From positions 193 through 64,192 of the forward strand of contig NZ_JGZR01000016.1 in the NCBI RefSeq assembly GCF_000741775.1: a DNA stretch of 64,000 bases, read 5' to 3'. This document shows, in pieces, positions 1 through 64,000 of the stretch; the first letter of the stretch is position 1, and every line of letters starts with the position of its first letter. A program made the position numbers and the translations under genes. The notes beneath the pieces are model-generated. The model made no database searches and was not told the DNA's origin. It saw only the letters and a list, made by a program, of their open reading frames with translations. The stretch is from Bifidobacterium subtile. GTDB taxonomy: Bacteria; Actinomycetota; Actinomycetes; Actinomycetales; Bifidobacteriaceae.

Positions 1-3000
1 GCCGCGTCCATCGCCCCGAGCGTCCGCTCGGCGCCGACCCGCCGCGCCACCGACTCGTACAGGGGACGGGGCCCGCCGGGAGCGTCCACGCGCACGGCCG
101 CGTACCGCTGCGAGCGGCTGAGCGCGTCCCACGCGCGCAGCAACGCGTGCTCGTCCGCCCCGTCGGCGCGTATGGCGATCCTCTCCACGGCGGCGGGGCT
201 GATGGCGCGGGCGCGTTCGATCGCTCCGGCCGGGTTCGCGCTGCGCACCGTCGCGTACTCCCTGTCCCGCCCGATCTGGTCATGGGGCTGGCCTGCGGTC
301 ATGTCGATGAGCAGGGGCCGGCCGGACAGGAGCCTTCTGACGGTGCCGCCGTCGAAGCCGCGCGCGTCCTGGGCGGCGAGCCCGGGCAGCGCATCCGGGT
401 CGGGCGGCGTCGCCCGGTAGACTTCTATTCTTTGCTCCAGGCGTTCGCGCCACGCGTGGTCTCGCCATGCGTCCTGCGCTCCGGCTCCGGGCTTTCCCAA
501 TGGGTGCTCGAGGTCGTCGACGTCATTCTCGGCGCGGTACGCCTCGATCTGTTCGATGAGCCGCTCCCACTGCCGCCGGCCCGAGCCTCCGGACTCGGGG
601 GCGGGTCCGATGGCCTTGGTCCATGCGGGCGCGAGCCCCTTCTCGCCGTCGCGCGCCGTGCGTTCGGCCAGGCCGGGGGCGAGCATCGCCAGGCTCTGGT
701 TGGCCATGCTGGCCGCGTCTTTGACCCTCTGGCTCTCGTCCGGTCCGGCCTGAGCGTGCGCGTAGCGGCCCGCGACCCATGTGTTGCGCCCCGCGTCCCG
801 GTCGTTGATCTGCTCGTTCAATGCGCGGCGCACGCTGTTCGCCCCGCCCTGGATGCTGGTCCTGACGATGCGGTCGGCCTGCCGGCGGTCGATGAGCGAG
901 GCCTCACTGTAAGCGGCGACCATGCCTGTGAGGGACTGCGGGTCGCCGGCGAGCTGGCGCATGCGCTCGGGTCCGATGACCTGCTCTTCGAGCCGGCGTT
1001 CGGCCAGGAGCCTCGTGTAGTAGTCCCATTCGACGGCCAGCCGTTTGGGCTGGCGCATCGACTTCTCGTAGCGCTGCCGCCATGAGGTGGCGAGCTCGGA
1101 GCCGCCGCCCACGTCCATGACCTGGCCCAGTCGCAGCCTGGCCTGCTCGATGTCCTCGGGCAGCAGGTCGCCGGCCGTGTACCAGCGCTCCTTGTCGGGG
1201 GCGGGGCCCTGGCCCTTCCATTCCCTGCGCCCGTCCTGTTCGAGTCCGGGGCGCTTGCGCTGCTGCCAGAACGCTATCTCGTAGGAGTCCATGCCCTCGG
1301 TCCTCATGTCTTCGGGGTCTTTGACCGCGACGTAGCATTCGTTGCTCTGGCGTCCTCTGGTCATGCCCACGTAGAGCATGGAGCGGCTGAACGAGTCGGC
1401 CTCCGCGCTCAGGTACGTGTATGAGCGCTCCACGGTCCTGCCCTGTGAGCGCTGCGCGGTCATCGCGTACCCGCCCTCCGTGCTGGACTGCACGTAGGCT
1501 GCCGGCAGCGTCAGCGTGGCGGAGCGGTCGCCTCGCCGGTGCACGTCCAGGGAGCCGTCGTCGTTGACTCGTTCGACGGTCCAGATGTCGCTGTTGCGCA
1601 CGATGGTCCCGTCCGGCGTGCGCAGGCCGCGGTTGTTGGTTCGCGTGCACACCGCGTCGCCGCGCCCGGCGCTGCTCTTGTCGGACAGCGTGACGCGACG
1701 CTTCGAATCGACCAGCCCGAGATCCTGCAGCCTGCCGCTGATCGCGTCGTTGAGGTCTGCCATGTCCTGGTTGGTGGCGGTGACGAGGATCGAGTCGACG
1801 CCGCGGCTCAGGTCCGCGACCATGCGCTCCACGACGGCGCGCTCGGCGTCGGCCTCGCGCACGGCGTGGATGGCTCCGGCCTGCTCGTACTCGTCCAGGG
1901 CGGTGTACGTCTCCTTCTTCTTGTCCTTGATTCCTCGGCGCAGGTGCTCGGCGCGCACGGCCTCCCCGGGGTCGCGGAAGCGGAACACGGTGGTGAGCTC
2001 CTGGGCTCTGCCGTGGTCGACGAGCCAGCTGAACGCGCCGCTGCCCTCGCCGGGCGAGGACAATTGCATGCTGTCGCCCACCATGATGATCTTCGCGCCG
2101 TTCTCGGCGCACAGGCGGGACAGGAGCTCGACGCTCATGGTGTCGGCCATGCCGGCCTCGTCCACGATCACGATCCCGTTCCGGGGTATGCGCAGCGCGG
2201 CCGACTGGGCGCTGAGAGCGGCGACCTGCTCGCGGGCGGCGCGCCGGGCGGCGGGGGTCCGCGCTGCGCCCAGCCGCTCGTTCGCCCGGGCCAGGCGCGT
2301 CTGCAGGCTGCCGGTGCGCGCCTCGTAGAGGATCTTGGCGACGGTCTCGGTCTGGATGCCCAGGCTCTTCTTCAGTTCGCCCGCGCCGGCGGCGGTGGGG
2401 GCCAGGCCGAGCACGAGGCCTTCGCCCTGCAGCCGGCCGGCGCTGCGCACGACGGCGCGCAGGGTGGTGGTTTTGCCGGTTCCCGCCGCCCCGTTGAGCG
2501 CCACGATCATGCGCCCGTCGAGCAGCAGCCTCGTCGCGGCGGCGCTCTGGTCCTTGGCCAGCGGGTGCGCGGCTGCTGCCGATGCGGCCTCGACCGCGTC
2601 GGCGACCGCCTGCCGGTCGAGCTGGCGGGCGGGCTCGTACGTGGCGTCGGCGCGCTGGATGAACGCCTGCTCGGCGTCCAGCAGCTCGCGCGTGGCGAAC
2701 ACGAATCCCTCCTGGTCGTCGGTGACCGCGCGCCCGTTCCATCCGGTGATCCGCTCGTCCGCCTTCATGGATTCGCTGATCTCGTAGCGCTGCGCGGTCA
2801 GGGGCACCAGGCGCGCGGTCTCGACGCTGCACAGCGCGTCGATGAGCTCGTCCGCCTGCCCGTCGATGACGCGCACGCCGCGCACGAGGCGGGCCGCTTC
2901 GGCGCGCACGTTGTCCAGGGTGATGCGCGTGCGGTTCGCCTTCACGTTCTCGTGCAGCGCGCCGGTCACGCTCCTCTGGAGCTGTCCGCCCTGCTCTCGA

Positions 3001-4088
3001 ATGCTCTGGTCCAGGAGCGCGGAGAGCTGGCGCATCGCGTCCCTGTCGCGCAGCGCGGCGCGCACGTCGATCGCGCTGAAGCTCGCGCCGACGCATGAGC
3101 CGGCGAGCTGCGCGGGGTCGATGCCGTGCTCGCGCATGGCGCTCTGCCAGGAGTCCATGAGCTGGCTCAGGCTCAGCGGCTGCTTCGGCTTGGCCTTCCT
3201 CGTCTCGCGCCATGCCTGCCGGTCGAGCGCTTCGAGCCGCGCCTTCTCCACGGTGTCGCCCTTGCTCCTCGCGAGCTCGATGAGCTGCTTCTTCTTGTCG
3301 GCGATGCCGTTGTGCCGGCTGGAGAACGCCTCGATGAGCTCGTCGCTGACACCGTCGATCTCGTACACGCTGGCCTTGCTGTCGAGGCTTTCGCGCCGGT
3401 GCCATTGCACGCCCAGGCTCTGGGTGAGCTTGTCCATGAGCAGGTTCGTGTGCCGTTCGCTGATCGCGACGGCGGCGCGGAACGCGCTGCCGCCGTCCAG
3501 GGCGCCGGCCTTGCCGTCGGCGCGCTCCACGAGGTTGGAGATGAGGACGTGGTCGTGCAGGTGGGGGTCGTGGTCGCGCGAGTCCCAGTGCGTGTAGGCG
3601 ACGGCCACGACGCCCTTGGCGCGCTGCCGGACGACGCTCCCTCTGCCGGAGCGGGAGCTGGCGACGTGGGTCTCGAACCATGCGACGGATTCGCCCATGG
3701 CCTCCTTGTGGGCCTTCGTGATGGCGGCGCGCACGTCCTTGTCGCCGCTGGCCCACAGGATGTTGACGCTTTTGGGCATGTGGAAGGTCAGGTCGTAGCC
3801 GCCCACGACCTTGCCCGCCTTGATGCTCTCGTCGTTCATGCGCACGAGCTTCTTGCCGGTGTTGGGCTGGCGCAGCCCGTCGTAGAGGCGGTGCACCTGC
3901 TTGTTCGACGCCTGCGTTCCGGCCTTGAGGCCGTAGCGTCTCAGCCCGCTGCCGAGCCACACGCCGGGCGGGGTTCCCGGCGCGTTGTAGTAGTTGGCCA
4001 TGCCGCCGCCGTGGTCCGAGAGCACGCTGTCGACCGTGTTCTCGTAGTACTTGGAGGCGGTGCCGGCCATCAGCTTGGTGATGCTCAT
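1..4088 (-). CDS. MobF-family conjugative relaxase-helicase (TrwC/TraA-like), C-terminus cut by window edge
   Basis: Nicks the transfer origin and unwinds the transferred strand during conjugative mobilisation. This frame is open from the ATG to the window edge (1362 codons). Near the N-terminus there are tyrosines at 14-15 and the three-histidine metal motif HLHDH at about 176-180, followed by VLISN, as in TrwC. A RecD/TraI-type helicase follows: Walker A GAAGTGKT near residue 530, Walker B IVIVDEAGM, and a late AMTAQRSQGRT motif. The start overlaps the stop of the upstream gene as ATGA, so translation is probably coupled. MobF relaxases are often longer than 1,000 residues, so the missing part may be only the tail. 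A competing 1018-residue reading frame inside it is arginine-rich and spurious. Confidence 0.95.
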   Translation of the reverse strand, partial: MSITKLMAGTASKYYENTVDSVLSDHGGGMANYYNAPGTPPGVWLGSGLRRYGLKAGTQASNKQVHRLYDGLRQPNTGKKLVRMNDESIKAGKVVGGYDLTFHMPKSVNILWASGDKDVRAAITKAHKEAMGESVAWFETHVASSRSGRGSVVRQRAKGVVAVAYTHWDSRDHDPHLHDHVLISNLVERADGKAGALDGGSAFRAAVAISERHTNLLMDKLTQSLGVQWHRRESLDSKASVYEIDGVSDELIEAFSSRHNGIADKKKQLIELARSKGDTVEKARLEALDRQAWRETRKAKPKQPLSLSQLMDSWQSAMREHGIDPAQLAGSCVGASFSAIDVRAALRDRDAMRQLSALLDQSIREQGGQLQRSVTGALHENVKANRTRITLDNVRAEAARLVRGVRVIDGQADELIDALCSVETARLVPLTAQRYEISESMKADERITGWNGRAVTDDQEGFVFATRELLDAEQAFIQRADATYEPARQLDRQAVADAVEAASAAAAHPLAKDQSAAATRLLLDGRMIVALNGAAGTGKTTTLRAVVRSAGRLQGEGLVLGLAPTAAGAGELKKSLGIQTETVAKILYEARTGSLQTRLARANERLGAARTPAARRAAREQVAALSAQSAALRIPRNGIVIVDEAGMADTMSVELLSRLCAENGAKIIMVGDSMQLSSPGEGSGAFSWLVDHGRAQELTTVFRFRDPGEAVRAEHLRRGIKDKKKETYTALDEYEQAGAIHAVREADAERAVVERMVADLSRGVDSILVTATNQDMADLNDAISGRLQDLGLVDSKRRVTLSDKSSAGRGDAVCTRTNNRGLRTPDGTIVRNSDIWTVERVNDDGSLDVHRRGDRSATLTLPAAYVQSSTEGGYAMTAQRSQGRTVERSYTYLSAEADSFSRSMLYVGMTRGRQSNECYVAVKDPEDMRTEGMDSYEIAFWQQRKRPGLEQDGRREWKGQGPAPDKERWYTAGDLLPEDIEQARLRLGQVMDVGGGSELATSWRQRYEKSMRQPKRLAVEWDYYTRLLAERRLEEQVIGPERMRQLAGDPQSLTGMVAAYSEASLIDRRQADRIVRTSIQGGANSVRRALNEQINDRDAGRNTWVAGRYAHAQAGPDESQRVKDAASMANQSLAMLAPGLAERTARDGEKGLAPAWTKAIGPAPESGGSGRRQWERLIEQIEAYRAENDVDDLEHPLGKPGAGAQDAWRDHAWRERLEQRIEVYRATPPDPDALPGLAAQDARGFDGGTVRRLLSGRPLLIDMTAGQPHDQIGRDREYATVRSANPAGAIERARAISPAAVERIAIRADGADEHALLRAWDALSRSQRYAAVRVDAPGGPRPLYESVARRVGAERTLGAMDA

Positions 4089-4573
4089 TGCCACGAGGGC
4101 GCGTCCTCCCGTGGTCCGTCGCTGGTATCGGCGGGCTGCGCCTGAACTGCGTCGAGCGCAGCGTGATCCTGCTGGCTGATGCCGTTCCCGTCGCCGCCTT
4201 CCTGCGCCGGCGCGCCCTGCTCCTCGGCGTTCGGGACGCTTCCGGATTCGCCCGGCGCTGGCTCGCCCGGCGCTGAGTCCTCCTTCTTCCCGCTCTTGGC
4301 AGCTGGCCCCATCACCTCATCTCTGGCGCTGGCGATGGCCTGCGCGGTGGTGGCCAGGCCGTTGTCGCGGGCGTGCGAATCCGTCCACGAAAGCTCGTCG
4401 ATGCCTGCGCGCCGCACGTCGTCATAGGCCTTGATGGCTCTGGCGATGCCCGCCCGCCTGTGCTCCAATGTGCTGGCGAGCGTCCTGGCTATGCGTTGCA
4501 TCCTCTTCGCCTCGGCGAGCTTGTTTTGGAGCTTTTCGATCTCGGCTTCCATGGATTCGTTGTTCTGTTTCAT
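4085..4573 (-). CDS. relaxase-operon accessory protein with N-terminal coiled coil
   Basis: 162 residues, no family recognised. Residues 1 to about 60 are a heptad-rich helix (NNESMEAEIEKLQNKLAEAK), probably a coiled coil. The C-terminal half is acidic, Pro/Gly/Ala-rich and probably disordered. A good ribosome site (AGAAAGGA, 6 nt spacing) precedes the ATG. Its stop overlaps the relaxase start (ATGA), and the zinc-ribbon gene ends 24 bp upstream, so the three genes form one operon. By position it could help assemble the relaxosome, as small coiled-coil proteins do in other mobilisation operons, but this is inference only. Confidence 0.8.
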   Translation of the reverse strand: MKQNNESMEAEIEKLQNKLAEAKRMQRIARTLASTLEHRRAGIARAIKAYDDVRRAGIDELSWTDSHARDNGLATTAQAIASARDEVMGPAAKSGKKEDSAPGEPAPGESGSVPNAEEQGAPAQEGGDGNGISQQDHAALDAVQAQPADTSDGPREDAPSWQ

Positions 4574-4597
4574 TGTGGTTCCTTTCTATTGAAACGC

Positions 4598-5311
4598 TTA
4601 TTGGAAGGCCGGCCGGCCGTCTCTGAGGATGTCGAGATAGGGTCTGATCATGGGGTCGTCGTCGCCCAGCTCGACGCCGTACTGCTCCCGCTCGTACAGC
4701 TGCGCGTCCTCGAGGCCCCGCCATGCCTTCCAGTGCCGGCAGCGTTTGAGCATTGTGCTGCGCTCCTTGAGCTGCCGGTGTCTCATGGCTGTCTGCTCGT
4801 CGTGAGCGATGCCCCGCAGCTGCGCCTGGCGCCATTCGCGGCGCTGCTTCTGGTCCTGTTCGTCCAGGGCCTTCTCCTCTGCGATGACCTGCGCGGGCCG
4901 GTGGTCCTCGTACTCGTCGATGAGCTTGAGGAAGCCGCTGTGCCCGGCGAGCATCGGGTAGTTCGGGCTTCTGGTGTTCACGCCGAGCACGCCCCGGTCG
5001 AACATGAGGCGCATGTCCTCGCACGCTTTGGCGACGTCGAGCTGGAGGATGCGCAGCTGCCGGTACTGCTCGTCGTACTGCTCGCGCCATGACCCGTTCG
5101 CCGCCTCGCTGGCTTCGAGCCGGCGCTCCATCTCCTCGATCCGCGCCCGCGCCTCCTTCATCTCCTGTCGCGCGGCGCTGCCCTCGTGCTCGTAGTAGTA
5201 CTTCTTCTGGCACGCCTCGGAGTCGAAGCGTTTGAGCTCCCCGTTCCGGTTGAACTCGACGGGGAACTCCTTCCCGCACACGGGGCATACGCTCATTGCC
5301 TGCCCGCCCAT
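4598..5311 (-). CDS. zinc-ribbon protein of the mobilisation operon
   Basis: 237 residues. The N-terminus has CPVC at residues 9-12, then Cys34 and His42, a plausible zinc site. A long charged helix with repeated Glu/Arg/Gln follows (about 45-120), then an Arg/Gln-rich C-terminal part. The start at 5311 was chosen because AAGGAAG lies 7 nt upstream; an in-frame ATG 16 codons earlier has no such site. First gene of the operon that leads into the relaxase. Possibly a DNA-binding auxiliary for relaxation or operon control. No named family recognised. Confidence 0.8.
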   Translation of the reverse strand: MGGQAMSVCPVCGKEFPVEFNRNGELKRFDSEACQKKYYYEHEGSAARQEMKEARARIEEMERRLEASEAANGSWREQYDEQYRQLRILQLDVAKACEDMRLMFDRGVLGVNTRSPNYPMLAGHSGFLKLIDEYEDHRPAQVIAEEKALDEQDQKQRREWRQAQLRGIAHDEQTAMRHRQLKERSTMLKRCRHWKAWRGLEDAQLYEREQYGVELGDDDPMIRPYLDILRDGRPAFQ

Positions 5312-5375
5312 GTTCACACTTCCTTCACATTCGTTTTCCTCTTTCGAGGCTGTTCCCATTCAACCTAAATCGCCT

Positions 5376-5391
5376 TCCGCGGATCCGCGGA
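5376..5391. repeat. perfect 16 bp palindrome upstream of the mobilisation operon
   Basis: TCCGCGGATCCGCGGA is fully self-complementary and lies 65 bp upstream of the first mobilisation gene. The next 130 bp contain repeated TTTCGGC and GGCTTA words and are less GC-rich than the genes around them. Candidate operator or part of a transfer origin; no nic site could be recognised. Confidence 0.45.
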
Positions 5392-5482
5392 GCGCATGCG
5401 TCACTGTTTCCCGACTGCGACGGCTGGAGCCTTCCGCCGTTTCGCACTGCGTCGTTTTCGGCCTTAAGCCGTTTAAGATGGC

Positions 5483-5647
5483 TTATTTCGGCTTTATTCC
5501 GCCGTTTCCGGCCGTTTTTGCTCCTTGGGAGCAAGAAGTGCATTGATCGATTTTCATGGTTTTCGATGAAAGCTCTGCTAGATCATCTGAAAAATCTGAT
5601 TTCGTTTCTGCTTGCTTCTCGTATAATTCTGCTCTGACTGTGCTCAT
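5483..5647 (-). CDS. possible small protein, 54 residues, unknown
   Basis: An open frame begins MSTVRAELYEKQ and ends GGIKPK. It contains a CTSC motif near the C-terminus. Only a weak GAGAA sits upstream, and the frame could be extended by 31 codons to 5740. The segment 5312 to 5767 has no stronger candidate. Base composition is lower in GC than its neighbours. It may be non-coding leader or transfer-origin sequence instead. Confidence 0.25.
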   Translation of the reverse strand: MSTVRAELYEKQAETKSDFSDDLAELSSKTMKIDQCTSCSQGAKTAGNGGIKPK

Positions 5648-5767
5648 GATTGTGTTCTCGTTCTCACTTGATTCCTGTGGTGATGGTTCGTCTGCTGCTG
5701 TGATTGTTTGCTTGTGGCGTTGTGCTGTGGTGACCGTCATGCTCGTGCTGCAAGAGCGGTGGCGCGG

Positions 5768-5804
5768 AAAAAAATTCGGGCCGTCTGCGTGTGCAAACGG
5801 CCCG
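5768..5804 (-). terminator. Rho-independent terminator after the 89-residue gene
   Basis: On the minus strand an 8 bp perfect stem, CGGGCCGT with ACGGCCCG, is followed at once by AATTTTTTT. It lies 30 bp past the stop at 5834 and ends the minus-strand transcription unit coming from 6978. Confidence 0.85.
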
Positions 5805-5833
5805 TGTCGGGGTGGCGTTGGTTTTTCTATATG

Positions 5834-6103
5834 CTACTGGCTGTCTTGCTGGTCGAGGTGGTCGCACAGCGCGTCCAGATCCTCGAACCCGTATTTGCGC
5901 GCGATGGCATCGGCCTCGCGGCGCAGCCGGTCGGCTTCGCTGTGGAAGCCGCCGTCTCCGAGGTCGGCGTCCTCGGCGGCTTCCGCCGCATAGTTGTCGG
6001 CCCAGTCCGCCCGGCTGATCAGTTCTTCGACGCGTGCGCTGTCCTCCTTCGTGATGGTGGCCGGCCGCCCGACGCTCCCGCTGCTTGCCTGTCCTTCGTT
6101 CAT
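5834..6103 (-). CDS. small acidic hypothetical protein
   Basis: 89 residues, starting MNEGQASSGSVGRPATITKED. Asp/Glu-rich with predicted helices (residues 20-45 and 58-88). No family recognised. Its ATG overlaps the stop of the upstream gene (ATGA), so the pair is translationally coupled. Followed by a strong terminator, making it the last gene of its unit. The GRPATI segment resembles the start of short DNA-binding helices but is too little to assign a function. Confidence 0.75.
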   Translation of the reverse strand: MNEGQASSGSVGRPATITKEDSARVEELISRADWADNYAAEAAEDADLGDGGFHSEADRLRREADAIARKYGFEDLDALCDHLDQQDSQ

Positions 6104-6978
6104 GATTGCTCCTTCGGTGTCTCTGGCTGGTTTTGGTTTGTCGTCTGCTGGCATTGGGCGAGGATGGCGCGGATGGCGCAGGCGCTGCCGCCAGTCGTCT
6201 TGCGCTGCCAGCGGGTCAGTCGGGGCGAGTAGTGGAAGCCGTGGCGCTTCAGCGTGCCGCGCGTTGCTTCGCCGGGCTTGGCGTCGAACTGGAAGTACGT
6301 GTATCCTTCCTCGCCGTCCTGCACGAGCGTGAAGGGTTCGCCCGCCGGCATGGTGCCGGCCTGCTCCTCGCGTCCGGCGGCCTTGTGGCGTCGGATACTT
6401 TCGATGCGCTGGCGTATGCGGCGCATGTTCGCGTTGTTGTTGCTCAGCGTGAAGGACTCGTAGGGCGCTGGCTCGTTGCTGGCGCGGGCTTTCTTGTTGG
6501 CCTGCTTCATTTCCGTCTGCCTGGCCTCGAGCCGGGCGAGCTTTTCTGCGAGCAGCTGCTCGGCGTTGTCCTGCGTGCTGCTGATGCTGCTGCCGCACGC
6601 GAGGATCGCGGCGCGCGTCCTCTCGAGCTGTTCGTCCTGCTGCGCATAGCGGCGCATCATGCTGTCGGTTCGCCTGGCCATTTTCTCGGCCGGGTAGTTC
6701 GCGGATCCGGTGAGCATCACGCTGGGGATTCGCGCGCTGCGCTCGTTAAACTCGTTGGTCTGCGTGGCGAGGATCGCGGCGTACCGGTCGGCCAGCCGGT
6801 CGATTCGCTCGTGGTAGCTCTCGTCCACTTCCTGCTTGCGCTGCTCGGCGAGCTGGCGTATCTCCTGCACGGCCTGCTCGTGTTCGCTGGTGGCGCTGCC
6901 TTCCCGGTAGCCTGCGAGGCTGCGTGCCTGCTTCGCCTGTCGGGCCGCGCTCTCGCTGATTGCCTGTGCTGTGTTCAT
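6100..6978 (-). CDS. mobile-element protein with coiled coil and C-terminal polyvalent-type domain
   Basis: 292 residues from MNTAQAISES. The start was chosen for AGGAG 8 nt upstream; the longer frame runs into the upstream repeat module. Residues about 15-190 are a Gln/Glu/Arg-rich helical rod. The last 70 residues (FTLVQDGEEGYTYFQF, then LKRHGFHYSPRLTRWQR and TGGSACAIRAIL) look like a small alpha/beta domain that often terminates large polyvalent plasmid and phage proteins. Function unknown. Expressed from the module at 7005-7155 and coupled to the 89-residue gene downstream. Confidence 0.8.
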   Translation of the reverse strand: MNTAQAISESAARQAKQARSLAGYREGSATSEHEQAVQEIRQLAEQRKQEVDESYHERIDRLADRYAAILATQTNEFNERSARIPSVMLTGSANYPAEKMARRTDSMMRRYAQQDEQLERTRAAILACGSSISSTQDNAEQLLAEKLARLEARQTEMKQANKKARASNEPAPYESFTLSNNNANMRRIRQRIESIRRHKAAGREEQAGTMPAGEPFTLVQDGEEGYTYFQFDAKPGEATRGTLKRHGFHYSPRLTRWQRKTTGGSACAIRAILAQCQQTTNQNQPETPKEQS

Positions 6979-6984
6979 GTCGTG

Positions 6985-7288
6985 TGCTCCTTGTGCTCCC
7001 TGTTTTTTCTTTTTGGCCGGTTGGTCAAGCGAAGCGTTATCGAACAAAGCGGGTTCCGTCAAGCAACGCTCGCGGTGTTGTTCCGGCGCGTGTTGCTTGA
7101 CGGGTTCCGCGACTTCGATATGATCCAAGGCGAAGCCGACCGGCCAAAAAGAAAATCCGGGACGGCGGGCGAAGCCCGCTCCTCTCGACGGCGGCCGCGG
7201 CCGCTGTCGGCTCCGGCCCTATTCGGCCGGGGCGCGCGCCAGGATGGCGCTCCGCCTTCGCCTGCCGTCCGGCGAAGTGCCGGCTTCG
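6985..7288. repeat. about 300 bp direct repeat, copy A
   Basis: Closely matches 8340-8641 in the same orientation, from the ribosome-site region of the downstream gene through the promoter module and into GC-rich hairpins. Differences cluster in the inner arms of the dyad. Both copies lie immediately upstream of a minus-strand gene. Confidence 0.9.
7005..7155. promoter_or_regulatory. dyad-symmetric divergent promoter module A
   Basis: Perfect 17 bp inverted arms (7005-7021 and 7139-7155) enclose two back-to-back promoters. Plus strand: TTGACG at 7097-7102, 16 bp, TATGAT at 7119-7124. Minus strand: TTGACG at 7062-7057, 17 bp, then TAACGC. An inner arm GTCAAGCAAC pairs with GTTGCTTGAC. The minus promoter serves the gene starting at 6978. 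The plus promoter reads into a gene-free stretch. Confidence 0.75.
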
Positions 7289-7380
7289 AGTCCCGCCCGT
7301 TTCCCGGGCGGGCGAGAAACGGCATCGGCGCGGCCGGGCGGAGTCCGGCTGGCGGGGCCGGATGCCGCTGGCGGGGGCTG
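7131..7380 (+). ncRNA. candidate structured transcript from module A
   Basis: Downstream of the plus promoter there is no credible ORF but a run of GC-rich hairpins, such as GGCGGGC/GCCCGC, CCGGCC/GGCCGG and GCCCGCCCG/CGGGCGGGC, up to the convergent stop of the next gene. The first half is shared with the copy at 8486. No terminator T-tract was found, so the 3' end is a guess. Confidence 0.4.
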
Positions 7381-7381
7381 G

Positions 7382-7993
7382 CTAGTCGAGGGCTCTTTCG
7401 AGGCTCGCGCATATGATGCCGTCGCGCGTGCTGTAGTCGCGTGCGGGCGCGAGTTCGTAGGCTATGTACTGCTCGCCCACCTGCTTGCACAGTTCGAGCG
7501 CTCGGCGTGCGGCCGGGGCCAGCACGAGCATGTCCATGTCGTCGTCGTCGAGCTCGTCGAACCCCTTGGCGTCCAGCTTGCTCTGCGCGGCGTCGAGGTC
7601 GGCTTGAAGCTGCTGGTCGCTGGCTTGGCCGCCGTGGCGCGCGCAGAGCTTGGAGAACACGCGGGCGGCTTCGCGTTCGGCCGGGGTGGTGGCGATGTGC
7701 GTGAGCTGGCCGAGGCTCGGCACGGCGTACAGCCTGGACGTGGGTATGGCGATGGTGATGTCGGCGCTCCACGCGCTGCCGCCGGTTCCGTAGTCGCGGG
7801 TGCGGCAGCTGATGGCGTAGTCCTTGGGGATGCTCCCGTTTCTTTGCAGCGTCTTGATGTCCTTGCGCATGGCGGCGACACGCTGCTTGGCCGTCTTGCT
7901 CGGGTCGTACTTGCCGCCGGTGTATCGTATGCCGTCCTTGTGGCTGTTGGTTACGGTCGGCTGCGCGATGTCAGGCGAGGTGGGTGCGTTCAT
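7382..7993 (-). CDS. LPD29-like mobile-element protein
   Basis: 203 residues. Residues 23 to about 85 (YTGGKYDPSKTAKQRVAAM, then a stretch ending in SADITIAIP) match the pattern of LPD29, a small domain of large polyvalent plasmid and phage proteins: a helix with RKDIK followed by beta strands containing ISCRTRDYGTGGS. The rest is helical and acidic (DELDDDDMDML). Molecular role unknown. The ribosome site AAGGAGCACACGAC is nearly the same as that of the 292-residue gene. It follows the small membrane-protein gene by 30 bp and shares its promoter module. Confidence 0.75.
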   Translation of the reverse strand: MNAPTSPDIAQPTVTNSHKDGIRYTGGKYDPSKTAKQRVAAMRKDIKTLQRNGSIPKDYAISCRTRDYGTGGSAWSADITIAIPTSRLYAVPSLGQLTHIATTPAEREAARVFSKLCARHGGQASDQQLQADLDAAQSKLDAKGFDELDDDDMDMLVLAPAARRALELCKQVGEQYIAYELAPARDYSTRDGIICASLERALD

Positions 7994-8023
7994 GTCGTGT
8001 GCTCCTTCGGTTTGCGAGTGGGG

Positions 8024-8332
8024 TTACTTGCTGTGCTTGCTGGTCGCGATGCTGAGCAGCGCTGCGGCGACGGCGGATGCCGTGGCGATGCCGGCGATGA
8101 GCGTGGGCCAGCCGCCGAGCGCGGCGTTTGCCTTCGCGATGAAGAGGTGCAGCGTCAGATAGCGCATACGCAGTTCATGCCAGCGCCGGCAGCGTGCATA
8201 ATGACGCGACTTCTTCGCCCAGTAGCGCTCTTGTTGCTCCAGTTGGCTGTCCGTCAGCTTGGGCGGCACGGCCGGCCAAAGGTATGCGTTGTTTGCGGTT
8301 CCCATGCAATTTGGCGAGGTGGCTGCGTTCAT
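8024..8332 (-). CDS. small membrane protein
   Basis: 102 residues. A basic, aromatic-rich N-terminal part (RYWAKKSRHYARCRRWHELR) precedes one hydrophobic segment at about residues 73-96 (WPTLIAGIATASAVAAALLS). No family recognised. The start codon context AAGGAG plus 8 nt is strong. Its first codons (MNAATSPN) resemble those of the next gene (MNAPTSPD), so the leader and start region were probably duplicated together. Single-spanning basic proteins of this size in mobile elements sometimes act in exclusion or toxin roles, which cannot be shown here. Confidence 0.75.
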   Translation of the reverse strand: MNAATSPNCMGTANNAYLWPAVPPKLTDSQLEQQERYWAKKSRHYARCRRWHELRMRYLTLHLFIAKANAALGGWPTLIAGIATASAVAAALLSIATSKHSK

Positions 8333-8339
8333 GATGTGC

Positions 8340-8641
8340 GCTCCTTGTGCTCCCTGTTTTTTCTTTTTGGCCGGTTGGTCAAGCGAAGCGTTACCGGCCA
8401 AAGCGGGTTCCGTCATAAGAACACGCGCGGCGTTGTTCCGGCGCGTGGGCGTTGACGGGTTCCGCGACGCCGGTATGATCCAAGGCGAAGCCGACCGGCC
8501 AAAAAGAAAATCCGGGACGGCGGGCGAAGCCCGCTCCTCTCGACGGCGGCCGCGGCCGCCGTCGGCACCGGCCCTATTCGGCCGGGGCGCGCGCCGCAAG
8601 GCGCTCCGCCTTCGCCCGTCGTCCGGCGAAGTGCCGGCGCG
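8340..8641. repeat. about 300 bp direct repeat, copy B
   Basis: Second copy of the repeat at 6985-7288. The outer arms and both promoters are conserved. The inner arms have changed to GTCATAAGAACACGC and GCGTGGGCGTTGAC and still pair in part. Confidence 0.9.
8359..8510. promoter_or_regulatory. dyad-symmetric divergent promoter module B
   Basis: The same 17 bp arms at 8359-8375 and 8494-8510. Plus promoter: TTGACG 8452-8457, 16 bp, TATGAT 8474-8479. The minus strand reads toward the gene starting at 8332 through TATGACG and TAACGC. Confidence 0.75.
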
Positions 8642-8736
8642 GAGATCCGTCCCCTCGCGGGATGGTCGACGGGTCGGCCTGGGCGCGAGGGCAGGCCGGG
8701 GGTCCCGCTGCGGACTCCCGGCCCTTGGACTTGCTC
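8486..8736 (+). ncRNA. candidate structured transcript from module B
   Basis: Lies between the plus promoter of module B and the convergent stop of the ParB-like gene. Its first 150 nt match the candidate transcript of module A. The region is free of likely genes and has strong GC hairpins. Confidence 0.4.
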
Positions 8737-10296
8737 TTATTGCTCGCTGGCCTCGCTCTCCTCCGGCTCCTTCCCGGTCTCCGTCTCGTCTTCCTCGTTC
8801 TCCTCTTGCGTTGCCGTCTCTGTCTCTTCTTCGTCCGGCTGTTCTTCCTCGTCCTCTTCGTCGGGTTCGGGTGTGGGGAGGTATGCGCCGTCGAGTCCGT
8901 CTTGCTCGGGCTGGCTGATCTGGTAGCCGAGTGTTTCGAGCGCGGCGTACAGGGGCGTGATGGATTGTGTGAGGCCGTCGTCTTGCAGCCAGTCGAGCCA
9001 GCTGATGCTGGTCTCGATGCTGGCGTAGGCGAGGGCCAGCGTTTGGCGTTGCGGGTCGAGGCGGGCTATGGTGCGGGCGATGATTGCGCCGGTGCCCTCG
9101 TACTCCTCCTCGTCTGTGTTGTTTTCGTCGTCGTTGCGCGGGTCTTGGAGTCCGATGTCTTCGAGGGTCTGGAGGATTTCGCCCGAGTCGCGGCCCCACG
9201 CGTCGATGCGGCCGGTGATGAGTCCTTGGATGGCCGTGGCTGCGAGCAGGGCGATTCCTTTGCTCGTGTTGCGCGGCAGGTTTTTGAGTTCGAGCAGGTG
9301 CGCGATGTGTGCGCGGCGCAGGGCGAGGCTGGTGACGGCGTGCGCTTTGGCTGGGGCCTGCTCGGCCTCGGCCTGTTCGCGCTGGCGCTGCCGTGCGGCT
9401 TCGCGCTCGGCCCGCTCCTGCTTGACTTGCGTGATGTCGTATTGCGCGTACAGGGCGATGCCTTCGCTCCATGTGGGGCGCTTGCCGTCCCACGCGCGCA
9501 TCCCGATTCGCGTGACGGGCGGCGCGTCCTCGTCTCTCGTTTCGAGCCATTCGGCCTCCTGCTGCTCGAAGGGCTTGCCGGGGGCGAGCAGCGCGAGCTG
9601 CGTGCAGCCTTCGGGCGTCTGGTAGTAGCCGCCGCTTGGCTCTTCGAACGTGTATTCGCGCGACTGCTGGTCGAGCAGCGTCTTGGCTGCCGCGTACCAG
9701 CGGCGGCGGGCCGCGTGCTCCGTGGCGGTGCTCAGCGTGTAGTCCCAGTCCCGGGTTCCGGCTGTCGCTGCCAATGCCTCCTGCAGGTCGCTCTGGTCGG
9801 CGAGTTCCGCGATGGCCTGCCATTGCTCGATGGTGGGCTGGGCCGTGGTCTTGTCTCGCGTGGCTTGGGGTATGGCCGCGATGCTCAGGCGGCGGCGCAC
9901 GGTCTTCTCGCTGCGCCCGGTGCGCTGGGCGGCCTGCTCGACGCTCACGCCGAGGTCGAGCAGTCCTTGGTACCCGTCGCCTTCCTCAAGAAGGGTCAGG
10001 TCGCTTCGCTGGGTGTTCTCCACGAGCATGATTTCGCGCTGCGTGGTCTCGTCCCATTCGCGTATCGCGCAGGGCACGCTGGCTAGTCCGGCTTGTCTGG
10101 CGGCGGCGAGCCGCCGGTGGCCGATGACCACGGTGTAGCGGCCGTCGCCGCCCGGCACGACGACGAGGTTCTGCTGGACTCCCTGCTCGGCTATGCTGGC
10201 GGCGAGTTCGCTCACGTCGCCTATGTCCTGCCTCGGGTTGGCGGGGTTCGGGTCGATGCTCTCGATATCGATGTCCTGTAGCGTCTGGGTGTTCAT
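8737..10296 (-). CDS. ParB/KorB-like DNA-binding protein
   Basis: 519 residues. The N-terminal ParB fold (about 10-95) has the IDPNPANPRQD opening and the GHRRLAAARQAG box that binds CTP in ParB proteins. A helix-turn-helix with GVSVEQAAQRTGRSEKTVRR lies near 130-155. A long helical middle follows, and the last 60 residues are extremely acidic (runs of Glu and Asp), which is unusual for a segregation ParB and suggests a nucleoid-associated or plasmid regulator of the ParB class. It is not adjacent to the ParA at 17.4 kb, which has its own ribbon-helix-helix partner. Lies 20 bp downstream of the 205-residue gene, so both probably share a transcript. The start has GGAAAGGA upstream; a longer frame is arginine-rich shadow. 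Confidence 0.9.
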   Translation of the reverse strand: MNTQTLQDIDIESIDPNPANPRQDIGDVSELAASIAEQGVQQNLVVVPGGDGRYTVVIGHRRLAAARQAGLASVPCAIREWDETTQREIMLVENTQRSDLTLLEEGDGYQGLLDLGVSVEQAAQRTGRSEKTVRRRLSIAAIPQATRDKTTAQPTIEQWQAIAELADQSDLQEALAATAGTRDWDYTLSTATEHAARRRWYAAAKTLLDQQSREYTFEEPSGGYYQTPEGCTQLALLAPGKPFEQQEAEWLETRDEDAPPVTRIGMRAWDGKRPTWSEGIALYAQYDITQVKQERAEREAARQRQREQAEAEQAPAKAHAVTSLALRRAHIAHLLELKNLPRNTSKGIALLAATAIQGLITGRIDAWGRDSGEILQTLEDIGLQDPRNDDENNTDEEEYEGTGAIIARTIARLDPQRQTLALAYASIETSISWLDWLQDDGLTQSITPLYAALETLGYQISQPEQDGLDGAYLPTPEPDEEDEEEQPDEEETETATQEENEEDETETGKEPEESEASEQ

Positions 10297-10316
10297 GATG
10301 ATTCCTTTCCTGTGGT

Positions 10317-10934
10317 TTATTGGTTGTTGCGGTTGGCGAGGTAGGCGGGTTTGATGTCGTGGCTGAGCGCGGTGAGCACGATGGCGGCCAGCGTGGTGTC
10401 CGGCTGGACGGCGAGGGCGCGCATCGCCTTCTCCAAGGCGCCGGGCTTCTCGGTCCACCACCGTAGATAGGCGCTCACGGCCAAGGGCTGCGCGGCGTAC
10501 TCGTTCTCCTCGCTGGCGAGGTCGCGGCGCATGGCGTCGAGGATGTCCAGCGCGGTGTCCACGCGCCGTTGGTCGGGCGCCCACAGGGGGTCGTCGAACG
10601 CGGTGCGCAGCGTGCGGTACATGCGTCGCGCCGTGCTGGGCGCGTGCCCGTCGGCGGCTGATGCGAGCATCGCGCCGAAGTGGCATCCGGCGTCCACGGT
10701 GCTGAGGATGAGCGCGTCGCGGATGGCAAGGCTTATGCTCATGCCCGCGGTGAGCCGCTGCCGGGTTTCAAGGCTGGTCTGGTCGCGTCCCTCGTTCAGG
10801 CTGTCGAGCCATTGGGCGCATGGGGTCGCGCAGTAGGCGCGGTCGGCCTTCTTGACTCCCTGTTCGCGGCGCATGCTGGTGAGCTGGCGTGCGGCTGCTT
10901 GGATGGTGGTGGTTGCGGTTGTTGGCTGTGTCAT
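10317..10934 (-). CDS. DUF4192-like hypothetical protein
   Basis: 205 residues. Parts resemble the actinobacterial DUF4192 family: RRVDTALDILDAMRRDL, then LAVSAYLRWWTEKPGALEKAM, then PDTTLAAIVLTAL. That family is usually about twice as long, so this is a short or divergent member. Function unknown. The ATG follows GGAAGG by about 6 nt. It heads a two-gene unit with the ParB-like protein and is read from dyad module C. Confidence 0.7.
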   Translation of the reverse strand: MTQPTTATTTIQAAARQLTSMRREQGVKKADRAYCATPCAQWLDSLNEGRDQTSLETRQRLTAGMSISLAIRDALILSTVDAGCHFGAMLASAADGHAPSTARRMYRTLRTAFDDPLWAPDQRRVDTALDILDAMRRDLASEENEYAAQPLAVSAYLRWWTEKPGALEKAMRALAVQPDTTLAAIVLTALSHDIKPAYLANRNNQ

Positions 10935-10979
10935 GATGGGGCCTTCCTGCTCGTCTGTGTTGCTGACGGCTCGCATGGC

Positions 10980-11127
10980 GGCACGGCCGGAAAGCGGAGC
11001 GTCAAGTCGAGTGCGGGCGCGCGACACGGGGAGCGAAGGCGCGGGGATTATGCTTTTTTGCAATCCCCGGGCCGGGAGCGAGGCGTGGCGCGCGAACGCT
11101 CCGACTTGACGCGCAGCGGGCCGTGCC
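10980..11127. promoter_or_regulatory. dyad-symmetric module C with nested palindromes
   Basis: Three nested pairs share a centre near 11055: GGCACGGCC/GGCCGTGCC (10980-10988, 11119-11127), GCGTCAAGTCG/CGACTTGACGC (10999-11009, 11102-11112) and GGGGATT/AATCCCC (11043-11049, 11062-11068). Both inner arms carry a TTGACG -35 reading outward. The -10 elements are weak (AGAATG on the plus strand). Confidence 0.65.
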
Positions 11128-11390
11128 AGAATGGGAGACGGCAGCAACACCCCACTGGCAGACTCCCGATCCGGCGGCTTTGCCGGCGGGCGGCCTGAGG
11201 CCGGCCCGCTGCGACGAAGGAGCGGCGGCCCATATCCCCGCAGACCGGGAGACGAACGAGGCCAGCCTCATCGCCTGCCTGGCTCGTTCTTTTCGCTGGG
11301 TCGAACCGTGCCGGTTCGGGCGCGCCGATCCCGCCGGCATCGCCGGGGGGCGCGAGGCGCGCCACTGCGCCACCGCAAGGGAAATGGGGA

Positions 11391-11415
11391 GGGGCCGCCT
11401 GTCGGGGGCGGCCCC
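11391..11415 (-). terminator. GC hairpin after nrdH
   Basis: GGGGCCGCC pairs with GGCGGCCCC across a 7 nt loop just downstream of the nrdH stop. No clear T-tract, so termination efficiency is uncertain. The stretch from 11128 to 11390 holds only GC-rich hairpins and no convincing gene. Confidence 0.55.
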
Positions 11416-11422
11416 GGGCCGG

Positions 11423-11641
11423 TCATATCCGGTCGATGAGGGTAGGACGGTATCCCGCCCACGCGCCATGAGGCGTGTCGACCACCGGCGCCGACTGGTA
11501 TCCCAGCTGCCTGACCTGGATCCTGGCCCACGGATCAGTGTCCAGGTCGATCTCCTGGTAGGCGATGCCCCGCCTGTCCAGCCGCCTCTTGGTGGCCTTG
11601 CACTGCTGGCATCCGTTCTTGGTGTAGATGGTGACGTCCAT
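11423..11641 (-). CDS. nrdH: NrdH-type glutaredoxin-like redoxin
   Basis: 72 residues, close to the usual NrdH length. The thioredoxin fold is compact, with the redox motif CQQC at 11-14 after VTIYTKNG, the helix KATKRRLDRRGI, and SAPVV as the cis-proline loop (about 51). NrdH proteins reduce class Ib ribonucleotide reductase using thioredoxin reductase. No nrdI, nrdE or nrdF lies nearby, so here it is a stand-alone cargo gene, a known habit of actinobacterial plasmids and phages. Ribosome site GGAAGGA upstream, inside the arm of module D. Confidence 0.92.
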   Translation of the reverse strand: MDVTIYTKNGCQQCKATKRRLDRRGIAYQEIDLDTDPWARIQVRQLGYQSAPVVDTPHGAWAGYRPTLIDRI

Positions 11642-11647
11642 GGCTCT

Positions 11648-11807
11648 TCCTTCCGTTTTGCTTTTTTGAACAAGCGCAACGCATCGAAGCGGAGCGTCCG
11701 GTCCAGACCGCGCGCGGCGGAGCGCAGTTTCTCCGACGAGCGGGCCTGGACCGGACGCGGAACGGAGATATAGTGCAGCGGCTCAAAAAAAAACAAAACG
11801 GAAGGAA
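11648..11807. promoter_or_regulatory. dyad-symmetric divergent promoter module D
   Basis: Outer arms TTCCTTCCGTTTTG and CAAAACGGAAGGAA flank A/T runs. Inner arms GCGTCCGGTCCAG and CTGGACCGGACGC. Plus promoter: TGGACC 11747-11752, 16 bp, TATAGT 11769-11774. Both transcripts would begin with the same leader and ribosome site, one feeding nrdH and the other a micro-ORF at 11815. Confidence 0.75.
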
Positions 11808-11814
11808 AAGCCAC

Positions 11815-11898
11815 GTGCCCACTCGACCCGCAGACAGCATCCCGGCACGGCCCACGCCAGGACGAGAGCCGCCGGACTTCAAGCCGCCGCGCGGATAG
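11815..11898 (+). CDS. micro-ORF, 27 residues, GTG start
   Basis: Follows plus promoter TATAGT and GGAAGG with 9 nt spacing. The product is a proline/arginine-rich peptide (PTRPADSIPARPTPGREPPD) ending in PPRG. The ribosome site mirrors that of nrdH on the other strand. It could be a leader peptide or a by-product of the palindrome; no family is known. Confidence 0.4.
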   Translation: MPTRPADSIPARPTPGREPPDFKPPRG

Positions 11899-12087
11899 GG
11901 AACCCCACGAGAGGCGAACGCCCGACGCTCCTGGAATCTGTGAGAGCGCACAGGAACGGCTGCTACGCTTGCCATAGCATCGAAAGCCGGCCAACTAGAG
12001 ATCGGCCGTGGCACGACTGGCGGGGGCTGATGGCGAGGATGCTGCGGCATGGCGGCCCGCGCGCCGACGGGGACAAGGGGGAAATGA

Positions 12088-12267
12088 TTGGACGAATCCA
12101 TCGGGCAGGCGCGCGAATCGGCGCGCGGCTACCGGTTCGTGGCGTCCCTGAACGGCGCCGCGGCCCTGGCCGGCCGCTGCCTGCGCCACGCCAGAAACAT
12201 CGCGATAGTCACGCGGCTCGATGGGGGCGTGTGGCCGTTTGACTTTAAAATGGAATTGTCCGCATAA
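12088..12267 (+). CDS. small protein, 59 residues, TTG start
   Basis: Reads (M)DESIGQARESARGYRFVAS, then LNGAAALAGRCLRHARN and ends FDFKMELSA. AGGGGGA lies 5 nt upstream of the TTG, and an in-frame stop directly precedes the start codon, which fixes the start. Composition and codon third positions look coding, while the overlapping 100-residue frame is arginine-rich. Unknown function. The 190 bp before it hold no clear gene. Confidence 0.55.
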   Translation: MDESIGQARESARGYRFVASLNGAAALAGRCLRHARNIAIVTRLDGGVWPFDFKMELSA

Positions 12268-12390
12268 GCAGCGGATGGCTAGGGAACCAACTCAATACTC
12301 AATTGAAGATCTCTCTCAGAGCTGTGGATTTCTTCGATTCCAATTACTAAGACATTACGTATACAGTACTTAACATAAGGAACCATAGTT

Positions 12391-12927
12391 ATGCGTAAAA
12401 ACAGGATTCTAGGCGTTTTCGCCTTAATGGCGGCAGCACTGCTCATTATGCTGGGGGTGGCATCGCCGGCGTCGGCGCTGCCTGTCAATTCATCGTACAA
12501 ATATATCGGAACGGCCAAAGTCCAGAGTCAGCTTGGTATCAACAATCAGAGGGATTTGGATAATTTCCTTTTGTCCGACACTCCAAAGGAAATTCTCATC
12601 GACACTGATACCGGCAACGTCTTGTCCGTAGAGAAGACAGCGCCCGACGTCCAATCTTTTGCTCTGACTCAGAATAACTTCTGCAATGCTCTCATGGTCC
12701 GCCTCATCGGATCGAATAAAGTGGAAACCGGATTCTCTGGGAACGGAGTCAAAATAGGCCAGTGGCACAATCAAATCAGATTTGAGACATATGCGATCGA
12801 TAAGGCCTATGCAGGGTGGACCACTGGTGATGGAGTGATGCGTACGACCCCTACGCTAGGTCCTTGGTCCGTTGCCGTTTTCAACAAGCCTGCGCTGGTG
12901 TATACCGTGTCTGCGCAAAGGTACTGA
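12391..12927 (+). CDS. secreted protein of unknown function
   Basis: 178 residues with a clear signal peptide: MRKNR, a hydrophobic core (about 6-26) and a cleavage site after ASA at about 30. The mature part is rich in Asn, Ser, Thr and aromatics (IRFETYAIDKAYAGWTTGDG, then PWSVAVFNKPALVYTVSAQRY), with a single Cys. No family recognised. AAGGAACC precedes the start. GC content is clearly lower than in neighbouring element genes, so it is probably a cargo gene from another source. A strong terminator follows 100 bp later. It might be an antimicrobial or surface-exclusion protein, but no motif shows that. Confidence 0.75.
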   Translation: MRKNRILGVFALMAAALLIMLGVASPASALPVNSSYKYIGTAKVQSQLGINNQRDLDNFLLSDTPKEILIDTDTGNVLSVEKTAPDVQSFALTQNNFCNALMVRLIGSNKVETGFSGNGVKIGQWHNQIRFETYAIDKAYAGWTTGDGVMRTTPTLGPWSVAVFNKPALVYTVSAQRY

Positions 12928-13025
12928 TATGATTCTGCCCGACAATGGCGGTGGTTTCACGTGCTCTCCTCTTATGATCTTCTCAATGGACGCTAAACAT
13001 TAAATACAATATGTCTTGCAATACT

Positions 13026-13073
13026 ACTGAGGGGGTTTCCTGCCCATGTGGGCAGGAAACCCCCTCAGTTTTT
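13026..13073. terminator. strong bidirectional terminator
   Basis: A perfect 20 bp stem with a 4 nt loop (ATGT) and T5 after it on the plus strand; the minus strand reads A-tract to T-tract less well. It separates the secreted-protein gene from the convergent small genes. Confidence 0.9.
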
Positions 13074-13080
13074 GTAAGGT

Positions 13081-13254
13081 CTAATCGTCTCCGTGCATCA
13101 ATACCTGCAGCCGTGCAAGCTGCTCGTCGTCTAGTGCGCCCCGCATCCACAGATCGAGAGCGAACCGCTCCAGCCCCCAATTCGAGTCCGATCTGCCGCC
13201 TGTAGCGTCGAAGGCGTCGCGCAGCAGCTTGTGGATATCGTCATCGCCAGGCAT
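13081..13254 (-). CDS. small hypothetical protein
   Basis: 57 residues from MPGDDDIHKLL; a start 17 codons earlier (13305) would overlap the upstream gene. The helical C-terminus WGLERFALDLWMRGALDDEQ followed by LARLQVLM suggests a small all-helical fold. No ribosome site is strong at either start, so the exact N-terminus is open. Probably cotranscribed with the gene ending at 13296. Unknown function. Confidence 0.5.
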   Translation of the reverse strand: MPGDDDIHKLLRDAFDATGGRSDSNWGLERFALDLWMRGALDDEQLARLQVLMHGDD

Positions 13255-13295
13255 GAGTCGATCATAGCAATGTGCGCGCAAGCCCTTTAGCCGTC

Positions 13296-13562
13296 TTACT
13301 GCCATTTGCTGTCGAGCTCGCGCAGGCGCTCATCGCGCCACTGGTAGCGGATCGAATCGATGTCGGCCTTGACCTCCCGATAGCGGCGCTCCGCCATCCG
13401 GCGCTCATGCGGGCTCAGGGCCGGGTCATCCTTCGCGTCCAAGGCCGCGTCCTTGACCTTCTCGAGCTTGACGCGCACACGGGTCACCAGCTCGTCAGCG
13501 TCGTACTTCTCGGTCTGCATGCTGAGCCTGAGCCGGACGTCATCGGGATCGAAACCATACAT
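13296..13562 (-). CDS. small charged helical protein
   Basis: 88 residues from MYGFDPDDVRLRL; GGAGG is very close to this ATG, so the start could also be the upstream ATG at 13616. Highly charged with Glu/Arg/Lys heptads (RVRVKLEKVKDAALDAKDD, then ERRMAERRYREVKADIDSIR), probably a coiled coil. No family recognised. Ends just before the 57-residue gene. Confidence 0.5.
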   Translation of the reverse strand: MYGFDPDDVRLRLSMQTEKYDADELVTRVRVKLEKVKDAALDAKDDPALSPHERRMAERRYREVKADIDSIRYQWRDERLRELDSKWQ

Positions 13563-13637
13563 GCCTCCAGAATAGGCGCAGCCTCTTCGTTGTCCCGCTT
13601 CCTGAGCTATGGGCATCAGGCTTGCACCGTTGCATTC

Positions 13638-13739
13638 GAGGCAAGCGCATCGAGGCGCTGTCCCTCGATGCGCGCGGCAGCGCCGGAGGCATATGGTCGA
13701 GCTGATCCAGCTCGGCGGGGCGTGGGGCGGCAGCCCCGC
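13638..13739. repeat. 102 bp repeat, left copy
   Basis: Differs from 15014-15115 at only two positions. Contains three hairpins: GCGCATCGAGG/CCTCGATGCGC, GAGCTG/CAGCTC and GCGGGGC/GCCCCGC, with CGGAGG and an ATG between the first and second. Confidence 0.95.
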
Positions 13740-13743
13740 ATAG
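13693..13743 (+). CDS. micro-ORF in the left 102 bp repeat, 16 residues
   Basis: MVELIQLGGAWGGSPA then TAG. CGGAGG lies 4 nt before the ATG. The right repeat encodes the same 16 residues; one of the two differences between the repeats is a synonymous Ile codon change. May be a real micropeptide, a leader, or chance. Confidence 0.3.
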   Translation: MVELIQLGGAWGGSPA

Positions 13744-13791
13744 AGCTGATGATTTAAAGAAAAGTCCCGTATAAAACTATTTCAGAGAAGG

Positions 13792-13829
13792 CAGGGGCTG
13801 CCGGCGCGTCTCCGTGCCGGCAGCCCCTG
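13792..13829. terminator. 14 bp perfect hairpin
   Basis: CAGGGGCTGCCGGC pairs with GCCGGCAGCCCCTG across a 10 nt loop, followed by GGAATCAGCATTTT. Likely terminator or insulator before the toxin promoter. Confidence 0.6.
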
Positions 13830-13950
13830 GGAATCAGCATTTTATTCGTTGTGAGATTACGGGAGCTGCAAATCCTGCTGTCCTAGGAATCTGAAACCGC
13901 CTTATACATGGCGTGTCAATAGCATGTGAAACACGTAAGGAAATTGGGAT

Positions 13951-13979
13951 TTGACCGTATGACATTAGTGGTTTACAAT
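13951..13979 (+). promoter_or_regulatory. consensus promoter for a leaderless toxin gene
   Basis: TTGACC (13951-13956), 17 bp, TACAAT (13974-13979). Transcription should begin about 7 nt later, at the A of the ATG at 13986. Confidence 0.75.
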
Positions 13980-13985
13980 AATGGT

Positions 13986-14288
13986 ATGAGCATTCGATTC
14001 GAGGATTCGTCCAGACGGCACTTCGCGGAGGACCGTCTGGACGAAGCCATGGTGCGGGCCGCGATGGCCAGGCCGGTGTGGGCTGCGCTTCTGGACACGT
14101 CCGATCCGGGCACTCCTGAGGTGCGCCGTCGGCCGCCAGTCGTGCTGCTAGTGTGCCGACGGCATTCCGGGGCGCTGGATGATGATCTCATCGAGGTGCT
14201 GGTGCACAAGGTCGGACCCGACATGGTCGTGTTCCACGTGATGCATTTGAGCGATTTGTGGCGGGGCTACTGGATGGCCCGCCGTTGA
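13986..14288 (+). CDS. BrnT/DUF4258-like toxin of a toxin-antitoxin pair
   Basis: 100 residues. The order SRRHFAEDRLDEAMVRAAM, a hydrophobic strand VVLLV, then LIEVLVHK and VVFHVMHLS before a final WRGYW fits the small actinobacterial toxins (BrnT or DUF4258 type) that pair with ribbon-helix-helix antitoxins. Such toxins are usually ribonucleases, but no catalytic residue can be proved here. The start was chosen because a consensus promoter ends 7 nt before this ATG; the longer frame has no ribosome site. The antitoxin follows 26 bp later. Toxin-first order is known for BrnT systems. Confidence 0.65.
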   Translation: MSIRFEDSSRRHFAEDRLDEAMVRAAMARPVWAALLDTSDPGTPEVRRRPPVVLLVCRRHSGALDDDLIEVLVHKVGPDMVVFHVMHLSDLWRGYWMARR

Positions 14289-14314
14289 CCGGAACTATGG
14301 GAAAGGACGATGAA

Positions 14315-14656
14315 ATGGGCGACATTGATTACGAGGAACTAATGGCGCGGGCGGAGCGCGGCGCGGCCAGACCGCCGCTGGCCTCTTTCTCGGGCGACGA
14401 CGCGGCGCGCGTGGTCGAGCTCATGGACGGCGACGCGGACACCTTCTACCGGACGGTGCTCGGCCGCCCCACGCTGGGCGAACAGCGCAGAGGGCGGGAG
14501 AGGAGCGTGCAGCGTGCGCTGCGCATGCCCGAATCCCTGGACGACTATGCCTCCAAGGCAGCCAAGCGCGATGGGCTGGACAACTTCAGCGAGTACGTCC
14601 GACGCTTGATCGAGCGCGACGCCGTGGCGCACCGCCACGACCTCGCGGCCGCATAA
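14315..14656 (+). CDS. ribbon-helix-helix antitoxin
   Basis: 113 residues from MGDIDYEELM, with AAAGGA 7 nt upstream. The last 45 residues read SVQRALRMPESLDDYASKAA, then KRDGLDNFSEYVRRLIERD, which is a beta strand plus two helices of the ribbon-helix-helix class. The N-terminal part contains SGDDAARVVELMDGDADTFY and probably masks the toxin. DNA-binding C-terminus and toxin-binding N-terminus would be the reverse of the commonest order. Probably autoregulates the promoter at 13951. Confidence 0.7.
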   Translation: MGDIDYEELMARAERGAARPPLASFSGDDAARVVELMDGDADTFYRTVLGRPTLGEQRRGRERSVQRALRMPESLDDYASKAAKRDGLDNFSEYVRRLIERDAVAHRHDLAAA

Positions 14657-14692
14657 GCAGCGGCCGCCAGACAGCGGACTCCATGGTGCCGC

Positions 14693-14881
14693 TCACCTCT
14701 GGGATTCCTCGCGCTGCTCCGTCATGCCCGGGCGGCCCAGCAGCATGGCGGCCGCCTCCTCGGGGCTGGCGGCGCCGGTCCACGCCATCAGATTCCTGTC
14801 GGCGTGCTCCTGCGCGTCCGCTCCCGTGTACTCCACCGCCTGGGAGTCGTCCCAGCGCCACACCTCGTCGTTGCCTGCCAT
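14693..14881 (-). CDS. small acidic hypothetical protein
   Basis: 62 residues, MAGNDEVWRWDDSQAVEYTG onward, helical second half (SPEEAAAMLLGRPGMTEQ). AAAGGAG with 7 nt spacing supports the start. Convergent with the antitoxin. The 340 bp upstream hold the right 102 bp repeat and a short frame ending HVNAEQSNFWDKG that looks like the tail of a lost gene. Unknown function. Confidence 0.6.
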   Translation of the reverse strand: MAGNDEVWRWDDSQAVEYTGADAQEHADRNLMAWTGAASPEEAAAMLLGRPGMTEQREESQR

Positions 14882-15013
14882 CGTTCCGCTCCTTTCAGCC
14901 CTTGTCCCAGAAGTTGCTCTGCTCCGCGTTGACGTGGAACGCGGTCACGAACCCGCCCGGCGCGCTTCCTCCGCGCTTTCCGTTATCGCTCCCGTAGCAG
15001 TCCGATCGGCCTT

Positions 15014-15115
15014 GAGGCAAGCGTATCGAGGCGCTGTCCCTCGATGCGCGCGGCAGCGCCGGAGGCATATGGTCGAGCTGATTCAGCTCGGCGGGGCGTG
15101 GGGCGGCAGCCCCGC
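15014..15115. repeat. 102 bp repeat, right copy
   Basis: Same orientation as 13638-13739. The first hairpin arm has C to T, which still allows a G-U pair in RNA. Together the two copies enclose 1.27 kb with the toxin-antitoxin pair and the 62-residue gene. Confidence 0.95.
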
Positions 15116-15143
15116 GTTCCACAGCGAGACAGATAGGGGCTAG
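15069..15143 (+). CDS. micro-ORF in the right 102 bp repeat, 24 residues
   Basis: Same 16 residues as the left copy followed by FHSETDRG before the stop. Same CGGAGG ribosome site. Low support beyond conservation between the two copies. Confidence 0.3.
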   Translation: MVELIQLGGAWGGSPAFHSETDRG

Positions 15144-15222
15144 TGCCTTGTCCCGGCTTGTTTTCTTTACTTGCCGCGTTCGCGCAAGACCCTCGCTCAG
15201 GCCGTCTGCAGGGCTCCGCGCT

Positions 15223-16209
15223 TCAGCGTCCGCCGAAGTCGATGTCGTGCTCCGGCGGGTGGCTGGGGCGCTCGTCACGCCGGACTCGTCTCTGGGCGTT
15301 GTATTCGCGGATGTCTTCGAGCATGGGCGGCTGCAGTCCGCCGCGCGGCTCCTGGGGTCTTCCCGGGTCGCGGGCCTGGGCCGATGCGGTGATGCGGGCG
15401 GCGAGCCGAGCGACCTGCGCGTCCTCCGGGTGCGCGCCGACGAATGCTCTGACGTGCCTGACGTCATGATCCCATTGGGCGCGCTGGCTGGGCGGGATCC
15501 TATCGAAGCGCTGCCCCTCCCGGATCGCGCTCAGAACGCCGGCGCTGGCATTTCCGCGGTTTTCCAGGGTTACGTCAGCGGCGTAGAGGATATCCCCTGC
15601 GTGGTTCGTGATGGTCACATGGTCGATGCCGCCCTTGGCGATCTGCTCCGTGAGGGTCTTCGGCATCTGGCGCACGGCCTCGTCGTGCACGCTGGAGTCG
15701 ACCCAGCGGCCCCGGCCGTTTCGTTCGGTCTGTTCGATGTAGCGGATCATGGTGCCCATGAGGCTCTGCTCCGGCGGCGTGGCCACGATGACCGCTTCGG
15801 CGCGGTAGCCTGCCGTTTTGAATCTGGCGAGGGTGCGCTGCACGGCGTCGGGGTGGCGCATCGTGGTCTCGAGAACGAGGCTATTGCGCCGTTCCTGCAG
15901 GGAGTCCATGCCCATCTCGACCCAGCGGCTTGAGGCCTGGGCCGTCACTGCCGGCATGCGCAGCGGGTCTGCGCGCATGACCTGCTTGTAGGCGGGATGG
16001 AAGTGTCTGAACTCGTCGCCCTGCAAGGCGTATGCGCCTGCGTGCGCGTCGCTCGCGTCGCTGACCGCGCGCGTCTTCCCTGCGCCTGGCTGCGCGGCCA
16101 CCAGGACGATGCAGGGTTCCCGTTCCGGTTCATGCAGGGGCATGACCTGGCTTATCTGGCTGTCGTATATCCTCCTGAGCGTCGCGTCGTCGAGGTCGAA
16201 CGGGCCCAT
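15223..16209 (-). CDS. zeta-type toxin
   Basis: 328 residues. Zeta toxins phosphorylate UDP-N-acetylglucosamine and block wall synthesis. The P-loop AAQPGAGKT is at 38-46, followed by the family's DEFRHFHPAYKQV segment (substrate-binding Asp, about 65-77) and RNSLVLETTMRHPD (about 108-120). Residues beyond about 230 form an Arg/Pro-rich tail not needed for the fold. Its ATG lies 2 nt after the antitoxin stop, so the pair is coupled. Addiction role for the mobile element is likely. Confidence 0.9.
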   Translation of the reverse strand: MGPFDLDDATLRRIYDSQISQVMPLHEPEREPCIVLVAAQPGAGKTRAVSDASDAHAGAYALQGDEFRHFHPAYKQVMRADPLRMPAVTAQASSRWVEMGMDSLQERRNSLVLETTMRHPDAVQRTLARFKTAGYRAEAVIVATPPEQSLMGTMIRYIEQTERNGRGRWVDSSVHDEAVRQMPKTLTEQIAKGGIDHVTITNHAGDILYAADVTLENRGNASAGVLSAIREGQRFDRIPPSQRAQWDHDVRHVRAFVGAHPEDAQVARLAARITASAQARDPGRPQEPRGGLQPPMLEDIREYNAQRRVRRDERPSHPPEHDIDFGGR

Positions 16210-16211
16210 GC

Positions 16212-16493
16212 TCAGGCCGCCTTCCGCTCGTCCTGCTTCTCGGCGTCCTCGATCATCCTGAGGCGTTCGCCGAACTCGTCGGTCATGGCCTTCACGGCCT
16301 CGACGTCGTGCGCGTCGACCTGGCGGGCCTCGTTCATCAGCCCGCGGTCGGCGACGATGAACGCCTCGCGCTCCGCCTCGGTGCCAGCGTGGTTAGCGAG
16401 GTCGATGAACTCGCCCCCCAGCCTGGTCGCGCTTTCGCGCATGACGTCGTAGATCATCGGATCGTAGTCGAATCTTCTATCGTTCTGGGCCAT
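16212..16493 (-). CDS. antitoxin partner of the zeta toxin
   Basis: 93 residues from MAQNDRRFDYD, with GGAAGGA upstream; an ATG 9 codons earlier is less likely. All-helical and acidic (MRESATRLGGEFIDLANHAG, AHDVEAVKAMTDEFGERLRM), consistent with an epsilon-like three-helix antitoxin. Not clearly similar to streptococcal epsilon by eye; the assignment rests on position, size and the 2 nt spacing to the toxin gene. Confidence 0.75.
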   Translation of the reverse strand: MAQNDRRFDYDPMIYDVMRESATRLGGEFIDLANHAGTEAEREAFIVADRGLMNEARQVDAHDVEAVKAMTDEFGERLRMIEDAEKQDERKAA

Positions 16494-16557
16494 GGGTCCT
16501 TCCTTCCTGTTGCCACTCATCCTATCCGCAGCCCTCCGTGTCCGGCGTCCGGCTGCG

Positions 16558-16917
16558 TCACTGCTTGAGGTAGTCCCAGTCGAGCACGTCGTAGTCGAGG
16601 CTGGTCCGGTCGGCGAGGACGGAGACGCGCAGCTTGCGCCTGCCGTTCTTCGTCTTCCCGGGGGTGCCGCCGGCCATGACGAAGCTGCCCTTGGCCAGCG
16701 GCCTGGAGTCGGAGCGGGCCATGTTCTTGACGTATTCCTTGGTCTTGCCGCGCGCCTCGAGCTCGACGTACTCGGTCGTCCCGTCGCCGTGGTTGACCGC
16801 CAGTGTCATCCACACCACCTCGCTGTAGGTGCCGTCCCCGGCTGGGAACCTGCCCAGGCGGGGCGCCGCCGCAAGGTTGCCGGCCACGTATTCGAAGTCT
16901 CCGGATTTGAATGCCAT
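16558..16917 (-). CDS. SSB-like OB-fold protein
   Basis: 119 residues. Pattern of a single-strand DNA-binding protein: GNLAAAPRLGRF, VVWMTLAVNH, TEYVELEARGKTKEYVKNM, LAKGSFVMAGGTP, RRKLRVSVLAD. Shorter than chromosomal SSB and without the acidic DDxPF tail, as in plasmid-borne relatives. Probably protects transferred or replicating single-stranded DNA. The start was set at MAFKSG; an ATG two or more codons upstream is possible. A consensus promoter lies 57 bp upstream. Confidence 0.75.
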   Translation of the reverse strand: MAFKSGDFEYVAGNLAAAPRLGRFPAGDGTYSEVVWMTLAVNHGDGTTEYVELEARGKTKEYVKNMARSDSRPLAKGSFVMAGGTPGKTKNGRRKLRVSVLADRTSLDYDVLDWDYLKQ

Positions 16918-16973
16918 GCCCCGCCCCATTCCGATTGGAAAATCAATCAACTGCGTTCTTGCTTACATACTTT

Positions 16974-17002
16974 ATTATATACGCATTTTATTGTTTTCTC
17001 AA
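16974..17002 (-). promoter_or_regulatory. promoter for the SSB-like gene
   Basis: Minus strand TTGAGA (17002-16997), 17 bp, TATAAT (16979-16974). It lies in an AT-rich 100 bp with repeated GAAAACAA words, standing out from the GC-rich element; these words could also serve as a partition site for the adjacent RHH protein. Confidence 0.75.
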
Positions 17003-17120
17003 CTTCTTGTGTAATTGTTTTCTTGTTTTCTGGCTCGAATTTATGTCACATCCTCGTCTCCGGAAGCCGGCCGGGCGGGAGTTCTATTGACGCCGCCCTT
17101 CCCGTCCGTCGCCGCCGCTG

Positions 17121-17357
17121 CTACTGGTGGTTCTCCATGTATTCAAGGAGCGCATCCTCGGCGATGTCCTTCATCTTCGTGTCGTGGTCGAGGGCGTACT
17201 GCTTGAGCTTCTTCCTGGTGCTCAGCGTGACGCCGAAGCCGACGGTAACGCGCTTCTCCTCTTCCTTTTTCTCCTTGCTGTCGTCTCGGAATATTTCGTT
17301 GACGCTGGATGGCTTGCGGCTGGGGGGCTGCATCATGCTGCTCGTCTTTCCTTTCAT
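17121..17357 (-). CDS. ribbon-helix-helix partition protein (ParB-equivalent)
   Basis: 78 residues. Disordered basic/acidic N-terminus (about 1-35) and a C-terminal ribbon-helix-helix: KRVTVGFGVTLSTRKKLKQY, then DHDTKMKDIAEDALLEYM. This matches small centromere-binding proteins that work with ParA in type Ib partition. Its ATG overlaps the ParA stop (ATGA). It probably binds the AT-rich repeats near 16.95-17.05 kb or the palindrome near 18.02 kb and also represses parA. Confidence 0.85.
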   Translation of the reverse strand: MKGKTSSMMQPPSRKPSSVNEIFRDDSKEKKEEEKRVTVGFGVTLSTRKKLKQYALDHDTKMKDIAEDALLEYMENHQ

Positions 17358-17950
17358 CGGGCGGTCTCCTTCCGCAGCTCAGCATATGCCTCGGCGTACT
17401 CGTAGAGCTTCCTGGGGTTGTGGCCGTTGGTCTTGACGATGTCGGCGCGCTTGCGGATCACGGTCTCGAAGCGGCGGGCCTGCTGCGAGTCGAGGGCGTC
17501 GAGCGTGTCCCGGTGCATGGTGGTGTTGGTCTCGGCCCGGGTGACGAGCACGGCGGCGGGCTTCTGGTCGCTGGCCGCGTAGTAGGTCTGCCAGGTCTGG
17601 CGCATGTCGAGCGGGGATTCGCTGGTGGGGATGATGACGTAGCCGGCGGCCTCGATGGCCTTGTCGAGCATGATCCCGTTGGGCGGGCAGTCGATGAACC
17701 GCCACGTGTCCGGGTCCTCGCGGTCCTGCTTCACGGCCTTGGCGAGGGTGGACAGCTTCGCGGCCACGACCTCGAAGGGCAGCGGGTCGCCCTCCTCCTC
17801 GGCCGAGTCGGCCCACACGCTGGCGCTGTCCTGCACATCGGCGTCGAGCACCAGCGCCCGGTCGCCCCGCGTGACCGCGGCCTTGGCGAGATAGATGGCG
17901 GTGGTCGTCTTCGTGACCCCGCCCTTCGAGTTGGCTATCGCTACGAGCAT
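17354..17950 (-). CDS. parA: ParA-family partition ATPase
   Basis: 198 residues, the short type without an N-terminal DNA-binding domain. Deviant Walker A KGGVTKTT at 9-16 (both lysines present), ALVLDADVQDSA as switch I (about 34-44), WRFIDCPPNG as Walker B (about 82-91). Drives segregation of the element, which suggests it can exist as an extrachromosomal circle. Promoter and 10 bp palindrome lie just upstream. Confidence 0.93.
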   Translation of the reverse strand: MLVAIANSKGGVTKTTTAIYLAKAAVTRGDRALVLDADVQDSASVWADSAEEEGDPLPFEVVAAKLSTLAKAVKQDREDPDTWRFIDCPPNGIMLDKAIEAAGYVIIPTSESPLDMRQTWQTYYAASDQKPAAVLVTRAETNTTMHRDTLDALDSQQARRFETVIRKRADIVKTNGHNPRKLYEYAEAYAELRKETAR

Positions 17951-17990
17951 CGTCGCCTTCCTTTCGATTGTCTTTGCGATTTCATGTTTA

Positions 17991-18026
17991 ATTATATAGT
18001 TAGGAAATTATTTTCACAAGTACTTG
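17991..18026 (-). promoter_or_regulatory. parA promoter with overlapping palindrome
   Basis: Minus strand TTGTGA (18019-18014), 17 bp, TATAAT (17996-17991). The perfect palindrome CAAGTACTTG (18017-18026) overlaps the -35 and is a likely operator for the partition proteins. Rest of 17951-18248: AT-rich leader, a 6 bp inverted pair AAGGGC/GCCCTT at about 18061, and the leader of the next gene. Confidence 0.75.
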
Positions 18027-18248
18027 CGTAGGTAATTAATCATTTTCTTGTCTGCCTGTGCAAGGGCGGCATGCCCTTCGTCTGCTCCGCCGCGGCCGAT
18101 CGTTCCTCCCGCTTCAACACGGAAGCCCCGGACAGAGGTAAGATAGCCCCGCAAGGAGACTCTGTACCCCGTTTTTGAACTTGGACGGATGCGAGGGGAG
18201 CCAGATGCCTGTGAGGGCTTCCGGCACTATGCGACTAGGAGGTAAGAG

Positions 18249-19169
18249 ATGACCAGCATGGCAGTAAAGATCCGGCGCCGGGAGCATCGCCGTCAGAAGC
18301 GGGTCGAGCGCGTGCAGGCCAAGCGATACCGCGAGGAAAGGGAGCGAAGGGAAAGGGCCCAGCTTGAGAGGGCCAACAGACACATAAGCCTTCTGTCGCC
18401 CAAAGTTGTCGGATGCCCGGTGATGCGCAGGGTCAAAAGCATCAAGCAGCCATACGGCGGGTATATCCCTTCTCGCACACTCGCTGCGACCGTGCTGGGC
18501 GACGGGGATGAAACGCTGAGCCCCGATGGGGACGTATCGGCGATCTTGATTGGCATCGCCGTGGACTACCTGACACGGCTCCTCTCCGGTTCCAGCGCCG
18601 AGGAGTCCTTCGACATATCTCTGCGTGGCGCATGGATAGTAGGCGAAGCAGGCTATGCGTCTTCGCTTCTGTCCGAAGTGAGGGGCCTTGATGACGTCTC
18701 GGTGAGGAACGCAATCAGGCTGGCAGGCTATGACGTGTGCTTCAGGGCAGGCCCCAGAGGCTATAAGCCTGTCGAGGATATCTGGCCGGATGACGCGACA
18801 ATCGGCAATGTCCGGACGATGGTGGGCCGCGCTCTCGCCTTCCTGGAGCAGTACGGCCCGAAGACAGTGGACGGATTCACCTTCGAAGGCGGCTACACGG
18901 ATGTGATAGTGGCTGGCGACGGTGATTTTCTCACCGAGGACACGCTTTGGGATTTCAAGGTGTCGAAGCGCAGGCCGACGAGCCAGCATACGCTGCAATT
19001 GCTGGTGTATTGGCGAATGGGCTTGCATTCCGTGCATCCTGAGTTTCAGCCGATCAAGTATCTTGGCATTTTTAACCCGAGGCTGAATACGGCGTATCGG
19101 ATTCCCGTGGCTGATATTCCGCAGGCTGTGATCGATGAGGTTGAGCAGCAGGTTATCGGATACTGGTAG
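18249..19169 (+). CDS. stand-alone PD-(D/E)XK nuclease of RecB/Cas4 type
   Basis: 306 residues. Residues 6-45 are a very basic Arg/Glu coiled coil. The nuclease motifs are in order: GGYTDVIV with Asp218, LWDFKVSK with Asp235 and Lys237, and the downstream QLLVYW (Gln250, Tyr254), the pattern of RecB, AddB and Cas4 nucleases. No helicase or cas gene is nearby. AGGAGG with 6 nt spacing fixes the start. It is the only long plus-strand gene in this part of the element and differs in codon use, so it looks like separate cargo, possibly a defence or restriction-type nuclease. Confidence 0.7.
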   Translation: MTSMAVKIRRREHRRQKRVERVQAKRYREERERRERAQLERANRHISLLSPKVVGCPVMRRVKSIKQPYGGYIPSRTLAATVLGDGDETLSPDGDVSAILIGIAVDYLTRLLSGSSAEESFDISLRGAWIVGEAGYASSLLSEVRGLDDVSVRNAIRLAGYDVCFRAGPRGYKPVEDIWPDDATIGNVRTMVGRALAFLEQYGPKTVDGFTFEGGYTDVIVAGDGDFLTEDTLWDFKVSKRRPTSQHTLQLLVYWRMGLHSVHPEFQPIKYLGIFNPRLNTAYRIPVADIPQAVIDEVEQQVIGYW

Positions 19170-19215
19170 GCCTTGCGCCCCTCTCATTGCCGAGACCTAC
19201 AACTCGGACATGGGA

Positions 19216-19245
19216 AGACCTCCGAACCGTTGGGCTCGGAGGTCT
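19216..19245 (+). terminator. hairpin after the nuclease gene
   Basis: AGACCTCCGA pairs with TCGGAGGTCT across 10 nt, 46 bp past the stop. No T-tract. The stretch 19246-19486 holds a further GGCCGCGC/GCGCGGCC hairpin close to the next start and no gene. Confidence 0.5.
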
Positions 19246-19486
19246 CGCGCACTTCAATGGGGATGGAGTTGGAGCCACCCCGCCGGAATCAGGCCCGATC
19301 CCAAAAGTCTTAGCTCGCCGCCTCGATACGGGGTCGGTCGCGGTGCCTTTCATCCAGCGACTTCCACTATAGCCGCTAGTGTGGCACATGTCGAGAACTC
19401 CTTTCGCGAGGAGCGATCGGCCGTCCGGCATCAGCCGGGCGACGCGGCCGCGCTTCGCGGCGCGGCCTTCAGGGAAAGGCGCAGTC

Positions 19487-19645
19487 ATGCGCAAGTTGGA
19501 TGAGGGGCCGCGCAGCGGCCCGACGCTATGGATACTGGCGGCGCTTGCCGTCGTCGTCGCGGCCAAGGCTGACACAGTCACGGCCAACGCCGTCACGCTG
19601 GCGATAGCCGGCTGGGCGATGACCTATATCGGAGGCCGCAGCTAG
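19487..19645 (+). CDS. small single-span membrane protein
   Basis: 52 residues from MRKLDEGPRSGP. A hydrophobic segment at about 13-45 (LWILAALAVVVAAK, then VTLAIAGWAM) could span once or form a hairpin. AAAGG with 7 nt spacing precedes the ATG, with a strong hairpin before that. Unknown function. Confidence 0.6.
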   Translation: MRKLDEGPRSGPTLWILAALAVVVAAKADTVTANAVTLAIAGWAMTYIGGRS

Positions 19646-19657
19646 CGGCGCTCTCAG

Positions 19658-19683
19658 CCGCCCCGGCCGCAAGGCCGGGGCGG
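19658..19683. terminator. bidirectional GC hairpin between convergent genes
   Basis: CCGCCCCGGCC and GGCCGGGGCGG with a GCAA loop, between the small membrane-protein gene and the integrase stop. Confidence 0.65.
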
Positions 19684-19710
19684 TCACCCCCCATTTATGA
19701 TGCCTCTGCC

Positions 19711-20574
19711 TCAGACGGGCCGCCTGTCCTTGACCTTGAGCGCTATCGTCCCGAGGCTGGACTGCGGGACGAAGATGTAGCTCTGCGTGGTCGCGGGGCT
19801 CTCGTGGCCGAGTAGCTCCTGCACGGCGCGCAGGTCGTAGCCGGACGCCTCGTAGGCGATCCTGCCGTAGCGCCGGCGCAGCGAGTGGGTGGGGTATCCG
19901 GTGGCGCGCCTGACGACGCGGTACACGTGGTCGACGCAGCAGTGGCCCGAGTATCGGCCGGGGAACAGCCAGCCGTCGCCCGCCGCGTCGCGTATGTCGT
20001 CGGCCAGCTGCGCGCAGATCGGCACGAGCCGCGTCTTGCCGCCCTTGCCGTGTACGACCAGGCCGCTGATCTCCTCGTCCCCGGACTGCGGGTACGCGAC
20101 GATGTCGGATCCCTTGACCCGGCATATCTCCTCGCGGCGCAGCCCGGCCTCGGCGTCGAGCTGGACCATGAGCCGGGCGTCGGCGTCGTCCGATTCCAGG
20201 CCCTTGGCCACGGCCTGCTCGGGCGCGGGCTGGCGGGCCGGCTTGCGGGGCCGCTTGACCGGGGGCAGCGCGTCGACCGGATTCGCTTTCAGTCGTTTCA
20301 TCCGCAGGCCCCATTTGTAGAACTCGTTGACCGAGGCGCGCCGCCCGGCCTTGGTGCTCGCCTCGATCCGCTCCCCGGTCAGCCAGGCCTGCACGTCGGA
20401 CGGCTCGACCTCGTCCGGGCCGCGGGTCTGCGTCCTGGCGAAGCAGGTGAGCCGGTACCAGTTGGCCTCGATGGTGTGCTCGGACAGCCCCCGGGCCTGC
20501 ATGTCCATGACCCATCCGTCCACGTATCCGGCCCACGACTGCGGCGGCTGACGATGACGAGCGTAGAACGTCAT
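19711..20574 (-). CDS. tyrosine recombinase (integrase)
   Basis: 287 residues. SAM-like N-terminal domain (about 10-95) and a catalytic domain with Arg in GLRREEI, Lys in HGKGGKTRLVP, HSLRRRYG (His-x-x-Arg), LLGHESPATTQSYIFV with the second His and the nucleophilic Tyr. XerD-like length. Probably integrates the element at the tRNA-Lys 3' end found 190 bp upstream. AGAAGGGA precedes the start. No excisionase was recognised nearby. Confidence 0.95.
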   Translation of the reverse strand: MTFYARHRQPPQSWAGYVDGWVMDMQARGLSEHTIEANWYRLTCFARTQTRGPDEVEPSDVQAWLTGERIEASTKAGRRASVNEFYKWGLRMKRLKANPVDALPPVKRPRKPARQPAPEQAVAKGLESDDADARLMVQLDAEAGLRREEICRVKGSDIVAYPQSGDEEISGLVVHGKGGKTRLVPICAQLADDIRDAAGDGWLFPGRYSGHCCVDHVYRVVRRATGYPTHSLRRRYGRIAYEASGYDLRAVQELLGHESPATTQSYIFVPQSSLGTIALKVKDRRPV

Positions 20575-20765
20575 GATTCCCTTCTTTCATTATGAAAAAT
20601 GCCGGCCACAGCCATATGCCGGCATGAAACAACCATAAGAAGGAAACGGGGACAGCGTTCTTCGGGAGGCCACCGCCGTCAGCCGCCCAGACCATGCCTC
20701 GAACGCACATGCACTACAATCGAGAACAGGCCGAGCGACACCGCGCGATATCCCAATCCCGAACC

Positions 20766-20805
20766 CTTAATCAGCGTGTCCGGGGTTCGAATCCCCGCGG
20801 GGGCA
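20766..20805 (+). other. attachment site: 3' half of a tRNA-Lys gene
   Basis: From the CTT anticodon to the discriminator base: CTTAATCAG, the T arm CGGGG/CCCCG around TTCGAAT, then acceptor strand CGGGGGC and A. There is no matching 5' half, and position 33 is C instead of T, so the left side is foreign. This is the right-hand att core of the element. Confidence 0.85.
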
Positions 20806-20813
20806 CAGCATAT

Positions 20814-20855
20814 GGCTGAAGATGTTGAAATTTCAACGTTTTCAGCCATTTTTGT
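20814..20855 (+). terminator. terminator of the original tRNA-Lys gene
   Basis: GGCTGAA pairs with TTCAGCC, with an inner GTTGAAATTTCAAC palindrome, followed by ATTTTTGTT. It marks the return to ancestral chromosome sequence. Confidence 0.8.
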
Positions 20856-20988
20856 TATGCTATCCAGATTCACTGGATTCCGGATTCGGACCTTCACATC
20901 TTCTTGTCGTGAATTTGCAAATTGTAGTGGTTAAAAACAAGGGGAAAAACCTTTACAGACAGGGGCTGGCTGGTTTATTCTCGCTCGT

Positions 20989-21216
20989 ATGACGGATTCG
21001 TTGCGCACATGCCCTTTGGGGGTCGAGATCGAGATATGCAAGGTCGATCTGACGCTGCGCAACCGCTTCCGTCTCAACGAACTTGGCTTCCGCGAGCATG
21101 AACGCATGCGCGTCATTCAGAAGGCCGGCTTCGGCGGGCGGGTCGTCGCGCACGGCTCGGAACGCATCGCGCTGGACGGCGCTACTGCCAAGCGGATTCT
21201 GGTAGAGGTGCGCTGA
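20989..21216 (+). CDS. feoA: FeoA ferrous iron transport accessory protein
   Basis: 75 residues, the usual FeoA size, an SH3-like fold. Recognisable FeoA features: LRTCPLGVEIEI, RLNELGFREHERMRVIQ and IALDGATAKRILV. It assists FeoB in Fe(II) uptake at the membrane. No ribosome site; a possible TTTACA, 17 bp, TTATTC promoter ends 8 nt before the ATG, so it may be leaderless. feoB follows 133 bp later. Confidence 0.9.
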   Translation: MTDSLRTCPLGVEIEICKVDLTLRNRFRLNELGFREHERMRVIQKAGFGGRVVAHGSERIALDGATAKRILVEVR

Positions 21217-21349
21217 GCCGTTTTGGAATGCGCATTGGCACTGCATATGCATACGCACAATATGCGAAATACGCGAACAGTTGTGCACAAGTCGACAATG
21301 GCACTAGCACATAGGCATCGCGTCCGTCACGTAGAATGGGAATAGTCGC

Positions 21350-23743
21350 ATGATTCGTGAACCGCTGGAAACCCTTGAGTCCGGGGATTCTTCGATGCTA
21401 TCGCCACAGTCTGATTTAGCCGGTGCCAACGATACAAATGATGCTTCCGAAGTTTCCGTCGATACGATACATAACGACGACAAGGCCGCTCGCGGCGATG
21501 ACGATGACGGCTGCGCGTGCTGCGCGAAACCTGACTCGCACGCTGATTGCGACGACCATGCGGCTCACGCTGACTACGCCGACCACATGGGCCACATGGG
21601 CATGGAACACACCGAACATGCAGAGCACTCCGAACACTCCGGCGGCCACCATCATCGCCGCGGGCTGGCCGTGCTGCTGCCCTCGCAGCATCACCATATG
21701 GGCCACGAGGAACCGAGCGGCAACCCGCGCATCGTGTTCATGGGCAATCCGAATGTGGGCAAATCCACGCTGTTCAACGCCGTGCTGAGCGCAAACGCCA
21801 CGGTGATGAACGCCCCCGGCACAACGGTGCTCGTGGAATCCGGCGCGCTCAGGCATGGCGGGGCGACCTGGGACTTCATCGACACCCCGGGCACGGCTTC
21901 GCTCGACGCGATCAGCCCGGACGAGCAGGTGTCCTCCGAGGCCGCGATGGCGCGGAACGACTACCCGCAGCCCGATGTCATCGTCGCCGTGATGGACGCC
22001 ACCTCGCCCTCGAAATCGCTGTATCTGCTCAGTCAGCTCATCGACCTCAGATATCCGTTAGTGGTCGCGGTGAGCATGCTCGATCTGGCGAAACGTCAAG
22101 GTTCGACGCTGGAAATCGGCGATTTCGCCGCGCTCGTCCCCGGCGTCCCATTCATCCAGGTCGATGGCCGAACCGGCAAAGGCAAGACGGAATTGCTGGA
22201 TGCCATTGATCGGCAGCTTGGTGCGGCGCAGGCGACGCACGACACGGCACAGGCGGCGCGAACGTCGGCACAGCCCATCCCACCTCAACCCGCGCAATTC
22301 CAACCCATACCACCCGTCACCACCGCCGCAATCCCCGGCCGCGAAGCGACCCAAGACGAGGTCTCGGCGTGGGCGCAGCAGACCTCCGATGAGCGCTTCG
22401 CCTGGATCGCAGGCAAGGTCACGGAGCTGAACCGCAAGCAGCCTGCGGTCGACAAGCCGACCTTCTCCGACAAGCTTGACCGGCTCCTGCTCCACCCCGT
22501 GGCCGGCATCGCGATCTTCCTCGCGGCGATGTACGCGGTGTTCGAGGCGACCACGACGCTTGCCGGGCCGCTCATCGACTGGTTCGACGTGACCTTCCGG
22601 CAATGGCTGACCGATGGCATCGACTGGGCGTTCACGCTGGTCGCCGGCAAAGAAGCACTTGCGGGCTGGTTCCACGGGCTGATAGTCGACGGGCTGCTCG
22701 ATGGCTTCGTCACTGTGCTGACCTTCATCCCGCCGATGGGCATCATGTTCATCATCCTCTCGCTGCTCGAAGACTCCGGCTACCTTGCGCGCGCCGCCTT
22801 CGTGATGGACAAGGCCATGCGCGCCATCGGCCTCGACGGCCGCGCCTTCCTGCCGCTCGTGGTCGGCTTCGGCTGCAACCTGCCCGCGCTGGCCTCGACC
22901 CGCACGCTGCCCGACTCGCGCCAGCGGCTGCTCACCGGCCTGCTCATCCCGTTCACGTCATGCTCGGCGCGCCTGAGCGTCTATATCGTGCTAGCTTACG
23001 CATTCTTCGGCCGCTACGCCGGACTCGCGATATTCCTCATGTACGTCGCATCCATTGTGATTATTCTCGCGGTCGGCCTCGCGCTGCGCAAAACGCAGTT
23101 CCGCGACCTGCACACCCAGCCCTTCGCGATGGGCCTGCCGCCCTACCAGATGCCCAAAGTGCTGCAGCTCGGCAAGTCGGTCGCGCTGCGGCTGTGGGCT
23201 TTCATCACCGGCGCCAGCTCGATTATCATCACGATGATCGTCATCGTCTGGCTGCTCTCCGCCATGCCCATCAGCGCGGGAGCCGCCGGCAACAACACTT
23301 TCGGCCATGTCGATGAGGTCGAGAATTCGCTCTACGGCGCGGTGGCCTCGGGCGTCGCGCCGGTGTTCGAGCCCGCCGGATTCAACGACTGGCATGCTTC
23401 GGCGGCGCTTATCACCGGATTCGTGGCCAAAGAGGTCGTGGTCGGGTCGATGGCGCAAAGCTACGCGATCCACGATTCGGGCAACGAATCCGAGCAGCAG
23501 CAAGGCACTGGCACCTTGGGCCAGGCGGTGCGCGCCAGCTTCGAGCGTTCCAGCGGCGGGCATGCCTCAGCGGCCGCCGCCGCGTTCATGATCTTCGTGC
23601 TCGCCTACACGCCGTGCCTGGCGACCATCGCGGAAATACGGCGGCAGTACAGCGGCAAAATCGCCCTGCAATCCGTGGGCATGGGCCTCGTCGTGGCCTA
23701 TATTCTGGCGATTGTGGTCTTCCAGATCGGGCGGCTGCTATGA
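21350..23743 (+). CDS. feoB: FeoB ferrous iron permease with His/Cys-rich N-terminal extension
   Basis: 797 residues. The G domain starts near 125: GNPNVGKS (132-139), DTPG, then SMLD where the family normally has NxxD. The membrane part has the two gate motifs GFGCNLPAL and TSCSARLS and about eight membrane segments. The first 120 residues are an extra cytoplasmic segment with CACC and many HxxH pairs (HAAHADYADHMGHMG, HTEHAEHSEHSGGHHH), probably a metal-binding store or sensor. The stop overlaps the next start (ATGA). Confidence 0.97.
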   Translation: MIREPLETLESGDSSMLSPQSDLAGANDTNDASEVSVDTIHNDDKAARGDDDDGCACCAKPDSHADCDDHAAHADYADHMGHMGMEHTEHAEHSEHSGGHHHRRGLAVLLPSQHHHMGHEEPSGNPRIVFMGNPNVGKSTLFNAVLSANATVMNAPGTTVLVESGALRHGGATWDFIDTPGTASLDAISPDEQVSSEAAMARNDYPQPDVIVAVMDATSPSKSLYLLSQLIDLRYPLVVAVSMLDLAKRQGSTLEIGDFAALVPGVPFIQVDGRTGKGKTELLDAIDRQLGAAQATHDTAQAARTSAQPIPPQPAQFQPIPPVTTAAIPGREATQDEVSAWAQQTSDERFAWIAGKVTELNRKQPAVDKPTFSDKLDRLLLHPVAGIAIFLAAMYAVFEATTTLAGPLIDWFDVTFRQWLTDGIDWAFTLVAGKEALAGWFHGLIVDGLLDGFVTVLTFIPPMGIMFIILSLLEDSGYLARAAFVMDKAMRAIGLDGRAFLPLVVGFGCNLPALASTRTLPDSRQRLLTGLLIPFTSCSARLSVYIVLAYAFFGRYAGLAIFLMYVASIVIILAVGLALRKTQFRDLHTQPFAMGLPPYQMPKVLQLGKSVALRLWAFITGASSIIITMIVIVWLLSAMPISAGAAGNNTFGHVDEVENSLYGAVASGVAPVFEPAGFNDWHASAALITGFVAKEVVVGSMAQSYAIHDSGNESEQQQGTGTLGQAVRASFERSSGGHASAAAAAFMIFVLAYTPCLATIAEIRRQYSGKIALQSVGMGLVVAYILAIVVFQIGRLL

Positions 23744-24165
23744 ATACTGCGAATGAGTTCAGGCATACCGAAACCACGAAAACAGAACTCACCAAAACAG
23801 AGAGAACCCCTGTAAACCGCAAAGACGCCCCGACAATACCGGAAATACCGATAACCGCGCAAGTCGTGCAAGCCCTGGTCTCCGGCAAGACGCCCCGTAT
23901 CGCGGCCCAGGATCTGGGGCTGCCGCTGGACTTTGTGAATCTCGTCATCGAGCAGGCCCGCATCAGCGGCGACATCGATTTCTTCGAGCTGCGCACGGAG
24001 AACTGCACGGCTGGCGGCGCATGCCAGCCCGACCCCGAGTCGATGGTATGCGCCAGCTGCCCGATTCTGCCGCCCAGCATTCGCAAGCAGCAGTCGCCGC
24101 TGGGCAAGCTGCGGCGAGTCATTTCATCGCACCGGCTCCGCAAGAGTCAACCGGCCCAAGTATAA
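23740..24165 (+). CDS. FeoC-like winged-helix protein with four cysteines
   Basis: 141 residues, coupled to feoB by ATGA. A helical DNA-binding-like part (about 37-85: ITAQVVQALVSGKTPRIAAQ, then DLGLPLDFVNLVIEQARISG) is followed by Cys89, Cys95, Cys104 and Cys107 (NCTAGGAC, VCASC). FeoC proteins bind an Fe-S cluster through a similar Cys set and control FeoB stability. Sequence match to enterobacterial FeoC is weak, so the call rests on fold pattern, cysteines and position. Confidence 0.7.
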   Translation: MNTANEFRHTETTKTELTKTERTPVNRKDAPTIPEIPITAQVVQALVSGKTPRIAAQDLGLPLDFVNLVIEQARISGDIDFFELRTENCTAGGACQPDPESMVCASCPILPPSIRKQQSPLGKLRRVISSHRLRKSQPAQV

Positions 24166-24325
24166 GGTCAGGTCATCGCGCAGCGCTTGGCATGACGGCA
24201 GCGACGGCAACAGTGCAGCGCGCAGTGCAACAATGATCAGGCCTGCCACATGAATGCACCGACAACAATTCAGCGTCGGTCAACGGCAAATTCGGCCGGA
24301 CAACCGCTGTATTCCTCGAGCAACC

Positions 24326-24597
24326 ACTGTGTATGCGTTATGTGAGGCGTTAACAAAGTGCTGCGGAGGTCTATCTGCGTTGTGTGAGGCGCTATTTTTC
24401 GGAGAGCCGAGTATCGCTGGCCCAGAACCGCCGTTTCCAGCCAGCGATACTCGGGATACCAAGGAATTAACGCCTCACATAACGCAGATAGACCTCCGCA
24501 AGCATCCAATAACGCCTCACATAAGCGAGATACACGTCGCAACGGGGAAAACCACACACAGCAAAACCCGAAAAGCCGCATTATTCAGTTTTGCATA
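24326..24597. repeat. large palindromic repeat element, copy 1
   Basis: Four related units of about 29 bp, two on each side of a central 14 bp perfect hairpin (24407-24420 with 24441-24454). Inner units at 24366-24396 and 24467-24496 pair over about 26 bp with one mismatch. Each unit contains AACGCCTCACA or its complement. Lies between convergent feoC-like and amidohydrolase genes. Small ORFs inside are by-products. Rest of 24166-24788: nothing recognised except the palindrome at 24671. Confidence 0.9.
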
Positions 24598-24670
24598 TAT
24601 CGCTGCGCTGGGCGCACTAACTGGTGCCAAGGAAGATAAGGCCACGTGCTCTACCTGTCACTCGCTCCGC

Positions 24671-24689
24671 ATCACTGATATACAGTGAT
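24671..24689. repeat. 19 bp palindrome
   Basis: ATCACTG, 5 nt, CAGTGAT. The half-site resembles the TCACTGTA repeats near 36.6 and 36.8 kb, so it may be a binding site of the same regulator. Confidence 0.45.
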
Positions 24690-24788
24690 GAAGAGCGTAC
24701 GCGCATCAGGAAGCGCACAGACGCTCTGAGCCGCTACCAAACCCACAGACTCCCCCGCAATTACAACAATGCACCCCACACAGTGCAG

Positions 24789-26270
24789 TCACCCGACAAT
24801 GTCGTATGGCGTTTGGAAGAAGTGATCAGCGTCGAGTGATCCATCCCCACTCATGGCGCCAAAGGAACTGCGCTCAATCGCCGAGGCACGGAATTTATCG
24901 TAATAACGCTGGGCTTTATGGCGCAACGCGTCGTAGTCAAGACCGGGTATCACACCGTCACTCATCGCTGTGCGGCCATTGATGACGGAATGGAACACAT
25001 TGCTGCCGCAAGCCATCATGCAGATGGTCGTCAGCGGGTCACCTGTCGTACCGACCCCGAAATCAGCAAGGCTGACCGCAATGAAATCGGCTTTGCAGCC
25101 AGGAGCCAGCCGGCCGAGATCCGGCCTTCCCAGCGCATCTGCGCCGCCGATGGTCGCTGCCTCGAAGAATGCGCGGTAGCCGCTGTCGGGTGAGGGACCG
25201 TCTACGCTTTGCGACATCGCACTGCCGGCACGAATGTTGCGTAGCATGTCAGGTGGGAAGGTGTCACTGCCCATACATAATCTAATGCCATGGCGGCGGA
25301 AGCGCGCGAAGGATTCCAACCGTTTTCCGCCGCGCGCGTACACCAGCGGGCAGTGGATAACAATACTGCCCCGGTCGCGCAACACGTCGAGGTCATCGTC
25401 AGACTGGTCCTCGATATCGTGGTATCCAGAAGTGTAGAGCGCGTGGGGTATCAGTGTGCGGCTGTCGAGGAAGCCGATGGAATCCAAGTACTGCACGGTG
25501 GGCATATGATGATGCTCCATAATATAGCGATACTCGAAAGCGCCCTGAGCCGCGTGCAAGCGCACGGGCAAATCATGCTCCCGAGCAAAACGCTTAGTCT
25601 CAACCAACGTACCCTGGCTTTGCAGCTCCACACGCTCAGGCACCATGACCGGATGCACGATGTCATCGGTGTCACGCTCATGCTCGAGTGCAAACGCCTT
25701 CGCACGCTCAAGCCCCTCGCCGTCTTCACCCACAATCGGCTGAACGCTAAGCTGCCTAGTCTGCGGATCATACACATGCTGGGCGCTCAGATACGACGGC
25801 CCGAGATACACGCGCAACCCCAGCCGCCGGGCATACTGCGCGGCCGCCTCGATCTCCTCCAAAGTCTCGCCGGCGCGCTTGTGGTACACGCTTGTAATAG
25901 GCATGGCGGTGGTGACCCCATGCGAAATCAGCTGCGCGTAAGCATACAGCGACTTGAACGCCTCTTCCTCGGGCGTCATCGCCTCATGCGGGCCGTTCGC
26001 CAGATAGCGAGGCGACCAGTAGAACTTCTCGCTATCGCTCTGCCCAGCATAGAACAACTCATGATCGATATCGCCAAGCGCGTTCATATCAATGAATCCC
26101 GGGCATATCACTGCCTCGCCCAAGTCAAGCTGTACGTCCCACGGGCCTTTGACCTGCACGCCCACCTCAAGGATGCGATCGCCCTCATAAATCAGCGAGC
26201 CATTGCGGTAGATGACATTGTGGCCGTTGCGATAACCGATGATGGCTGACGCCGTGACTTTGGTTTTCAT
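24789..26270 (-). CDS. amidohydrolase-superfamily enzyme, substrate unknown
   Basis: 493 residues from MKTKVTASAI (GGGGGA upstream). TIM-barrel amidohydrolase layout: an N-terminal beta domain, then AVICPGFIDMNALGDIDHE where the family usually has HxH, later RLHAAQG, LIPHALYTSG and GSDTFPPDMLRN (catalytic Asp), then a C-terminal PGCKADFIAVSLAD strand. The missing HxH means metal binding differs from classical members. Last gene of the transporter operon, so it probably acts on the imported compound, perhaps a cyclic amide or deaminated heterocycle. Confidence 0.8.
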   Translation of the reverse strand: MKTKVTASAIIGYRNGHNVIYRNGSLIYEGDRILEVGVQVKGPWDVQLDLGEAVICPGFIDMNALGDIDHELFYAGQSDSEKFYWSPRYLANGPHEAMTPEEEAFKSLYAYAQLISHGVTTAMPITSVYHKRAGETLEEIEAAAQYARRLGLRVYLGPSYLSAQHVYDPQTRQLSVQPIVGEDGEGLERAKAFALEHERDTDDIVHPVMVPERVELQSQGTLVETKRFAREHDLPVRLHAAQGAFEYRYIMEHHHMPTVQYLDSIGFLDSRTLIPHALYTSGYHDIEDQSDDDLDVLRDRGSIVIHCPLVYARGGKRLESFARFRRHGIRLCMGSDTFPPDMLRNIRAGSAMSQSVDGPSPDSGYRAFFEAATIGGADALGRPDLGRLAPGCKADFIAVSLADFGVGTTGDPLTTICMMACGSNVFHSVINGRTAMSDGVIPGLDYDALRHKAQRYYDKFRASAIERSSFGAMSGDGSLDADHFFQTPYDIVG

Positions 26271-26439
26271 AATCCCCCATTCCCTTATTGTTATGGTTAT
26301 GCAGTTATGGTTATGCACATATGCAGGCGATTGACAAGCCGGCGGACCGGGTCGATCTGACCCCGGCCCGCCGGCGCATACGGGCAGTTCACCCGCCCGC
26401 GGGAATGCTTCAATCAGCAATGCCCGCTATTCGTGTGCA

Positions 26440-28059
26440 TCAGCTGGTTTTCAGCGAGACATTGTTATAGTACTGGTCGATTGCGGCCTGAGCGCTGAAG
26501 CCCTTGACATAGGTCTGATAGCCAATAATGTTCACCGTATTCTCCAGTGTGGTATACGGCGTGTCCTCGCGGATCTTCTGCTGGATGTCGACGATTAGCT
26601 TTTCACGCTCGGGGCCGTTGGGCAGCGCACGCTCCTTCTGCAGCATCTCGTCCATCTTGGGATCATTGTAGAACGTAGTGTTATTGTCGGGAATGCCTCC
26701 GGAGTACAAGGGACCATACACATTGTTGTCAGGGTCTGGGAAACCAACGGCACCCCATCCGCTGAAGAACATATCCTTGTCCTTGCCGGTCATGTAATCG
26801 TTATAGGCCGCCGATTCCATCTTGCGTATGGTCGTTTTGACACCAATGTTCGCAAGCTGCTGCTGGATGATCGTCGCCTCGTCGATGCGCGTCTGGCTGT
26901 TGCTGGTGGCAATCTCATAGGTTTTGCCCAGATCAACGCCTGATTCCTTGACGAGCTGCTTGGCCTTGGCAACATCATACTTGGGTTTGGCGCTCTTATC
27001 GAAATACTGCTGCTGAGGAGTCACCGGTCCGGGAGTGTACTGCGCGGAACCGCGGAACACCGACTTGACGATTCCCGGCTCGTCGATCGCATAATCGATG
27101 GCCTGTCGGAATTTGACATTGTCGAACGGTGCTTTCGTCGTATTGAAGTTCAAGGTAGTGAACACCGTTGTGGGATGCGAGGAGAGGTTGAGTTTGTTGT
27201 TGCCCTGAATCTGGCCAACCTCGTTCACCGTCACCGGCGCGATATCCACTTCACCCGTCTCCAAAGCCGTATACCGCGAGGTCACGTCCGGAATCGGCTT
27301 GATGGTCAGCGTGTCAGCACCAGGCTTACCGCCCCAATAATCCTTGAACGCCTTGTACTTGGTGTACTGACCCTTCTTGTATTCGACGAACTCATACGGC
27401 CCAGTGCCCACCGGATGAGTCGACGCATCGGGAGACTGGTAGGCCTTTTCCGACACGATCGAAGCACCGATATAAGGCATATACCCGATGAAGGAGCCGA
27501 AGGGAATCTTGGTGCGCACGATGACGGTGTAATCGTCCGGCGCCTCGAAGCCGTTGGGATCGATCAAAGACATAATGTATGCCACATTGGCAGCAGCAGG
27601 CGTTGTGGCGCGTTTCATGCTGAAGATCACGTCAGAGGCCTTCATCTCCTCGCCGTTCTGGAACTTCACACCTTTGCGCAGCTTGAATTCCCACGAACGA
27701 TCATCGAGCCGCTTGTAGGATGACGCAAGCCACGGGACGAGCTTGCCCTGCTCGTTATAGCGCACCAACGTCTCCATGACCGGACGAAGCACTTCAACGG
27801 CAGCGCTGTTGCCCGCCTCGATATAGTCCAGCGTGGTGGTGTCGCCGGAGCTCGCCACAACGAGATCGCGGTTGCTCTTGCCCTTGACCTGCGCCATATC
27901 GATGTTCTTGGGCTTGAGCGAAACCGTTGATGTAGTACTCGAAGCGCTGCTGGACGGCGCTGCGGTGTTGGCTTCCTTCTTGCCGCAAGCGGCAGCGGAG
28001 AAGACCATGGCACAGGCCAAAGCCAATGCCGAGACCCTAGTGACTAGTTTTCTTCTCAT
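26440..28059 (-). CDS. peptide/nickel-family ABC substrate-binding lipoprotein
   Basis: 539 residues, SBP_bac_5 family. Signal peptide with lipobox SAAAC and lipid Cys25. Typical opening SSGDTTTLDYIEAGN, then LRKGVKFQNGEEMKASDVIFSM, PVGTGPYEFVEYKKGQY and VKFRQAIDYAIDEPGI. Captures a peptide-like or other small organic substrate outside the membrane. Downstream of the two permease genes; AAAGGA before the ATG. Confidence 0.92.
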   Translation of the reverse strand: MRRKLVTRVSALALACAMVFSAAACGKKEANTAAPSSSASSTTSTVSLKPKNIDMAQVKGKSNRDLVVASSGDTTTLDYIEAGNSAAVEVLRPVMETLVRYNEQGKLVPWLASSYKRLDDRSWEFKLRKGVKFQNGEEMKASDVIFSMKRATTPAAANVAYIMSLIDPNGFEAPDDYTVIVRTKIPFGSFIGYMPYIGASIVSEKAYQSPDASTHPVGTGPYEFVEYKKGQYTKYKAFKDYWGGKPGADTLTIKPIPDVTSRYTALETGEVDIAPVTVNEVGQIQGNNKLNLSSHPTTVFTTLNFNTTKAPFDNVKFRQAIDYAIDEPGIVKSVFRGSAQYTPGPVTPQQQYFDKSAKPKYDVAKAKQLVKESGVDLGKTYEIATSNSQTRIDEATIIQQQLANIGVKTTIRKMESAAYNDYMTGKDKDMFFSGWGAVGFPDPDNNVYGPLYSGGIPDNNTTFYNDPKMDEMLQKERALPNGPEREKLIVDIQQKIREDTPYTTLENTVNIIGYQTYVKGFSAQAAIDQYYNNVSLKTS

Positions 28060-28115
28060 GGCAGTTCCTTTCTATGGTGTTCTGCACAAATTTTCAAATA
28101 TGTCGCACTCGTTCG

Positions 28116-29048
28116 TCAGCGCATTTTCGGGTCAAGCGCGTCGCGCAAGCCGTCGCCAAGGAAGTTGAGTGCAAGAATCGTGAGCATGATCGCAGCGCCC
28201 GGGAAAATCGTCATATACGGATAATCGCGGACGTAATTCTTGGCCGTGGAGATCATGCCTCCCCATTCCGGCGTCGGCGGCTGTATGCCTAAGCCGAGGA
28301 AACTCAAGCCAGCGCACGAAAGAATCGCGAAGCCGACAGACAAGGTGATGTTGACGATGATGGGAGACAGGCAGTTGGGAAGCACATCCTGCATAATGAT
28401 CGAACGGTTCGGGATGCCGAGCACCCGCGCCGCAATGATGTATTCCATCGATCGGACTTTGAGTACGGCTGCCCGCATAATCCTAGCGAAACCTGGGATT
28501 TGCGCTATCGCTATAGCCATCAGCAGATTACGCATGCTACTGCCCAGCGAACCGACGATTGCAATGGCCAGGAGCGTGGACGGTATCGACATGAAGGTGT
28601 CGCTCACCCGCATAACGACATTGTCAATCAGCCCCCCGTAGAACCCGCCTATCAGGCCAAGCAGACTTCCTATCACACAAGATATCGCCACCGATGCCAA
28701 TCCTACGAATAGGGATTGGCGAGATCCGTATACCACGCGCGTAAAGATGTCACGCCCGAATTCGTCGGTGCCAAACCAGTGATCGGATGATGGCCATTGG
28801 AAGGCACCCTGCAGATTCTGGTCGTTCGGATAATACGGGGTGATGAAGTCCGCGGTCAGCGCGCACAACACCAGCGCGACCATGATGACCAGGCCGACTA
28901 CGGCAAGCTTGTTTCTGCGGAACATCAGCCAGAAAACAGCGAACTGGCCTTTGGATTTCGCTGTATGAACCTTTGCGGCACCCTTGGCCTTGGGCTTTTT
29001 ACCTGGTGCCGTGCCGAACGTCGTAGTCACAGTTGCACTCGTTTTCAT
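28116..29048 (-). CDS. ABC permease, DppC/OppC type
   Basis: 310 residues from MKTSATV (AGGAGG upstream). N-terminal tail, first membrane helix near 48-68, then HWFGTDEFGRDIFTRVVYGSR, the OppC signature, and EAA-like loop AARVLGIPNRSIIMQDVLPN. Six membrane segments. Starts 1 nt after the stop of the partner permease. Confidence 0.93.
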   Translation of the reverse strand: MKTSATVTTTFGTAPGKKPKAKGAAKVHTAKSKGQFAVFWLMFRRNKLAVVGLVIMVALVLCALTADFITPYYPNDQNLQGAFQWPSSDHWFGTDEFGRDIFTRVVYGSRQSLFVGLASVAISCVIGSLLGLIGGFYGGLIDNVVMRVSDTFMSIPSTLLAIAIVGSLGSSMRNLLMAIAIAQIPGFARIMRAAVLKVRSMEYIIAARVLGIPNRSIIMQDVLPNCLSPIIVNITLSVGFAILSCAGLSFLGLGIQPPTPEWGGMISTAKNYVRDYPYMTIFPGAAIMLTILALNFLGDGLRDALDPKMR

Positions 29049-29049
29049 C

Positions 29050-29982
29050 TCACTTTCCTCCTTTCGCACGCAATTTCGGGTCCAAAACCATGTAGATCAC
29101 ATCCACCAACAGATTGACGAAGCAGACCATGAGCGCGATAAACAGCACGCCTCCCTGGACCACTGGGTAGTCGCGCATGGTAATCGAATCGACTATCAGC
29201 CGTCCCACCCCTTGGATGGAAAAGATGACTTCTGTGAGCACCGCGCCTCCCAGTAGCGAGCCGAAGTCCATGCCGATCACGGTTATGACAGGTATCAGAG
29301 CGTTCTTGAGCTCATGTCCAATCACGATCGCCGTATTGCTCAATCCCTTCGCCTTAGCGGTGCGCACGTAATCCTGACGGATCACGTCAAGCATGCTCGA
29401 ACGGGTCATGCGGGTGAGCGAGGCCACGCTGCCGATGGACAGCACGCCGCAGGGAAGGACCATAGCACGCCAGGAATCGAATCCGGAAGCGGGGAACCAG
29501 CCAAGCTTGACTGCGAAGAAGATGATCAGCAGCAGCGCCAGCCAGAACGAAGGGAAGGAGATGCCGATGAGCGCCACGAGACTGATAGTGGAATCGACCC
29601 ACGTGTTCTGTCGCAGAGCGGAGATCACACCGAATACGACACCGCCGATGACGGCCACGAACATCGAGATCATGGTGAGCTTGAGCGTATTGGGGAAGCT
29701 CGCCATGATCTGCTGCGTGACGGGCTGCTTGGTCGCGTATGACGTACCGAAATCGAAGTGGAAGATGATGCCTCCCACATAGGAGAGATAGCGCTGCCAG
29801 TAAGGTTTGTTCAATCCCATAGACTCTCGTGTGGCCTCGAGAATCTTGGGATCAACCGATTCACCCATCATAATCTTCGCAGGATCGCCGGGTGAGAAGT
29901 ACAGCAGCGTGAACACGATGAGTGAGACGCCGAACAGCACTGGAATCAGCTGCAGCAGTCGATTGCCAACATATTTCAGCAT
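29050..29982 (-). CDS. ABC permease, DppB/OppB type
   Basis: 310 residues, MLKYVGNRLLQLIPVLFGVS opening typical of OppB/DppB, large periplasmic loop with GDPAKIMMGESVDP, EAA loop RTAKAKGLSNTAIVIGHELK and six membrane segments. Overlaps the upstream ATPase gene by 7 bp. Confidence 0.93.
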   Translation of the reverse strand: MLKYVGNRLLQLIPVLFGVSLIVFTLLYFSPGDPAKIMMGESVDPKILEATRESMGLNKPYWQRYLSYVGGIIFHFDFGTSYATKQPVTQQIMASFPNTLKLTMISMFVAVIGGVVFGVISALRQNTWVDSTISLVALIGISFPSFWLALLLIIFFAVKLGWFPASGFDSWRAMVLPCGVLSIGSVASLTRMTRSSMLDVIRQDYVRTAKAKGLSNTAIVIGHELKNALIPVITVIGMDFGSLLGGAVLTEVIFSIQGVGRLIVDSITMRDYPVVQGGVLFIALMVCFVNLLVDVIYMVLDPKLRAKGGK

Positions 29983-31049
29983 GAGAGTGCCTCCTTTCTG
30001 GCGGCTTCGTTGATGCGGTCGAGGAAATGACAGGCCACCTGATGCTCGGGACTGATCTGCTCAAGCGCAGGCCGGTTGTTTTTACACAGCTCCTGAGCGA
30101 AGGGGCAGCGACTGTAGAAGGGACACCCTGGTGCTGGATTGACCGGCGTAGGAATATCGCCTTTGAGAATGATGCGCCTGCGTGTGCGTTCTTCCTTGGG
30201 ATCCGCTTGCGGAATGGCTGAAAGCAATGCGCGGGTGTAAAAATGCTGGGGGTTGGCGTATAGCTCCTCACTGTCGGCCATCTCCACCACCACACCGAGG
30301 TACATCACGGCAACGCGGTCGCACAGGTATTTGACGATGCTCAAATCGTGGGAGATGAACAGCATCGTGAGGCCGAACTGCTGCTTGAGTGAGACTAGGA
30401 GATTGATGATCTGCGCCTGAACCGACACGTCCAGCGCTGAGACCGGCTCGTCACAAATCAGGAACTGCGGCTCCACTGCCAAGGCGCGCGCAATGCAGAC
30501 GCGTTGGCGTTGGCCGCCCGAGAACTCGTGCGGGAAACGGTCCTTGCTGTCTTGCGGCAGACCCACCATGTCAAGCAATTGCGATATTCGCTCATTCTCG
30601 CGTCCTTTGTACAGGCCATGCGTCGTCAATGCGCGGCGCAAGGTTTTGCCGACTGTACGGCGCGGATTGAGCGAGGAATATGGATCCTGGAATATCACCT
30701 GCACATTTTTGCTCAGCGCCTTACGCTCTGTAACACTCAACTTCTGCGAGATATCGTTCCCCGCGAAATACACGGCTCCAGAAGTTTTCGGTTCGATACG
30801 CGCCAGAACTTCGCCGAGTGTGGATTTCCCGCATCCCGATTCGCCTACGACGCCAAGCACCTCGCCTTTTCGGATGCTCAGAGAGATGCCATCGACGGCC
30901 TTGAGCGTCTTGCCTTTGCCGAGCACGTAATGCTTCCGCACCGTATCGACTCCGACCAGCTCGCCCTCGGGACGTGCTATGGGTTGATCATTCGCCGCTT
31001 GCTCGATTGTCGCTTTATCGCCCGCTGTTTGCTCATTCGTCGCGCTCAT
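29976..31049 (-). CDS. ABC ATPase, DppF/OppF type
   Basis: 357 residues. Walker A GESGCGKST, Q-loop VIFQDPYSSLNPR, signature SGGQRQR, Walker B LICDEPVSALD, H-loop ISHD, and the C-terminal oligopeptide-ATPase domain with GCPFYSRCPFAQELC cysteines. Second of two ATPases in this importer. The start overlaps the stop of the first ATPase (ATGA). Confidence 0.94.
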   Translation of the reverse strand: MSATNEQTAGDKATIEQAANDQPIARPEGELVGVDTVRKHYVLGKGKTLKAVDGISLSIRKGEVLGVVGESGCGKSTLGEVLARIEPKTSGAVYFAGNDISQKLSVTERKALSKNVQVIFQDPYSSLNPRRTVGKTLRRALTTHGLYKGRENERISQLLDMVGLPQDSKDRFPHEFSGGQRQRVCIARALAVEPQFLICDEPVSALDVSVQAQIINLLVSLKQQFGLTMLFISHDLSIVKYLCDRVAVMYLGVVVEMADSEELYANPQHFYTRALLSAIPQADPKEERTRRRIILKGDIPTPVNPAPGCPFYSRCPFAQELCKNNRPALEQISPEHQVACHFLDRINEAARKEALSC

Positions 31050-32074
31050 TGCTCGTCCTCCGCTTCATCGCTCAGTAGGAAGCATCGCGCCGAATGCCCG
31101 CCTTCCGATACGGTGGTCGCCGGTCGTTCGTGCCGGCACCGTTCCATCGCCCACGGACAACGCGGAGCGAAAGGGCAGCCAGGAATGTCATCGCGCAAAT
31201 CGGGTGGAGCGCCGTCGATTGCGGTGAGCTGTTGCGCACGACTCTGATTCAGCTTGGGCTTAGCAGCCAGCAATTGCTTCGTGTACGGATGCTGAGGATT
31301 GGCAAATAGGTCGTCGCACGATGCCTTCTCCACAATCTCGCCCGCATACATCACCGCCACGCGGTCCGCCATTTGCGCCACGACGCCCAGATCGTGGGTG
31401 ATCAGGATGATGGCGTTGCCGCGCTGACGCTGGATGCTTTTCATCAGCTCCAGCACCTGTGCCTGAATCGTGACGTCCAACGCGGTGGTCGGCTCGTCGG
31501 CGATCAGCAGATCAGGCTCGCAGGCCAAAGCCATCGCGATCATCACTCGCTGGCACATGCCGCCTGAGAGTTCATACGGGTATTGGTTGATGCGCTCCTC
31601 GGGGCTGGGAACGCCCACGAGTTTGAGGAGTTCCACAGTTTTCTCGCGTATTTGCGAGCGCTCGATCTTGTTGTGGATGCGTAAGGATTCGGCGAGCTGT
31701 TTGCCGATCTTCTTGGTAGGGTTGAGACTCGTCATCGAGTCTTGGAAGATCATGCTGATGTATCGACCGCGGATGCCGCGCATATCCCGTTCCGAGGCGG
31801 GGACAAGGTCCTGGCCGCGAAATATGATGCGCCCGCTGTCGATATTCACAGGCGGTGATGGGTTGAGCTTCATCAGCGCCTGGGCGACGGTGCTTTTACC
31901 GCACCCGGATTCGCCTACGATGCAGAATATTTCACCTGCATTGACGCTGAATGATACCCCCCCCCCGCGCACCGCTTTGACGTCACCACGGTACGTGTGA
32001 ATGGTGACCTTCAAATCGCTCACGTCGATCAACGGCTCTTGACCCAATTCTTGATTCATAGTGGCTGTCTCCAT
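31046..32074 (-). CDS. ABC ATPase, DppD/OppD type
   Basis: 342 residues from METATMNQE (AAGGTG upstream; a start 11 codons earlier is weaker). Walker A GESGCGKST, MIFQDSMTSLNP, signature LSGGMCQR (Met in place of the usual Gln), LLIADEPTTALD, and CPFAPRCPWAMERC at the end. An uninterrupted run of ten C/G lies at codons for GGG in AVRGGGVSFSV, where relatives usually have one Gly, so the tract has probably expanded. Confidence 0.94.
   Translation of the reverse strand: METATMNQELGQEPLIDVSDLKVTIHTYRGDVKAVRGGGVSFSVNAGEIFCIVGESGCGKSTVAQALMKLNPSPPVNIDSGRIIFRGQDLVPASERDMRGIRGRYISMIFQDSMTSLNPTKKIGKQLAESLRIHNKIERSQIREKTVELLKLVGVPSPEERINQYPYELSGGMCQRVMIAMALACEPDLLIADEPTTALDVTIQAQVLELMKSIQRQRGNAIILITHDLGVVAQMADRVAVMYAGEIVEKASCDDLFANPQHPYTKQLLAAKPKLNQSRAQQLTAIDGAPPDLRDDIPGCPFAPRCPWAMERCRHERPATTVSEGGHSARCFLLSDEAEDEQ
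31957..31966. repeat. C10 homopolymer inside the DppD-type ATPase gene
   Basis: Ten consecutive C on the plus strand, near codon 38 of the ATPase. A one-base slip would truncate the protein early, so it is a candidate switch or simply a hypermutable site. Confidence 0.9.
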
Positions 32075-32122
32075 ATCGGCACCTTCCTTCCCGTGTACAT
32101 ACACCATTGCGAATCGTCCATG

Positions 32123-33337
32123 TCAGACGATAGGTCGAGGTACGAAATCGACGAGTTGGCCAGCTCGAAGCAAAGTTCGGGGCACGGTAGGCCAGTCCAT
32201 CACTGCCTCGGAGAGATAGTTGGCGTCCAGCATCAGAAAATCGCCAGGGTCTCCCGGAGCGAATCCGGGCGTTTCATCGTCCCATATGGGTCGTGCGGAC
32301 GGGTTCACAATGCCGTAGCCTCCCCACGTGGCGATTTTGAGCGCCAATGTGATATCTTCCTCAAAGTCCCAGCCATGCGTGAAGGATAGCTGCCATGTGC
32401 GCTGCAGCATGTCGCCATTGCCATAAGCGTGCCAGTAGTCGCGCTGGCCATCCATGCCAAGCCCGACGCGCACGCCGTGCTCCAGCAGCTGCTTGATGGG
32501 CAGAACGCCGTGGCTAGGAGCCACATTGGTCACCGTGACGCGGTTTGTGCCCATTCGCTCGATGGTCTTGTCTTTTCCCGCAACTTCGGATTCCAACGCC
32601 ATGGCGTGCGAGATGTTGACCTTGCCTTGCATGCCGAATTCCTCAACGCGGTCCAGAACCCGGTTGATATCGTAAATTCCCAGCGCTCCCGGCTCATGGA
32701 TATGAATGTCAATCCCGGTCGAGTGCTTGCGAGCAAGGGCGAATACTGCATCAAGATGGCCTTTGGAGTCCCCATCCATCGTTGAGGGGTCGATGCCGCC
32801 GACCAGATCGATGCCTCTGTTCAGCGCCTCGTCAAGCAGATCGACATTGCCTGGTTCGCGCAGCAGACCCGCCTGAGGGAACGCGACCAGCTGCACGTCG
32901 GCATACTTGCCGAGTTGCGCTTTAGCAGCCAGCACACCTTCCAATCGCTCGAACTTGCAGTCGGCATCGATTTGCACATGAGAACGCACATGGGTCACAC
33001 CATTAGCGATCATCAAGGATAGCGCGTACGTCGAGCGGTCCGATATCGAGGCCTCGGCACCGCGCCAGTTATTTCGATCGTTCATGACCCGACCCATCAG
33101 TGAGGTCTGCCCACTCTGAGGCCGGTAAGGAAGCCCCAGACGTGTGGAATCAAGGTGCGTGTGAACATCGGCAAATGAGGGGATGATGAGGCGGCCGTGT
33201 CCGTCGATGATTTCGGTGTCGGCCTCGACCCCTGCTTTGGCGCTGGTCTTACCTGTGGCGACCGTGCCATCTACGATCGTCACATCGGTCTCGCCTCCGG
33301 CCCAAGGCCGGACGTGCGTCAATACCAGCGTACTCAC
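32123..33337 (-). CDS. cytosine deaminase-like amidohydrolase (CodA family)
   Basis: 404 residues, GTG start with GAGGAG upstream. Complete metal motifs: HTHLD at about 60, HIHEP for the second His, SHAMALES, and MDGQRDYWHAYGNGDM with the catalytic Asp, as in cytosine deaminase. CodA-family enzymes deaminate cytosine, creatinine or related rings, so the true substrate cannot be told. First gene of the transporter operon, 48 bp before the ATPase gene. Confidence 0.85.
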   Translation of the reverse strand: MSTLVLTHVRPWAGGETDVTIVDGTVATGKTSAKAGVEADTEIIDGHGRLIIPSFADVHTHLDSTRLGLPYRPQSGQTSLMGRVMNDRNNWRGAEASISDRSTYALSLMIANGVTHVRSHVQIDADCKFERLEGVLAAKAQLGKYADVQLVAFPQAGLLREPGNVDLLDEALNRGIDLVGGIDPSTMDGDSKGHLDAVFALARKHSTGIDIHIHEPGALGIYDINRVLDRVEEFGMQGKVNISHAMALESEVAGKDKTIERMGTNRVTVTNVAPSHGVLPIKQLLEHGVRVGLGMDGQRDYWHAYGNGDMLQRTWQLSFTHGWDFEEDITLALKIATWGGYGIVNPSARPIWDDETPGFAPGDPGDFLMLDANYLSEAVMDWPTVPRTLLRAGQLVDFVPRPIV

Positions 33338-33488
33338 AGCAGTCTCCTCTTTCTTGTCATCTGGCTATGTGCCAACGAACACGAAATTCGTCACATCACC
33401 GTCTTATGTCCGAATGCATCACGGCTGAATTACCGAGCAATTCGGCTGCATCCGCGTTCGTCGATGCGGACTATATAGTTGGCAATAA

Positions 33489-33588
33489 ATATTTCAGAAT
33501 GAAATATAGATTGTTACGATCGTGTGTACCGAGTCTTTAAAAGACTGCAATTACAATGGTTTATGCATGAAAACAAAATTTCATGCAT
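33489..33588. promoter_or_regulatory. two palindromes in the divergent promoter region
   Basis: ATATTTCA, GAA, TGAAATAT at 33489-33507, and ATGCATGAAA, 6 nt, TTTCATGCAT at 33563-33588. Both share TTTCA/TGAAA half-sites and lie between the deaminase operon and the cyclodeaminase gene. Likely operators of a shared regulator, not encoded here. The rest of 33338-33648 is AT-rich leader. Confidence 0.65.
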
Positions 33589-33648
33589 GTGGGAAACAGT
33601 AGAAACTGTCATTGCAAACTATTTTCACGTCTGCACGGAAGGCACTCC

Positions 33649-34632
33649 ATGACTACCAGACTTCTTACATCATCCGATTGCTGGTCACTGTTCAGCACCG
33701 ATGAATTCACTCACGAACTGGAAATGACCTTAGTCCAATATGCAAATGGCGGCATTATGGAGGCGCCGCCACAACGGGTCATGCTGGATTCAGCCCCTCA
33801 AGGAGCCGCGATTGTTCCTATGACGGCAACCGATATCACCAAAGGACTGTTTTGCACGAAAGTGCTCGTTGACCATCCGCAAAACCGCGCAAAAGGCCTG
33901 CCCGCGCAACGATCCACCATCGCCCTATTCTCCTCGCAGACAGGAGAATGCCTAGGCCTTATTGACGGCTATGCACTCACTCAGCTACGCACTGCATCAA
34001 TGACGCTGCTGGCCACGCGCACGCTTGCCAACCGTGGCGCACAGACGCTGGGCATCATCGGCGCAGGTGCGCTGGCACACAGACACGCAATTATGCTGTG
34101 CAAAGCGTTGGAACTGAGCCAATTGCTCATCTGGAGCAGAAATCCCGAACACGCCACCGCATCCGCACGTAATATAGCCGAGGCACTGCCCGGCACAGCC
34201 GTGCGCGCCACCGATTCGATACACGAGGTTTGCGCGCACAGTGATATAGTCTGCACCCTTACGCCAAGTGAAACTCCGCTGATTGATGCTTCCATGCTGC
34301 ACCCCGGTTTGCACATCAACGCCGCAGGCTCTCCTCCACGGCCCCAATTCAGGGAAATCGACGAAGACGCAATGGAGGCATGCCACCTTTTTGCAGATGA
34401 CGCTCGCATTGCACTACGCGAATCAGGGAACCTTGCTCATATGAGCAACCCGCCGCATATTACCGAGCTGGCCGAGGTAGTATCCGGCGCAAAGCCAGGT
34501 AGGCACACTGCCCATGACATCACGCTGTACAATTCGATCGGCGTCGCCTACGAAGATCTCGCATGCGCCGACTATCTACTGCGCAAAGCGGCTGCACAGC
34601 ACGTCGGAGCACGCGTGGCTTTGCGTCCCTGA
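33649..34632 (+). CDS. ornithine cyclodeaminase / mu-crystallin family protein
   Basis: 327 residues from MTTRLLTSSD (GGAAGG upstream). Rossmann fold with LGIIGAGALAHRHA (NAD binding, about 137-150), the substrate segment LFCTKVLVDHP, and AAGSPPRPQFREID. Family members are ornithine cyclodeaminases, alanine dehydrogenases or ketimine reductases; the exact reaction is open. Divergent from the transporter/amidohydrolase operon, with shared palindromes, so it may use a product of that pathway. Confidence 0.85.
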   Translation: MTTRLLTSSDCWSLFSTDEFTHELEMTLVQYANGGIMEAPPQRVMLDSAPQGAAIVPMTATDITKGLFCTKVLVDHPQNRAKGLPAQRSTIALFSSQTGECLGLIDGYALTQLRTASMTLLATRTLANRGAQTLGIIGAGALAHRHAIMLCKALELSQLLIWSRNPEHATASARNIAEALPGTAVRATDSIHEVCAHSDIVCTLTPSETPLIDASMLHPGLHINAAGSPPRPQFREIDEDAMEACHLFADDARIALRESGNLAHMSNPPHITELAEVVSGAKPGRHTAHDITLYNSIGVAYEDLACADYLLRKAAAQHVGARVALRP

Positions 34633-34672
34633 ACTCGGGTTCGGCATTTTGCATGCATTAGTTCGTCACTCA

Positions 34673-34702
34673 ACGTCAGTGTACGTCAGTAGACGTCACT
34701 CT
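34673..34702. repeat. three tandem 10 bp repeats
   Basis: ACGTCAGTGT, ACGTCAGTAG, ACGTCACTCT in a row directly before the palindromic element. Similar to the TCACTGTAC repeats upstream of the AlbA gene. Confidence 0.6.
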
Positions 34703-34710
34703 GCATTACA

Positions 34711-34984
34711 CCACTGTATCTGCGTCGTGTGAGGCGTTAACCGAGTGCTGCAGAGGTCTATCTGCGTTGTGTGAGGCGCTATTTCGCGGAGCGTCGAGTA
34801 TCGGACGGCCCAGAACCGCGGTTTTCGGCCAGCGATACTCGGGGCGCCAAGGAATTAACGCCTCACACAACGCAGATAGACCTCTACCAGCATCCAATAA
34901 CGCCTCACATAAGCGAGATACACGTCGCGACGGGGGAAAACTACATACAGCGAAACCCGAAAAGCCACATTATGCTGCTTTGCA
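34711..34984. repeat. large palindromic repeat element, copy 2
   Basis: Same four-unit structure and order as 24326-24597, highly similar throughout, again between convergent genes. The central hairpin has changed to CGAGTATCG and CGATACTCG with altered inner bases. Confidence 0.9.
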
Positions 34985-35060
34985 CGGGTATCTCCATTGA
35001 GTTCGCGAGGCGCACCAGCTGGTTCCGCGCAGATTCTTGGAACAAGAAGCTGCGCGCCCC

Positions 35061-36569
35061 CTACCCACGCCGTAGATATTTGCGATACCTGCTGGCGGCC
35101 GGAGCAGTGGCTACTGCCAAGTCTGCATCAATCAAACTGCGCAATGCCTTGCGCACCGCGCTGAGCGATTTCTGGGTCATGGCACTAATCTCATGTACGT
35201 TGCGCGGCTGCGTCAGCGACAACGCCTGCAAAATAGTTGTTTCCGTTGCATTCAGCACTTCACTCGACTGACCGCTACCCTTGATGCCATATGCGGAATC
35301 CGCATACTGCGCCCTGTACCGATCGAGTATCACAGTAAAATAATCCGGCCGAGCCACGAAACGTGGGGCGGGCAACGCGCGGGATTCCATTTCCCGCACC
35401 ACCAGCGGTATTCCAGAACCTTGCCCCTCTACTGTAACCGCGCCTTCACCGTCATACGGCACCTGGTGGAGCAACTGGATAAGCGTGGCGTTGCGGCACC
35501 GCGATTCGCCATTGCCGATGGTATCGGGCGTGACGCCGCCCCACAGTCCGCCCGGGCTGGATACTTCTACTCGATCGGGATAGATATCGACGCTTACGGA
35601 TTCACCTAAGAAAAAGTCGCCGTATTCGCGGTGGATCACTGCATTGGCAATGACTTCGCGCAACACTTCGCGCGGAATCTCGGTATCGGTTTTTGCTCCT
35701 GCACCCGATACCAGCGTGGGCGTACGCAGATTCTTGGCCGTCGCCTCCACAGCCTGTTCAATCGCCTCCGGCATATTGCCGTCGCACAAAACGCGGTCAA
35801 GAAAGCGCACCATGCCGGCACCGGATTTCACCACATCAGGATGAGCCGTCACGTCGATGAGCAATTTCGGGTAGTACTGCTGCGGATACTGACCGGCTGC
35901 GAGCAGACCCGCCAGCCGGATGCCGCCTTCCTTATCGGTGATGTTGAGTCTCGCCAGCTGCGCCTTGCGGCCCCTCGCGCCCCGCAAAGCCTTGGAATCC
36001 TTGAAGGTATCAATAAGTCGGTCCAAGGCAGTCTCGTTGAGATCGGTCAGATCCGCCTCCGCCACTATTGCCCGGTCTGCAGAACTGGGCACCAGAGCGT
36101 TGACGAATTCAAAGATCTCTGTTGGCGAGAGATGGATATCCTTGTCATCCATGCGCCGGTAGCCGCCGGACTGCGGGCCTTTGGCAGTGATGAAGCAGGG
36201 TTTGGCACCGATTGCATTCTCTTGAATGTCTATCGCCAGAAACGGTTTGCCTGCGCTCTCACACCGCGTCACCTCATAGCGCGGAGGATTCGTGAGTTTG
36301 ATGCCTTGCGGATTACCGTCGCCTATGCCGTCTGCAAACTGGCTGAGAATCTTATTGGCATCAAAACCGTCCACCGGTTTGAATTTCTCAGATTCGCTGA
36401 TGCCGAGCAGCAACGTGCCACCCTGCGTGTTCGCAAACGCGCTGACGCTCTCCCATACGCTGCTGCCGATATCGTGGGCGCACGATTTCGCCTCATAACG
36501 CCCGTCATCACTGCCCTGGCGACGCAGCCGTTCAAGGACTGCAGCTATCTCATTATTCGTCCATGTCAT
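35061..36569 (-). CDS. AlbA_2/Schlafen-type ATP-binding DNA-binding protein
   Basis: 502 residues from MTWTNNE (AAGGAAT upstream). The N-terminal AlbA_2 domain (about 20-140) has EAKSCAHDIGSSVWESVSAF, then ANTQGGTLLLGISE. A middle GHKL-like part includes EVLREVIANAVIHREY and VEVSSPGG. A C-terminal winged helix (TETTILQALS, RKALRSLIDADL) follows. Family members are transcription regulators or defence proteins. Upstream tandem 10 bp repeats suggest autoregulation. Confidence 0.85.
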   Translation of the reverse strand: MTWTNNEIAAVLERLRRQGSDDGRYEAKSCAHDIGSSVWESVSAFANTQGGTLLLGISESEKFKPVDGFDANKILSQFADGIGDGNPQGIKLTNPPRYEVTRCESAGKPFLAIDIQENAIGAKPCFITAKGPQSGGYRRMDDKDIHLSPTEIFEFVNALVPSSADRAIVAEADLTDLNETALDRLIDTFKDSKALRGARGRKAQLARLNITDKEGGIRLAGLLAAGQYPQQYYPKLLIDVTAHPDVVKSGAGMVRFLDRVLCDGNMPEAIEQAVEATAKNLRTPTLVSGAGAKTDTEIPREVLREVIANAVIHREYGDFFLGESVSVDIYPDRVEVSSPGGLWGGVTPDTIGNGESRCRNATLIQLLHQVPYDGEGAVTVEGQGSGIPLVVREMESRALPAPRFVARPDYFTVILDRYRAQYADSAYGIKGSGQSSEVLNATETTILQALSLTQPRNVHEISAMTQKSLSAVRKALRSLIDADLAVATAPAASRYRKYLRRG

Positions 36570-36632
36570 GAGATTCCTTTCCGCAGGCGTTACCAACGAG
36601 TTATCGGGACCAGTTTCCGTATCAGTGGATAT

Positions 36633-36673
36633 TATCACTGTACATCACTGTACATCACTGTACGTCACTGTAC
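36633..36673. repeat. tandem 10 bp repeats upstream of the AlbA gene
   Basis: Four units of TACATCACTG or close variants in exact 10 bp phase, so all lie on one face of the helix, 64 to 104 bp before the start codon. Confidence 0.8.
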
Positions 36674-36786
36674 AATTATTATCGCACTGCTGGGATTCAC
36701 GGCATAGTAGCAAACGTTGCAATTATGCGATATTTCTGAGATTTCGGCATTCTGTATACGGTAATTTATCACTAGATATCACTCTC

Positions 36787-36817
36787 CGTCACTGTACATC
36801 AGTGTCATACAGTGACG
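36787..36817. repeat. palindrome with the same half-site
   Basis: CGTCACTGTA, 11 nt, TACAGTGACG, just past the stop of the lytic transglycosylase gene. The centre holds a further ATCAGTGT. Confidence 0.7.
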
Positions 36818-36842
36818 CAGAGCGACGGAGAACATGTGCGCA

Positions 36843-38318
36843 TCATAGCGCGCCGAGCCGGTTGGCGGCGTCAGCTACGGCGGCATTGTATTGGCTGCCG
36901 CGATTGTAGGCTTCGACGGCGGTGATCCAGCCTTGGGATGTGGTCAGGTCGCCGCCGGCGGTGCATAGGTAGCCCGCCGCAGTAAGCGCCGCATCGTTGA
37001 TGTCGTTAGGATCGGCACGCGCATCGCCGTCGCCGTCTCGCCCGTAGCGGGCCCAAGTCGAGGGCAGGAACTGCATAGGTCCGACGGCCCTATCCCAAAT
37101 CGGGTCGCCATCGAGCTTGCCGCCATCCGTATCGGGCACGGCTCCAGTGCCATCGGAGCCGTCGAGCACTGGGCCGCGGATGAGCTTGCCGGGGTCGTGC
37201 TTGGTGCCGTGATCGCTTTCAACCTCGCCGATGCCGCCCAGCATGTTCCAGCCGATACCGCAATGAGGACGCTCGCGCTGCGCCAGAATCGAAGCGCCCG
37301 CATAGGCTTTGACGTAATCGACCGGCACGCCGGAGCGCTGCGCGATGTCCTGCGCCCAGGCATCATCGACCAAGTCGGCGATGACGATGCCCCGCGGCAC
37401 GCTTCGCCCTTGGGTACCAAGCTGGGAAGTGGTCGATTGGGATGTAGGGCTGGAAGCCGACGCCGCGCCGGAATCGCTCGCGGCAGCGCTTTGGCTCGGC
37501 GCATTCCTGTTGCTTGGCGCGGCGACCATGTTGTCGTTGCGCGGCGATGCTGCGCCGAAATTCGGCAGCGACAAGCCGCTAACATCGCCGCGCAGTCCGC
37601 TGGCAATCATCAGACCGGCATACACCAGCACGGCCAGTACTGCGAGCACGCAGCATACGCCCAGCAGGCGCTTCCATGATCGACCAAGAAACGCCACGCA
37701 GGAGCGCAGCGCACGGCGCGGCGGGCAGCGGCCGGCCATACGCTTGCGCAGCCGGTGCCACGGGCCTTCATCAGTGCCGAGCAAATCGACGCCCAGCGTC
37801 TGGCTGACCGGATCGCCCAGCTGCCAGAAGGAATCAGGATGCACCGCGTTGGATTGGGCGGTGACTCCAGTCTCAGGCCCGGCATCGCGGCCAAGGCCCG
37901 GCCCGATATCAGCGTTCGCGACAGGTGCGTGGATTGCGTGGTTGGAAACATCACCGCAATTCGTAGATTGCGTACTGGAGCGGCCGGCTTGGGCGGGTTG
38001 CGATGCTGCGGGATTGCCGAGTGGCACCCCGGAATAGTGCACGAATGTTGGCCTGCTGCGGAGCAAAGTTGCGACTGGAGAGCTTCGCGTTGCCGATCGC
38101 ATGACTTCGCTGGTGTCCCTGTCTCCAACCACATCAACGCCCGCACCCGCAGCAGCGCTACTCGTGCCGGAGAGCGCCGCGAGCCACAGTCCGGAGGCCG
38201 CGTCAACACCCGTGCCCGCAGCCACGCCAGCGACGCCCGCACCCGCGCCTGCAGCCGCGTCATCACTCACGCCTGCACCCATGCCCGCGACGCCGCGCAC
38301 CTCGCGCCTGTGCTTCAT
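36843..38318 (-). CDS. membrane-anchored lytic transglycosylase
   Basis: 491 residues. A low-complexity Ala/Gly/Val-rich start (about 1-110), a membrane segment near 225-250 (CCVLAVLAVLVYAGLMIASG), a Ser/Ala linker, and a C-terminal SLT/GH23 domain: GWNMLGGIGEVESDHG with the catalytic Glu, then AVGPMQFLPSTWARYG, DPNDINDAALTAAGYLC and AVEAYNRGSQYN. Cleaves peptidoglycan glycan strands. Its ATG overlaps the transporter stop (ATGA), so it belongs to the surface-protein operon. Confidence 0.9.
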   Translation of the reverse strand: MKHRREVRGVAGMGAGVSDDAAAGAGAGVAGVAAGTGVDAASGLWLAALSGTSSAAAGAGVDVVGDRDTSEVMRSATRSSPVATLLRSRPTFVHYSGVPLGNPAASQPAQAGRSSTQSTNCGDVSNHAIHAPVANADIGPGLGRDAGPETGVTAQSNAVHPDSFWQLGDPVSQTLGVDLLGTDEGPWHRLRKRMAGRCPPRRALRSCVAFLGRSWKRLLGVCCVLAVLAVLVYAGLMIASGLRGDVSGLSLPNFGAASPRNDNMVAAPSNRNAPSQSAAASDSGAASASSPTSQSTTSQLGTQGRSVPRGIVIADLVDDAWAQDIAQRSGVPVDYVKAYAGASILAQRERPHCGIGWNMLGGIGEVESDHGTKHDPGKLIRGPVLDGSDGTGAVPDTDGGKLDGDPIWDRAVGPMQFLPSTWARYGRDGDGDARADPNDINDAALTAAGYLCTAGGDLTTSQGWITAVEAYNRGSQYNAAVADAANRLGAL

Positions 38319-39967
38319 GCCTGTTCGACCGCAGCCTGACGAGAGTTCTTCGAGGTCAGCCGCGCGATGGCCTTGCCGACAAGCCCCTGCTTGGGAGAGA
38401 ACAGCCAGACGACCAGGAATATCGCGGTCACCACCAGCACGATCGTGCCGCCGGTGGGGCTGTCGAAGCTCCACGAGAAGTACATGCCGATCACGGCCGA
38501 CAGCGCGCCGATAGTCGGCGAAAGCACCATCATAACGCCTAACCGGTCGGTGAGCAGCCGCGTGGTGGCAGCGGGGGCGACGAGCAGCGCGAGCACGAGA
38601 ATATTGCCGATGGTCTGGATGGAGATCACGACGGCCAGCGACACCATGACGTACAGCACCAGATCCAGCGCGAAGACGGGAAGCCCTGAGGCTTTGGCCA
38701 TATCGCGGTCGAGCGAGATGCTCACCAGCTCCTTGTTGAGCAGGAACATGACGAGCAGAATCACGAATCCGGTGATGCCGACCACGGCGATATCGGAGTT
38801 CGGGATGCCGGTGATGGAGCCGAACAGGAACGACTGCAGCGAGCCAGCGTAGCCGGGCGCGAGCGAGATGACCACGATGCCCAGCGCGAAGGCGGCGACG
38901 AAGATGACGCCGATGATGGAGTCCTCCTTGATGCGCCGGTTCTGGCTGAACACCGCAACCAGAATCGCCGTGGTGACGCCGGCGATGGCCCCGCCGACCA
39001 CCAGATTGCCCGAAACCACGAAGGCGACGGCGAGTCCGGGAAAGACGGCGTGCGAAACGGCGTCGCCGATGAAAGCCATGCCGCGCAGCACGATGCGCGA
39101 GCAGGCCGAAACCGCGCCCGCGATGTCATGCGTGCTCATGATCAGCGTCTCGCCTTCGCTAGCCAACGTTGCGAACAGCTCGGAAAGCAGCTTCTGCGTA
39201 GGCATGTCGAGGCCGGTGAACGGCTCGTCAAGCAGCAGCACCGTGGGCTGCAGCGCCAAGGCCCGGGCGACGAGCACGCGCTGGCGCTGGCCGCCGGAAA
39301 GATCGCCCACCGGTCGGTCGCGGAACTTGGTCATGCCGGTGCGGTCGAGCGCTTCGATGGCCGCGAGATAATCCCGCTCCCCCGGCCTGCGGAACCAGCC
39401 GATCGTCTTGACCCGCCCGAGCACCACCGTGTCGAGCACGCTGATGGGGAAATCCCAGGCGAACTGCTGGCGTTGCGGCACGTAGCCGATATGCTTGCGC
39501 GCGTTCTTCGACGTGTCGCCGCCGATGGCGATCGAGCCGGAAACGGTGGGAATGAGGTGCAGAATCGAACGCAGCAGCGTGGTCTTGCCCGCGCCGTTCG
39601 GCCCGAGCAAGCCTACCAGTTCGCCGACCGCAGCGCTCATCGTCACGTCGTTCAGCACACGCCGCCCGGCCAGATCGACGTTGAGCTTGCTGACGGCGAT
39701 AACCGGTGCCGCATCCACTGCCGACCCAGCGGCCGCGTGCGAAGCAGCCGAAGCAGCCGAAGGGTCAGCACCCGCAGCCACGCCCGAAATGGGGCTATTG
39801 CTCCGAACCAAGTCCACTGCCGAGTCCACGCCCGAAACGGGGCCGGCACCCGCAGTCGACTGCGCAGCCACGCCCGATCCAGCGCCCGCATGCCTGCCGA
39901 CGCCCGAACCGACGCCCGCGCTCACCCCGGCGGCCGCGTGCTTACTCGCGTTTGTACTCTTGCTCAT
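38315..39967 (-). CDS. metal ABC transporter, ATPase and permease in one polypeptide
   Basis: 550 residues. After an 85-residue Ala/Gly/Ser stretch comes a ZnuC-like ATPase: GPNGAGKT (122-129), LSGGQ (223-227), LLLDEP (244-249), STHD (His280). At about residue 294 it passes directly into a ZnuB-like permease at RGMAFIGDAVSHAVFPG, a motif normally after the first membrane helix. So the ATPase tail and the permease's first helix are both missing. Members of this anchored-repeat transporter class normally have two separate proteins. Start overlaps the upstream stop (ATGA). Confidence 0.85.
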   Translation of the reverse strand: MSKSTNASKHAAAGVSAGVGSGVGRHAGAGSGVAAQSTAGAGPVSGVDSAVDLVRSNSPISGVAAGADPSAASAASHAAAGSAVDAAPVIAVSKLNVDLAGRRVLNDVTMSAAVGELVGLLGPNGAGKTTLLRSILHLIPTVSGSIAIGGDTSKNARKHIGYVPQRQQFAWDFPISVLDTVVLGRVKTIGWFRRPGERDYLAAIEALDRTGMTKFRDRPVGDLSGGQRQRVLVARALALQPTVLLLDEPFTGLDMPTQKLLSELFATLASEGETLIMSTHDIAGAVSACSRIVLRGMAFIGDAVSHAVFPGLAVAFVVSGNLVVGGAIAGVTTAILVAVFSQNRRIKEDSIIGVIFVAAFALGIVVISLAPGYAGSLQSFLFGSITGIPNSDIAVVGITGFVILLVMFLLNKELVSISLDRDMAKASGLPVFALDLVLYVMVSLAVVISIQTIGNILVLALLVAPAATTRLLTDRLGVMMVLSPTIGALSAVIGMYFSWSFDSPTGGTIVLVVTAIFLVVWLFSPKQGLVGKAIARLTSKNSRQAAVEQA

Positions 39968-41568
39968 GAAAGGCACTCCTTGAGGATGTTCGCGTTGTAA
40001 CGCATCATGTCGATATAGGTGTTGACTTTGCCGTCGAAGGTGTCGCCGTAGATCGGGCACACTCTGATGTGGTTCTCGTCGGCCACCTGCTGCAGCACGG
40101 AGGAGCGCGAGCGCAGGTTGGGTTCGAGGAAGACGGCGGGGACTTTGAGGTTCCGTATGGTCTGGGTGAGCTTCTTGCGGTCGGCGAGGCTGGGTTCGGT
40201 GGCTGGGTTGGGCGTCACGAACCCGGCGATTTTCACGCCGTAGGCCTGCCCGAGGTAGGCGAAGGCGTCGTGCGTGGTGACCAGCAGCCGTCGCGATGGC
40301 GGTATCTGGTTGATGGTCTTGCGCACGTAGTCGTCGACTCCAGCCAGCTTGTCGGTGTACGCCGTGGCGCGCTGATGGTAGTACGCGGCGTTCTTGGGGT
40401 CGACCTGCGCGAGCTTGTCGGCGATGGTCTGCACGTAGGCGATGCCGTTGCGCACGTTCTGCCACAGGTGCGGGTCGATGTCGCCGTGCACATGCGAGCC
40501 GAGCACGGCTTGCGGGAGCAGGTATATCTGATCGCGCGGATTGCCCAGAAAGCGGTATTCGCCGCCCGCCGGAATCTCGTGCAGGGCCTTGTTGGGCACT
40601 TCCACCACGACGTCCTTGGGCGCGTAGTAGTCGCGCTGCAGATGCGTGGCGGAGGATTTCTGCTCGTTGTCGGCGCGGTAGATGAAGCCGCCTTTGTCCA
40701 TGTCCACAGCCAGATCGGCATGTCCTTCGTCCAGCACCTTGGTCGCGCCGAGCTTTTTTGCGACGGTCTGCGAGTTGACGCCGACGGCGAAGACCATGGT
40801 GGTCGAGCCGAGCGTGATGGGCGGGGCGTCGTCGCTGACTTTGAGCCGGGCTTTGAGGCCGAGCTTGTAGACGCCCGGCTTGCTGAAGCCCCAGCTCAGA
40901 TGCGTGTGCGCCTCGGTGGGCAGGCTGACTTTGTCTTTGCCGTCGAAGCCGTCCGCCGAGTTGAAGTAGACGCTGACGTCGCCGAAGCTGCCGGTCTGGT
41001 AGGCAGTGAGCTGGCCCGGGCCTTGCATGCCGGTGGCGGTGAGCTCGACTTCGGAGCTGCGCTTGGCGCCGTACTGCTCGCCGGCGCCCTGCACAGCGAG
41101 GCCGAGCCAGACGGTGTCGAGCGAGACGTCTTCGACGAGCGGGATCACTTCGGCCGCGTGCTTGACGCTGCTTTCGGCCAGCCCCACATCGGGCACGCCG
41201 GGGCGCAGGTTGGCGTCGAGCGCCTTGATGATGCTGTGCTCCTCAAGCAGCATGTAGTTGCTGAAGGCCACATCCGCGTAGACGATGTCGCGTATCTTGC
41301 GCAGCGAGGGCTCGTAGCTGTGCGGGTCGGCGTTGTCGGGCACGATGGCGCTGACGTTCGCCTTGTCGCCGGCGACGTTGGAGACCAGGTCCTTCAGTAT
41401 GCCGGTGGTGGTGACCACGTTGAGCTTGCCGTTGTGCGGATTGCTCGAATCGAAGTCGGAGCACGCCGCCAGCGGCAGCAGCACGGCAGCGCTCACCAGT
41501 GCCGCGAGGCACCGGCGAAGCCGGGAGCGCAGGCCGTGCGCGTTGCCGGAATTCCCGAATATCATCAC
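39964..41568 (-). CDS. metal-binding lipoprotein with inserted anchored-repeat domain
   Basis: 534 residues. Lipobox LAAC (Cys36). A ZnuA/TroA-like cluster A-1 fold is split: N-lobe with VVTTTGILKDLVSNVAGD and NADPHSYEPS (metal His), C-lobe with GSHVHGDIDPHLWQNVRNG, TTHDAFAYLGQAYG and VFLEPNLRSR. Between them (about 145-275) lies one actinobacterial surface-anchor repeat with EAHTHLSWGFSKPGVYKL. This matches the anchored repeat-type ABC substrate-binding class. Captures Zn or Mn, or receives it from the surface proteins encoded upstream. Confidence 0.9.
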   Translation of the reverse strand: MMIFGNSGNAHGLRSRLRRCLAALVSAAVLLPLAACSDFDSSNPHNGKLNVVTTTGILKDLVSNVAGDKANVSAIVPDNADPHSYEPSLRKIRDIVYADVAFSNYMLLEEHSIIKALDANLRPGVPDVGLAESSVKHAAEVIPLVEDVSLDTVWLGLAVQGAGEQYGAKRSSEVELTATGMQGPGQLTAYQTGSFGDVSVYFNSADGFDGKDKVSLPTEAHTHLSWGFSKPGVYKLGLKARLKVSDDAPPITLGSTTMVFAVGVNSQTVAKKLGATKVLDEGHADLAVDMDKGGFIYRADNEQKSSATHLQRDYYAPKDVVVEVPNKALHEIPAGGEYRFLGNPRDQIYLLPQAVLGSHVHGDIDPHLWQNVRNGIAYVQTIADKLAQVDPKNAAYYHQRATAYTDKLAGVDDYVRKTINQIPPSRRLLVTTHDAFAYLGQAYGVKIAGFVTPNPATEPSLADRKKLTQTIRNLKVPAVFLEPNLRSRSSVLQQVADENHIRVCPIYGDTFDGKVNTYIDMMRYNANILKECLS

Positions 41569-44294
41569 GGCGTCACCACGCGGCGTCGCAGGATGAAGGG
41601 CGCGGCCGTGGCCACTGCGGCCAGCGAGCCGCCCGCCACGGTGAACGCGGCGGCGGAGAGCACCGGATGCCGGGCGAACATGCTGGACATCTTGCCGGCG
41701 ATGGAGCCCGGGTCAATGCCCAATGCATCGTCCAGCGCCTTGGCGGCCGCCTCTTCCTTGGCCTTGGCTTTGGCGGCCGCAGCGGCGGCCTCCTTGGCGT
41801 TCTTCTGCTCCGCGGCCTTTTCGGCGGCCGTCTTGGCGGCTTCATCCGCCGCAGCCTTGTCGTCGCCGGCCGCGTTCTGGGCCGGGGGCGCGGTCACCAC
41901 GCCGCCCGCCGCGCTTTTGACGGCGTCGCAGGAGATCGGCATGGCCTTGGGGTCTTTATTGCCCACGGTCATGTAGATCGTCTCGGTATCCGAGCCAAGC
42001 GACGTGGCGTAGGTCATGGTGATCTTGTAGTAGCCTTCAGCGCTGAAATCCCAGTTGGCGTGGGTGTGGGTGTGGGTGTTCTTCGGCATCTGGAAGATGT
42101 GGGTGCCGTTGCTGTCGAGCACGGTTTTGCTCGGCGCACCCAGGTTGCCGTCTAGCCAGATGCGCATCGAGCCGGGTCCTTCGAGCTTGTCGAGCGTCCA
42201 GGTGACTGGAATCTCGCGGCTGGAGAGGAACTGGTTGTTCCACCCAAGCCAGATGAGATTCTGTATCTGCGTCTGCGGCACGCTCCACCCGCGCGAGGTC
42301 TTGGCGCCCGGCTTGAGCCAGAGCATCACGCTGGACGGCGTGCGGCGCACGTGGCTTCCGGTCACATCCTCCTGGATGACCATCTGCATGCTGTTGGCGC
42401 TGGGCGAGTAGGCTGCGATGTCGATATGGCCGTGATCGAGCACGAACATGTTGGCCGAAGTGCACGAGGCCTGGCCGCCGCCGTTGCCCTTCGCCCCCGC
42501 GCCTTGCTTGCCGCCGCCAGAGTTGGCGTTATTGCCGTTCCCGTTGCCGCCCGCATTCCCGTTGCCGCCGATGACGCCGCCGCCATTGCCGTTGCCGCCT
42601 GAACCGCCGCCATTGCCATTGACGTTGCCGTTGGGCACCGATGGCACGTACGGCGCGGCACCGGTTGTCGTCGGCACGTTGAGATCTGCAGAACCGACCT
42701 GCGTGCCGTCCGCATTGCGCACCAGCAGCTGGTAGTCGCCGGGGTAGGCCGGCAGCGGCACGGTGATCGCGGCGGAATCATCCGCGCGGACCCAGCGGCC
42801 GGTGATGGCCCGCTGATACATGGGAATATCGCTGTCATGGCTTTTGTCGATCTTGCGCAGCACATCGACGAACACCGGCTGCCCGGCGAGTCTGCCGTCG
42901 GCCAGTTTGATCGGCGCCGTGGCCTGATCGGAGGCGATCGCGCCCACCGAGGCGACTCCGGCCGTCGTATCTTCGAGCGTGTTCACCGCACGCAGCGCCC
43001 TTGGCAGCGCATCGCCGGTGACATTGACCTGCAGCTCGCCGGAAGCCTGATCGGCATCCTCGGCGTAGCGCGGCACGAAGGTCGCCCGAATCGGCACATT
43101 GCCGGGCGCTGCGAACGAATGCACGGTCAGCGAAGCCTGGCCTTGCACGACCTTCGTGTAGCCCAGCAGCGCACCGGAATCCTCGCGCTCGAACTGCACC
43201 CAGCCTTGCGGGTATTCGAATCCGTCCGAGCTTACGGCGGCCTTCAGCTCGACCGGGGAGCCGGTGACCGCCGAAGCGTTCTCGGCGGCCACCGCGACCG
43301 GCGCCTTGTCGGGCGTGCCGTTGCCGACGTAGAAGACGTACTCCTGCGTGTCGGTCTGCGGCTTGCCGTCCACGTCGACCGTCGCCGACATCGTGTAGGC
43401 GTAGCGTCCCGGCTTGGTGAAGGCCCAGTTCATATGCTCGTGCTGCGGTATCGAGAGCACGTGCGTGTCGGGGAAGCCGAAGTCCTTTTGCGCGTCGGGC
43501 GAGCCGAGCTGCTTCACGATGCCGCCGAAGGAGTCATTCGACCACATGAACAGCTCGCCGGGGCCGTGGAAGTGCTCCATCTTCATCGTGACCTTGGAGG
43601 AGCCGTTGATATGCGGATTGCCTTCAAGCGCCTCAGTGCTGAATCCGGCCCAGAGCACGCTCAGATCCTGCGTCTGGGGTATGTACCAGAAGTCGCCGTT
43701 GTTCGTGGCCTTGTTCAGGAAGCTCAGGGAGCCGCCCATTTTGGCCGAAGACTTTTTCGCATTGTCCGGCAGCACGAAGGCCGACGCGCTGCTGTCGTAG
43801 CGCACGCCGTTGTCGGCGCCATCGTAGACGTTGTCGGCCTTGGTTTTGAGCACGAGCCTAGGGCTGTCGCCATCGGTGAGATACACCGACATCGCATCGG
43901 TGTGCACGCCTTGGATGGCGCAACGGGTGTCAGAGGCCGGCGAGGTCGTTTCGGTGCCGCTTTGCGGGTTCTGGTCGGTATCCTGTGCGCCGTTGGCCTG
44001 CCCCTTGCACAGGGTGGCATTGGAGTTGGGGTTGGCCGGGGCGCCGTCGGTGGCCGAAGCCTTGTTCGACATGCCGCTCAGGCCGCCGAATACCAGCCCT
44101 ACGGCCAGCATGCCTACGGCGGCCAGCTGCACCGGTTTGGCGATGACGCGCAAGGCCGTGGCCCGCAGGCCGTGCAGGTCATGCGGGCCTGGTTTTGCAT
44201 GCAAGCCGGGTTTCGCGATGTTTCCTAACTGATCGGCATTGTCTAATCGTTCAATCCATTCGGGTTGATCGGGCGAAGACGAGTTGGTGCTCAT
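41565..44294 (-). CDS. surface-anchored repeat protein of the ABC transporter cluster
   Basis: 909 residues from MSTNSSSPDQ (AGAGGGA upstream). A membrane-spanning signal segment at about 53-75, two anchored-repeat domains with PQHEHMNWAFTKPGRY and PKNTHTHTHANWDF, Ig-like middle parts, a Gly/Asn-rich linker (repeats of GGNGNGG), an Ala-rich helix near 840-880 and a C-terminal membrane helix ending RRRVVTP. Typical of the ABC transporter-associated wall protein. Probably extends through the wall and binds metal through its HxH clusters. Confidence 0.9.
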   Translation of the reverse strand: MSTNSSSPDQPEWIERLDNADQLGNIAKPGLHAKPGPHDLHGLRATALRVIAKPVQLAAVGMLAVGLVFGGLSGMSNKASATDGAPANPNSNATLCKGQANGAQDTDQNPQSGTETTSPASDTRCAIQGVHTDAMSVYLTDGDSPRLVLKTKADNVYDGADNGVRYDSSASAFVLPDNAKKSSAKMGGSLSFLNKATNNGDFWYIPQTQDLSVLWAGFSTEALEGNPHINGSSKVTMKMEHFHGPGELFMWSNDSFGGIVKQLGSPDAQKDFGFPDTHVLSIPQHEHMNWAFTKPGRYAYTMSATVDVDGKPQTDTQEYVFYVGNGTPDKAPVAVAAENASAVTGSPVELKAAVSSDGFEYPQGWVQFEREDSGALLGYTKVVQGQASLTVHSFAAPGNVPIRATFVPRYAEDADQASGELQVNVTGDALPRALRAVNTLEDTTAGVASVGAIASDQATAPIKLADGRLAGQPVFVDVLRKIDKSHDSDIPMYQRAITGRWVRADDSAAITVPLPAYPGDYQLLVRNADGTQVGSADLNVPTTTGAAPYVPSVPNGNVNGNGGGSGGNGNGGGVIGGNGNAGGNGNGNNANSGGGKQGAGAKGNGGGQASCTSANMFVLDHGHIDIAAYSPSANSMQMVIQEDVTGSHVRRTPSSVMLWLKPGAKTSRGWSVPQTQIQNLIWLGWNNQFLSSREIPVTWTLDKLEGPGSMRIWLDGNLGAPSKTVLDSNGTHIFQMPKNTHTHTHANWDFSAEGYYKITMTYATSLGSDTETIYMTVGNKDPKAMPISCDAVKSAAGGVVTAPPAQNAAGDDKAAADEAAKTAAEKAAEQKNAKEAAAAAAKAKAKEEAAAKALDDALGIDPGSIAGKMSSMFARHPVLSAAAFTVAGGSLAAVATAAPFILRRRVVTP

Positions 44295-44515
44295 GAGTTC
44301 CCTCTGTCTCTGTTTCTTATTCTCTGTTGCTGTCGTTGCATGTGCTGCATATGAACTGATGTGCCGTGTCGGCTCGTTGTCAGGAATCGCTCGGCTTCGG
44401 GCCAGCGGAACCGCCGCCTGAGGCGGAGGCTCTGCCCGACGCAGCACCCGGCCCACCTGCCGGAGCGCTGCCGTCAGCCGGCTTCGCGTCGGTTTTCGCA
44501 GCCGCGCCCGCTTCC

Positions 44516-45616
44516 TCATCGGCCTTCGAATCCCCATCCGCCTTTGCCCATGGCGGCGCGTTTGCTACGTCGGCCCTGAATCCAGACCAGCAGCACGATG
44601 ATCAGTATGGCCAGCGCGAGGCAGGCGACGATCACGCCGACCAGCAGCGTGGTCTGCGCCTTGTCCTGCTTGGCGAGCGCGGCGGCCCGCTCGGCCTCCT
44701 TCTTGGCGGCGAGCGCCTTGCGCTGCTGGGCCTCCTGCGCGGCTTTCTGAGCATCCGCATTGGCCGCTGCGTCGTCCTGCCCGGCGCCCGAGTCGGCCGC
44801 GTCGAAGGCGGTCTGCGGGTCGGTGGCGTCGCCGACCGCGAATCGCAGCGTGTCGGTGTCGCTCACGTGCTGGCCGTTCTTCAGGTCGCCGGATGCGGCA
44901 ATCTTGACCTTGTACACGCCCTGCTTGTGGAATATCCAGTTGACGTGGGTGTGGGCGTTGACTTCGATCCACGAATCCTGCGGGTAGGGCTTCTTGTTGC
45001 TCCACACGAGCTGCGGTGCGCCCATGTTGCCGTTTTCGAGGTATACGTCGAGGTCGCCCGGCCCTTCGACGCCTTCGAGCGAAAGCGTCATGCCGCGCTG
45101 CAGCTGGTCCATGACGCGCGGCTCCTGGGTGTTCCAGCCGACCCAAACCACGTCGGGGTTCTGCGTCTGCGGTATGACCCACAGGGGCGTGCCCGGCTGC
45201 TCGCCGATGAACGAGTAAGTGTCGCCGGAGGGCATGGGCATGATGGCCTTGTCGTTCACGTGCATGACCACGTCGCTGGGCATGCGCCAGTAGGAGACGT
45301 CGCCAGTGTCGTCGTGGATCTGGATCTTCCATTTGCCCGTGGCCAGCGTCGGGCCGAAGTCGATGTGGCCTTGTTCGAGCACCACGTGGCCGACGCCCTG
45401 CTGCTGGTCCGGGTCGATGGTCTGCTGCAGGTTGTCGTCGACGGCGAGCGCCGTGCCGGGCAGAGCCACGCTTATGAGCAGCATGGCGAACGCCATAAGG
45501 CTGCCGAATACGGCGGCGAACCGGCGGGAGAGATTGGGGTTATTGTCCGCAACTGTGCGGAGGAATGGTGCGGTTGCTTGGTTCATCGCTTCTTCTGGGC
45601 TTTCGCGTACGGTCAT
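44516..45616 (-). CDS. surface protein with one anchored-repeat domain and C-terminal membrane anchor
   Basis: 366 residues; MNQATAPFLR at 45586 is an alternative start with a fair ribosome site. Signal segment near 40-58, then the repeat domain with GHIDFGPTLATGKWKIQI, WVIPQTQNPDVVWVGWN, GDLDVYLENG and AHTHVNWIFHKQGVYKVK. An Ala/Lys/Glu helix and membrane helix LLVGVIVACLALAILIIVLL end at RR. The frame then stops after 16 residues, while the +1 frame stays open to 44380 with coding-like acidic sequence, so a frameshift is possible. First gene of the operon; a G9 tract lies 11 bp upstream. Confidence 0.87.
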   Translation of the reverse strand: MTVRESPEEAMNQATAPFLRTVADNNPNLSRRFAAVFGSLMAFAMLLISVALPGTALAVDDNLQQTIDPDQQQGVGHVVLEQGHIDFGPTLATGKWKIQIHDDTGDVSYWRMPSDVVMHVNDKAIMPMPSGDTYSFIGEQPGTPLWVIPQTQNPDVVWVGWNTQEPRVMDQLQRGMTLSLEGVEGPGDLDVYLENGNMGAPQLVWSNKKPYPQDSWIEVNAHTHVNWIFHKQGVYKVKIAASGDLKNGQHVSDTDTLRFAVGDATDPQTAFDAADSGAGQDDAAANADAQKAAQEAQQRKALAAKKEAERAAALAKQDKAQTTLLVGVIVACLALAILIIVLLVWIQGRRSKRAAMGKGGWGFEGR

Positions 45617-45626
45617 CGTTCTGCAT

Positions 45627-45635
45627 GGGGGGGGG
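45627..45635. repeat. G9 tract just upstream of the first surface-protein gene
   Basis: Nine consecutive G on the plus strand (C on the coding strand), 11 bp before the ATG at 45616, where length changes would alter the leader or promoter spacing. Confidence 0.85.
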
Positions 45636-45969
45636 CGGCGGCTGCGGCGTGCGTATCGGTCGCATGCCGGTCGCGCTCGGCCCGGCTCATGGCAGGTGCT
45701 GCCGCCAGGTTTGCTCCAAGCGGCTGGTGTTTGTTTATGTGGAATTTCGTGGTTGCGTGGATTATTCGGCGCTGGAGGCTGTCGACGCTGTACGTATCGG
45801 CGCTACCCGTGTCGGCGCTACGTGCGCAGCCGATACCGCGAGCGGGAATGTCAGCAGCGGTCAACGCCGCATGTCGCCTGCCCGAGAGAGCGATGCCTGC
45901 GAAGAGGCGCGGTGCCGAAGCACTGTGCTCGCAAACATACCGCTCCCTTGGGCAGGCGACATCTGACGC

Positions 45970-46074
45970 ATGGGCCGCAGGGCCTCAGTCGTTGCCTATG
46001 GCGCGGTCATGTTCCTGCACTACGAGCGCGGCTTCACCATCCACTTCGAAGGCCCCGGCTCGAACAACTACTGA
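45970..46074 (+). CDS. possible gene remnant, 34 residues
   Basis: Reads MGRRASVVAYGAVMFLHYER, then GFTIHFEGPGSNNY and a stop. It looks like the end of a larger protein, but no upstream part is preserved. No ribosome site. The rest of 45636-46181 has no convincing gene; it should contain the promoter of the surface-protein operon, which I could not identify. Confidence 0.2.
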   Translation: MGRRASVVAYGAVMFLHYERGFTIHFEGPGSNNY

Positions 46075-46181
46075 TCGAATGGTCGGGCGCTCGGCTGGAC
46101 GTTCGGCTAGGCATCAGAGGTTCGGTTGATCAGTCTTGGGTTCCGGCTGCCCGACTAGGCGATGGGCGCAAATTCGGCATA

Positions 46182-46291
46182 ATGCCCCTTTTGTGCCAGT
46201 TAACCCATACAGGAGGCACAAAAGGGGCATGGCTCAAGGGCTTATGCCCTTTTTGTGCCTCCTGTCGCGATTCTGCGTCGCAAAAGGGGCA
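46182..46291. repeat. alternating palindrome array
   Basis: The 16 bp word ATGCCCCTTTTGTGCC (46182-46197) is followed by its complement (46210-46230 including CAGGA), then the word again with CTCCTG (46244-46264), then a partial complement CAAAAGGGGCAT near 46280. Middle copies pair over 21 bp with one mismatch; the first two pair over 16 bp. Two exclusive hairpins are possible. Confidence 0.9.
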
Positions 46292-46396
46292 TAGTCCCAA
46301 AGCCACCTACGCCACGCTGGGTTGTTGCACAGCCGCAATCTGTGGTATCCTCTTCAAGTTGTGTGCCGACATCTGCATGTTGTCAGCGTACAGTTG

Positions 46397-46480
46397 GAGG
46401 ATTCGCCTAGTGGTCTATGGCGCACGCTTGGAAAGCGTGTTGGTGTAACAGCCTCACGAGTTCGAATCTCGTATCCTCCG
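46397..46480 (+). tRNA. tRNA-Ser (anticodon GGA)
   Basis: Acceptor GGAGGAT with ATCCTCC, anticodon arm CACGC TTGGAAA GCGTG, a long variable arm typical of serine tRNA, T arm around GTTCGAATC. Discriminator G, no encoded CCA. Confidence 0.95.
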
Positions 46481-46485
46481 CCCAT

Positions 46486-46526
46486 AATCCCGCATCCCTT
46501 TGTTTCCAAGGGCTGCGGGATTTCAT
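46486..46526 (+). terminator. terminator after tRNA-Ser
   Basis: AATCCCGCA and CCCTT pair with AAGGG and TGCGGGATT, followed by TCATTTT. Confidence 0.85.
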
Positions 46527-46621
46527 TTTCTCGGATAGACCGGAAAATACCCACGCAGACATACTGGCACTAAAGAGCCCTTGAGTTGCGGTCAGTGGCG
46601 TATTCCTACCAGTTACACGGA

Positions 46622-46677
46622 CTACTGGCAGAAAATGGCCGCACCCCCGTGCGCCAGCGGCCCTTTTCCGCCAGTAG
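46622..46677. repeat. 21 bp-arm palindrome
   Basis: Arms 46622-46642 and 46657-46677 (CTACTGGC with GCCAGTAG at the ends, GGCCGC with GCGGCC at the loop) with two mismatches, loop 14 nt. Between tRNA-Ser and the convergent lysG-like gene. Confidence 0.75.
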
Positions 46678-46707
46678 CGAGTAGCTGGATGCCCACAATC
46701 GCCTTGC

Positions 46708-46925
46708 TCCGAGTGTGCCTGCCTTATTGGGGGCACCATCATAGTCTTGCCCAAGTCTATCTGCTTTATTTGTAGCACCGGTTCCTTGCTACTTCGGGCG
46801 TTGCCGCCGATACATGGCCGTTTTGGCTGCTACGTACCCAAGTTTGCATTGAACCGGTGCCACCAATAAGGCAGATAGACCTCTGCGACACCTGAATAGT
46901 GCCGCATAAGGCCGATAGCGCATAT
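46708..46925. repeat. diverged third copy of the four-unit palindromic element
   Basis: Same layout: two units (TAAGGCAGATAGAC type) per side around a central GAACCGGTGC/GCACCGGTTC pair. The conserved words are CAGATAGACCTC and ATAAGG. Again between convergent transcripts. Confidence 0.65.
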
Positions 46926-46986
46926 TCGGCGTGCGGCTACGAGATTCCGCTGCCCCTGCCCCACCCAACCATGCGGGAAGAAACTA

Positions 46987-47961
46987 CTAACTTTGTGCCA
47001 CCAGCGCTTCGCGACTCGCTGCGATAATCGCCTGAGCCACGGCGTCAAGCGAGGGCGACGACAGCCGCCATTGCTGCCAGAACAGCGGTCGCAGCAACGG
47101 CTTGTCAGAGAGCAGGACCAGCGTGCCGGCGGGAAGCGAGTCCAGGCTTGCGGCGGGAATCATGCCCCACCCGAAACCGAGCGCGATCGCGTTCATGAAT
47201 CCGGTGGGCGTCGGCACGTAATGCGTGGTCGGATGCACCGTGGCCGCCGTGATGCTGCGTATGAACGTATTCTGCAGGCTGTCGTCCTTGTCGTATTGCA
47301 TCAGCGGAGCCTGTTCAAGACTCGGCCCGTTCATGCCATCGGGGAACCACTGCCGGGCGAACTGCGGAGCGCAGGCGGCATAATAGGCCATAGCGCCGAG
47401 ACTCGTGCTGGAACATCCCTGCACCGGCTTCTCGTCAGCGGTGATGGCGGCCATCACCTCGCCGGAACGCAGCAGTCGGGACGACAGCTGCTCGTCCTGC
47501 CGCCTGATATCCACGGCGATGGACTGGCGCGCAATGGGCGCGAGCGCCGGCAGCACCCAGCTTTCCAGGCAGTCGGCATTCACCACGATGCGAATATTCA
47601 CTTCGTTGCCGCGCTGCTCGTCCGCAATCTGCCGCATCGCTTCCTCCTGAGCGAGGGCGATCTGGCGGGCAAGGCGCAGCAGCAGCTGACCCGTGCGCGT
47701 AGGCTGCGCCGGCTTGGTGCGCTGCACCACAATCTGCCCGAGCTGCGATTCCAGCGTTTTCACCCGCTGGCTGATGGCCGATTGCGAGATGCGCAGCTCG
47801 TCCGCAGCCGCCTCGAAGCTGCCCGTTTCCACAATCTGCTGCAGGGCGGTGAGCTGTTCTATGGGAATGGAGCGGATCGCCGCCGACAATGCGGGCGCAG
47901 CATCCGAACCGCCTGCCTGGGGGCTATCGAGGAGCCTCTTGTCGACCTGCCGTGCGTTCAT
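46987..47961 (-). CDS. lysG: LysR-family regulator, LysG/ArgP type
   Basis: 324 residues from MNARQVDK (GGAAAGGA upstream). N-terminal winged helix: LTALQQIVETGSFEAAADEL, then RISQSAISQRVKTLESQLGQ, then TRTGQLLLRLARQ, the ArgP/LysG pattern. Effector domain with CLESWVLPALAPI and GWGMIPAASLDSLPAGTLV. LysG senses lysine or arginine and activates the divergent exporter lysE, which sits 318 bp away here. Confidence 0.88.
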   Translation of the reverse strand: MNARQVDKRLLDSPQAGGSDAAPALSAAIRSIPIEQLTALQQIVETGSFEAAADELRISQSAISQRVKTLESQLGQIVVQRTKPAQPTRTGQLLLRLARQIALAQEEAMRQIADEQRGNEVNIRIVVNADCLESWVLPALAPIARQSIAVDIRRQDEQLSSRLLRSGEVMAAITADEKPVQGCSSTSLGAMAYYAACAPQFARQWFPDGMNGPSLEQAPLMQYDKDDSLQNTFIRSITAATVHPTTHYVPTPTGFMNAIALGFGWGMIPAASLDSLPAGTLVLLSDKPLLRPLFWQQWRLSSPSLDAVAQAIIAASREALVAQS

Positions 47962-48150
47962 AGTCGCATCCTTTCCGTTGATCTGGTGCTCTTTTGCGAG
48001 ACGCCCTTGGTTCTTCCTAGGTTCTTCCCAATCGGGCAGCCGCAAACGATTGGGGCACAGGCCCCGATGCGTGAACGAGGCCCAGCGGGCGGCAATATGC
48101 TATGCGTCGATTCGCGACAAGCAAACCGAATTCATTGCACTGCTCGCGTC

Positions 48151-48190
48151 CGTCTGCACCCGTCTGCACCCGTCTGCACCCGTCTGCGCG
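48151..48190. repeat. four tandem 10 bp repeats between lysG and lysE
   Basis: GTCTGCACCC three times exactly plus a degenerate fourth, in 10 bp phase about 90-130 bp before lysE. The segment 48200-48265 is AT-rich and likely holds the promoter and regulator site. Confidence 0.85.
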
Positions 48191-48278
48191 GGATGTGACA
48201 GAGTATCATAAGCACTTCTTATATATTAGCAATATAATTAGTTGGACTTGTAGAAAAGCAAACCGTACTGTCGTGGGT

Positions 48279-49205
48279 ATGACTATCGCAGCACTCCCCA
48301 TCCTGCTCACAGGATTCACCAGCCAGGCGAGCCTGATTGTGGCCGTCGGCGCGCAGAACGCCTTCGTCATTCGCCAAGGCATCGCGCGGTCCCACGTCCC
48401 CGCCATCGTCGGCATATGCATCGCGGCGGACGCCATCCTCATCACGCTCGGGACCCGGGGCATGGGTGCCGTGGTGGAGCGCCATCCCTCGGCGATGTCG
48501 GCTTTGACGTGGATTGGCGCTGCGGTTTTGATGCTTTATGCAGTGCTGGCGTTCAAACGGGTATTCGCTCGCGTGCGTGCGCTGCGCAGATATCGCGCCG
48601 ATATCGCGGAACACATGCCCGGCGGCGCTGACATTTCTGTGACTGACGCTGCGGTGGCTGACACTGCGGTGCCTGGCGCTGCGGTGGCTGACGCCATCGT
48701 AACCGATACCGCTACAGTCGCCAGCACTGAAGATTGCAGCGGCCACAACACCGGAAACAGCAGCGTTGCAGGCGACGGCAGAGCAGCGAGCAGCGGCGCG
48801 GGCGCCAACAAGGCGATTGGCAGGGCGGCCAGCAACCAGCCGACCCGCAACCAGCCGACCCGCAACGAAGTCTCTCACCGCCCACAAGCATCGGACACGC
48901 GGCGCACGGAGCAATCCCCGCTGCGTGCGGACGTCATGGCCTGCCTGGGATTCACCTTCCTCAACCCCAATGTTTACTTGGACACCATCGTGCTCATGGG
49001 CGGGCTCGCAGCCACCTATGGCACAACGCTGAAATGGTCATTCGCCGCAGGCGCGATCCTCTGCAGCGTCCTGTGGTTCACCCTGCTGGGAGCGCTGTCC
49101 GTAACGATGTCGCGCCTATTCCACAGCACTCAGGCCTGGATTGCGCTCGACTCCGTCATCGGCGTCGCTATGGTGCTCATCTCCCTGCACCTCGCCCTTG
49201 GCTAG
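48279..49205 (+). CDS. lysE: LysE-family basic amino acid exporter with long loop insertion
   Basis: 308 residues from MTIAALPIL; longer frames lack support. LysE hallmark GFTSQASLIVAVGAQNAFVIR in the first third and GFTFLNPNVYLDTIVLMGG after the loop. Usual length is about 200-235; here an insertion of about 85 residues between membrane segments 3 and 4 is made of imprecise repeats (AVADTAVPGAAVADA; NQPTRNQPTRNE). Exports lysine and arginine, protecting cells growing on peptides. No clear ribosome site. Confidence 0.88.
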   Translation: MTIAALPILLTGFTSQASLIVAVGAQNAFVIRQGIARSHVPAIVGICIAADAILITLGTRGMGAVVERHPSAMSALTWIGAAVLMLYAVLAFKRVFARVRALRRYRADIAEHMPGGADISVTDAAVADTAVPGAAVADAIVTDTATVASTEDCSGHNTGNSSVAGDGRAASSGAGANKAIGRAASNQPTRNQPTRNEVSHRPQASDTRRTEQSPLRADVMACLGFTFLNPNVYLDTIVLMGGLAATYGTTLKWSFAAGAILCSVLWFTLLGALSVTMSRLFHSTQAWIALDSVIGVAMVLISLHLALG

Positions 49206-49218
49206 GAGCCGCAGCCCC

Positions 49219-49385
49219 GCGCACTACGCTGGCCCGGCTTTGCGTAGTGCGCACAAAACGCACATTTCATGTTATATCCTCACGGAAGCCAATCGGCGGG
49301 ATTCCAACGTTCCCATGCCAAAAAGTTACCATGCCCAGTGTGCGCTTTGCGCGCACTACGCCAACGCGGATTGCAGTAGTGCGAG
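49219..49385. repeat. alternating palindrome element between convergent genes
   Basis: GCGCACTACGC (49219-49229) pairs with GCGTAGTGCGC (49242-49252). The longer segment 49242-49264 also pairs with 49339-49361 over 23 bp with two mismatches, and 49353-49361 could pair with GTAGTGCG near 49376. A four-unit alternating layout. Confidence 0.8.
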
Positions 49386-49471
49386 CCGCACCCAGCACCA
49401 CCCACAATCACACCAACAATCACAGTCCCTTCCAGACGGCGCCCTCCCGACGCCAGCCGGTCGCACCGATC

Positions 49472-50911
49472 TTAGCCGTGGAGGGCCTCGCGAAACATAT
49501 CATTAGCCGATTTGACCATGAGGTTCTGCTCGTTGCGTTGACGTGCCGCGTCTGCGAGCTCGTCGGTTTTGACGAACAGAGCAAAATGCCGATTCGCGTG
49601 CTGGTCACTGTAATCGGACATGAGGCCGGCCCGCGAGCGCAGGGTCTGGATGGTTTCCGTAACATCGAGCTGCGAGCGCCATTTGCACTCGCCCAGGAGG
49701 ATTGAGCTGCTGGTCGGGTCCGCCGCGATGACATCGATATCGGCTTCCTGCCGGGCGTGCGGGTCGCTGCCCCACCATTTGCCGAATGCGGAAGCAAGGA
49801 ACGGCAGGCTCCCTTCGCGGTTGGCACGGATGAGCCATTGCCGGCACACTGTCTCGAACTGCTGTCCGACGTACGTGTCGAGCGCCGGGCCGAAGACGCG
49901 GGTTTGCGCGACGATATCGCCGTTGCCGTTTTCAATGCCTCCTATATGAGGGCTTACGAAGCGGTACCAGAACGCGAAGAACGGGTCGCGAATCGCCCAC
50001 AGGCCCTTTCGCGAGCGCGAAGGGTCCTCGCCAAACGGCACCGTGCGCTCGATGAGGCCCAGCTCTTTGAGCACAGTCAGGTATTTGCTCGCGCTGGTGG
50101 CCGACGCGATGCCAGCGCGGTCGGCTATCTTGCTCGGCTTGGTCGCTCCTGAGCCGATGGCGTCCATGACCGAGTTGTATCTCGCCGGGTCACGCAGCTC
50201 CTCGCGCAGCGGCATCAGCGGCTCTTCGTAGAGCAGCCCGCTGGTGTCGAAAAACAGCTTCGTGACGTTCTGCTTGTAGGTGAGGCCAGACTGTATCTGC
50301 TTGAGATAGTAGGGCGTGCCGCCGAACGTGGCATAATACCGGACGGCGTCCTGCGCGTCGAGCGAGGGCAGCATGCGGCTGGCATCGAATGCGTCGAAGG
50401 GCATGAGCCGCATCTGCGCGGTTCGCCTGCCATAGAGCGGGCTTTTGTACCCCAGCACTTCGCTTTCCATGAATCCCTCGTTGCTTCCGCACAGCACCAT
50501 GAGCATGTTGGATTTCTGGAAACTATGATCGATCGCGATCTGCAGGGTCGAGGGCAGCGAACGCTCGCTCATCGCGGCGTACGGGAATTCGTCGAATATG
50601 AACAGCATTCGGCCGCTCGATTGCCGGGACTGCTCGGCGATGAAATCAAACGCGTCCTGCCACAGCGCGAATGCCGGCAACGACGTGGGCACGGAGAAGA
50701 ACGTGTATATCGCACGCGAGAAATCCCGCAAGTTAGCCGCCGAGGTCTGCTGGCGAGCCGTGAAATACAGGGTGCGTTTGCCGCTCGCGAACTCGTCAAG
50801 CAGCGCCGTCTTGCCCACGCGACGCCTGCCATAGAGCACCAGCATCTGGAAATCATTGCGTTCCCACATACCGTCCAGCACCTTCATCTCACGCTCGCGA
50901 CCAATAAACAT
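49472..50911 (-). CDS. AAA-type ATPase with DUF234 C-terminal domain
   Basis: 479 residues. [20 protein letters not shown] opening, Walker [10 protein letters not shown] (about 27-35), Walker [12 protein letters not shown], sensor GSNEGFM, a winged-helix part near 255-290, and the DUF234 nuclease-like end ([22 protein letters not shown] with the Asp and Glu-x-Lys of a PD-(D/E)XK fold). Related to archaeal-type ATPases of unknown role. GAAGGAG precedes the ATG. Divergent from an AlbA gene with a double palindrome between. Confidence 0.88.
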
Positions 50912-50927
50912 AGCGCTCCTTCAGTAA

Positions 50928-50958
50928 TATACTTATGAGTATAATACTTACGAGTATA
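50928..50958. promoter_or_regulatory. double palindromic operator
   Basis: TATACT TATG AGTATA followed directly by ATACT TACG AGTAT. Two adjacent sites 16 bp apart in the ATPase leader; likely bound by a dimeric repressor or antitoxin-like factor. Confidence 0.75.
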
Positions 50959-51049
50959 ATATAAGAGCAGTAGGAGAACATTCCCTCACCGAAGTTCGCG
51001 GGAGTTCAGGATTAGACTATTCGATATAGGCAAACGCGAGGGAGACACT

Positions 51050-52498
51050 ATGGACGCCGCAGAGTTGTCCCGCGTGCTTGAGCGCGGGGAGAACATTTCG
51101 ATCGAGTTCAAGCGATGTGGCGTTCAGCCGGAGACAGACACGTTTGAGACGATATGCTCGTTCAACAACCGTTTTGGCGGTTCGATTTTTCTAGGCGTTC
51201 TCGACGATGGCACAGTCGAAGGCATTGACCGCAAGCAGGCCATAGCCGTCGAGCGCAATCTAGTCAATGTAATCGGCAACCCCAAGCTGTTCAATGTCGC
51301 GCCTGTGATCGAAACCGAGCGCATCGAATACGATGGCAAGCTGGTGATTCGCGTATGGGTTCCGGCTGGTCCGGCAGTCGTCAGCTTCAAACATGTGATT
51401 TATGATCGAGTGGCGGATGTGGATCGCCGCATCACGAGCGAAATGCAAATCGCGCAGATGCATATCCGCAAGCAAAACCATTTCAGCGAGCAGCGCGTGT
51501 ACCGGTATCTCGAGCTCTCGGACTTCCGCCTCGATCTGCTTCCGCGCATCCGCAGGATGGCCGCGGTGAAAACGCCGGAGCATCCTTGGCTTGAGATGGA
51601 CGACATGGAGCTGATGCGCAGCGCCGATTTGTATGGCATGAACTATGACACCGGGGAGAAGGGATTCAACCTCGCCGCCGTGATGCTGCTGGGCAACGAT
51701 GAAATCATCTCGCGAATCGCTCCCGCGTATCGGACCGACGCCATCGTGCGCCGTGAGGATCTGGACCGATACGATGACCGGCTGATCGTATCCACGAACC
51801 TGGTCGAATCACATGCGCTGGTCTCCGATTTCGCGAAAAGGCATCTTCCCGACAGGTTTCTCCTAGAAGGAAGCCAAGCCGTAAGCCCCAGAGACATCAT
51901 CATCCGCGAGCTGGTCTCGAACCTGATGATTCACCGAGAGTTCGTCAGTCCGTATCCGGCCAAGCTCCTGATCGGCAACGACGGGATCCACACGGAGAAC
52001 GCATCCAGGGCAATTTTCCAAGGCCAGATCGCCTTGACAAGCTTCAAGCCGGTTTCCAAGAATCCGTTCATCGCGAAGTTCTTCCGCAACATCGGCCTCG
52101 CCGACGAGCTCGGAAGCGGCATGCGCAACCTGTACAAGTACTCGAAGCCCTACTCCGGTATGGATCCCGTCTTGGACGACGGCGATGTGTTCGAGGCATT
52201 CGTGCCCGTGCGCTGGGCGGAAGGCAGCGTGGAAGGCGTTTTACCTGCTCACGGTGAGCAGGTAAATGAGCAGGTAAATGAGCAGGTAAATGAGCAGGTA
52301 AATTCAACCGCACGAGAGCAGCTGCTGCTCGATCTCATCGTCAAGGAGCCGTCAGTCACATACAGAAGAGCTGCCCAGGCGCTGGGCGTGTCATATTCCA
52401 CAGCACGCCGCCTGTTCTTCTCGATGAAAGAGATGGGACTGCTCGAACGCAAAGGGTCGGACAAGAAAGGCGCATGGCAAATCCGCAAACCGCTCTGA
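51050..52498 (+). CDS. AlbA_2/Schlafen-type regulator with EQVN tandem linker
   Basis: 482 residues (GAGGGAG upstream). N-terminal AlbA_2 domain: ISIEFKRCG, ICSFNNRFGGSIFLGVLDDG. Middle part with RDIIIRELVSNLMIHREF. Then a linker with EQVN repeated four times (about residues 403-418) and a winged helix (AAQALGVSYSTARRLFFSM, then KEMGLLERKG). Such short tandem linkers are common in this family. Unlike the protein at 35.1 kb it is shorter and has this linker. Confidence 0.85.
   Translation: MDAAELSRVLERGENISIEFKRCGVQPETDTFETICSFNNRFGGSIFLGVLDDGTVEGIDRKQAIAVERNLVNVIGNPKLFNVAPVIETERIEYDGKLVIRVWVPAGPAVVSFKHVIYDRVADVDRRITSEMQIAQMHIRKQNHFSEQRVYRYLELSDFRLDLLPRIRRMAAVKTPEHPWLEMDDMELMRSADLYGMNYDTGEKGFNLAAVMLLGNDEIISRIAPAYRTDAIVRREDLDRYDDRLIVSTNLVESHALVSDFAKRHLPDRFLLEGSQAVSPRDIIIRELVSNLMIHREFVSPYPAKLLIGNDGIHTENASRAIFQGQIALTSFKPVSKNPFIAKFFRNIGLADELGSGMRNLYKYSKPYSGMDPVLDDGDVFEAFVPVRWAEGSVEGVLPAHGEQVNEQVNEQVNEQVNSTAREQLLLDLIVKEPSVTYRRAAQALGVSYSTARRLFFSMKEMGLLERKGSDKKGAWQIRKPL
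52240..52303 (+). repeat. 12 bp tandem repeats with a 12 bp-arm hairpin
   Basis: GAGCAGGTAAAT four times in a row (52256-52303), preceded by its complement so that TTTACCTGCTCA and TGAGCAGGTAAA pair with a 3 nt loop. In frame, so changes in copy number alter linker length by four residues. Confidence 0.9.
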
Positions 52499-52593
52499 GC
52501 TAGAAGAGGCGCTCACGCCCTATGGCAACTGCAATCGAATCATGCCCTCCGCAAGGACATCAGAATTCATGATTTCCTGAAATATGGCATTGC

Positions 52594-52938
52594 CTATCGC
52601 AGGAATAGCACACCCCCACATTCACCGTCATCAACTCCACCTATTTCAGCGGAACCCAACGAATCAGCGGGGGTACTACCGACCTCGGGCCTAAACCACA
52701 CGTAAGCTCTAAGTCCATCGACTAATTGAGTGAGGAATAACCCAAGTAGCAAACACAGTGTGAGCGGAAAGAAAGACGACGGCGATGCGTCCGCACCCAT
52801 GTGACGGGCAACAGGCAGCACGAGAACCGTGTTTACATGTTTATTTACTTGTCCATTTACCTGCTCACTGTGAACAAGTAAATGAAACTTCGGCACGAAA
52901 GCAACCGCACTCCGCCGACCACGTCTTCCGCCGTTCAT
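52594..52938 (-). pseudogene. possible decayed relative of the AlbA gene tail
   Basis: An open frame of 114 residues includes SEQVNGQVNKHVNT, and the DNA at 52820-52885 has the same hairpin and 12 bp unit pattern as the AlbA gene in degenerate form. The remainder (a hydrophobic segment and an acidic end) is not like AlbA. The rest of 52499-53449 shows only a 27-codon frame MQQSQQTATTHVVGNKQQPG near 53164 that looks like the start of a lost gene. Confidence 0.35.
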
Positions 52939-53449
52939 TTCGAGTCAAGTTTACATTCAACGCAATACACGCAACCAGAAAAGTACTTTTGCCTGCGCTC
53001 AAAGTAAGGCAAATTCATCACCAATAAGCGGCAATTAGCAATATGGAGATTGTGGCTGGATAGCTCACCTCACTATGTCATACCACGCTCTGATAAGCAG
53101 CCATACATTATTGCGATATCGCAGTAGCGTATCTGTGCTCACTTCTCAACTAGGGTATTTCATATGCAACAAAGTCAGCAAACGGCCACTACACATGTGG
53201 TGGGCAACAAGCAGCAGCCTGGCGTGAGGGATTATTATGGCGATTAGTTTTGCGTGCCGGGCTTCAGACACTAACCGTGGTAATGGCGCCGCGAATTGTC
53301 GTCAAGGAAATGCTGCCCGTCCCAATTGGGGCACCATTGTTCTTCGACGCAGCTTACCACGCACGAATAGCGTCCATTCTTTCCAACGTAATAACTAATT
53401 TCCAAATCGCCAACAATCATCACCAATATCAGAAAGGAAACTTAATATT

Positions 53450-54379
53450 ATGTGGAATGTAGAACGCATCACCACTTATCAGCAAATCACCGCGCAATCA
53501 GCTAAAGCATTCGCCGTTGACTGGGAGGAATGGCACAGCGGCCGCAAAGAACGACTTATCGCCCCACATGGTTGGCTATCGTTACGAAGCATAGACTGGC
53601 TCCAAGAAGGGGTTGACAAAAGTATCGAAGGCTTCCCCGGCACCTTCCGCCAAGAGGGCAACAATGTCATATACACGCCTGAGCCAGGTAAGAATGTCGT
53701 CAACAAGGGCAAGGTCATCACTGAATCTAAGACCATCAGCGTCCCCCAAGTCGCCGACTTCAATGTCGAGGACTTCGATTTCGGTGAGATTCGCGCCCAA
53801 TTAATAAAACGCATCAGCGACACCCGTGCATTTGCTGTCCGAATTCGCGACCCGCACTCAGCAGCGATTGAAAATTTCGCCGGGATACCCCATTATGACC
53901 CCGATCAAAAATGGGTATTCCCGGCTAGGTATGTCCCTAGAGCCACTTGGGAATCCAGTGTCGTCGACGCAGTTGTAGGCGACCTCTCCCACGATGAAAC
54001 CACCATCGGCACGCTGTACGTCACCATCGCAGGCCTCGAATTCCCTCTGACCGTATTTCAAGGCCATAACGATCATTCGGGACTGATGACGACGGACGAT
54101 TCGGGAAACGAAATATACCTCGATAATCGGACGGATACAGAGGATATCGCCTTTGTGCTCTTCAAAGATAAAACATCCGGCAAGGAGACTTATGGAGGAG
54201 CCCGAGCGCTCACCTTCAATATCCATGAACCCGCTCAAGTATCCTACGTCGACTTCAACCGAGCGTGGAATCTTCCTTGCGCTTTCACCGCCTATTGCAC
54301 CTGCCCGTTCTCACCACAAGAGAACACGTTGCCGATTCCGATTCTTGCCGGCGAAAAAACGCCTGAGCATCAGTACTAA
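53450..54379 (+). CDS. DUF1684 family protein
   Basis: 309 residues. DUF1684 hallmarks: LIAPHGWLSLRSIDWLQEG, FAVRIRDPHSA, VVGDLSHDETTIGTLYV, ETYGGARALTF, VDFNRAWNLPCAFTAYCTCP and ENTLPIPILAGEK. Biochemical role unknown; probably cytoplasmic. Closely related to the gene at 59876, at the other end of the methionine-type operon. AAAGGA precedes the ATG with a long spacing. Confidence 0.88.
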   Translation: MWNVERITTYQQITAQSAKAFAVDWEEWHSGRKERLIAPHGWLSLRSIDWLQEGVDKSIEGFPGTFRQEGNNVIYTPEPGKNVVNKGKVITESKTISVPQVADFNVEDFDFGEIRAQLIKRISDTRAFAVRIRDPHSAAIENFAGIPHYDPDQKWVFPARYVPRATWESSVVDAVVGDLSHDETTIGTLYVTIAGLEFPLTVFQGHNDHSGLMTTDDSGNEIYLDNRTDTEDIAFVLFKDKTSGKETYGGARALTFNIHEPAQVSYVDFNRAWNLPCAFTAYCTCPFSPQENTLPIPILAGEKTPEHQY

Positions 54380-54564
54380 TCCGTGACGTAATTTGCCGCT
54401 GCACATTAGGAAATGCCGCCCACGCTTGGACAGAACGCGCCACCAGTCCTCTTGCTATGAGAAGACGACACGAATGGCCTTCAACCGATCATACCCTAGC
54501 TGCAAATTGAAAGTAAGCCAAAAGTACACTGCTTTACTAGCTATAGGAAAATGTTAATGTACGC

Positions 54565-55617
54565 TCAAACCAACCGATCAGCATCATGATTCAAACGTTC
54601 TACAGCGTCCGCCACTTGCGCGTCACTTGCAGTGATTGATATGCGCACGTAGGTATGCGTTTCGTCGCCATATGCAGCGCCGGTGCGGGTCAGTATGCCA
54701 AGATCGGCCAATCTTTGCACCACACTTTCGGCGTTTTCCCCAGGAGCATGGCCCCAGAGGAAGAACCCGCCGACATTGTCCTCAGAAAAAACCATGCCCC
54801 ACCGTTTAAAGGCTTCTTGCAGGGCCAACCGTCTCCGAGCGTGAATCCGTCGCTGTTCGCTGACGGCTTCCGTGTTCGCCAATGCATCAATCATGGCATA
54901 CTGCACCGGCTGCGAGAGCACGAGTCCATATGTGCCCCACCGGGTGCCGAGCTGCTCAATGATGCTCGGATCCCCCGCTACGAAACCTGCGCGGTATCCG
55001 GCCATATTGGATTGTTTGCTCATCGAGTACAGAGCGAGAACGCGGCCACCAGGCCGTGTGGCGCCCGGTATTGAAAGAATGCTGGCAGTGGGGCCGTCGT
55101 TTTCGCAGGCCCAGTCGAAGGCGGAATAGCATTCATCCTGTACGATAATCGCGTTCAATTGGCGAGCGCGCTCTATGGCACGCTGCAAGTAATCACGCCC
55201 ATTGATTGCGCCGTCAGGGTTTCGTGGCGAATTCAGCCAAATCAACGAAGCATTTTCGGGCCATCGCTCGACGTCGTCCTCGGCGATCACTTGCGCGCCC
55301 ACCAGCGCGGCACCCGCCTCATAGGTCGGGTAGTGCAGCCGCGGGATGACGATGACGCTGGAAGAATCAAGGCCAAGCCACAGCGGCAGCAGGCCGATGA
55401 GCATCTTTGTTCCGGCGACTGGAAGCACGGATGCATCATCGATATCCTCCACGCCTCGTGTCGTTCTATACCAATTCGCACAAGCCGCTCGGCATTCCGG
55501 CAGACCTCGTGCCGATATATATCGATGCGCGTTATATCCTCGTTCCAGCGCAGCTTTCACACTGGAAGGCACAGGATCCACCGGGGAGCCGATTCGCAAA
55601 TCGATGTCATCACGCAT
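54565..55617 (-). CDS. PLP-dependent aminotransferase, class I/II
   Basis: 350 residues, fold type I. SPRNPDGAINGRDYL (about 130-144), the PLP-binding Asp in VQDECYSAF, and the Schiff-base Lys201 in YSMSKQSNMAGYRAGF; C-terminal RISI contains the carboxylate-binding Arg. Resembles DapC/AspC-like transaminases. Last gene of the metNIQ operon, 2 bp after the FAD oxidase stop, so it may aminate the 2-oxo acid made by that enzyme. Confidence 0.88.
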   Translation of the reverse strand: MRDDIDLRIGSPVDPVPSSVKAALERGYNAHRYISARGLPECRAACANWYRTTRGVEDIDDASVLPVAGTKMLIGLLPLWLGLDSSSVIVIPRLHYPTYEAGAALVGAQVIAEDDVERWPENASLIWLNSPRNPDGAINGRDYLQRAIERARQLNAIIVQDECYSAFDWACENDGPTASILSIPGATRPGGRVLALYSMSKQSNMAGYRAGFVAGDPSIIEQLGTRWGTYGLVLSQPVQYAMIDALANTEAVSEQRRIHARRRLALQEAFKRWGMVFSEDNVGGFFLWGHAPGENAESVVQRLADLGILTRTGAAYGDETHTYVRISITASDAQVADAVERLNHDADRLV

Positions 55618-55619
55618 GG

Positions 55620-57041
55620 TCAGCCTTTCTTTCCGTCGTCCGCATCAAGCCATTTCCCCGGATTGAGGATATTGTTCGGGTCGAAAACCCGTTTGATGCC
55701 ACGCTGCAATTTCATATTGGCCTCGCCAAGCTGCCGAGGCAGACGAGCGGCGAGTTCAATCCCGACGCCATGCTCACCGGTCAGCGTCCCGCCGACGGCG
55801 AGCGCCGCCTCGAACAGCTTGCTCTGCGCCCGTTTCACTCGTTCTGCTATATCGCTGGATTCTGCTTCGCTGGCGGGAATCTGGAAGAATCGAGTGTGGA
55901 TATTCCCATCCCCAGCATGTGCGATCGCCGTGTACGAAAGCCCTTCCTGACGAGCGATGGCGATCACGTTGCCGAACATGGTCGATTCCGCAGATCTCGG
56001 CACTGCCACATCGCCATGGGTGCGAATCGCCTCTCGCGGGAGCCGCGGTCGTGATTTCCTCAGATTCAGCAGGTCAACATTGTCGCCTTGTGCATCACGC
56101 GCGTCAATAATGATCCCCTGACTGTCACGCAACAGCGACGTCATGCGCTCGATTTCGCCGCCGATGTCCGATCCGTCAATCTGCACAAGAACCATGGCCC
56201 CTTCAGCGGCAAAACGCGCATACCTCGGTTGGGCGGCCAGCAGTTGCGGCACCTCCATGAGTTCAAGGACGGCGGGCGCAACATTATGCTCGAAAAGACC
56301 GTTGATTGCAGAACATGCTGCTGATATGCCAGAGAAAATAGCGCCCACGGTTTTGATTTCCGCTGGAATCGACCGCAATCGCACGGTCGCCTCGGTCACC
56401 ACTCCAAGCAAGCCCTCCGAACCCACGAATAATCCGGTAAGGTCAAGCCCTGCAACGTTTTTGATAACGTTTCTGCCGGTCTCGATAGTGCTGCCATCGG
56501 CCAGAACCACTTGCAGCGACAGCACATTGCCCCTTGTTACGCCATACTTGACGCAATGAAGACCGCCAGCATTCGTGGCGATGTTCCCGCCAATGCTCGA
56601 AACAGCGGAACTCGCAGGATCCGGAGCATAAAACAAACCATACTGGGATGCTGCATCGGAGATTGCATCGGTGATCACACCAGCCTGCACCCGTGCCGTC
56701 ATATCGATAGGGTCAATCTTGCGGATGGCGTTCAGTCTCTCCGTGCTGAGCACGAATCCTTGCCTGACCGGTATTGCGCCGCCAACGAGGCCGGTGCCGG
56801 AGCCCCGTGTCGTCACAGGGATTCCATAGGCATTGCAGATGCGAAGGATGCTCTGCACTTCGGCGGTCGTCTCGGGCAGCAATACGGCCGCAATAAGGCG
56901 AGCGTCACCGCTGAATGCGGATTTGTCTTCAGCATACGGTGCCGTCGCTGACGGATCCGTCTCGATATCCTCACCCTGCAAGGCGTTCCGAATTTCGAGA
57001 AGCGCCTTGTCCATTATCGTTTCAGTGACTGCAGCAGCCAT
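55620..57041 (-). CDS. FAD-linked 2-hydroxyacid dehydrogenase (GlcD-like)
   Basis: 473 residues; ATG at 57041 has AGAAGG at 7 nt. PCMH-type FAD domain: VTTRGSGTGLVGGAIP, DPASSAVSSIGGNIATNAGG, FVGSEGLLGVVTEATVRL; C-terminal substrate domain with IAHAGDGNIHTRFF and GTLTGEHGVGIE. Family members oxidise D-lactate, glycolate or other D-2-hydroxy acids to 2-oxo acids. Between metQ and the aminotransferase. Confidence 0.9.
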   Translation of the reverse strand: MAAAVTETIMDKALLEIRNALQGEDIETDPSATAPYAEDKSAFSGDARLIAAVLLPETTAEVQSILRICNAYGIPVTTRGSGTGLVGGAIPVRQGFVLSTERLNAIRKIDPIDMTARVQAGVITDAISDAASQYGLFYAPDPASSAVSSIGGNIATNAGGLHCVKYGVTRGNVLSLQVVLADGSTIETGRNVIKNVAGLDLTGLFVGSEGLLGVVTEATVRLRSIPAEIKTVGAIFSGISAACSAINGLFEHNVAPAVLELMEVPQLLAAQPRYARFAAEGAMVLVQIDGSDIGGEIERMTSLLRDSQGIIIDARDAQGDNVDLLNLRKSRPRLPREAIRTHGDVAVPRSAESTMFGNVIAIARQEGLSYTAIAHAGDGNIHTRFFQIPASEAESSDIAERVKRAQSKLFEAALAVGGTLTGEHGVGIELAARLPRQLGEANMKLQRGIKRVFDPNNILNPGKWLDADDGKKG

Positions 57042-57126
57042 GCACATGCCTTCTGACTATTGACTGGAATCGTCAAGAAGGCACGGGTCCGGGCCCCGTG
57101 CCTTCCCAGCTCCAGCGCAAATGAAC

Positions 57127-58068
57127 TCACTCATATTTCTTCAGGTCGATGGAATTGCCCTGATTATCGACAGGAACGAGCGCGGTGCCATATTCCTTGA
57201 GATATGCCTTGTACACTCTCGTCGAATGATAGGCGTCAACAACTTTTTTATATGTAGGATTGTTGACGTTCTCTTTGAGCACGGTAAACATGTTTGCATA
57301 CTGCCTTTGCCCAGGGTTCTTCTTGAAGTCGGTGGATTCGCTCCACAATGGAGTCAGCTTCGTGTCGAGCTTCGCATCATAAGCCTGAGTGGTGTACACA
57401 AAGCCCGCATCCACATCATCAAGCGTTCTCACCTGCAATTGCGTGGAAATTTCCTTGAACTGCAATTTTTTCGGATTGCTCGTTATATTTTTGGGGGTGG
57501 CAAATGGAACTGACGTATCGACCTTTATCAATCCCGCCGTTTGCAGGTCATGCAGCGCGCGCGATTGGTTAGTCGTATCGTTAAGAATCGCGATAGTGGC
57601 ACCATCGGGAATCGCATCAAGGGATTTGTATTTATGAGAGTACAGAGCCAAGCCCTGTACATGGATATAGCCGAGCCTGACAACATCGTTGAATTCAGGA
57701 TTCTTTTTCTGTGCTGCCTTCAAAGCGGTGGAATGGATGGTAGCCGCGATATCGACATCGTGGTCGACCAACAGCTGGCTCGTGTCAGTAGACGTGTCGT
57801 ATGTGCTGGTTACGACTTTGATCTTATCTCCGCGAGCTGCGAGTTCCTGATTCAGTGCATCATAGATAATCTTATAGGGTGCCCTTAACGCCACTTTGAC
57901 GGTGGTTTCTCCCCCTGAGCTCCCACTTGCACTGCCGCAACCTGCCAGAGACAGTGAGATTAGAACCAGCACGGCAATGGCTGCGAAGACCTTTTGAAAA
58001 AGCACTGATCCCAGCCTAAAACTGCGAGCGCGAATGCTGCTATTACTATTGAAAATGTTGCTGTTCAT
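57127..58068 (-). CDS. metQ: MetQ/NlpA-family methionine-binding lipoprotein
   Basis: 313 residues. Signal and lipobox LAGC near 44. NlpA-family features: APYKIIYDALNQELAARG, VDHDVDIAATIHSTALKA, GATIAILNDTTNQSRALHDL, QTAGLIKV. Binds L- or D-methionine or related compounds. GGAGTAAC precedes the ATG. The start of the mature protein and length fit MetQ. Follows metI by 31 bp. Confidence 0.9.
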   Translation of the reverse strand: MNSNIFNSNSSIRARSFRLGSVLFQKVFAAIAVLVLISLSLAGCGSASGSSGGETTVKVALRAPYKIIYDALNQELAARGDKIKVVTSTYDTSTDTSQLLVDHDVDIAATIHSTALKAAQKKNPEFNDVVRLGYIHVQGLALYSHKYKSLDAIPDGATIAILNDTTNQSRALHDLQTAGLIKVDTSVPFATPKNITSNPKKLQFKEISTQLQVRTLDDVDAGFVYTTQAYDAKLDTKLTPLWSESTDFKKNPGQRQYANMFTVLKENVNNPTYKKVVDAYHSTRVYKAYLKEYGTALVPVDNQGNSIDLKKYE

Positions 58069-58099
58069 TGTTGTTACTCCATTTCATGGTGATATGTAT

Positions 58100-58786
58100 T
58101 TATTGGTGATGAGTCGATAGTTTGAGGGTCAGATTTCCAAGCAGCTGCAAGAAGTACACGATGGCGACGAGGAGGAGCAGGGTGACCAGTGCGATGTCAA
58201 ACATGTACTGGGAGAAACCATACTGAATGGCCATCTGGCCGAGGCCTCCGCCGCCTACCGCACCGGCCATCGCAGAGAGATTGACCTGGGAGATAGCCAT
58301 CAGCGTCGTAATCCGTATCAAGCTGAATCGTGATTCGCGCAGCAGCACGGATGATACGATCGCCGGGCGCGTCAGACCAATGGATTGCGCCATTTCGATC
58401 TTCCCCGGATCGACCTCCAGCAGTGCCTGCTCGACTTGGCGTGCGAAAAAGGGAATATGCCCGATCACCATCGGCACGATGGCACCTCGCACTCCTATGC
58501 CCGTCCCCACGATTATGCGCGTGACCGGAAGCAGCATGGTGATGAGCACGATGAATGGGATCGATCTCATGAAGTTGACGATTTTGGGTATGATCGCATT
58601 CAGCGCGCTGTTTTCGTAAATATGCCCCGGCGAGATCACTACGAGCAGGATGCCAAGCAACGTGCCCAGCACCACCACGAAGGCGAAGGAGATCGCAACC
58701 ATAACGACGGTCTGCCAAAAACTGGTGACAATATCATCGCCATACATGATGACGTTGGGGAAGTAATGTTCGAAGAAAGCGCTCAT
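58100..58786 (-). CDS. metI: MetI-type ABC permease
   Basis: 228 residues from MSAFFEHYFPN; about five membrane segments. EAA loop MAQSIGLTRPAIVSSVLL and MetI features SIPFIVLITMLLPVTR and SAMAGAVGGGGLGQMAIQYG. Start overlaps the metN stop (ATGA). The longer frame is shadow of metN. Confidence 0.92.
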   Translation of the reverse strand: MSAFFEHYFPNVIMYGDDIVTSFWQTVVMVAISFAFVVVLGTLLGILLVVISPGHIYENSALNAIIPKIVNFMRSIPFIVLITMLLPVTRIIVGTGIGVRGAIVPMVIGHIPFFARQVEQALLEVDPGKIEMAQSIGLTRPAIVSSVLLRESRFSLIRITTLMAISQVNLSAMAGAVGGGGLGQMAIQYGFSQYMFDIALVTLLLLVAIVYFLQLLGNLTLKLSTHHQ

Positions 58787-59844
58787 AGCTCTTCTCCCGC
58801 CTGGTTGATGCGTATGCAGGACACCTGCGATTGCCTGGCGAATTGGAACAACGAAGCCAGCTGATCCGCGTTTCCCCTGACAAGCACATACAGATTGCCG
58901 AGCGGGGCGCTTCCTATCATCCTGACACTGCCATAGATGATGCTGATCTGAATGCCGAATTTCTGCGAAGCTTCGGAAATGAACGCCTGGTACGCTTCGT
59001 CTCCATAGAACAGAAAGCGCACAATCCATGCGCCCTCGCTCACGAGATTCGTCACATACGGGCTGCGCAGGCTCTCGGCAGCCTCTTTGGTCTGGAAGAA
59101 GCTGTCTACGAAACCGCGCGTCACCGCATGCTTAGGCTGCTTGAAGATATCAACCGTGGCGCCACGTTCCACAAGCGTACCTTCGTTGATAACCGCCACA
59201 TTGCTGCATATTCGCGTCACTACGCTCATCTCATGAGTGATGAGCATGATCGTTATGCCGTGCGTTTCATTGAGCTGGCGAAGCAGCTCGAGAATCGAGT
59301 CAGTCGTTTCCGGATCCAAAGCCGATGTCGGCTCATCGCACAGCAGGATGTCGGGTTCATTGGCCATGGCTCTAGCTATAGCGACCCTTTGCCGCTGCCC
59401 GCCGGAAAGCTGGGAAGGGTAGCTGTCGCTCCTGTGGGCGAGCCCGACCTCCTCCAAAAGGAGACTCACTCGTTCAGACGTCTTTGCACGCCCCAGCTTT
59501 CTTGCCGGAAGCGCAAGCTCGATATTCTTCTGCACGGTCGCGTTGTCGAGCAGATTGAAATTCTGGAAAATCATGCCGATTTTCTTGCGCCTCAGTCGCA
59601 GCTCTTCTCTGGAGAGCGCAGAGATATCTTCGCCCTGCACCCTGACCACGCCTTGCGTCGGGCGCTCCAAACCGTTGACGCAGCGTACCAGCGTGCTTTT
59701 ACCTCCGCCACTGTGCCCGATTACTCCGTAGATCGTGCCTCGTTCGATACTCAAGGAGACATCATGAAGCGCAGTGACGGTTCCGCCGCGCGTCGCAAAC
59801 GTTTTGGTCACATCCTGTATCTCTATGGCGGGTTCATTCGTCAT
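58783..59844 (-). CDS. metN: MetN-type ABC ATPase with NIL domain
   Basis: 353 residues from MTNEPAIEIQD (AAAGG upstream). Walker A GHSGGGKST, Q-loop MIFQNFNLLD, signature LSGGQRQR, LLCDEPTSALDPET, ITHE H-loop. The C-terminal NIL domain (about 275-350: IVRFLFYGDEAYQAF, IIYGSVRMIGSAPLGNL) is the methionine-sensing ACT-like domain that inhibits transport. 31 bp after the DUF1684 gene. Confidence 0.94.
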   Translation of the reverse strand: MTNEPAIEIQDVTKTFATRGGTVTALHDVSLSIERGTIYGVIGHSGGGKSTLVRCVNGLERPTQGVVRVQGEDISALSREELRLRRKKIGMIFQNFNLLDNATVQKNIELALPARKLGRAKTSERVSLLLEEVGLAHRSDSYPSQLSGGQRQRVAIARAMANEPDILLCDEPTSALDPETTDSILELLRQLNETHGITIMLITHEMSVVTRICSNVAVINEGTLVERGATVDIFKQPKHAVTRGFVDSFFQTKEAAESLRSPYVTNLVSEGAWIVRFLFYGDEAYQAFISEASQKFGIQISIIYGSVRMIGSAPLGNLYVLVRGNADQLASLFQFARQSQVSCIRINQAGEEL

Positions 59845-59875
59845 GGGCACAACCTTTCGCGTTACCAGCAGCCGC

Positions 59876-60829
59876 TCACTCCAACGAGCCGAAGACGGCG
59901 GGCTTCTTTTCACCGGCCTCGATCGCGAATGGCAGCGTGTTCTGCAAGGGCGCGAAGGGGCAGGTGCAGAACACGGTGAACGCGCAGGGAAGGTTCATCG
60001 AACGGTTGAAATCGACGTAGCTGACCGAAGCAGGGTCGCTGTTGTCGAAGCCGATGACCCGTGCGCCGCCGTAGCTTTCGTGACCCGATGTCTTGTCGCG
60101 GAACAGGACGTGGCCTTCGTTGGTGATGTTCGCGCGGTTATTGAGGTAGACGTACTCGCCCGTCGCCTCATCGATACGGCGTGCGCCGGAATCGTCGTTG
60201 TGCACCTCGAAGACAATCAGATCGCGCTTTTCACCATCGAAATCGACGTGCAGGATTCCGATGGATGTCTCATCATGCGACAATTCGCCGGCGACTGCGC
60301 CAACGGTCACATCCTCATGCTGCTCGGCCGGCTCAAACTTCGCCGGGAACACCCACCGCTGATCCGGTTCGAAAGAGGGAATGCTCTGCAATTGCCCGAT
60401 GCCGGCGGAGTGCGGGTCGCGTATACGGATGGCGAATTGATGCTGCACGCCGATTCGTTTGATGAGCTGCGCGCGGACGTCGCCGTTGTAGAAATCCTCT
60501 AGGTTGAAATCGCCCTTTTCGGGTACGTTGATTCGCACCGGCTCGCTCACAGGCGCATCGTGATTCGTGATGACAATGCCACCATCCTCCGGAGGCGTAT
60601 AGATTACCGCGTCGCCCTGCTGCAACCACGTCCCCGGGAAGCCGTCAAGTGTTTTCGGCTCCCCGTTTTCCAGCCAGTCGATGCTGGTGAGCGAAAGCCA
60701 GCCATACGGCTCCTTCATATAGTCCTCGCGCAGGCGCCGCCACTCCTCCCACTCCTTGCGGAATTCCTCGGGACTCTGACGTTTGATGTCGTCATAGCTG
60801 ACGGAAGCGGGGCGTGAAAACAATTCCAT
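59876..60829 (-). CDS. DUF1684 family protein, first gene of the met operon
   Basis: 317 residues from MELFSRPAS (AAAGGA upstream). Same hallmarks as its relative at 53450: MKEPYGWLSLTSIDWLENGE, IRDPHSAGIG, AGELSHDETSIGILHV, YGGARVIGFD, DFNRSMNLPCAFTVFCTCPF. Function unknown. Cotranscription with metN suggests a role in the same pathway. Confidence 0.88.
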   Translation of the reverse strand: MELFSRPASVSYDDIKRQSPEEFRKEWEEWRRLREDYMKEPYGWLSLTSIDWLENGEPKTLDGFPGTWLQQGDAVIYTPPEDGGIVITNHDAPVSEPVRINVPEKGDFNLEDFYNGDVRAQLIKRIGVQHQFAIRIRDPHSAGIGQLQSIPSFEPDQRWVFPAKFEPAEQHEDVTVGAVAGELSHDETSIGILHVDFDGEKRDLIVFEVHNDDSGARRIDEATGEYVYLNNRANITNEGHVLFRDKTSGHESYGGARVIGFDNSDPASVSYVDFNRSMNLPCAFTVFCTCPFAPLQNTLPFAIEAGEKKPAVFGSLE

Positions 60830-61235
60830 GGAAAATCCTTTGTGTACAGACCAATTGCTGTAGGTCAATGTTGGTTCAACGACGCAGGACAGCCGAACAG
60901 TCCAAATAATCGGCCAGCCACAGCTATGCATCCTTAAATTTCTGCCGAAGATATCTCATATCATCACGGGAATTGCGTAGAACGGTATACATATTCCTTA
61001 TACAAGGCTCTTCGTGCGTTCTGGCACATGCCTTTTAGCGCCAATAGCAATAGCCGCATTAGCGATCGCCAAGATAACCGCCTATAGATAACGGCTATAG
61101 GCACGCCGATTTGCGCAATGCAGAGCACTTCTATAGTGAACGCAACGCACATGGCACTAGCATGCGCTCCGTCAACGCGGTTCAGTCAATCTGGTGCTAT
61201 GCGACAACGTGCGGCACAAGAAGAAGGAGAAAGCC
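60830..61235. promoter_or_regulatory. divergent intergenic region
   Basis: Contains the leader of the met operon and that of the amino acid transporter. A 7 bp hairpin CCTATAG/CTATAGG and a possible plus promoter ATTTGC, 17 bp, TATAGT (ending about 61139) are seen. No SAM riboswitch or T-box could be recognised. Confidence 0.4.
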
Positions 61236-62153
61236 ATGTTTTCGCGCAAATTCGGAACGAAACAACGAGGGAGGGCGGCGGCGGCCGTCGTGCTCGCGGC
61301 CTTCATGGTCATGACCTCGGCATGCGGTCAGCGCGGCGACGCAAGCGGCGAGGCGCAGTCCGGCGCCACGGCGCAGACCATAACGGTAGCGTCTTCCGGC
61401 ACGCCGGCGCCTATGACGTACGCCGATAAGAACGGGAATCTGACCGGTTATGAGATCGAGCTGCTCAAGGAAGTCGACAAGCTCACGCCGCAATACAAAT
61501 TCAACTATGAAAAGGTTGATTTTCAGGGCATCACCGCAGGAATCGACAGCGGCAAATACCAGATAGGCGCAAATTTCTTCAATTACACTCCTGAACGCGC
61601 ACAGAAGTTCATCTTCTCGAAGTACCCTCATTACCGCGACAGCGCGGCCGTCTTGGCGAAACCCGGATTCGCGGAAACCCACAAATTCACGAAGCTTTCC
61701 GACCTCGGCGGGTACACCGTCCCGTCCGATCAGCAAGGCGCAGCATGGCAGGTCTTCGTAGAGGACTTCAACAAGATGTTCCCCAACAAGCCGCTGAAAA
61801 TCGTATACACAGGAGTTGATCACGCCACGCGCCTGCGCGAAATCAGCCAGGGGCAGTTCGACTTCGGTTATGGCGGCAGATTCCACCAGAAGGTATATGC
61901 CACGGATCTCGGCGTCAAGGTCGAGTACATCCCCATTCCCGACAGCGCGGCGCAAAACGACGAGCAGAAGAAGCTGCTCAAATCGCTGCGGCAAGAGACC
62001 TACTTCCTGTTCCCGAAAACCGCCGATGGGCAGAAGATCTCGGGCGCAGTCGATAAGGCCCTCGTCACGCTCCATCAGAACGGCACGATGCAGAAGCTTT
62101 CCAAGCACTACTTGGGCTATGACATGACTGGCACGAAGGCCGACTGGGCATAA
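61236..62153 (+). CDS. polar amino acid ABC substrate-binding lipoprotein
   Basis: 305 residues from MFSRKFG (AAGGAG upstream). Lipobox TSAC. SBP_bac_3 family: APMTYADKNGNLTGYEIELL, then FQGITAGIDSGKYQIGANFF, YRDSAAVLAKPG, GTMQKLSKHYLG. Could bind cystine, glutamine or a similar polar amino acid. Transporter genes follow in order binding protein, permease, ATPase. Confidence 0.9.
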   Translation: MFSRKFGTKQRGRAAAAVVLAAFMVMTSACGQRGDASGEAQSGATAQTITVASSGTPAPMTYADKNGNLTGYEIELLKEVDKLTPQYKFNYEKVDFQGITAGIDSGKYQIGANFFNYTPERAQKFIFSKYPHYRDSAAVLAKPGFAETHKFTKLSDLGGYTVPSDQQGAAWQVFVEDFNKMFPNKPLKIVYTGVDHATRLREISQGQFDFGYGGRFHQKVYATDLGVKVEYIPIPDSAAQNDEQKKLLKSLRQETYFLFPKTADGQKISGAVDKALVTLHQNGTMQKLSKHYLGYDMTGTKADWA

Positions 62154-62266
62154 CCGTATGCGTTATACGCATACACATACGCTTGCGTGACGCGCAATTC
62201 CAACAGTTTCAATAGTTCCAACGGCTCTTACAGCTCTGATGATTGAGAGCGGAAAAGGATATGCCG

Positions 62267-63247
62267 ATGCCCGATATTTTCGACGCTTCGTACATCTGGT
62301 CCGACATTCCGGCAATTTTGTCCGGATTGCCCGTGACGATGGAAATCGTCATCGTTTCGACCATTTTCGGCTGGATCTTCGGCCTGGCGCTCGCCTTGGT
62401 CAAGATGTACAGGCCGCCGGTGCTATACCAGCTCTGCGGGATATTCGTGTCCTTCACTCGCGGAACCCCGGAGCTGGTGCAGCTGTTCCTAGCCTTCTAC
62501 GGGATTCCGGTCATCTTGCAGTACACAAATTACTACTGGGGCACCGGCGTCAGCATCAACGGCATCCCCAAGATGCTGTTCGTCCTCGTCGCCTTCACGA
62601 ATATCACCGCGGCATATTCCGCCGAATCATTCAGGGCGACGCTGCAGGGCGTGGACAAGGGCCAGATGGAGGCAGCGCTGTCCACAGGGCTGTCGAAATT
62701 CACCGCCTATCGCAAAATCGTCATCCCGCAGGCACTCGTCGTCGCCATACCTTCCTTGGGATCCCAATTCGTGAGCATGCTCAAAGGCACGTCGCTGGCA
62801 TTCGTCGTCTCCGTGGTCGATATGACCTCGGCCGGCCAGCTCGCCGCCTCGCGCACCTACCGATTCCTGGAAATGTACATCGCCCTCGCGCTGTGCTACT
62901 GGATCCTCTCGGGCGCTTTCTCCTCGCTCTTCCGTTGGATAGAGCAGCGGCTCAAGCGCAACGAGCGGGCGATAACCGACAACGATGCGCCGGAATGGGA
63001 GCCGGTACAAGCATCCGTGGCGAACGCTGCGGGAGAATCGCCGATTGCATCTGCTGGCGTTGCGCCAACTGCTGCAACGCCGAAGGTTGCTGCGCCGTCG
63101 TTCGCTGCGCCTGTCACCGCGCCGACAGTTTTCCTATCATCAGCAGCGGCACCATCGCTAGCCGCTAGGTCGTCGGCAATAGCCGCGTCGGCATTCGCTG
63201 CGTCGGCTATTACCACATTGGCATTCTCCACCTCGATGCTCGGGTAG
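62267..63247 (+). CDS. polar amino acid ABC permease with Ala-rich tail
   Basis: 326 residues from MPDIFDASY (AAAAGG at 8 nt). HisMQ-like membrane domain: LPVTMEIVIVSTIFGWIFGL, FVSFTRGTPELVQLFL, EAA loop EAALSTGLSKFTAYRKIVIP, SMLKGTSLAF. Core ends near residue 240; the last 80 residues are an Ala/Ser/Pro-rich tail without a family match, longer than in relatives. Confidence 0.9.
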   Translation: MPDIFDASYIWSDIPAILSGLPVTMEIVIVSTIFGWIFGLALALVKMYRPPVLYQLCGIFVSFTRGTPELVQLFLAFYGIPVILQYTNYYWGTGVSINGIPKMLFVLVAFTNITAAYSAESFRATLQGVDKGQMEAALSTGLSKFTAYRKIVIPQALVVAIPSLGSQFVSMLKGTSLAFVVSVVDMTSAGQLAASRTYRFLEMYIALALCYWILSGAFSSLFRWIEQRLKRNERAITDNDAPEWEPVQASVANAAGESPIASAGVAPTAATPKVAAPSFAAPVTAPTVFLSSAAAPSLAARSSAIAASAFAASAITTLAFSTSMLG

Positions 63248-63349
63248 AAAAACCGTGGCCTATGGCCGACGGGAGCTGCCGCCTCTCTCGCCGGTCATAG
63301 CAGTTCATAACGGTTTCATCAATGTCATCAGATTGTAAGGAACAGCACT

Positions 63350-64000
63350 ATGGTTGTCAGAATTTCCAATTTGCGCAAACGCTTCGACAAGAACGAAGTG
63401 CTGCGCGGGGTGAGCATCGAGGTGCCGGACGGCAAGGTAATCGGCCTTATCGGCTCCTCCGGCGCGGGAAAATCCACGCTGCTGCGATGCACGAATTTCC
63501 TTGAGCCACCCGATTCCGGAACGCTCGAATTCGATGGCAATGTCGTGGATACCACGCATGCCAGCAAGCAGCAGGTTCAGGAGCTGCGCAGGCAGACCGC
63601 TATGGTGTTCCAGAACTTCAACCTCTACAAGCTCAACACCGCGACGGAGAACATCGAGCTCGCGCTCACTCACGCCAAACATTACGCTCCCAAAAAGGCG
63701 CATGAGACGTCACTCGAATTCCTGAACAAGGTCGGGCTGCATGCCAAGCGAAACAGTTTCCCCGATCAGCTTTCCGGCGGGCAGCAGCAGCGCGTCGCCT
63801 TGGCGCGAGCCGCCGTGCTACGACCTAAGCTCATGCTGCTGGACGAGCCGACCTCCGCCTTGGACCCCGAGAACATTGGCGAAGTGCTCAAGGTCATCAA
63901 GAACTTGGCCGATGAAGGGCAATCCATGCTAATCGCATCGCATGAGATGAACTTCCTGCGCCGCATCTGCGATCACGTCGTCTTCATGGACCAAGGCGTC
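63350..64000 (+). CDS. polar amino acid ABC ATPase, 3' end outside the window
   Basis: 217 codons present. Walker A GSSGAGKST (about 37-45), MVFQNFNLYKLNTATENIEL, signature LSGGQQQR, MLLDEPTSALDPENIGEVL, ASHEM H-loop. GlnQ/HisP family, which are about 245 residues, so roughly 30 are missing. AAGGA precedes the ATG. Confidence 0.94.
   Translation, partial: MVVRISNLRKRFDKNEVLRGVSIEVPDGKVIGLIGSSGAGKSTLLRCTNFLEPPDSGTLEFDGNVVDTTHASKQQVQELRRQTAMVFQNFNLYKLNTATENIELALTHAKHYAPKKAHETSLEFLNKVGLHAKRNSFPDQLSGGQQQRVALARAAVLRPKLMLLDEPTSALDPENIGEVLKVIKNLADEGQSMLIASHEMNFLRRICDHVVFMDQGV

Follow-up and report, generated by a model that had tools for sequence, protein, structure and literature searches.

The window, a stretch of 64,000 nucleotides from a contig of Bifidobacterium subtile, carries on its minus strand a run of ORFs within which an ABC ATPase and an ABC-3 permease are encoded as one protein. 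Its features are, from the upstream end:

44516..45616, minus strand: surface-protein-like ORF with a C-terminal membrane segment (translation, judged by eye)
41565..44537, minus strand: surface protein with choice-of-anchor M domains (profile)
39964..41568, minus strand: substrate-binding protein, TIGR03772 at 705.5 bits (cut-off 350.45), profile positions 1-486 covered
38315..39967, minus strand: fused ORF of 550 residues, anchored repeat-type ABC ATPase plus ABC-3 permease (ORF, translation, profile matches)
39710..39967, minus strand: N-terminal extension of the fused ORF, rich in Ala, Gly and Val, about residues 1-86 (translation; pLDDT below 50 for residues 1-68)
39086..39709, minus strand: ATPase core, residues 87-294, kept from Walker A to the H-loop (translation, profile)
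39080..39091, minus strand: junction codons V293 L294 / R295 G296, GTG CTG / CGC GGC (sequence comparison)
38318..39085, minus strand: permease part, residues 295-550, with family helices 2-9 and the C-terminal helix, first helix absent (profile, models)
36843..38318, minus strand: downstream ORF with a transglycosylase domain (SLT_2), its likely ATG overlapping the stop of the fused ORF (profile)

The fused gene and its operon

The 550-residue frame has no internal stop and contains the Walker A, signature and Walker B motifs and the H-loop STHD (residues 278-281) of an ATPase. The ATPase part ends 13 residues past the HD of the H-loop, where the permease begins directly (CGC ATC GTG CTG CGC GGC ATG). 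Both halves score above curated cut-offs, the ATPase with TIGR03771 (285.8 bits, cut-off 268.8, residues 111-304) and the permease with TIGR03770 (377.6 bits, cut-off 296.8, residues 282-524). The matches cover profile positions 2-195 of 223 and 30-270 of 270, respectively, leaving the last 28 positions of the ATPase profile and the first 29 of the permease profile unmatched, and these are the ends that face the junction. At each end the fused ORF overlaps its neighbor in the sequence ATGA. Its ATG (39967-39965), preceded at eight bases by AAGGAG, lies across the stop codon of the binding-protein gene, and the ATG of the downstream gene (38318-38316) lies across the fused ORF's own stop (38317-38315). 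The locus is thus as the first-pass annotation had described it, with the H-loop region of an ATPase running in frame into a permease and the resulting ORF coupled to both neighbors.

The 86-residue extension of the ATPase is longer than the ATPase starts of a genus relative (G081) and of one Gardnerella-group genome, the relatives' starts that were compared. The downstream transglycosylase protein, which was scanned against families from an upstream GTG at 38474, has at its start (38197-38318) a low-complexity run resembling this extension (39710-39967), and short related repeats (families D2 and D3) are common to both. The ORF at 41565-44537 scored 169.9 bits with TIGR03773, under the cut-off of 190.3, and 197.9 against a cut-off of 55 for its choice_anch_M domain; its listed start is probably too early, as an ATG at 44294 (MSTNSSS) with AGAGG upstream looked better by eye.

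The same ATPase, permease and binding-protein families occur beside choice-of-anchor M surface proteins in the anchored repeat-type ABC transporters (TIGR03770/03771/03772). In the known systems of this type the ATPase and permease are two complete and separate proteins, whereas the window has a single ORF and hence one chain. By analogy, the parent system would have taken up zinc or manganese, since in Corynebacterium diphtheriae the homologous genes (DIP0440-DIP0441 with TroA) are expressed less when zinc is present and more when Zur is missing, according to excerpts of PMC6711530, and in Gardnerella vaginalis simulated genital secretions induce the genes of a transporter of this kind 120-fold (permease), 62-fold (ATPase) and 86-fold (binding protein), which puts them in the top ten of induced genes (excerpts of PMC11979175). 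In a search of the host genome a Zur-like palindrome matched at two places, with two mismatches, against 0.8 expected by chance, and neither place was near the operon. This genome is a 2.79 Mb draft in 27 contigs that has further ABC-3 permease regions (C6, C1, and C3). The fused region itself is single-copy, with no second copy in the genome and no plasmid match at E 1e-60.

Two-gene relatives and the extent of the loss

We read out 105 homologous loci, comprising 14 genus genomes, the best 80 of 433 genome-contig relatives and 11 loci from the family, order, and class samples; five duplicate others, leaving 100 distinct, and two genus loci (L040 and L041) are identical to Gardnerella vaginalis records (L130 and L131), the genus sampled being the broad Bifidobacterium of GTDB. 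In none of the 105 were the genes fused: ATPase and permease were always separate, as the first-pass annotation had stated for homologous systems, while the script that gave this result did flag the window itself, the positive control, as fused. The fusion is real in the assembly and, among the loci read out, confined to the window. In the order sample (248 genomes searched) 20 genomes matched besides G000, and in the class sample (296 searched) also 20, with G193 and G343 present in both; eight of the 38 matching genomes were read out (L140-L143, L145-L148) and the others were judged by match alone, none of their matches starting before residue 268. These sample searches scored the best 12, 7, 5, and 4 candidates per genome. 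Candidate fusions whose matches reached the ATPase part (G237, query residues 218-538; G357, 268-544; G514, 246-538; G645, 248-546; and G632, 252-538) were all rejected, as ATPase and permease lie in separate frames in each, and the same is true of G478.

Several of the relatives are arranged such that the two genes share a frame. In Micromonospora costi (L053) and Jiangella (L054 and L058) ATPase and permease are in one frame with a single stop between them, and these loci rank first, second, and sixth among relatives, probably as one match can span both genes; overall, both genes are in one frame in 17 of the 94 relatives. Loss of the stop in a relative of this type would yield a full-length fusion. 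Another locus (L052; G095, C40) is a strongly diverged two-gene copy, unfused, with 11 conserved permease columns changed and the longest branch in the tree.

The permease (TIGR03770) is over its cut-off in 15 of the 112 genomes of the genus, including that of the window. This patchy distribution, together with the tree position of G081, which is far from the window and beside a Streptomycetaceae row (99/97), suggests transfer or repeated loss. Two family genomes and 11 genus genomes form a group with the window in that tree (99/95); we drew no age or origin from the tree, as its program flags meeting long branches and the end branch of the window (0.82, median 0.15) is among the longest.

Between the HD of the H-loop and the RGM of the permease the window has 39 nt, and the 94 distinct relatives have 242-398 nt more (median 247); for G081 the comparison is 284 vs. 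39 nt, a difference of 245 nt. With G081 as the reference, the window lacks 41 residues at the ATPase tail and as many at the permease start, the latter including the first membrane helix (residues 17-41 in the G081 model). That helix and the extracellular start of the TIGR03770 permease are present in intact relatives and absent from the fused protein. These comparisons indicate that ~245 bp were probably lost at the ATPase/permease boundary, and they support both the loss and the extent proposed by the first-pass annotation, namely the ATPase tail and the first permease helix.

That annotation had also suggested a deletion between similar words coding for VL. Words for VL match by at least three bases at the junction register in 72 of the 94 relatives, but by at least six bases in only 13; counted as the identical run at the two break points, there are 0-2 bases in 22 relatives, 3-5 in 59, and 6-9 in 13. 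Slippage at short VL-coding repeats is, then, plausible as the deletion mechanism. The short matches also bear on whether the isolate in fact has a normal two-gene locus from which ~245 bp were dropped in sequencing or assembly: collapse normally needs a long direct repeat, and the relatives show at most nine matching bases at the junction register. The assembly is a draft of 27 contigs and the fusion is known from this one genome's assembly; the junction, however, lies ~39 kb inside its contig, and the permease start is absent elsewhere in the assembly, as a search of the genome with the 60-residue intact permease start of G081 gave only the kept part, three diverged paralogs, and a weak match (E 0.23). 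We consider such an artefact unlikely.

About one deletion in three stays in frame, and thus the open frame alone is unsurprising. Chance does not account for the other features, namely that each half can be recognized, that the halves are cut at their facing ends and that no relative shares the fusion. Our search of open-licence papers found no ATPase-permease fusion of the anchored repeat-type family. Fusions of other kinds are known: in YtgCR of Chlamydia an ABC-3 permease is likewise fused, with the partner domain following the permease, and this partner is a repressor, not an ATPase. In the type II importers RbsA and NupO of Bacillus subtilis two ATPase domains are fused to each other (excerpts of PMC11466899), and so importer subunits are in one chain as they are here, but as ATPase with ATPase and not as ATPase with membrane domain.

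Membrane topology and the lost helix

If the permease start were cytoplasmic, the fusion would be topologically impossible. This possibility was overturned by the distribution of charge in intact relatives and by the extracellular start published for a related importer. The intact G081 permease is modeled with nine membrane-crossing helices by our count. Across 27 intact relatives, the N-terminal 16 residues have a mean of 0.1 K/R and 2.7 D/E, whereas mean K/R is 1.0 in the turn after helix one, 2.9, 3.1, and 2.0 in the helix 3/4, 5/6, and 7/8 loops, and 5.0 at the C-terminus. This distribution puts the permease start on the outer side of the membrane and the turn after helix one on the cytoplasmic side, so that in the fused protein a cytoplasmic ATPase joins a cytoplasmic turn and the eight remaining helices are natively oriented. 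In the models of MntBC of Bacillus anthracis the N-terminal stretch is extracellular and the C-terminus cytoplasmic, as described in excerpts of PMC8487065 and PMC11779740. The former also models MntC with nine helices, against the eight kept in the fused protein, and describes the N-terminal helix as amphipathic and at the membrane-extracellular interface; given this interfacial helix, the nine of MntC may be counted differently from the nine crossings of G081. The topology is permissive and does not by itself forbid function.

The first-pass annotation had left two outcomes side by side, a working one-piece half-transporter or a recent inactivating deletion. For the protein to work, two chains would have to dimerise with their ATPases in the cytoplasm and the eight helices as the metal path, served by an intact binding protein. 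The native topology, with positive charges in the would-be cytoplasmic loops of the intact relatives, speaks for this, as do the residues aligned with the essential triad of MntC (Asp47, His51, and Asp94; excerpts of PMC8487065), all of which are kept in the fused protein as D302, H306, and D349 and are conserved in 92, 92, and 90 of 92 relatives, the third pairing (Asp94/D349) resting on our own alignment. The lost ATPase tail is only weakly conserved, with four of 41 columns at ≥95%. The lost helix, in contrast, is as conserved as the remaining permease, with 12 of 25 columns at ≥95% vs. 129 of 270 across the permease. Moreover, excerpts of PMC11779740 call the N-terminal stretch M1-L20 of MntBC extracellular and essential and treat G27 as an essential residue, and in our alignment G27 falls within the lost helix. 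Lost-helix conservation and these published mutants favor inactivation over function.

Structural comparison placed the intact G081 permease nearest to PsaBC of Streptococcus pneumoniae (7KYP, 7KYO) among solved folds (PsaC, 7kyp_J: Z 30.3, rmsd 3.0 Å, 271 residues), and among the matches listed for the ATPase of the fused model PsaB (7kyp_G) was second by E-value (TM 0.80 by target length). PsaBC and MntBC have separate ATPase and permease chains and a complete permease start, and the fused protein has neither. The intact permease begins to match BtuC (1l7v) at residue 29 by structural alignment; on these models the lost helix should be the equivalent of BtuC helix 2, which we take to be the central helix of that subunit. 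The AlphaFold model of the fused protein (pTM 0.62) has high confidence over most of the ATPase and 58-64 over residues 291-320 at the junction, which counts against a working protein, although the model of the intact relative is also weak at the matching region (64-74 over residues 41-100) and the low values are therefore not specific to the fusion. In a Foldseek search with the fused model, the best 50 of 1596 rows were for the most part single ATPase domains, and the two among them that spanned both parts had rmsd near 29. In the model the last ATPase strand (291-294) and the helix that follows (from 300) are joined by ~5 residues, which looks short for the native arrangement. Taken with the absence of the fusion from every other locus read out, these points make a functional half-transporter very unlikely in our judgment. 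We give the same slight chance to its bolder form, in which the ATPase would stand in for the first helix, the chain entering the membrane at the cytoplasmic turn that precedes helix two, a single deletion having produced a one-chain importer with an exporter-like layout.

A protein that remains membrane-bound and has some ATPase activity or contact with the binding protein, but no transport, would be consistent with the ATPase motifs kept through the H-loop and with the confidently modeled bulk of that domain. No relative with such a role was found, however, and the lost N-terminal stretch is on the outer face, the side suggested for docking of the binding protein (excerpts of PMC11779740), and we regard partial function of this kind as improbable.

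Conservation, age, and the preferred reading

The kept parts have changed little. None of the 53 ATPase columns conserved in ≥98% of relatives is changed in the window, and from residue 295 on two of the 96 such permease columns are (E422D and A469T). The permease column table flags five of 101, but five of its columns, including flags 285, 288, and 292, are ATPase sequence left of the junction. In the alignment that was folded (A1), ATPase tails and permease starts overlap at the junction. In leave-one-out counts for the permease of the relatives, 72 of 92 have no change, 14 have one, three have two, two have three, and one has 11, and the two changes in the window are at the upper end of the range of relatives and within it. 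Such little decay means either that the deletion is recent or that the gene is still working. For the latter, the low number of changed columns, the open frame, the intact operon coupling, and the apparent constraint on the kept parts can all be cited.

The best reading, and one we hold to be fairly probable, is a recent in-frame deletion that probably crippled one of several metal importers. The operon would at the start have been an ordinary one, with surface proteins, binding protein, ATPase, and permease of an anchored repeat-type metal importer. A recent deletion of ~245 bp would then have crossed the ATPase/permease boundary, most simply via slippage between short VL-coding words, and by chance the frame would have stayed open to give a single ATPase-permease polypeptide. 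This polypeptide would be without the ATPase tail (~41 residues) and without the extracellular start and first membrane helix of the permease (~41 residues), its ATPase would still be cytoplasmic and its eight helices natively oriented, and transport would most likely be nil or poor, given that the missing helix is no less conserved than the remainder of the permease. The slippage, the recency and the loss of function are steps that we infer. Such a loss could be tolerated, because the genome has the other ABC-3 permease regions.

Were the fused protein functional, it would demonstrate the one-step conversion of a metal importer into a single chain at the cost of a conserved membrane helix, and would directly test which parts the permease requires. 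Were it not, the locus would record gene loss cleanly, at a stage when decay has not yet set in, with other importers present in the genome. In both cases the fused protein may be annotated as one of its halves and the other overlooked.
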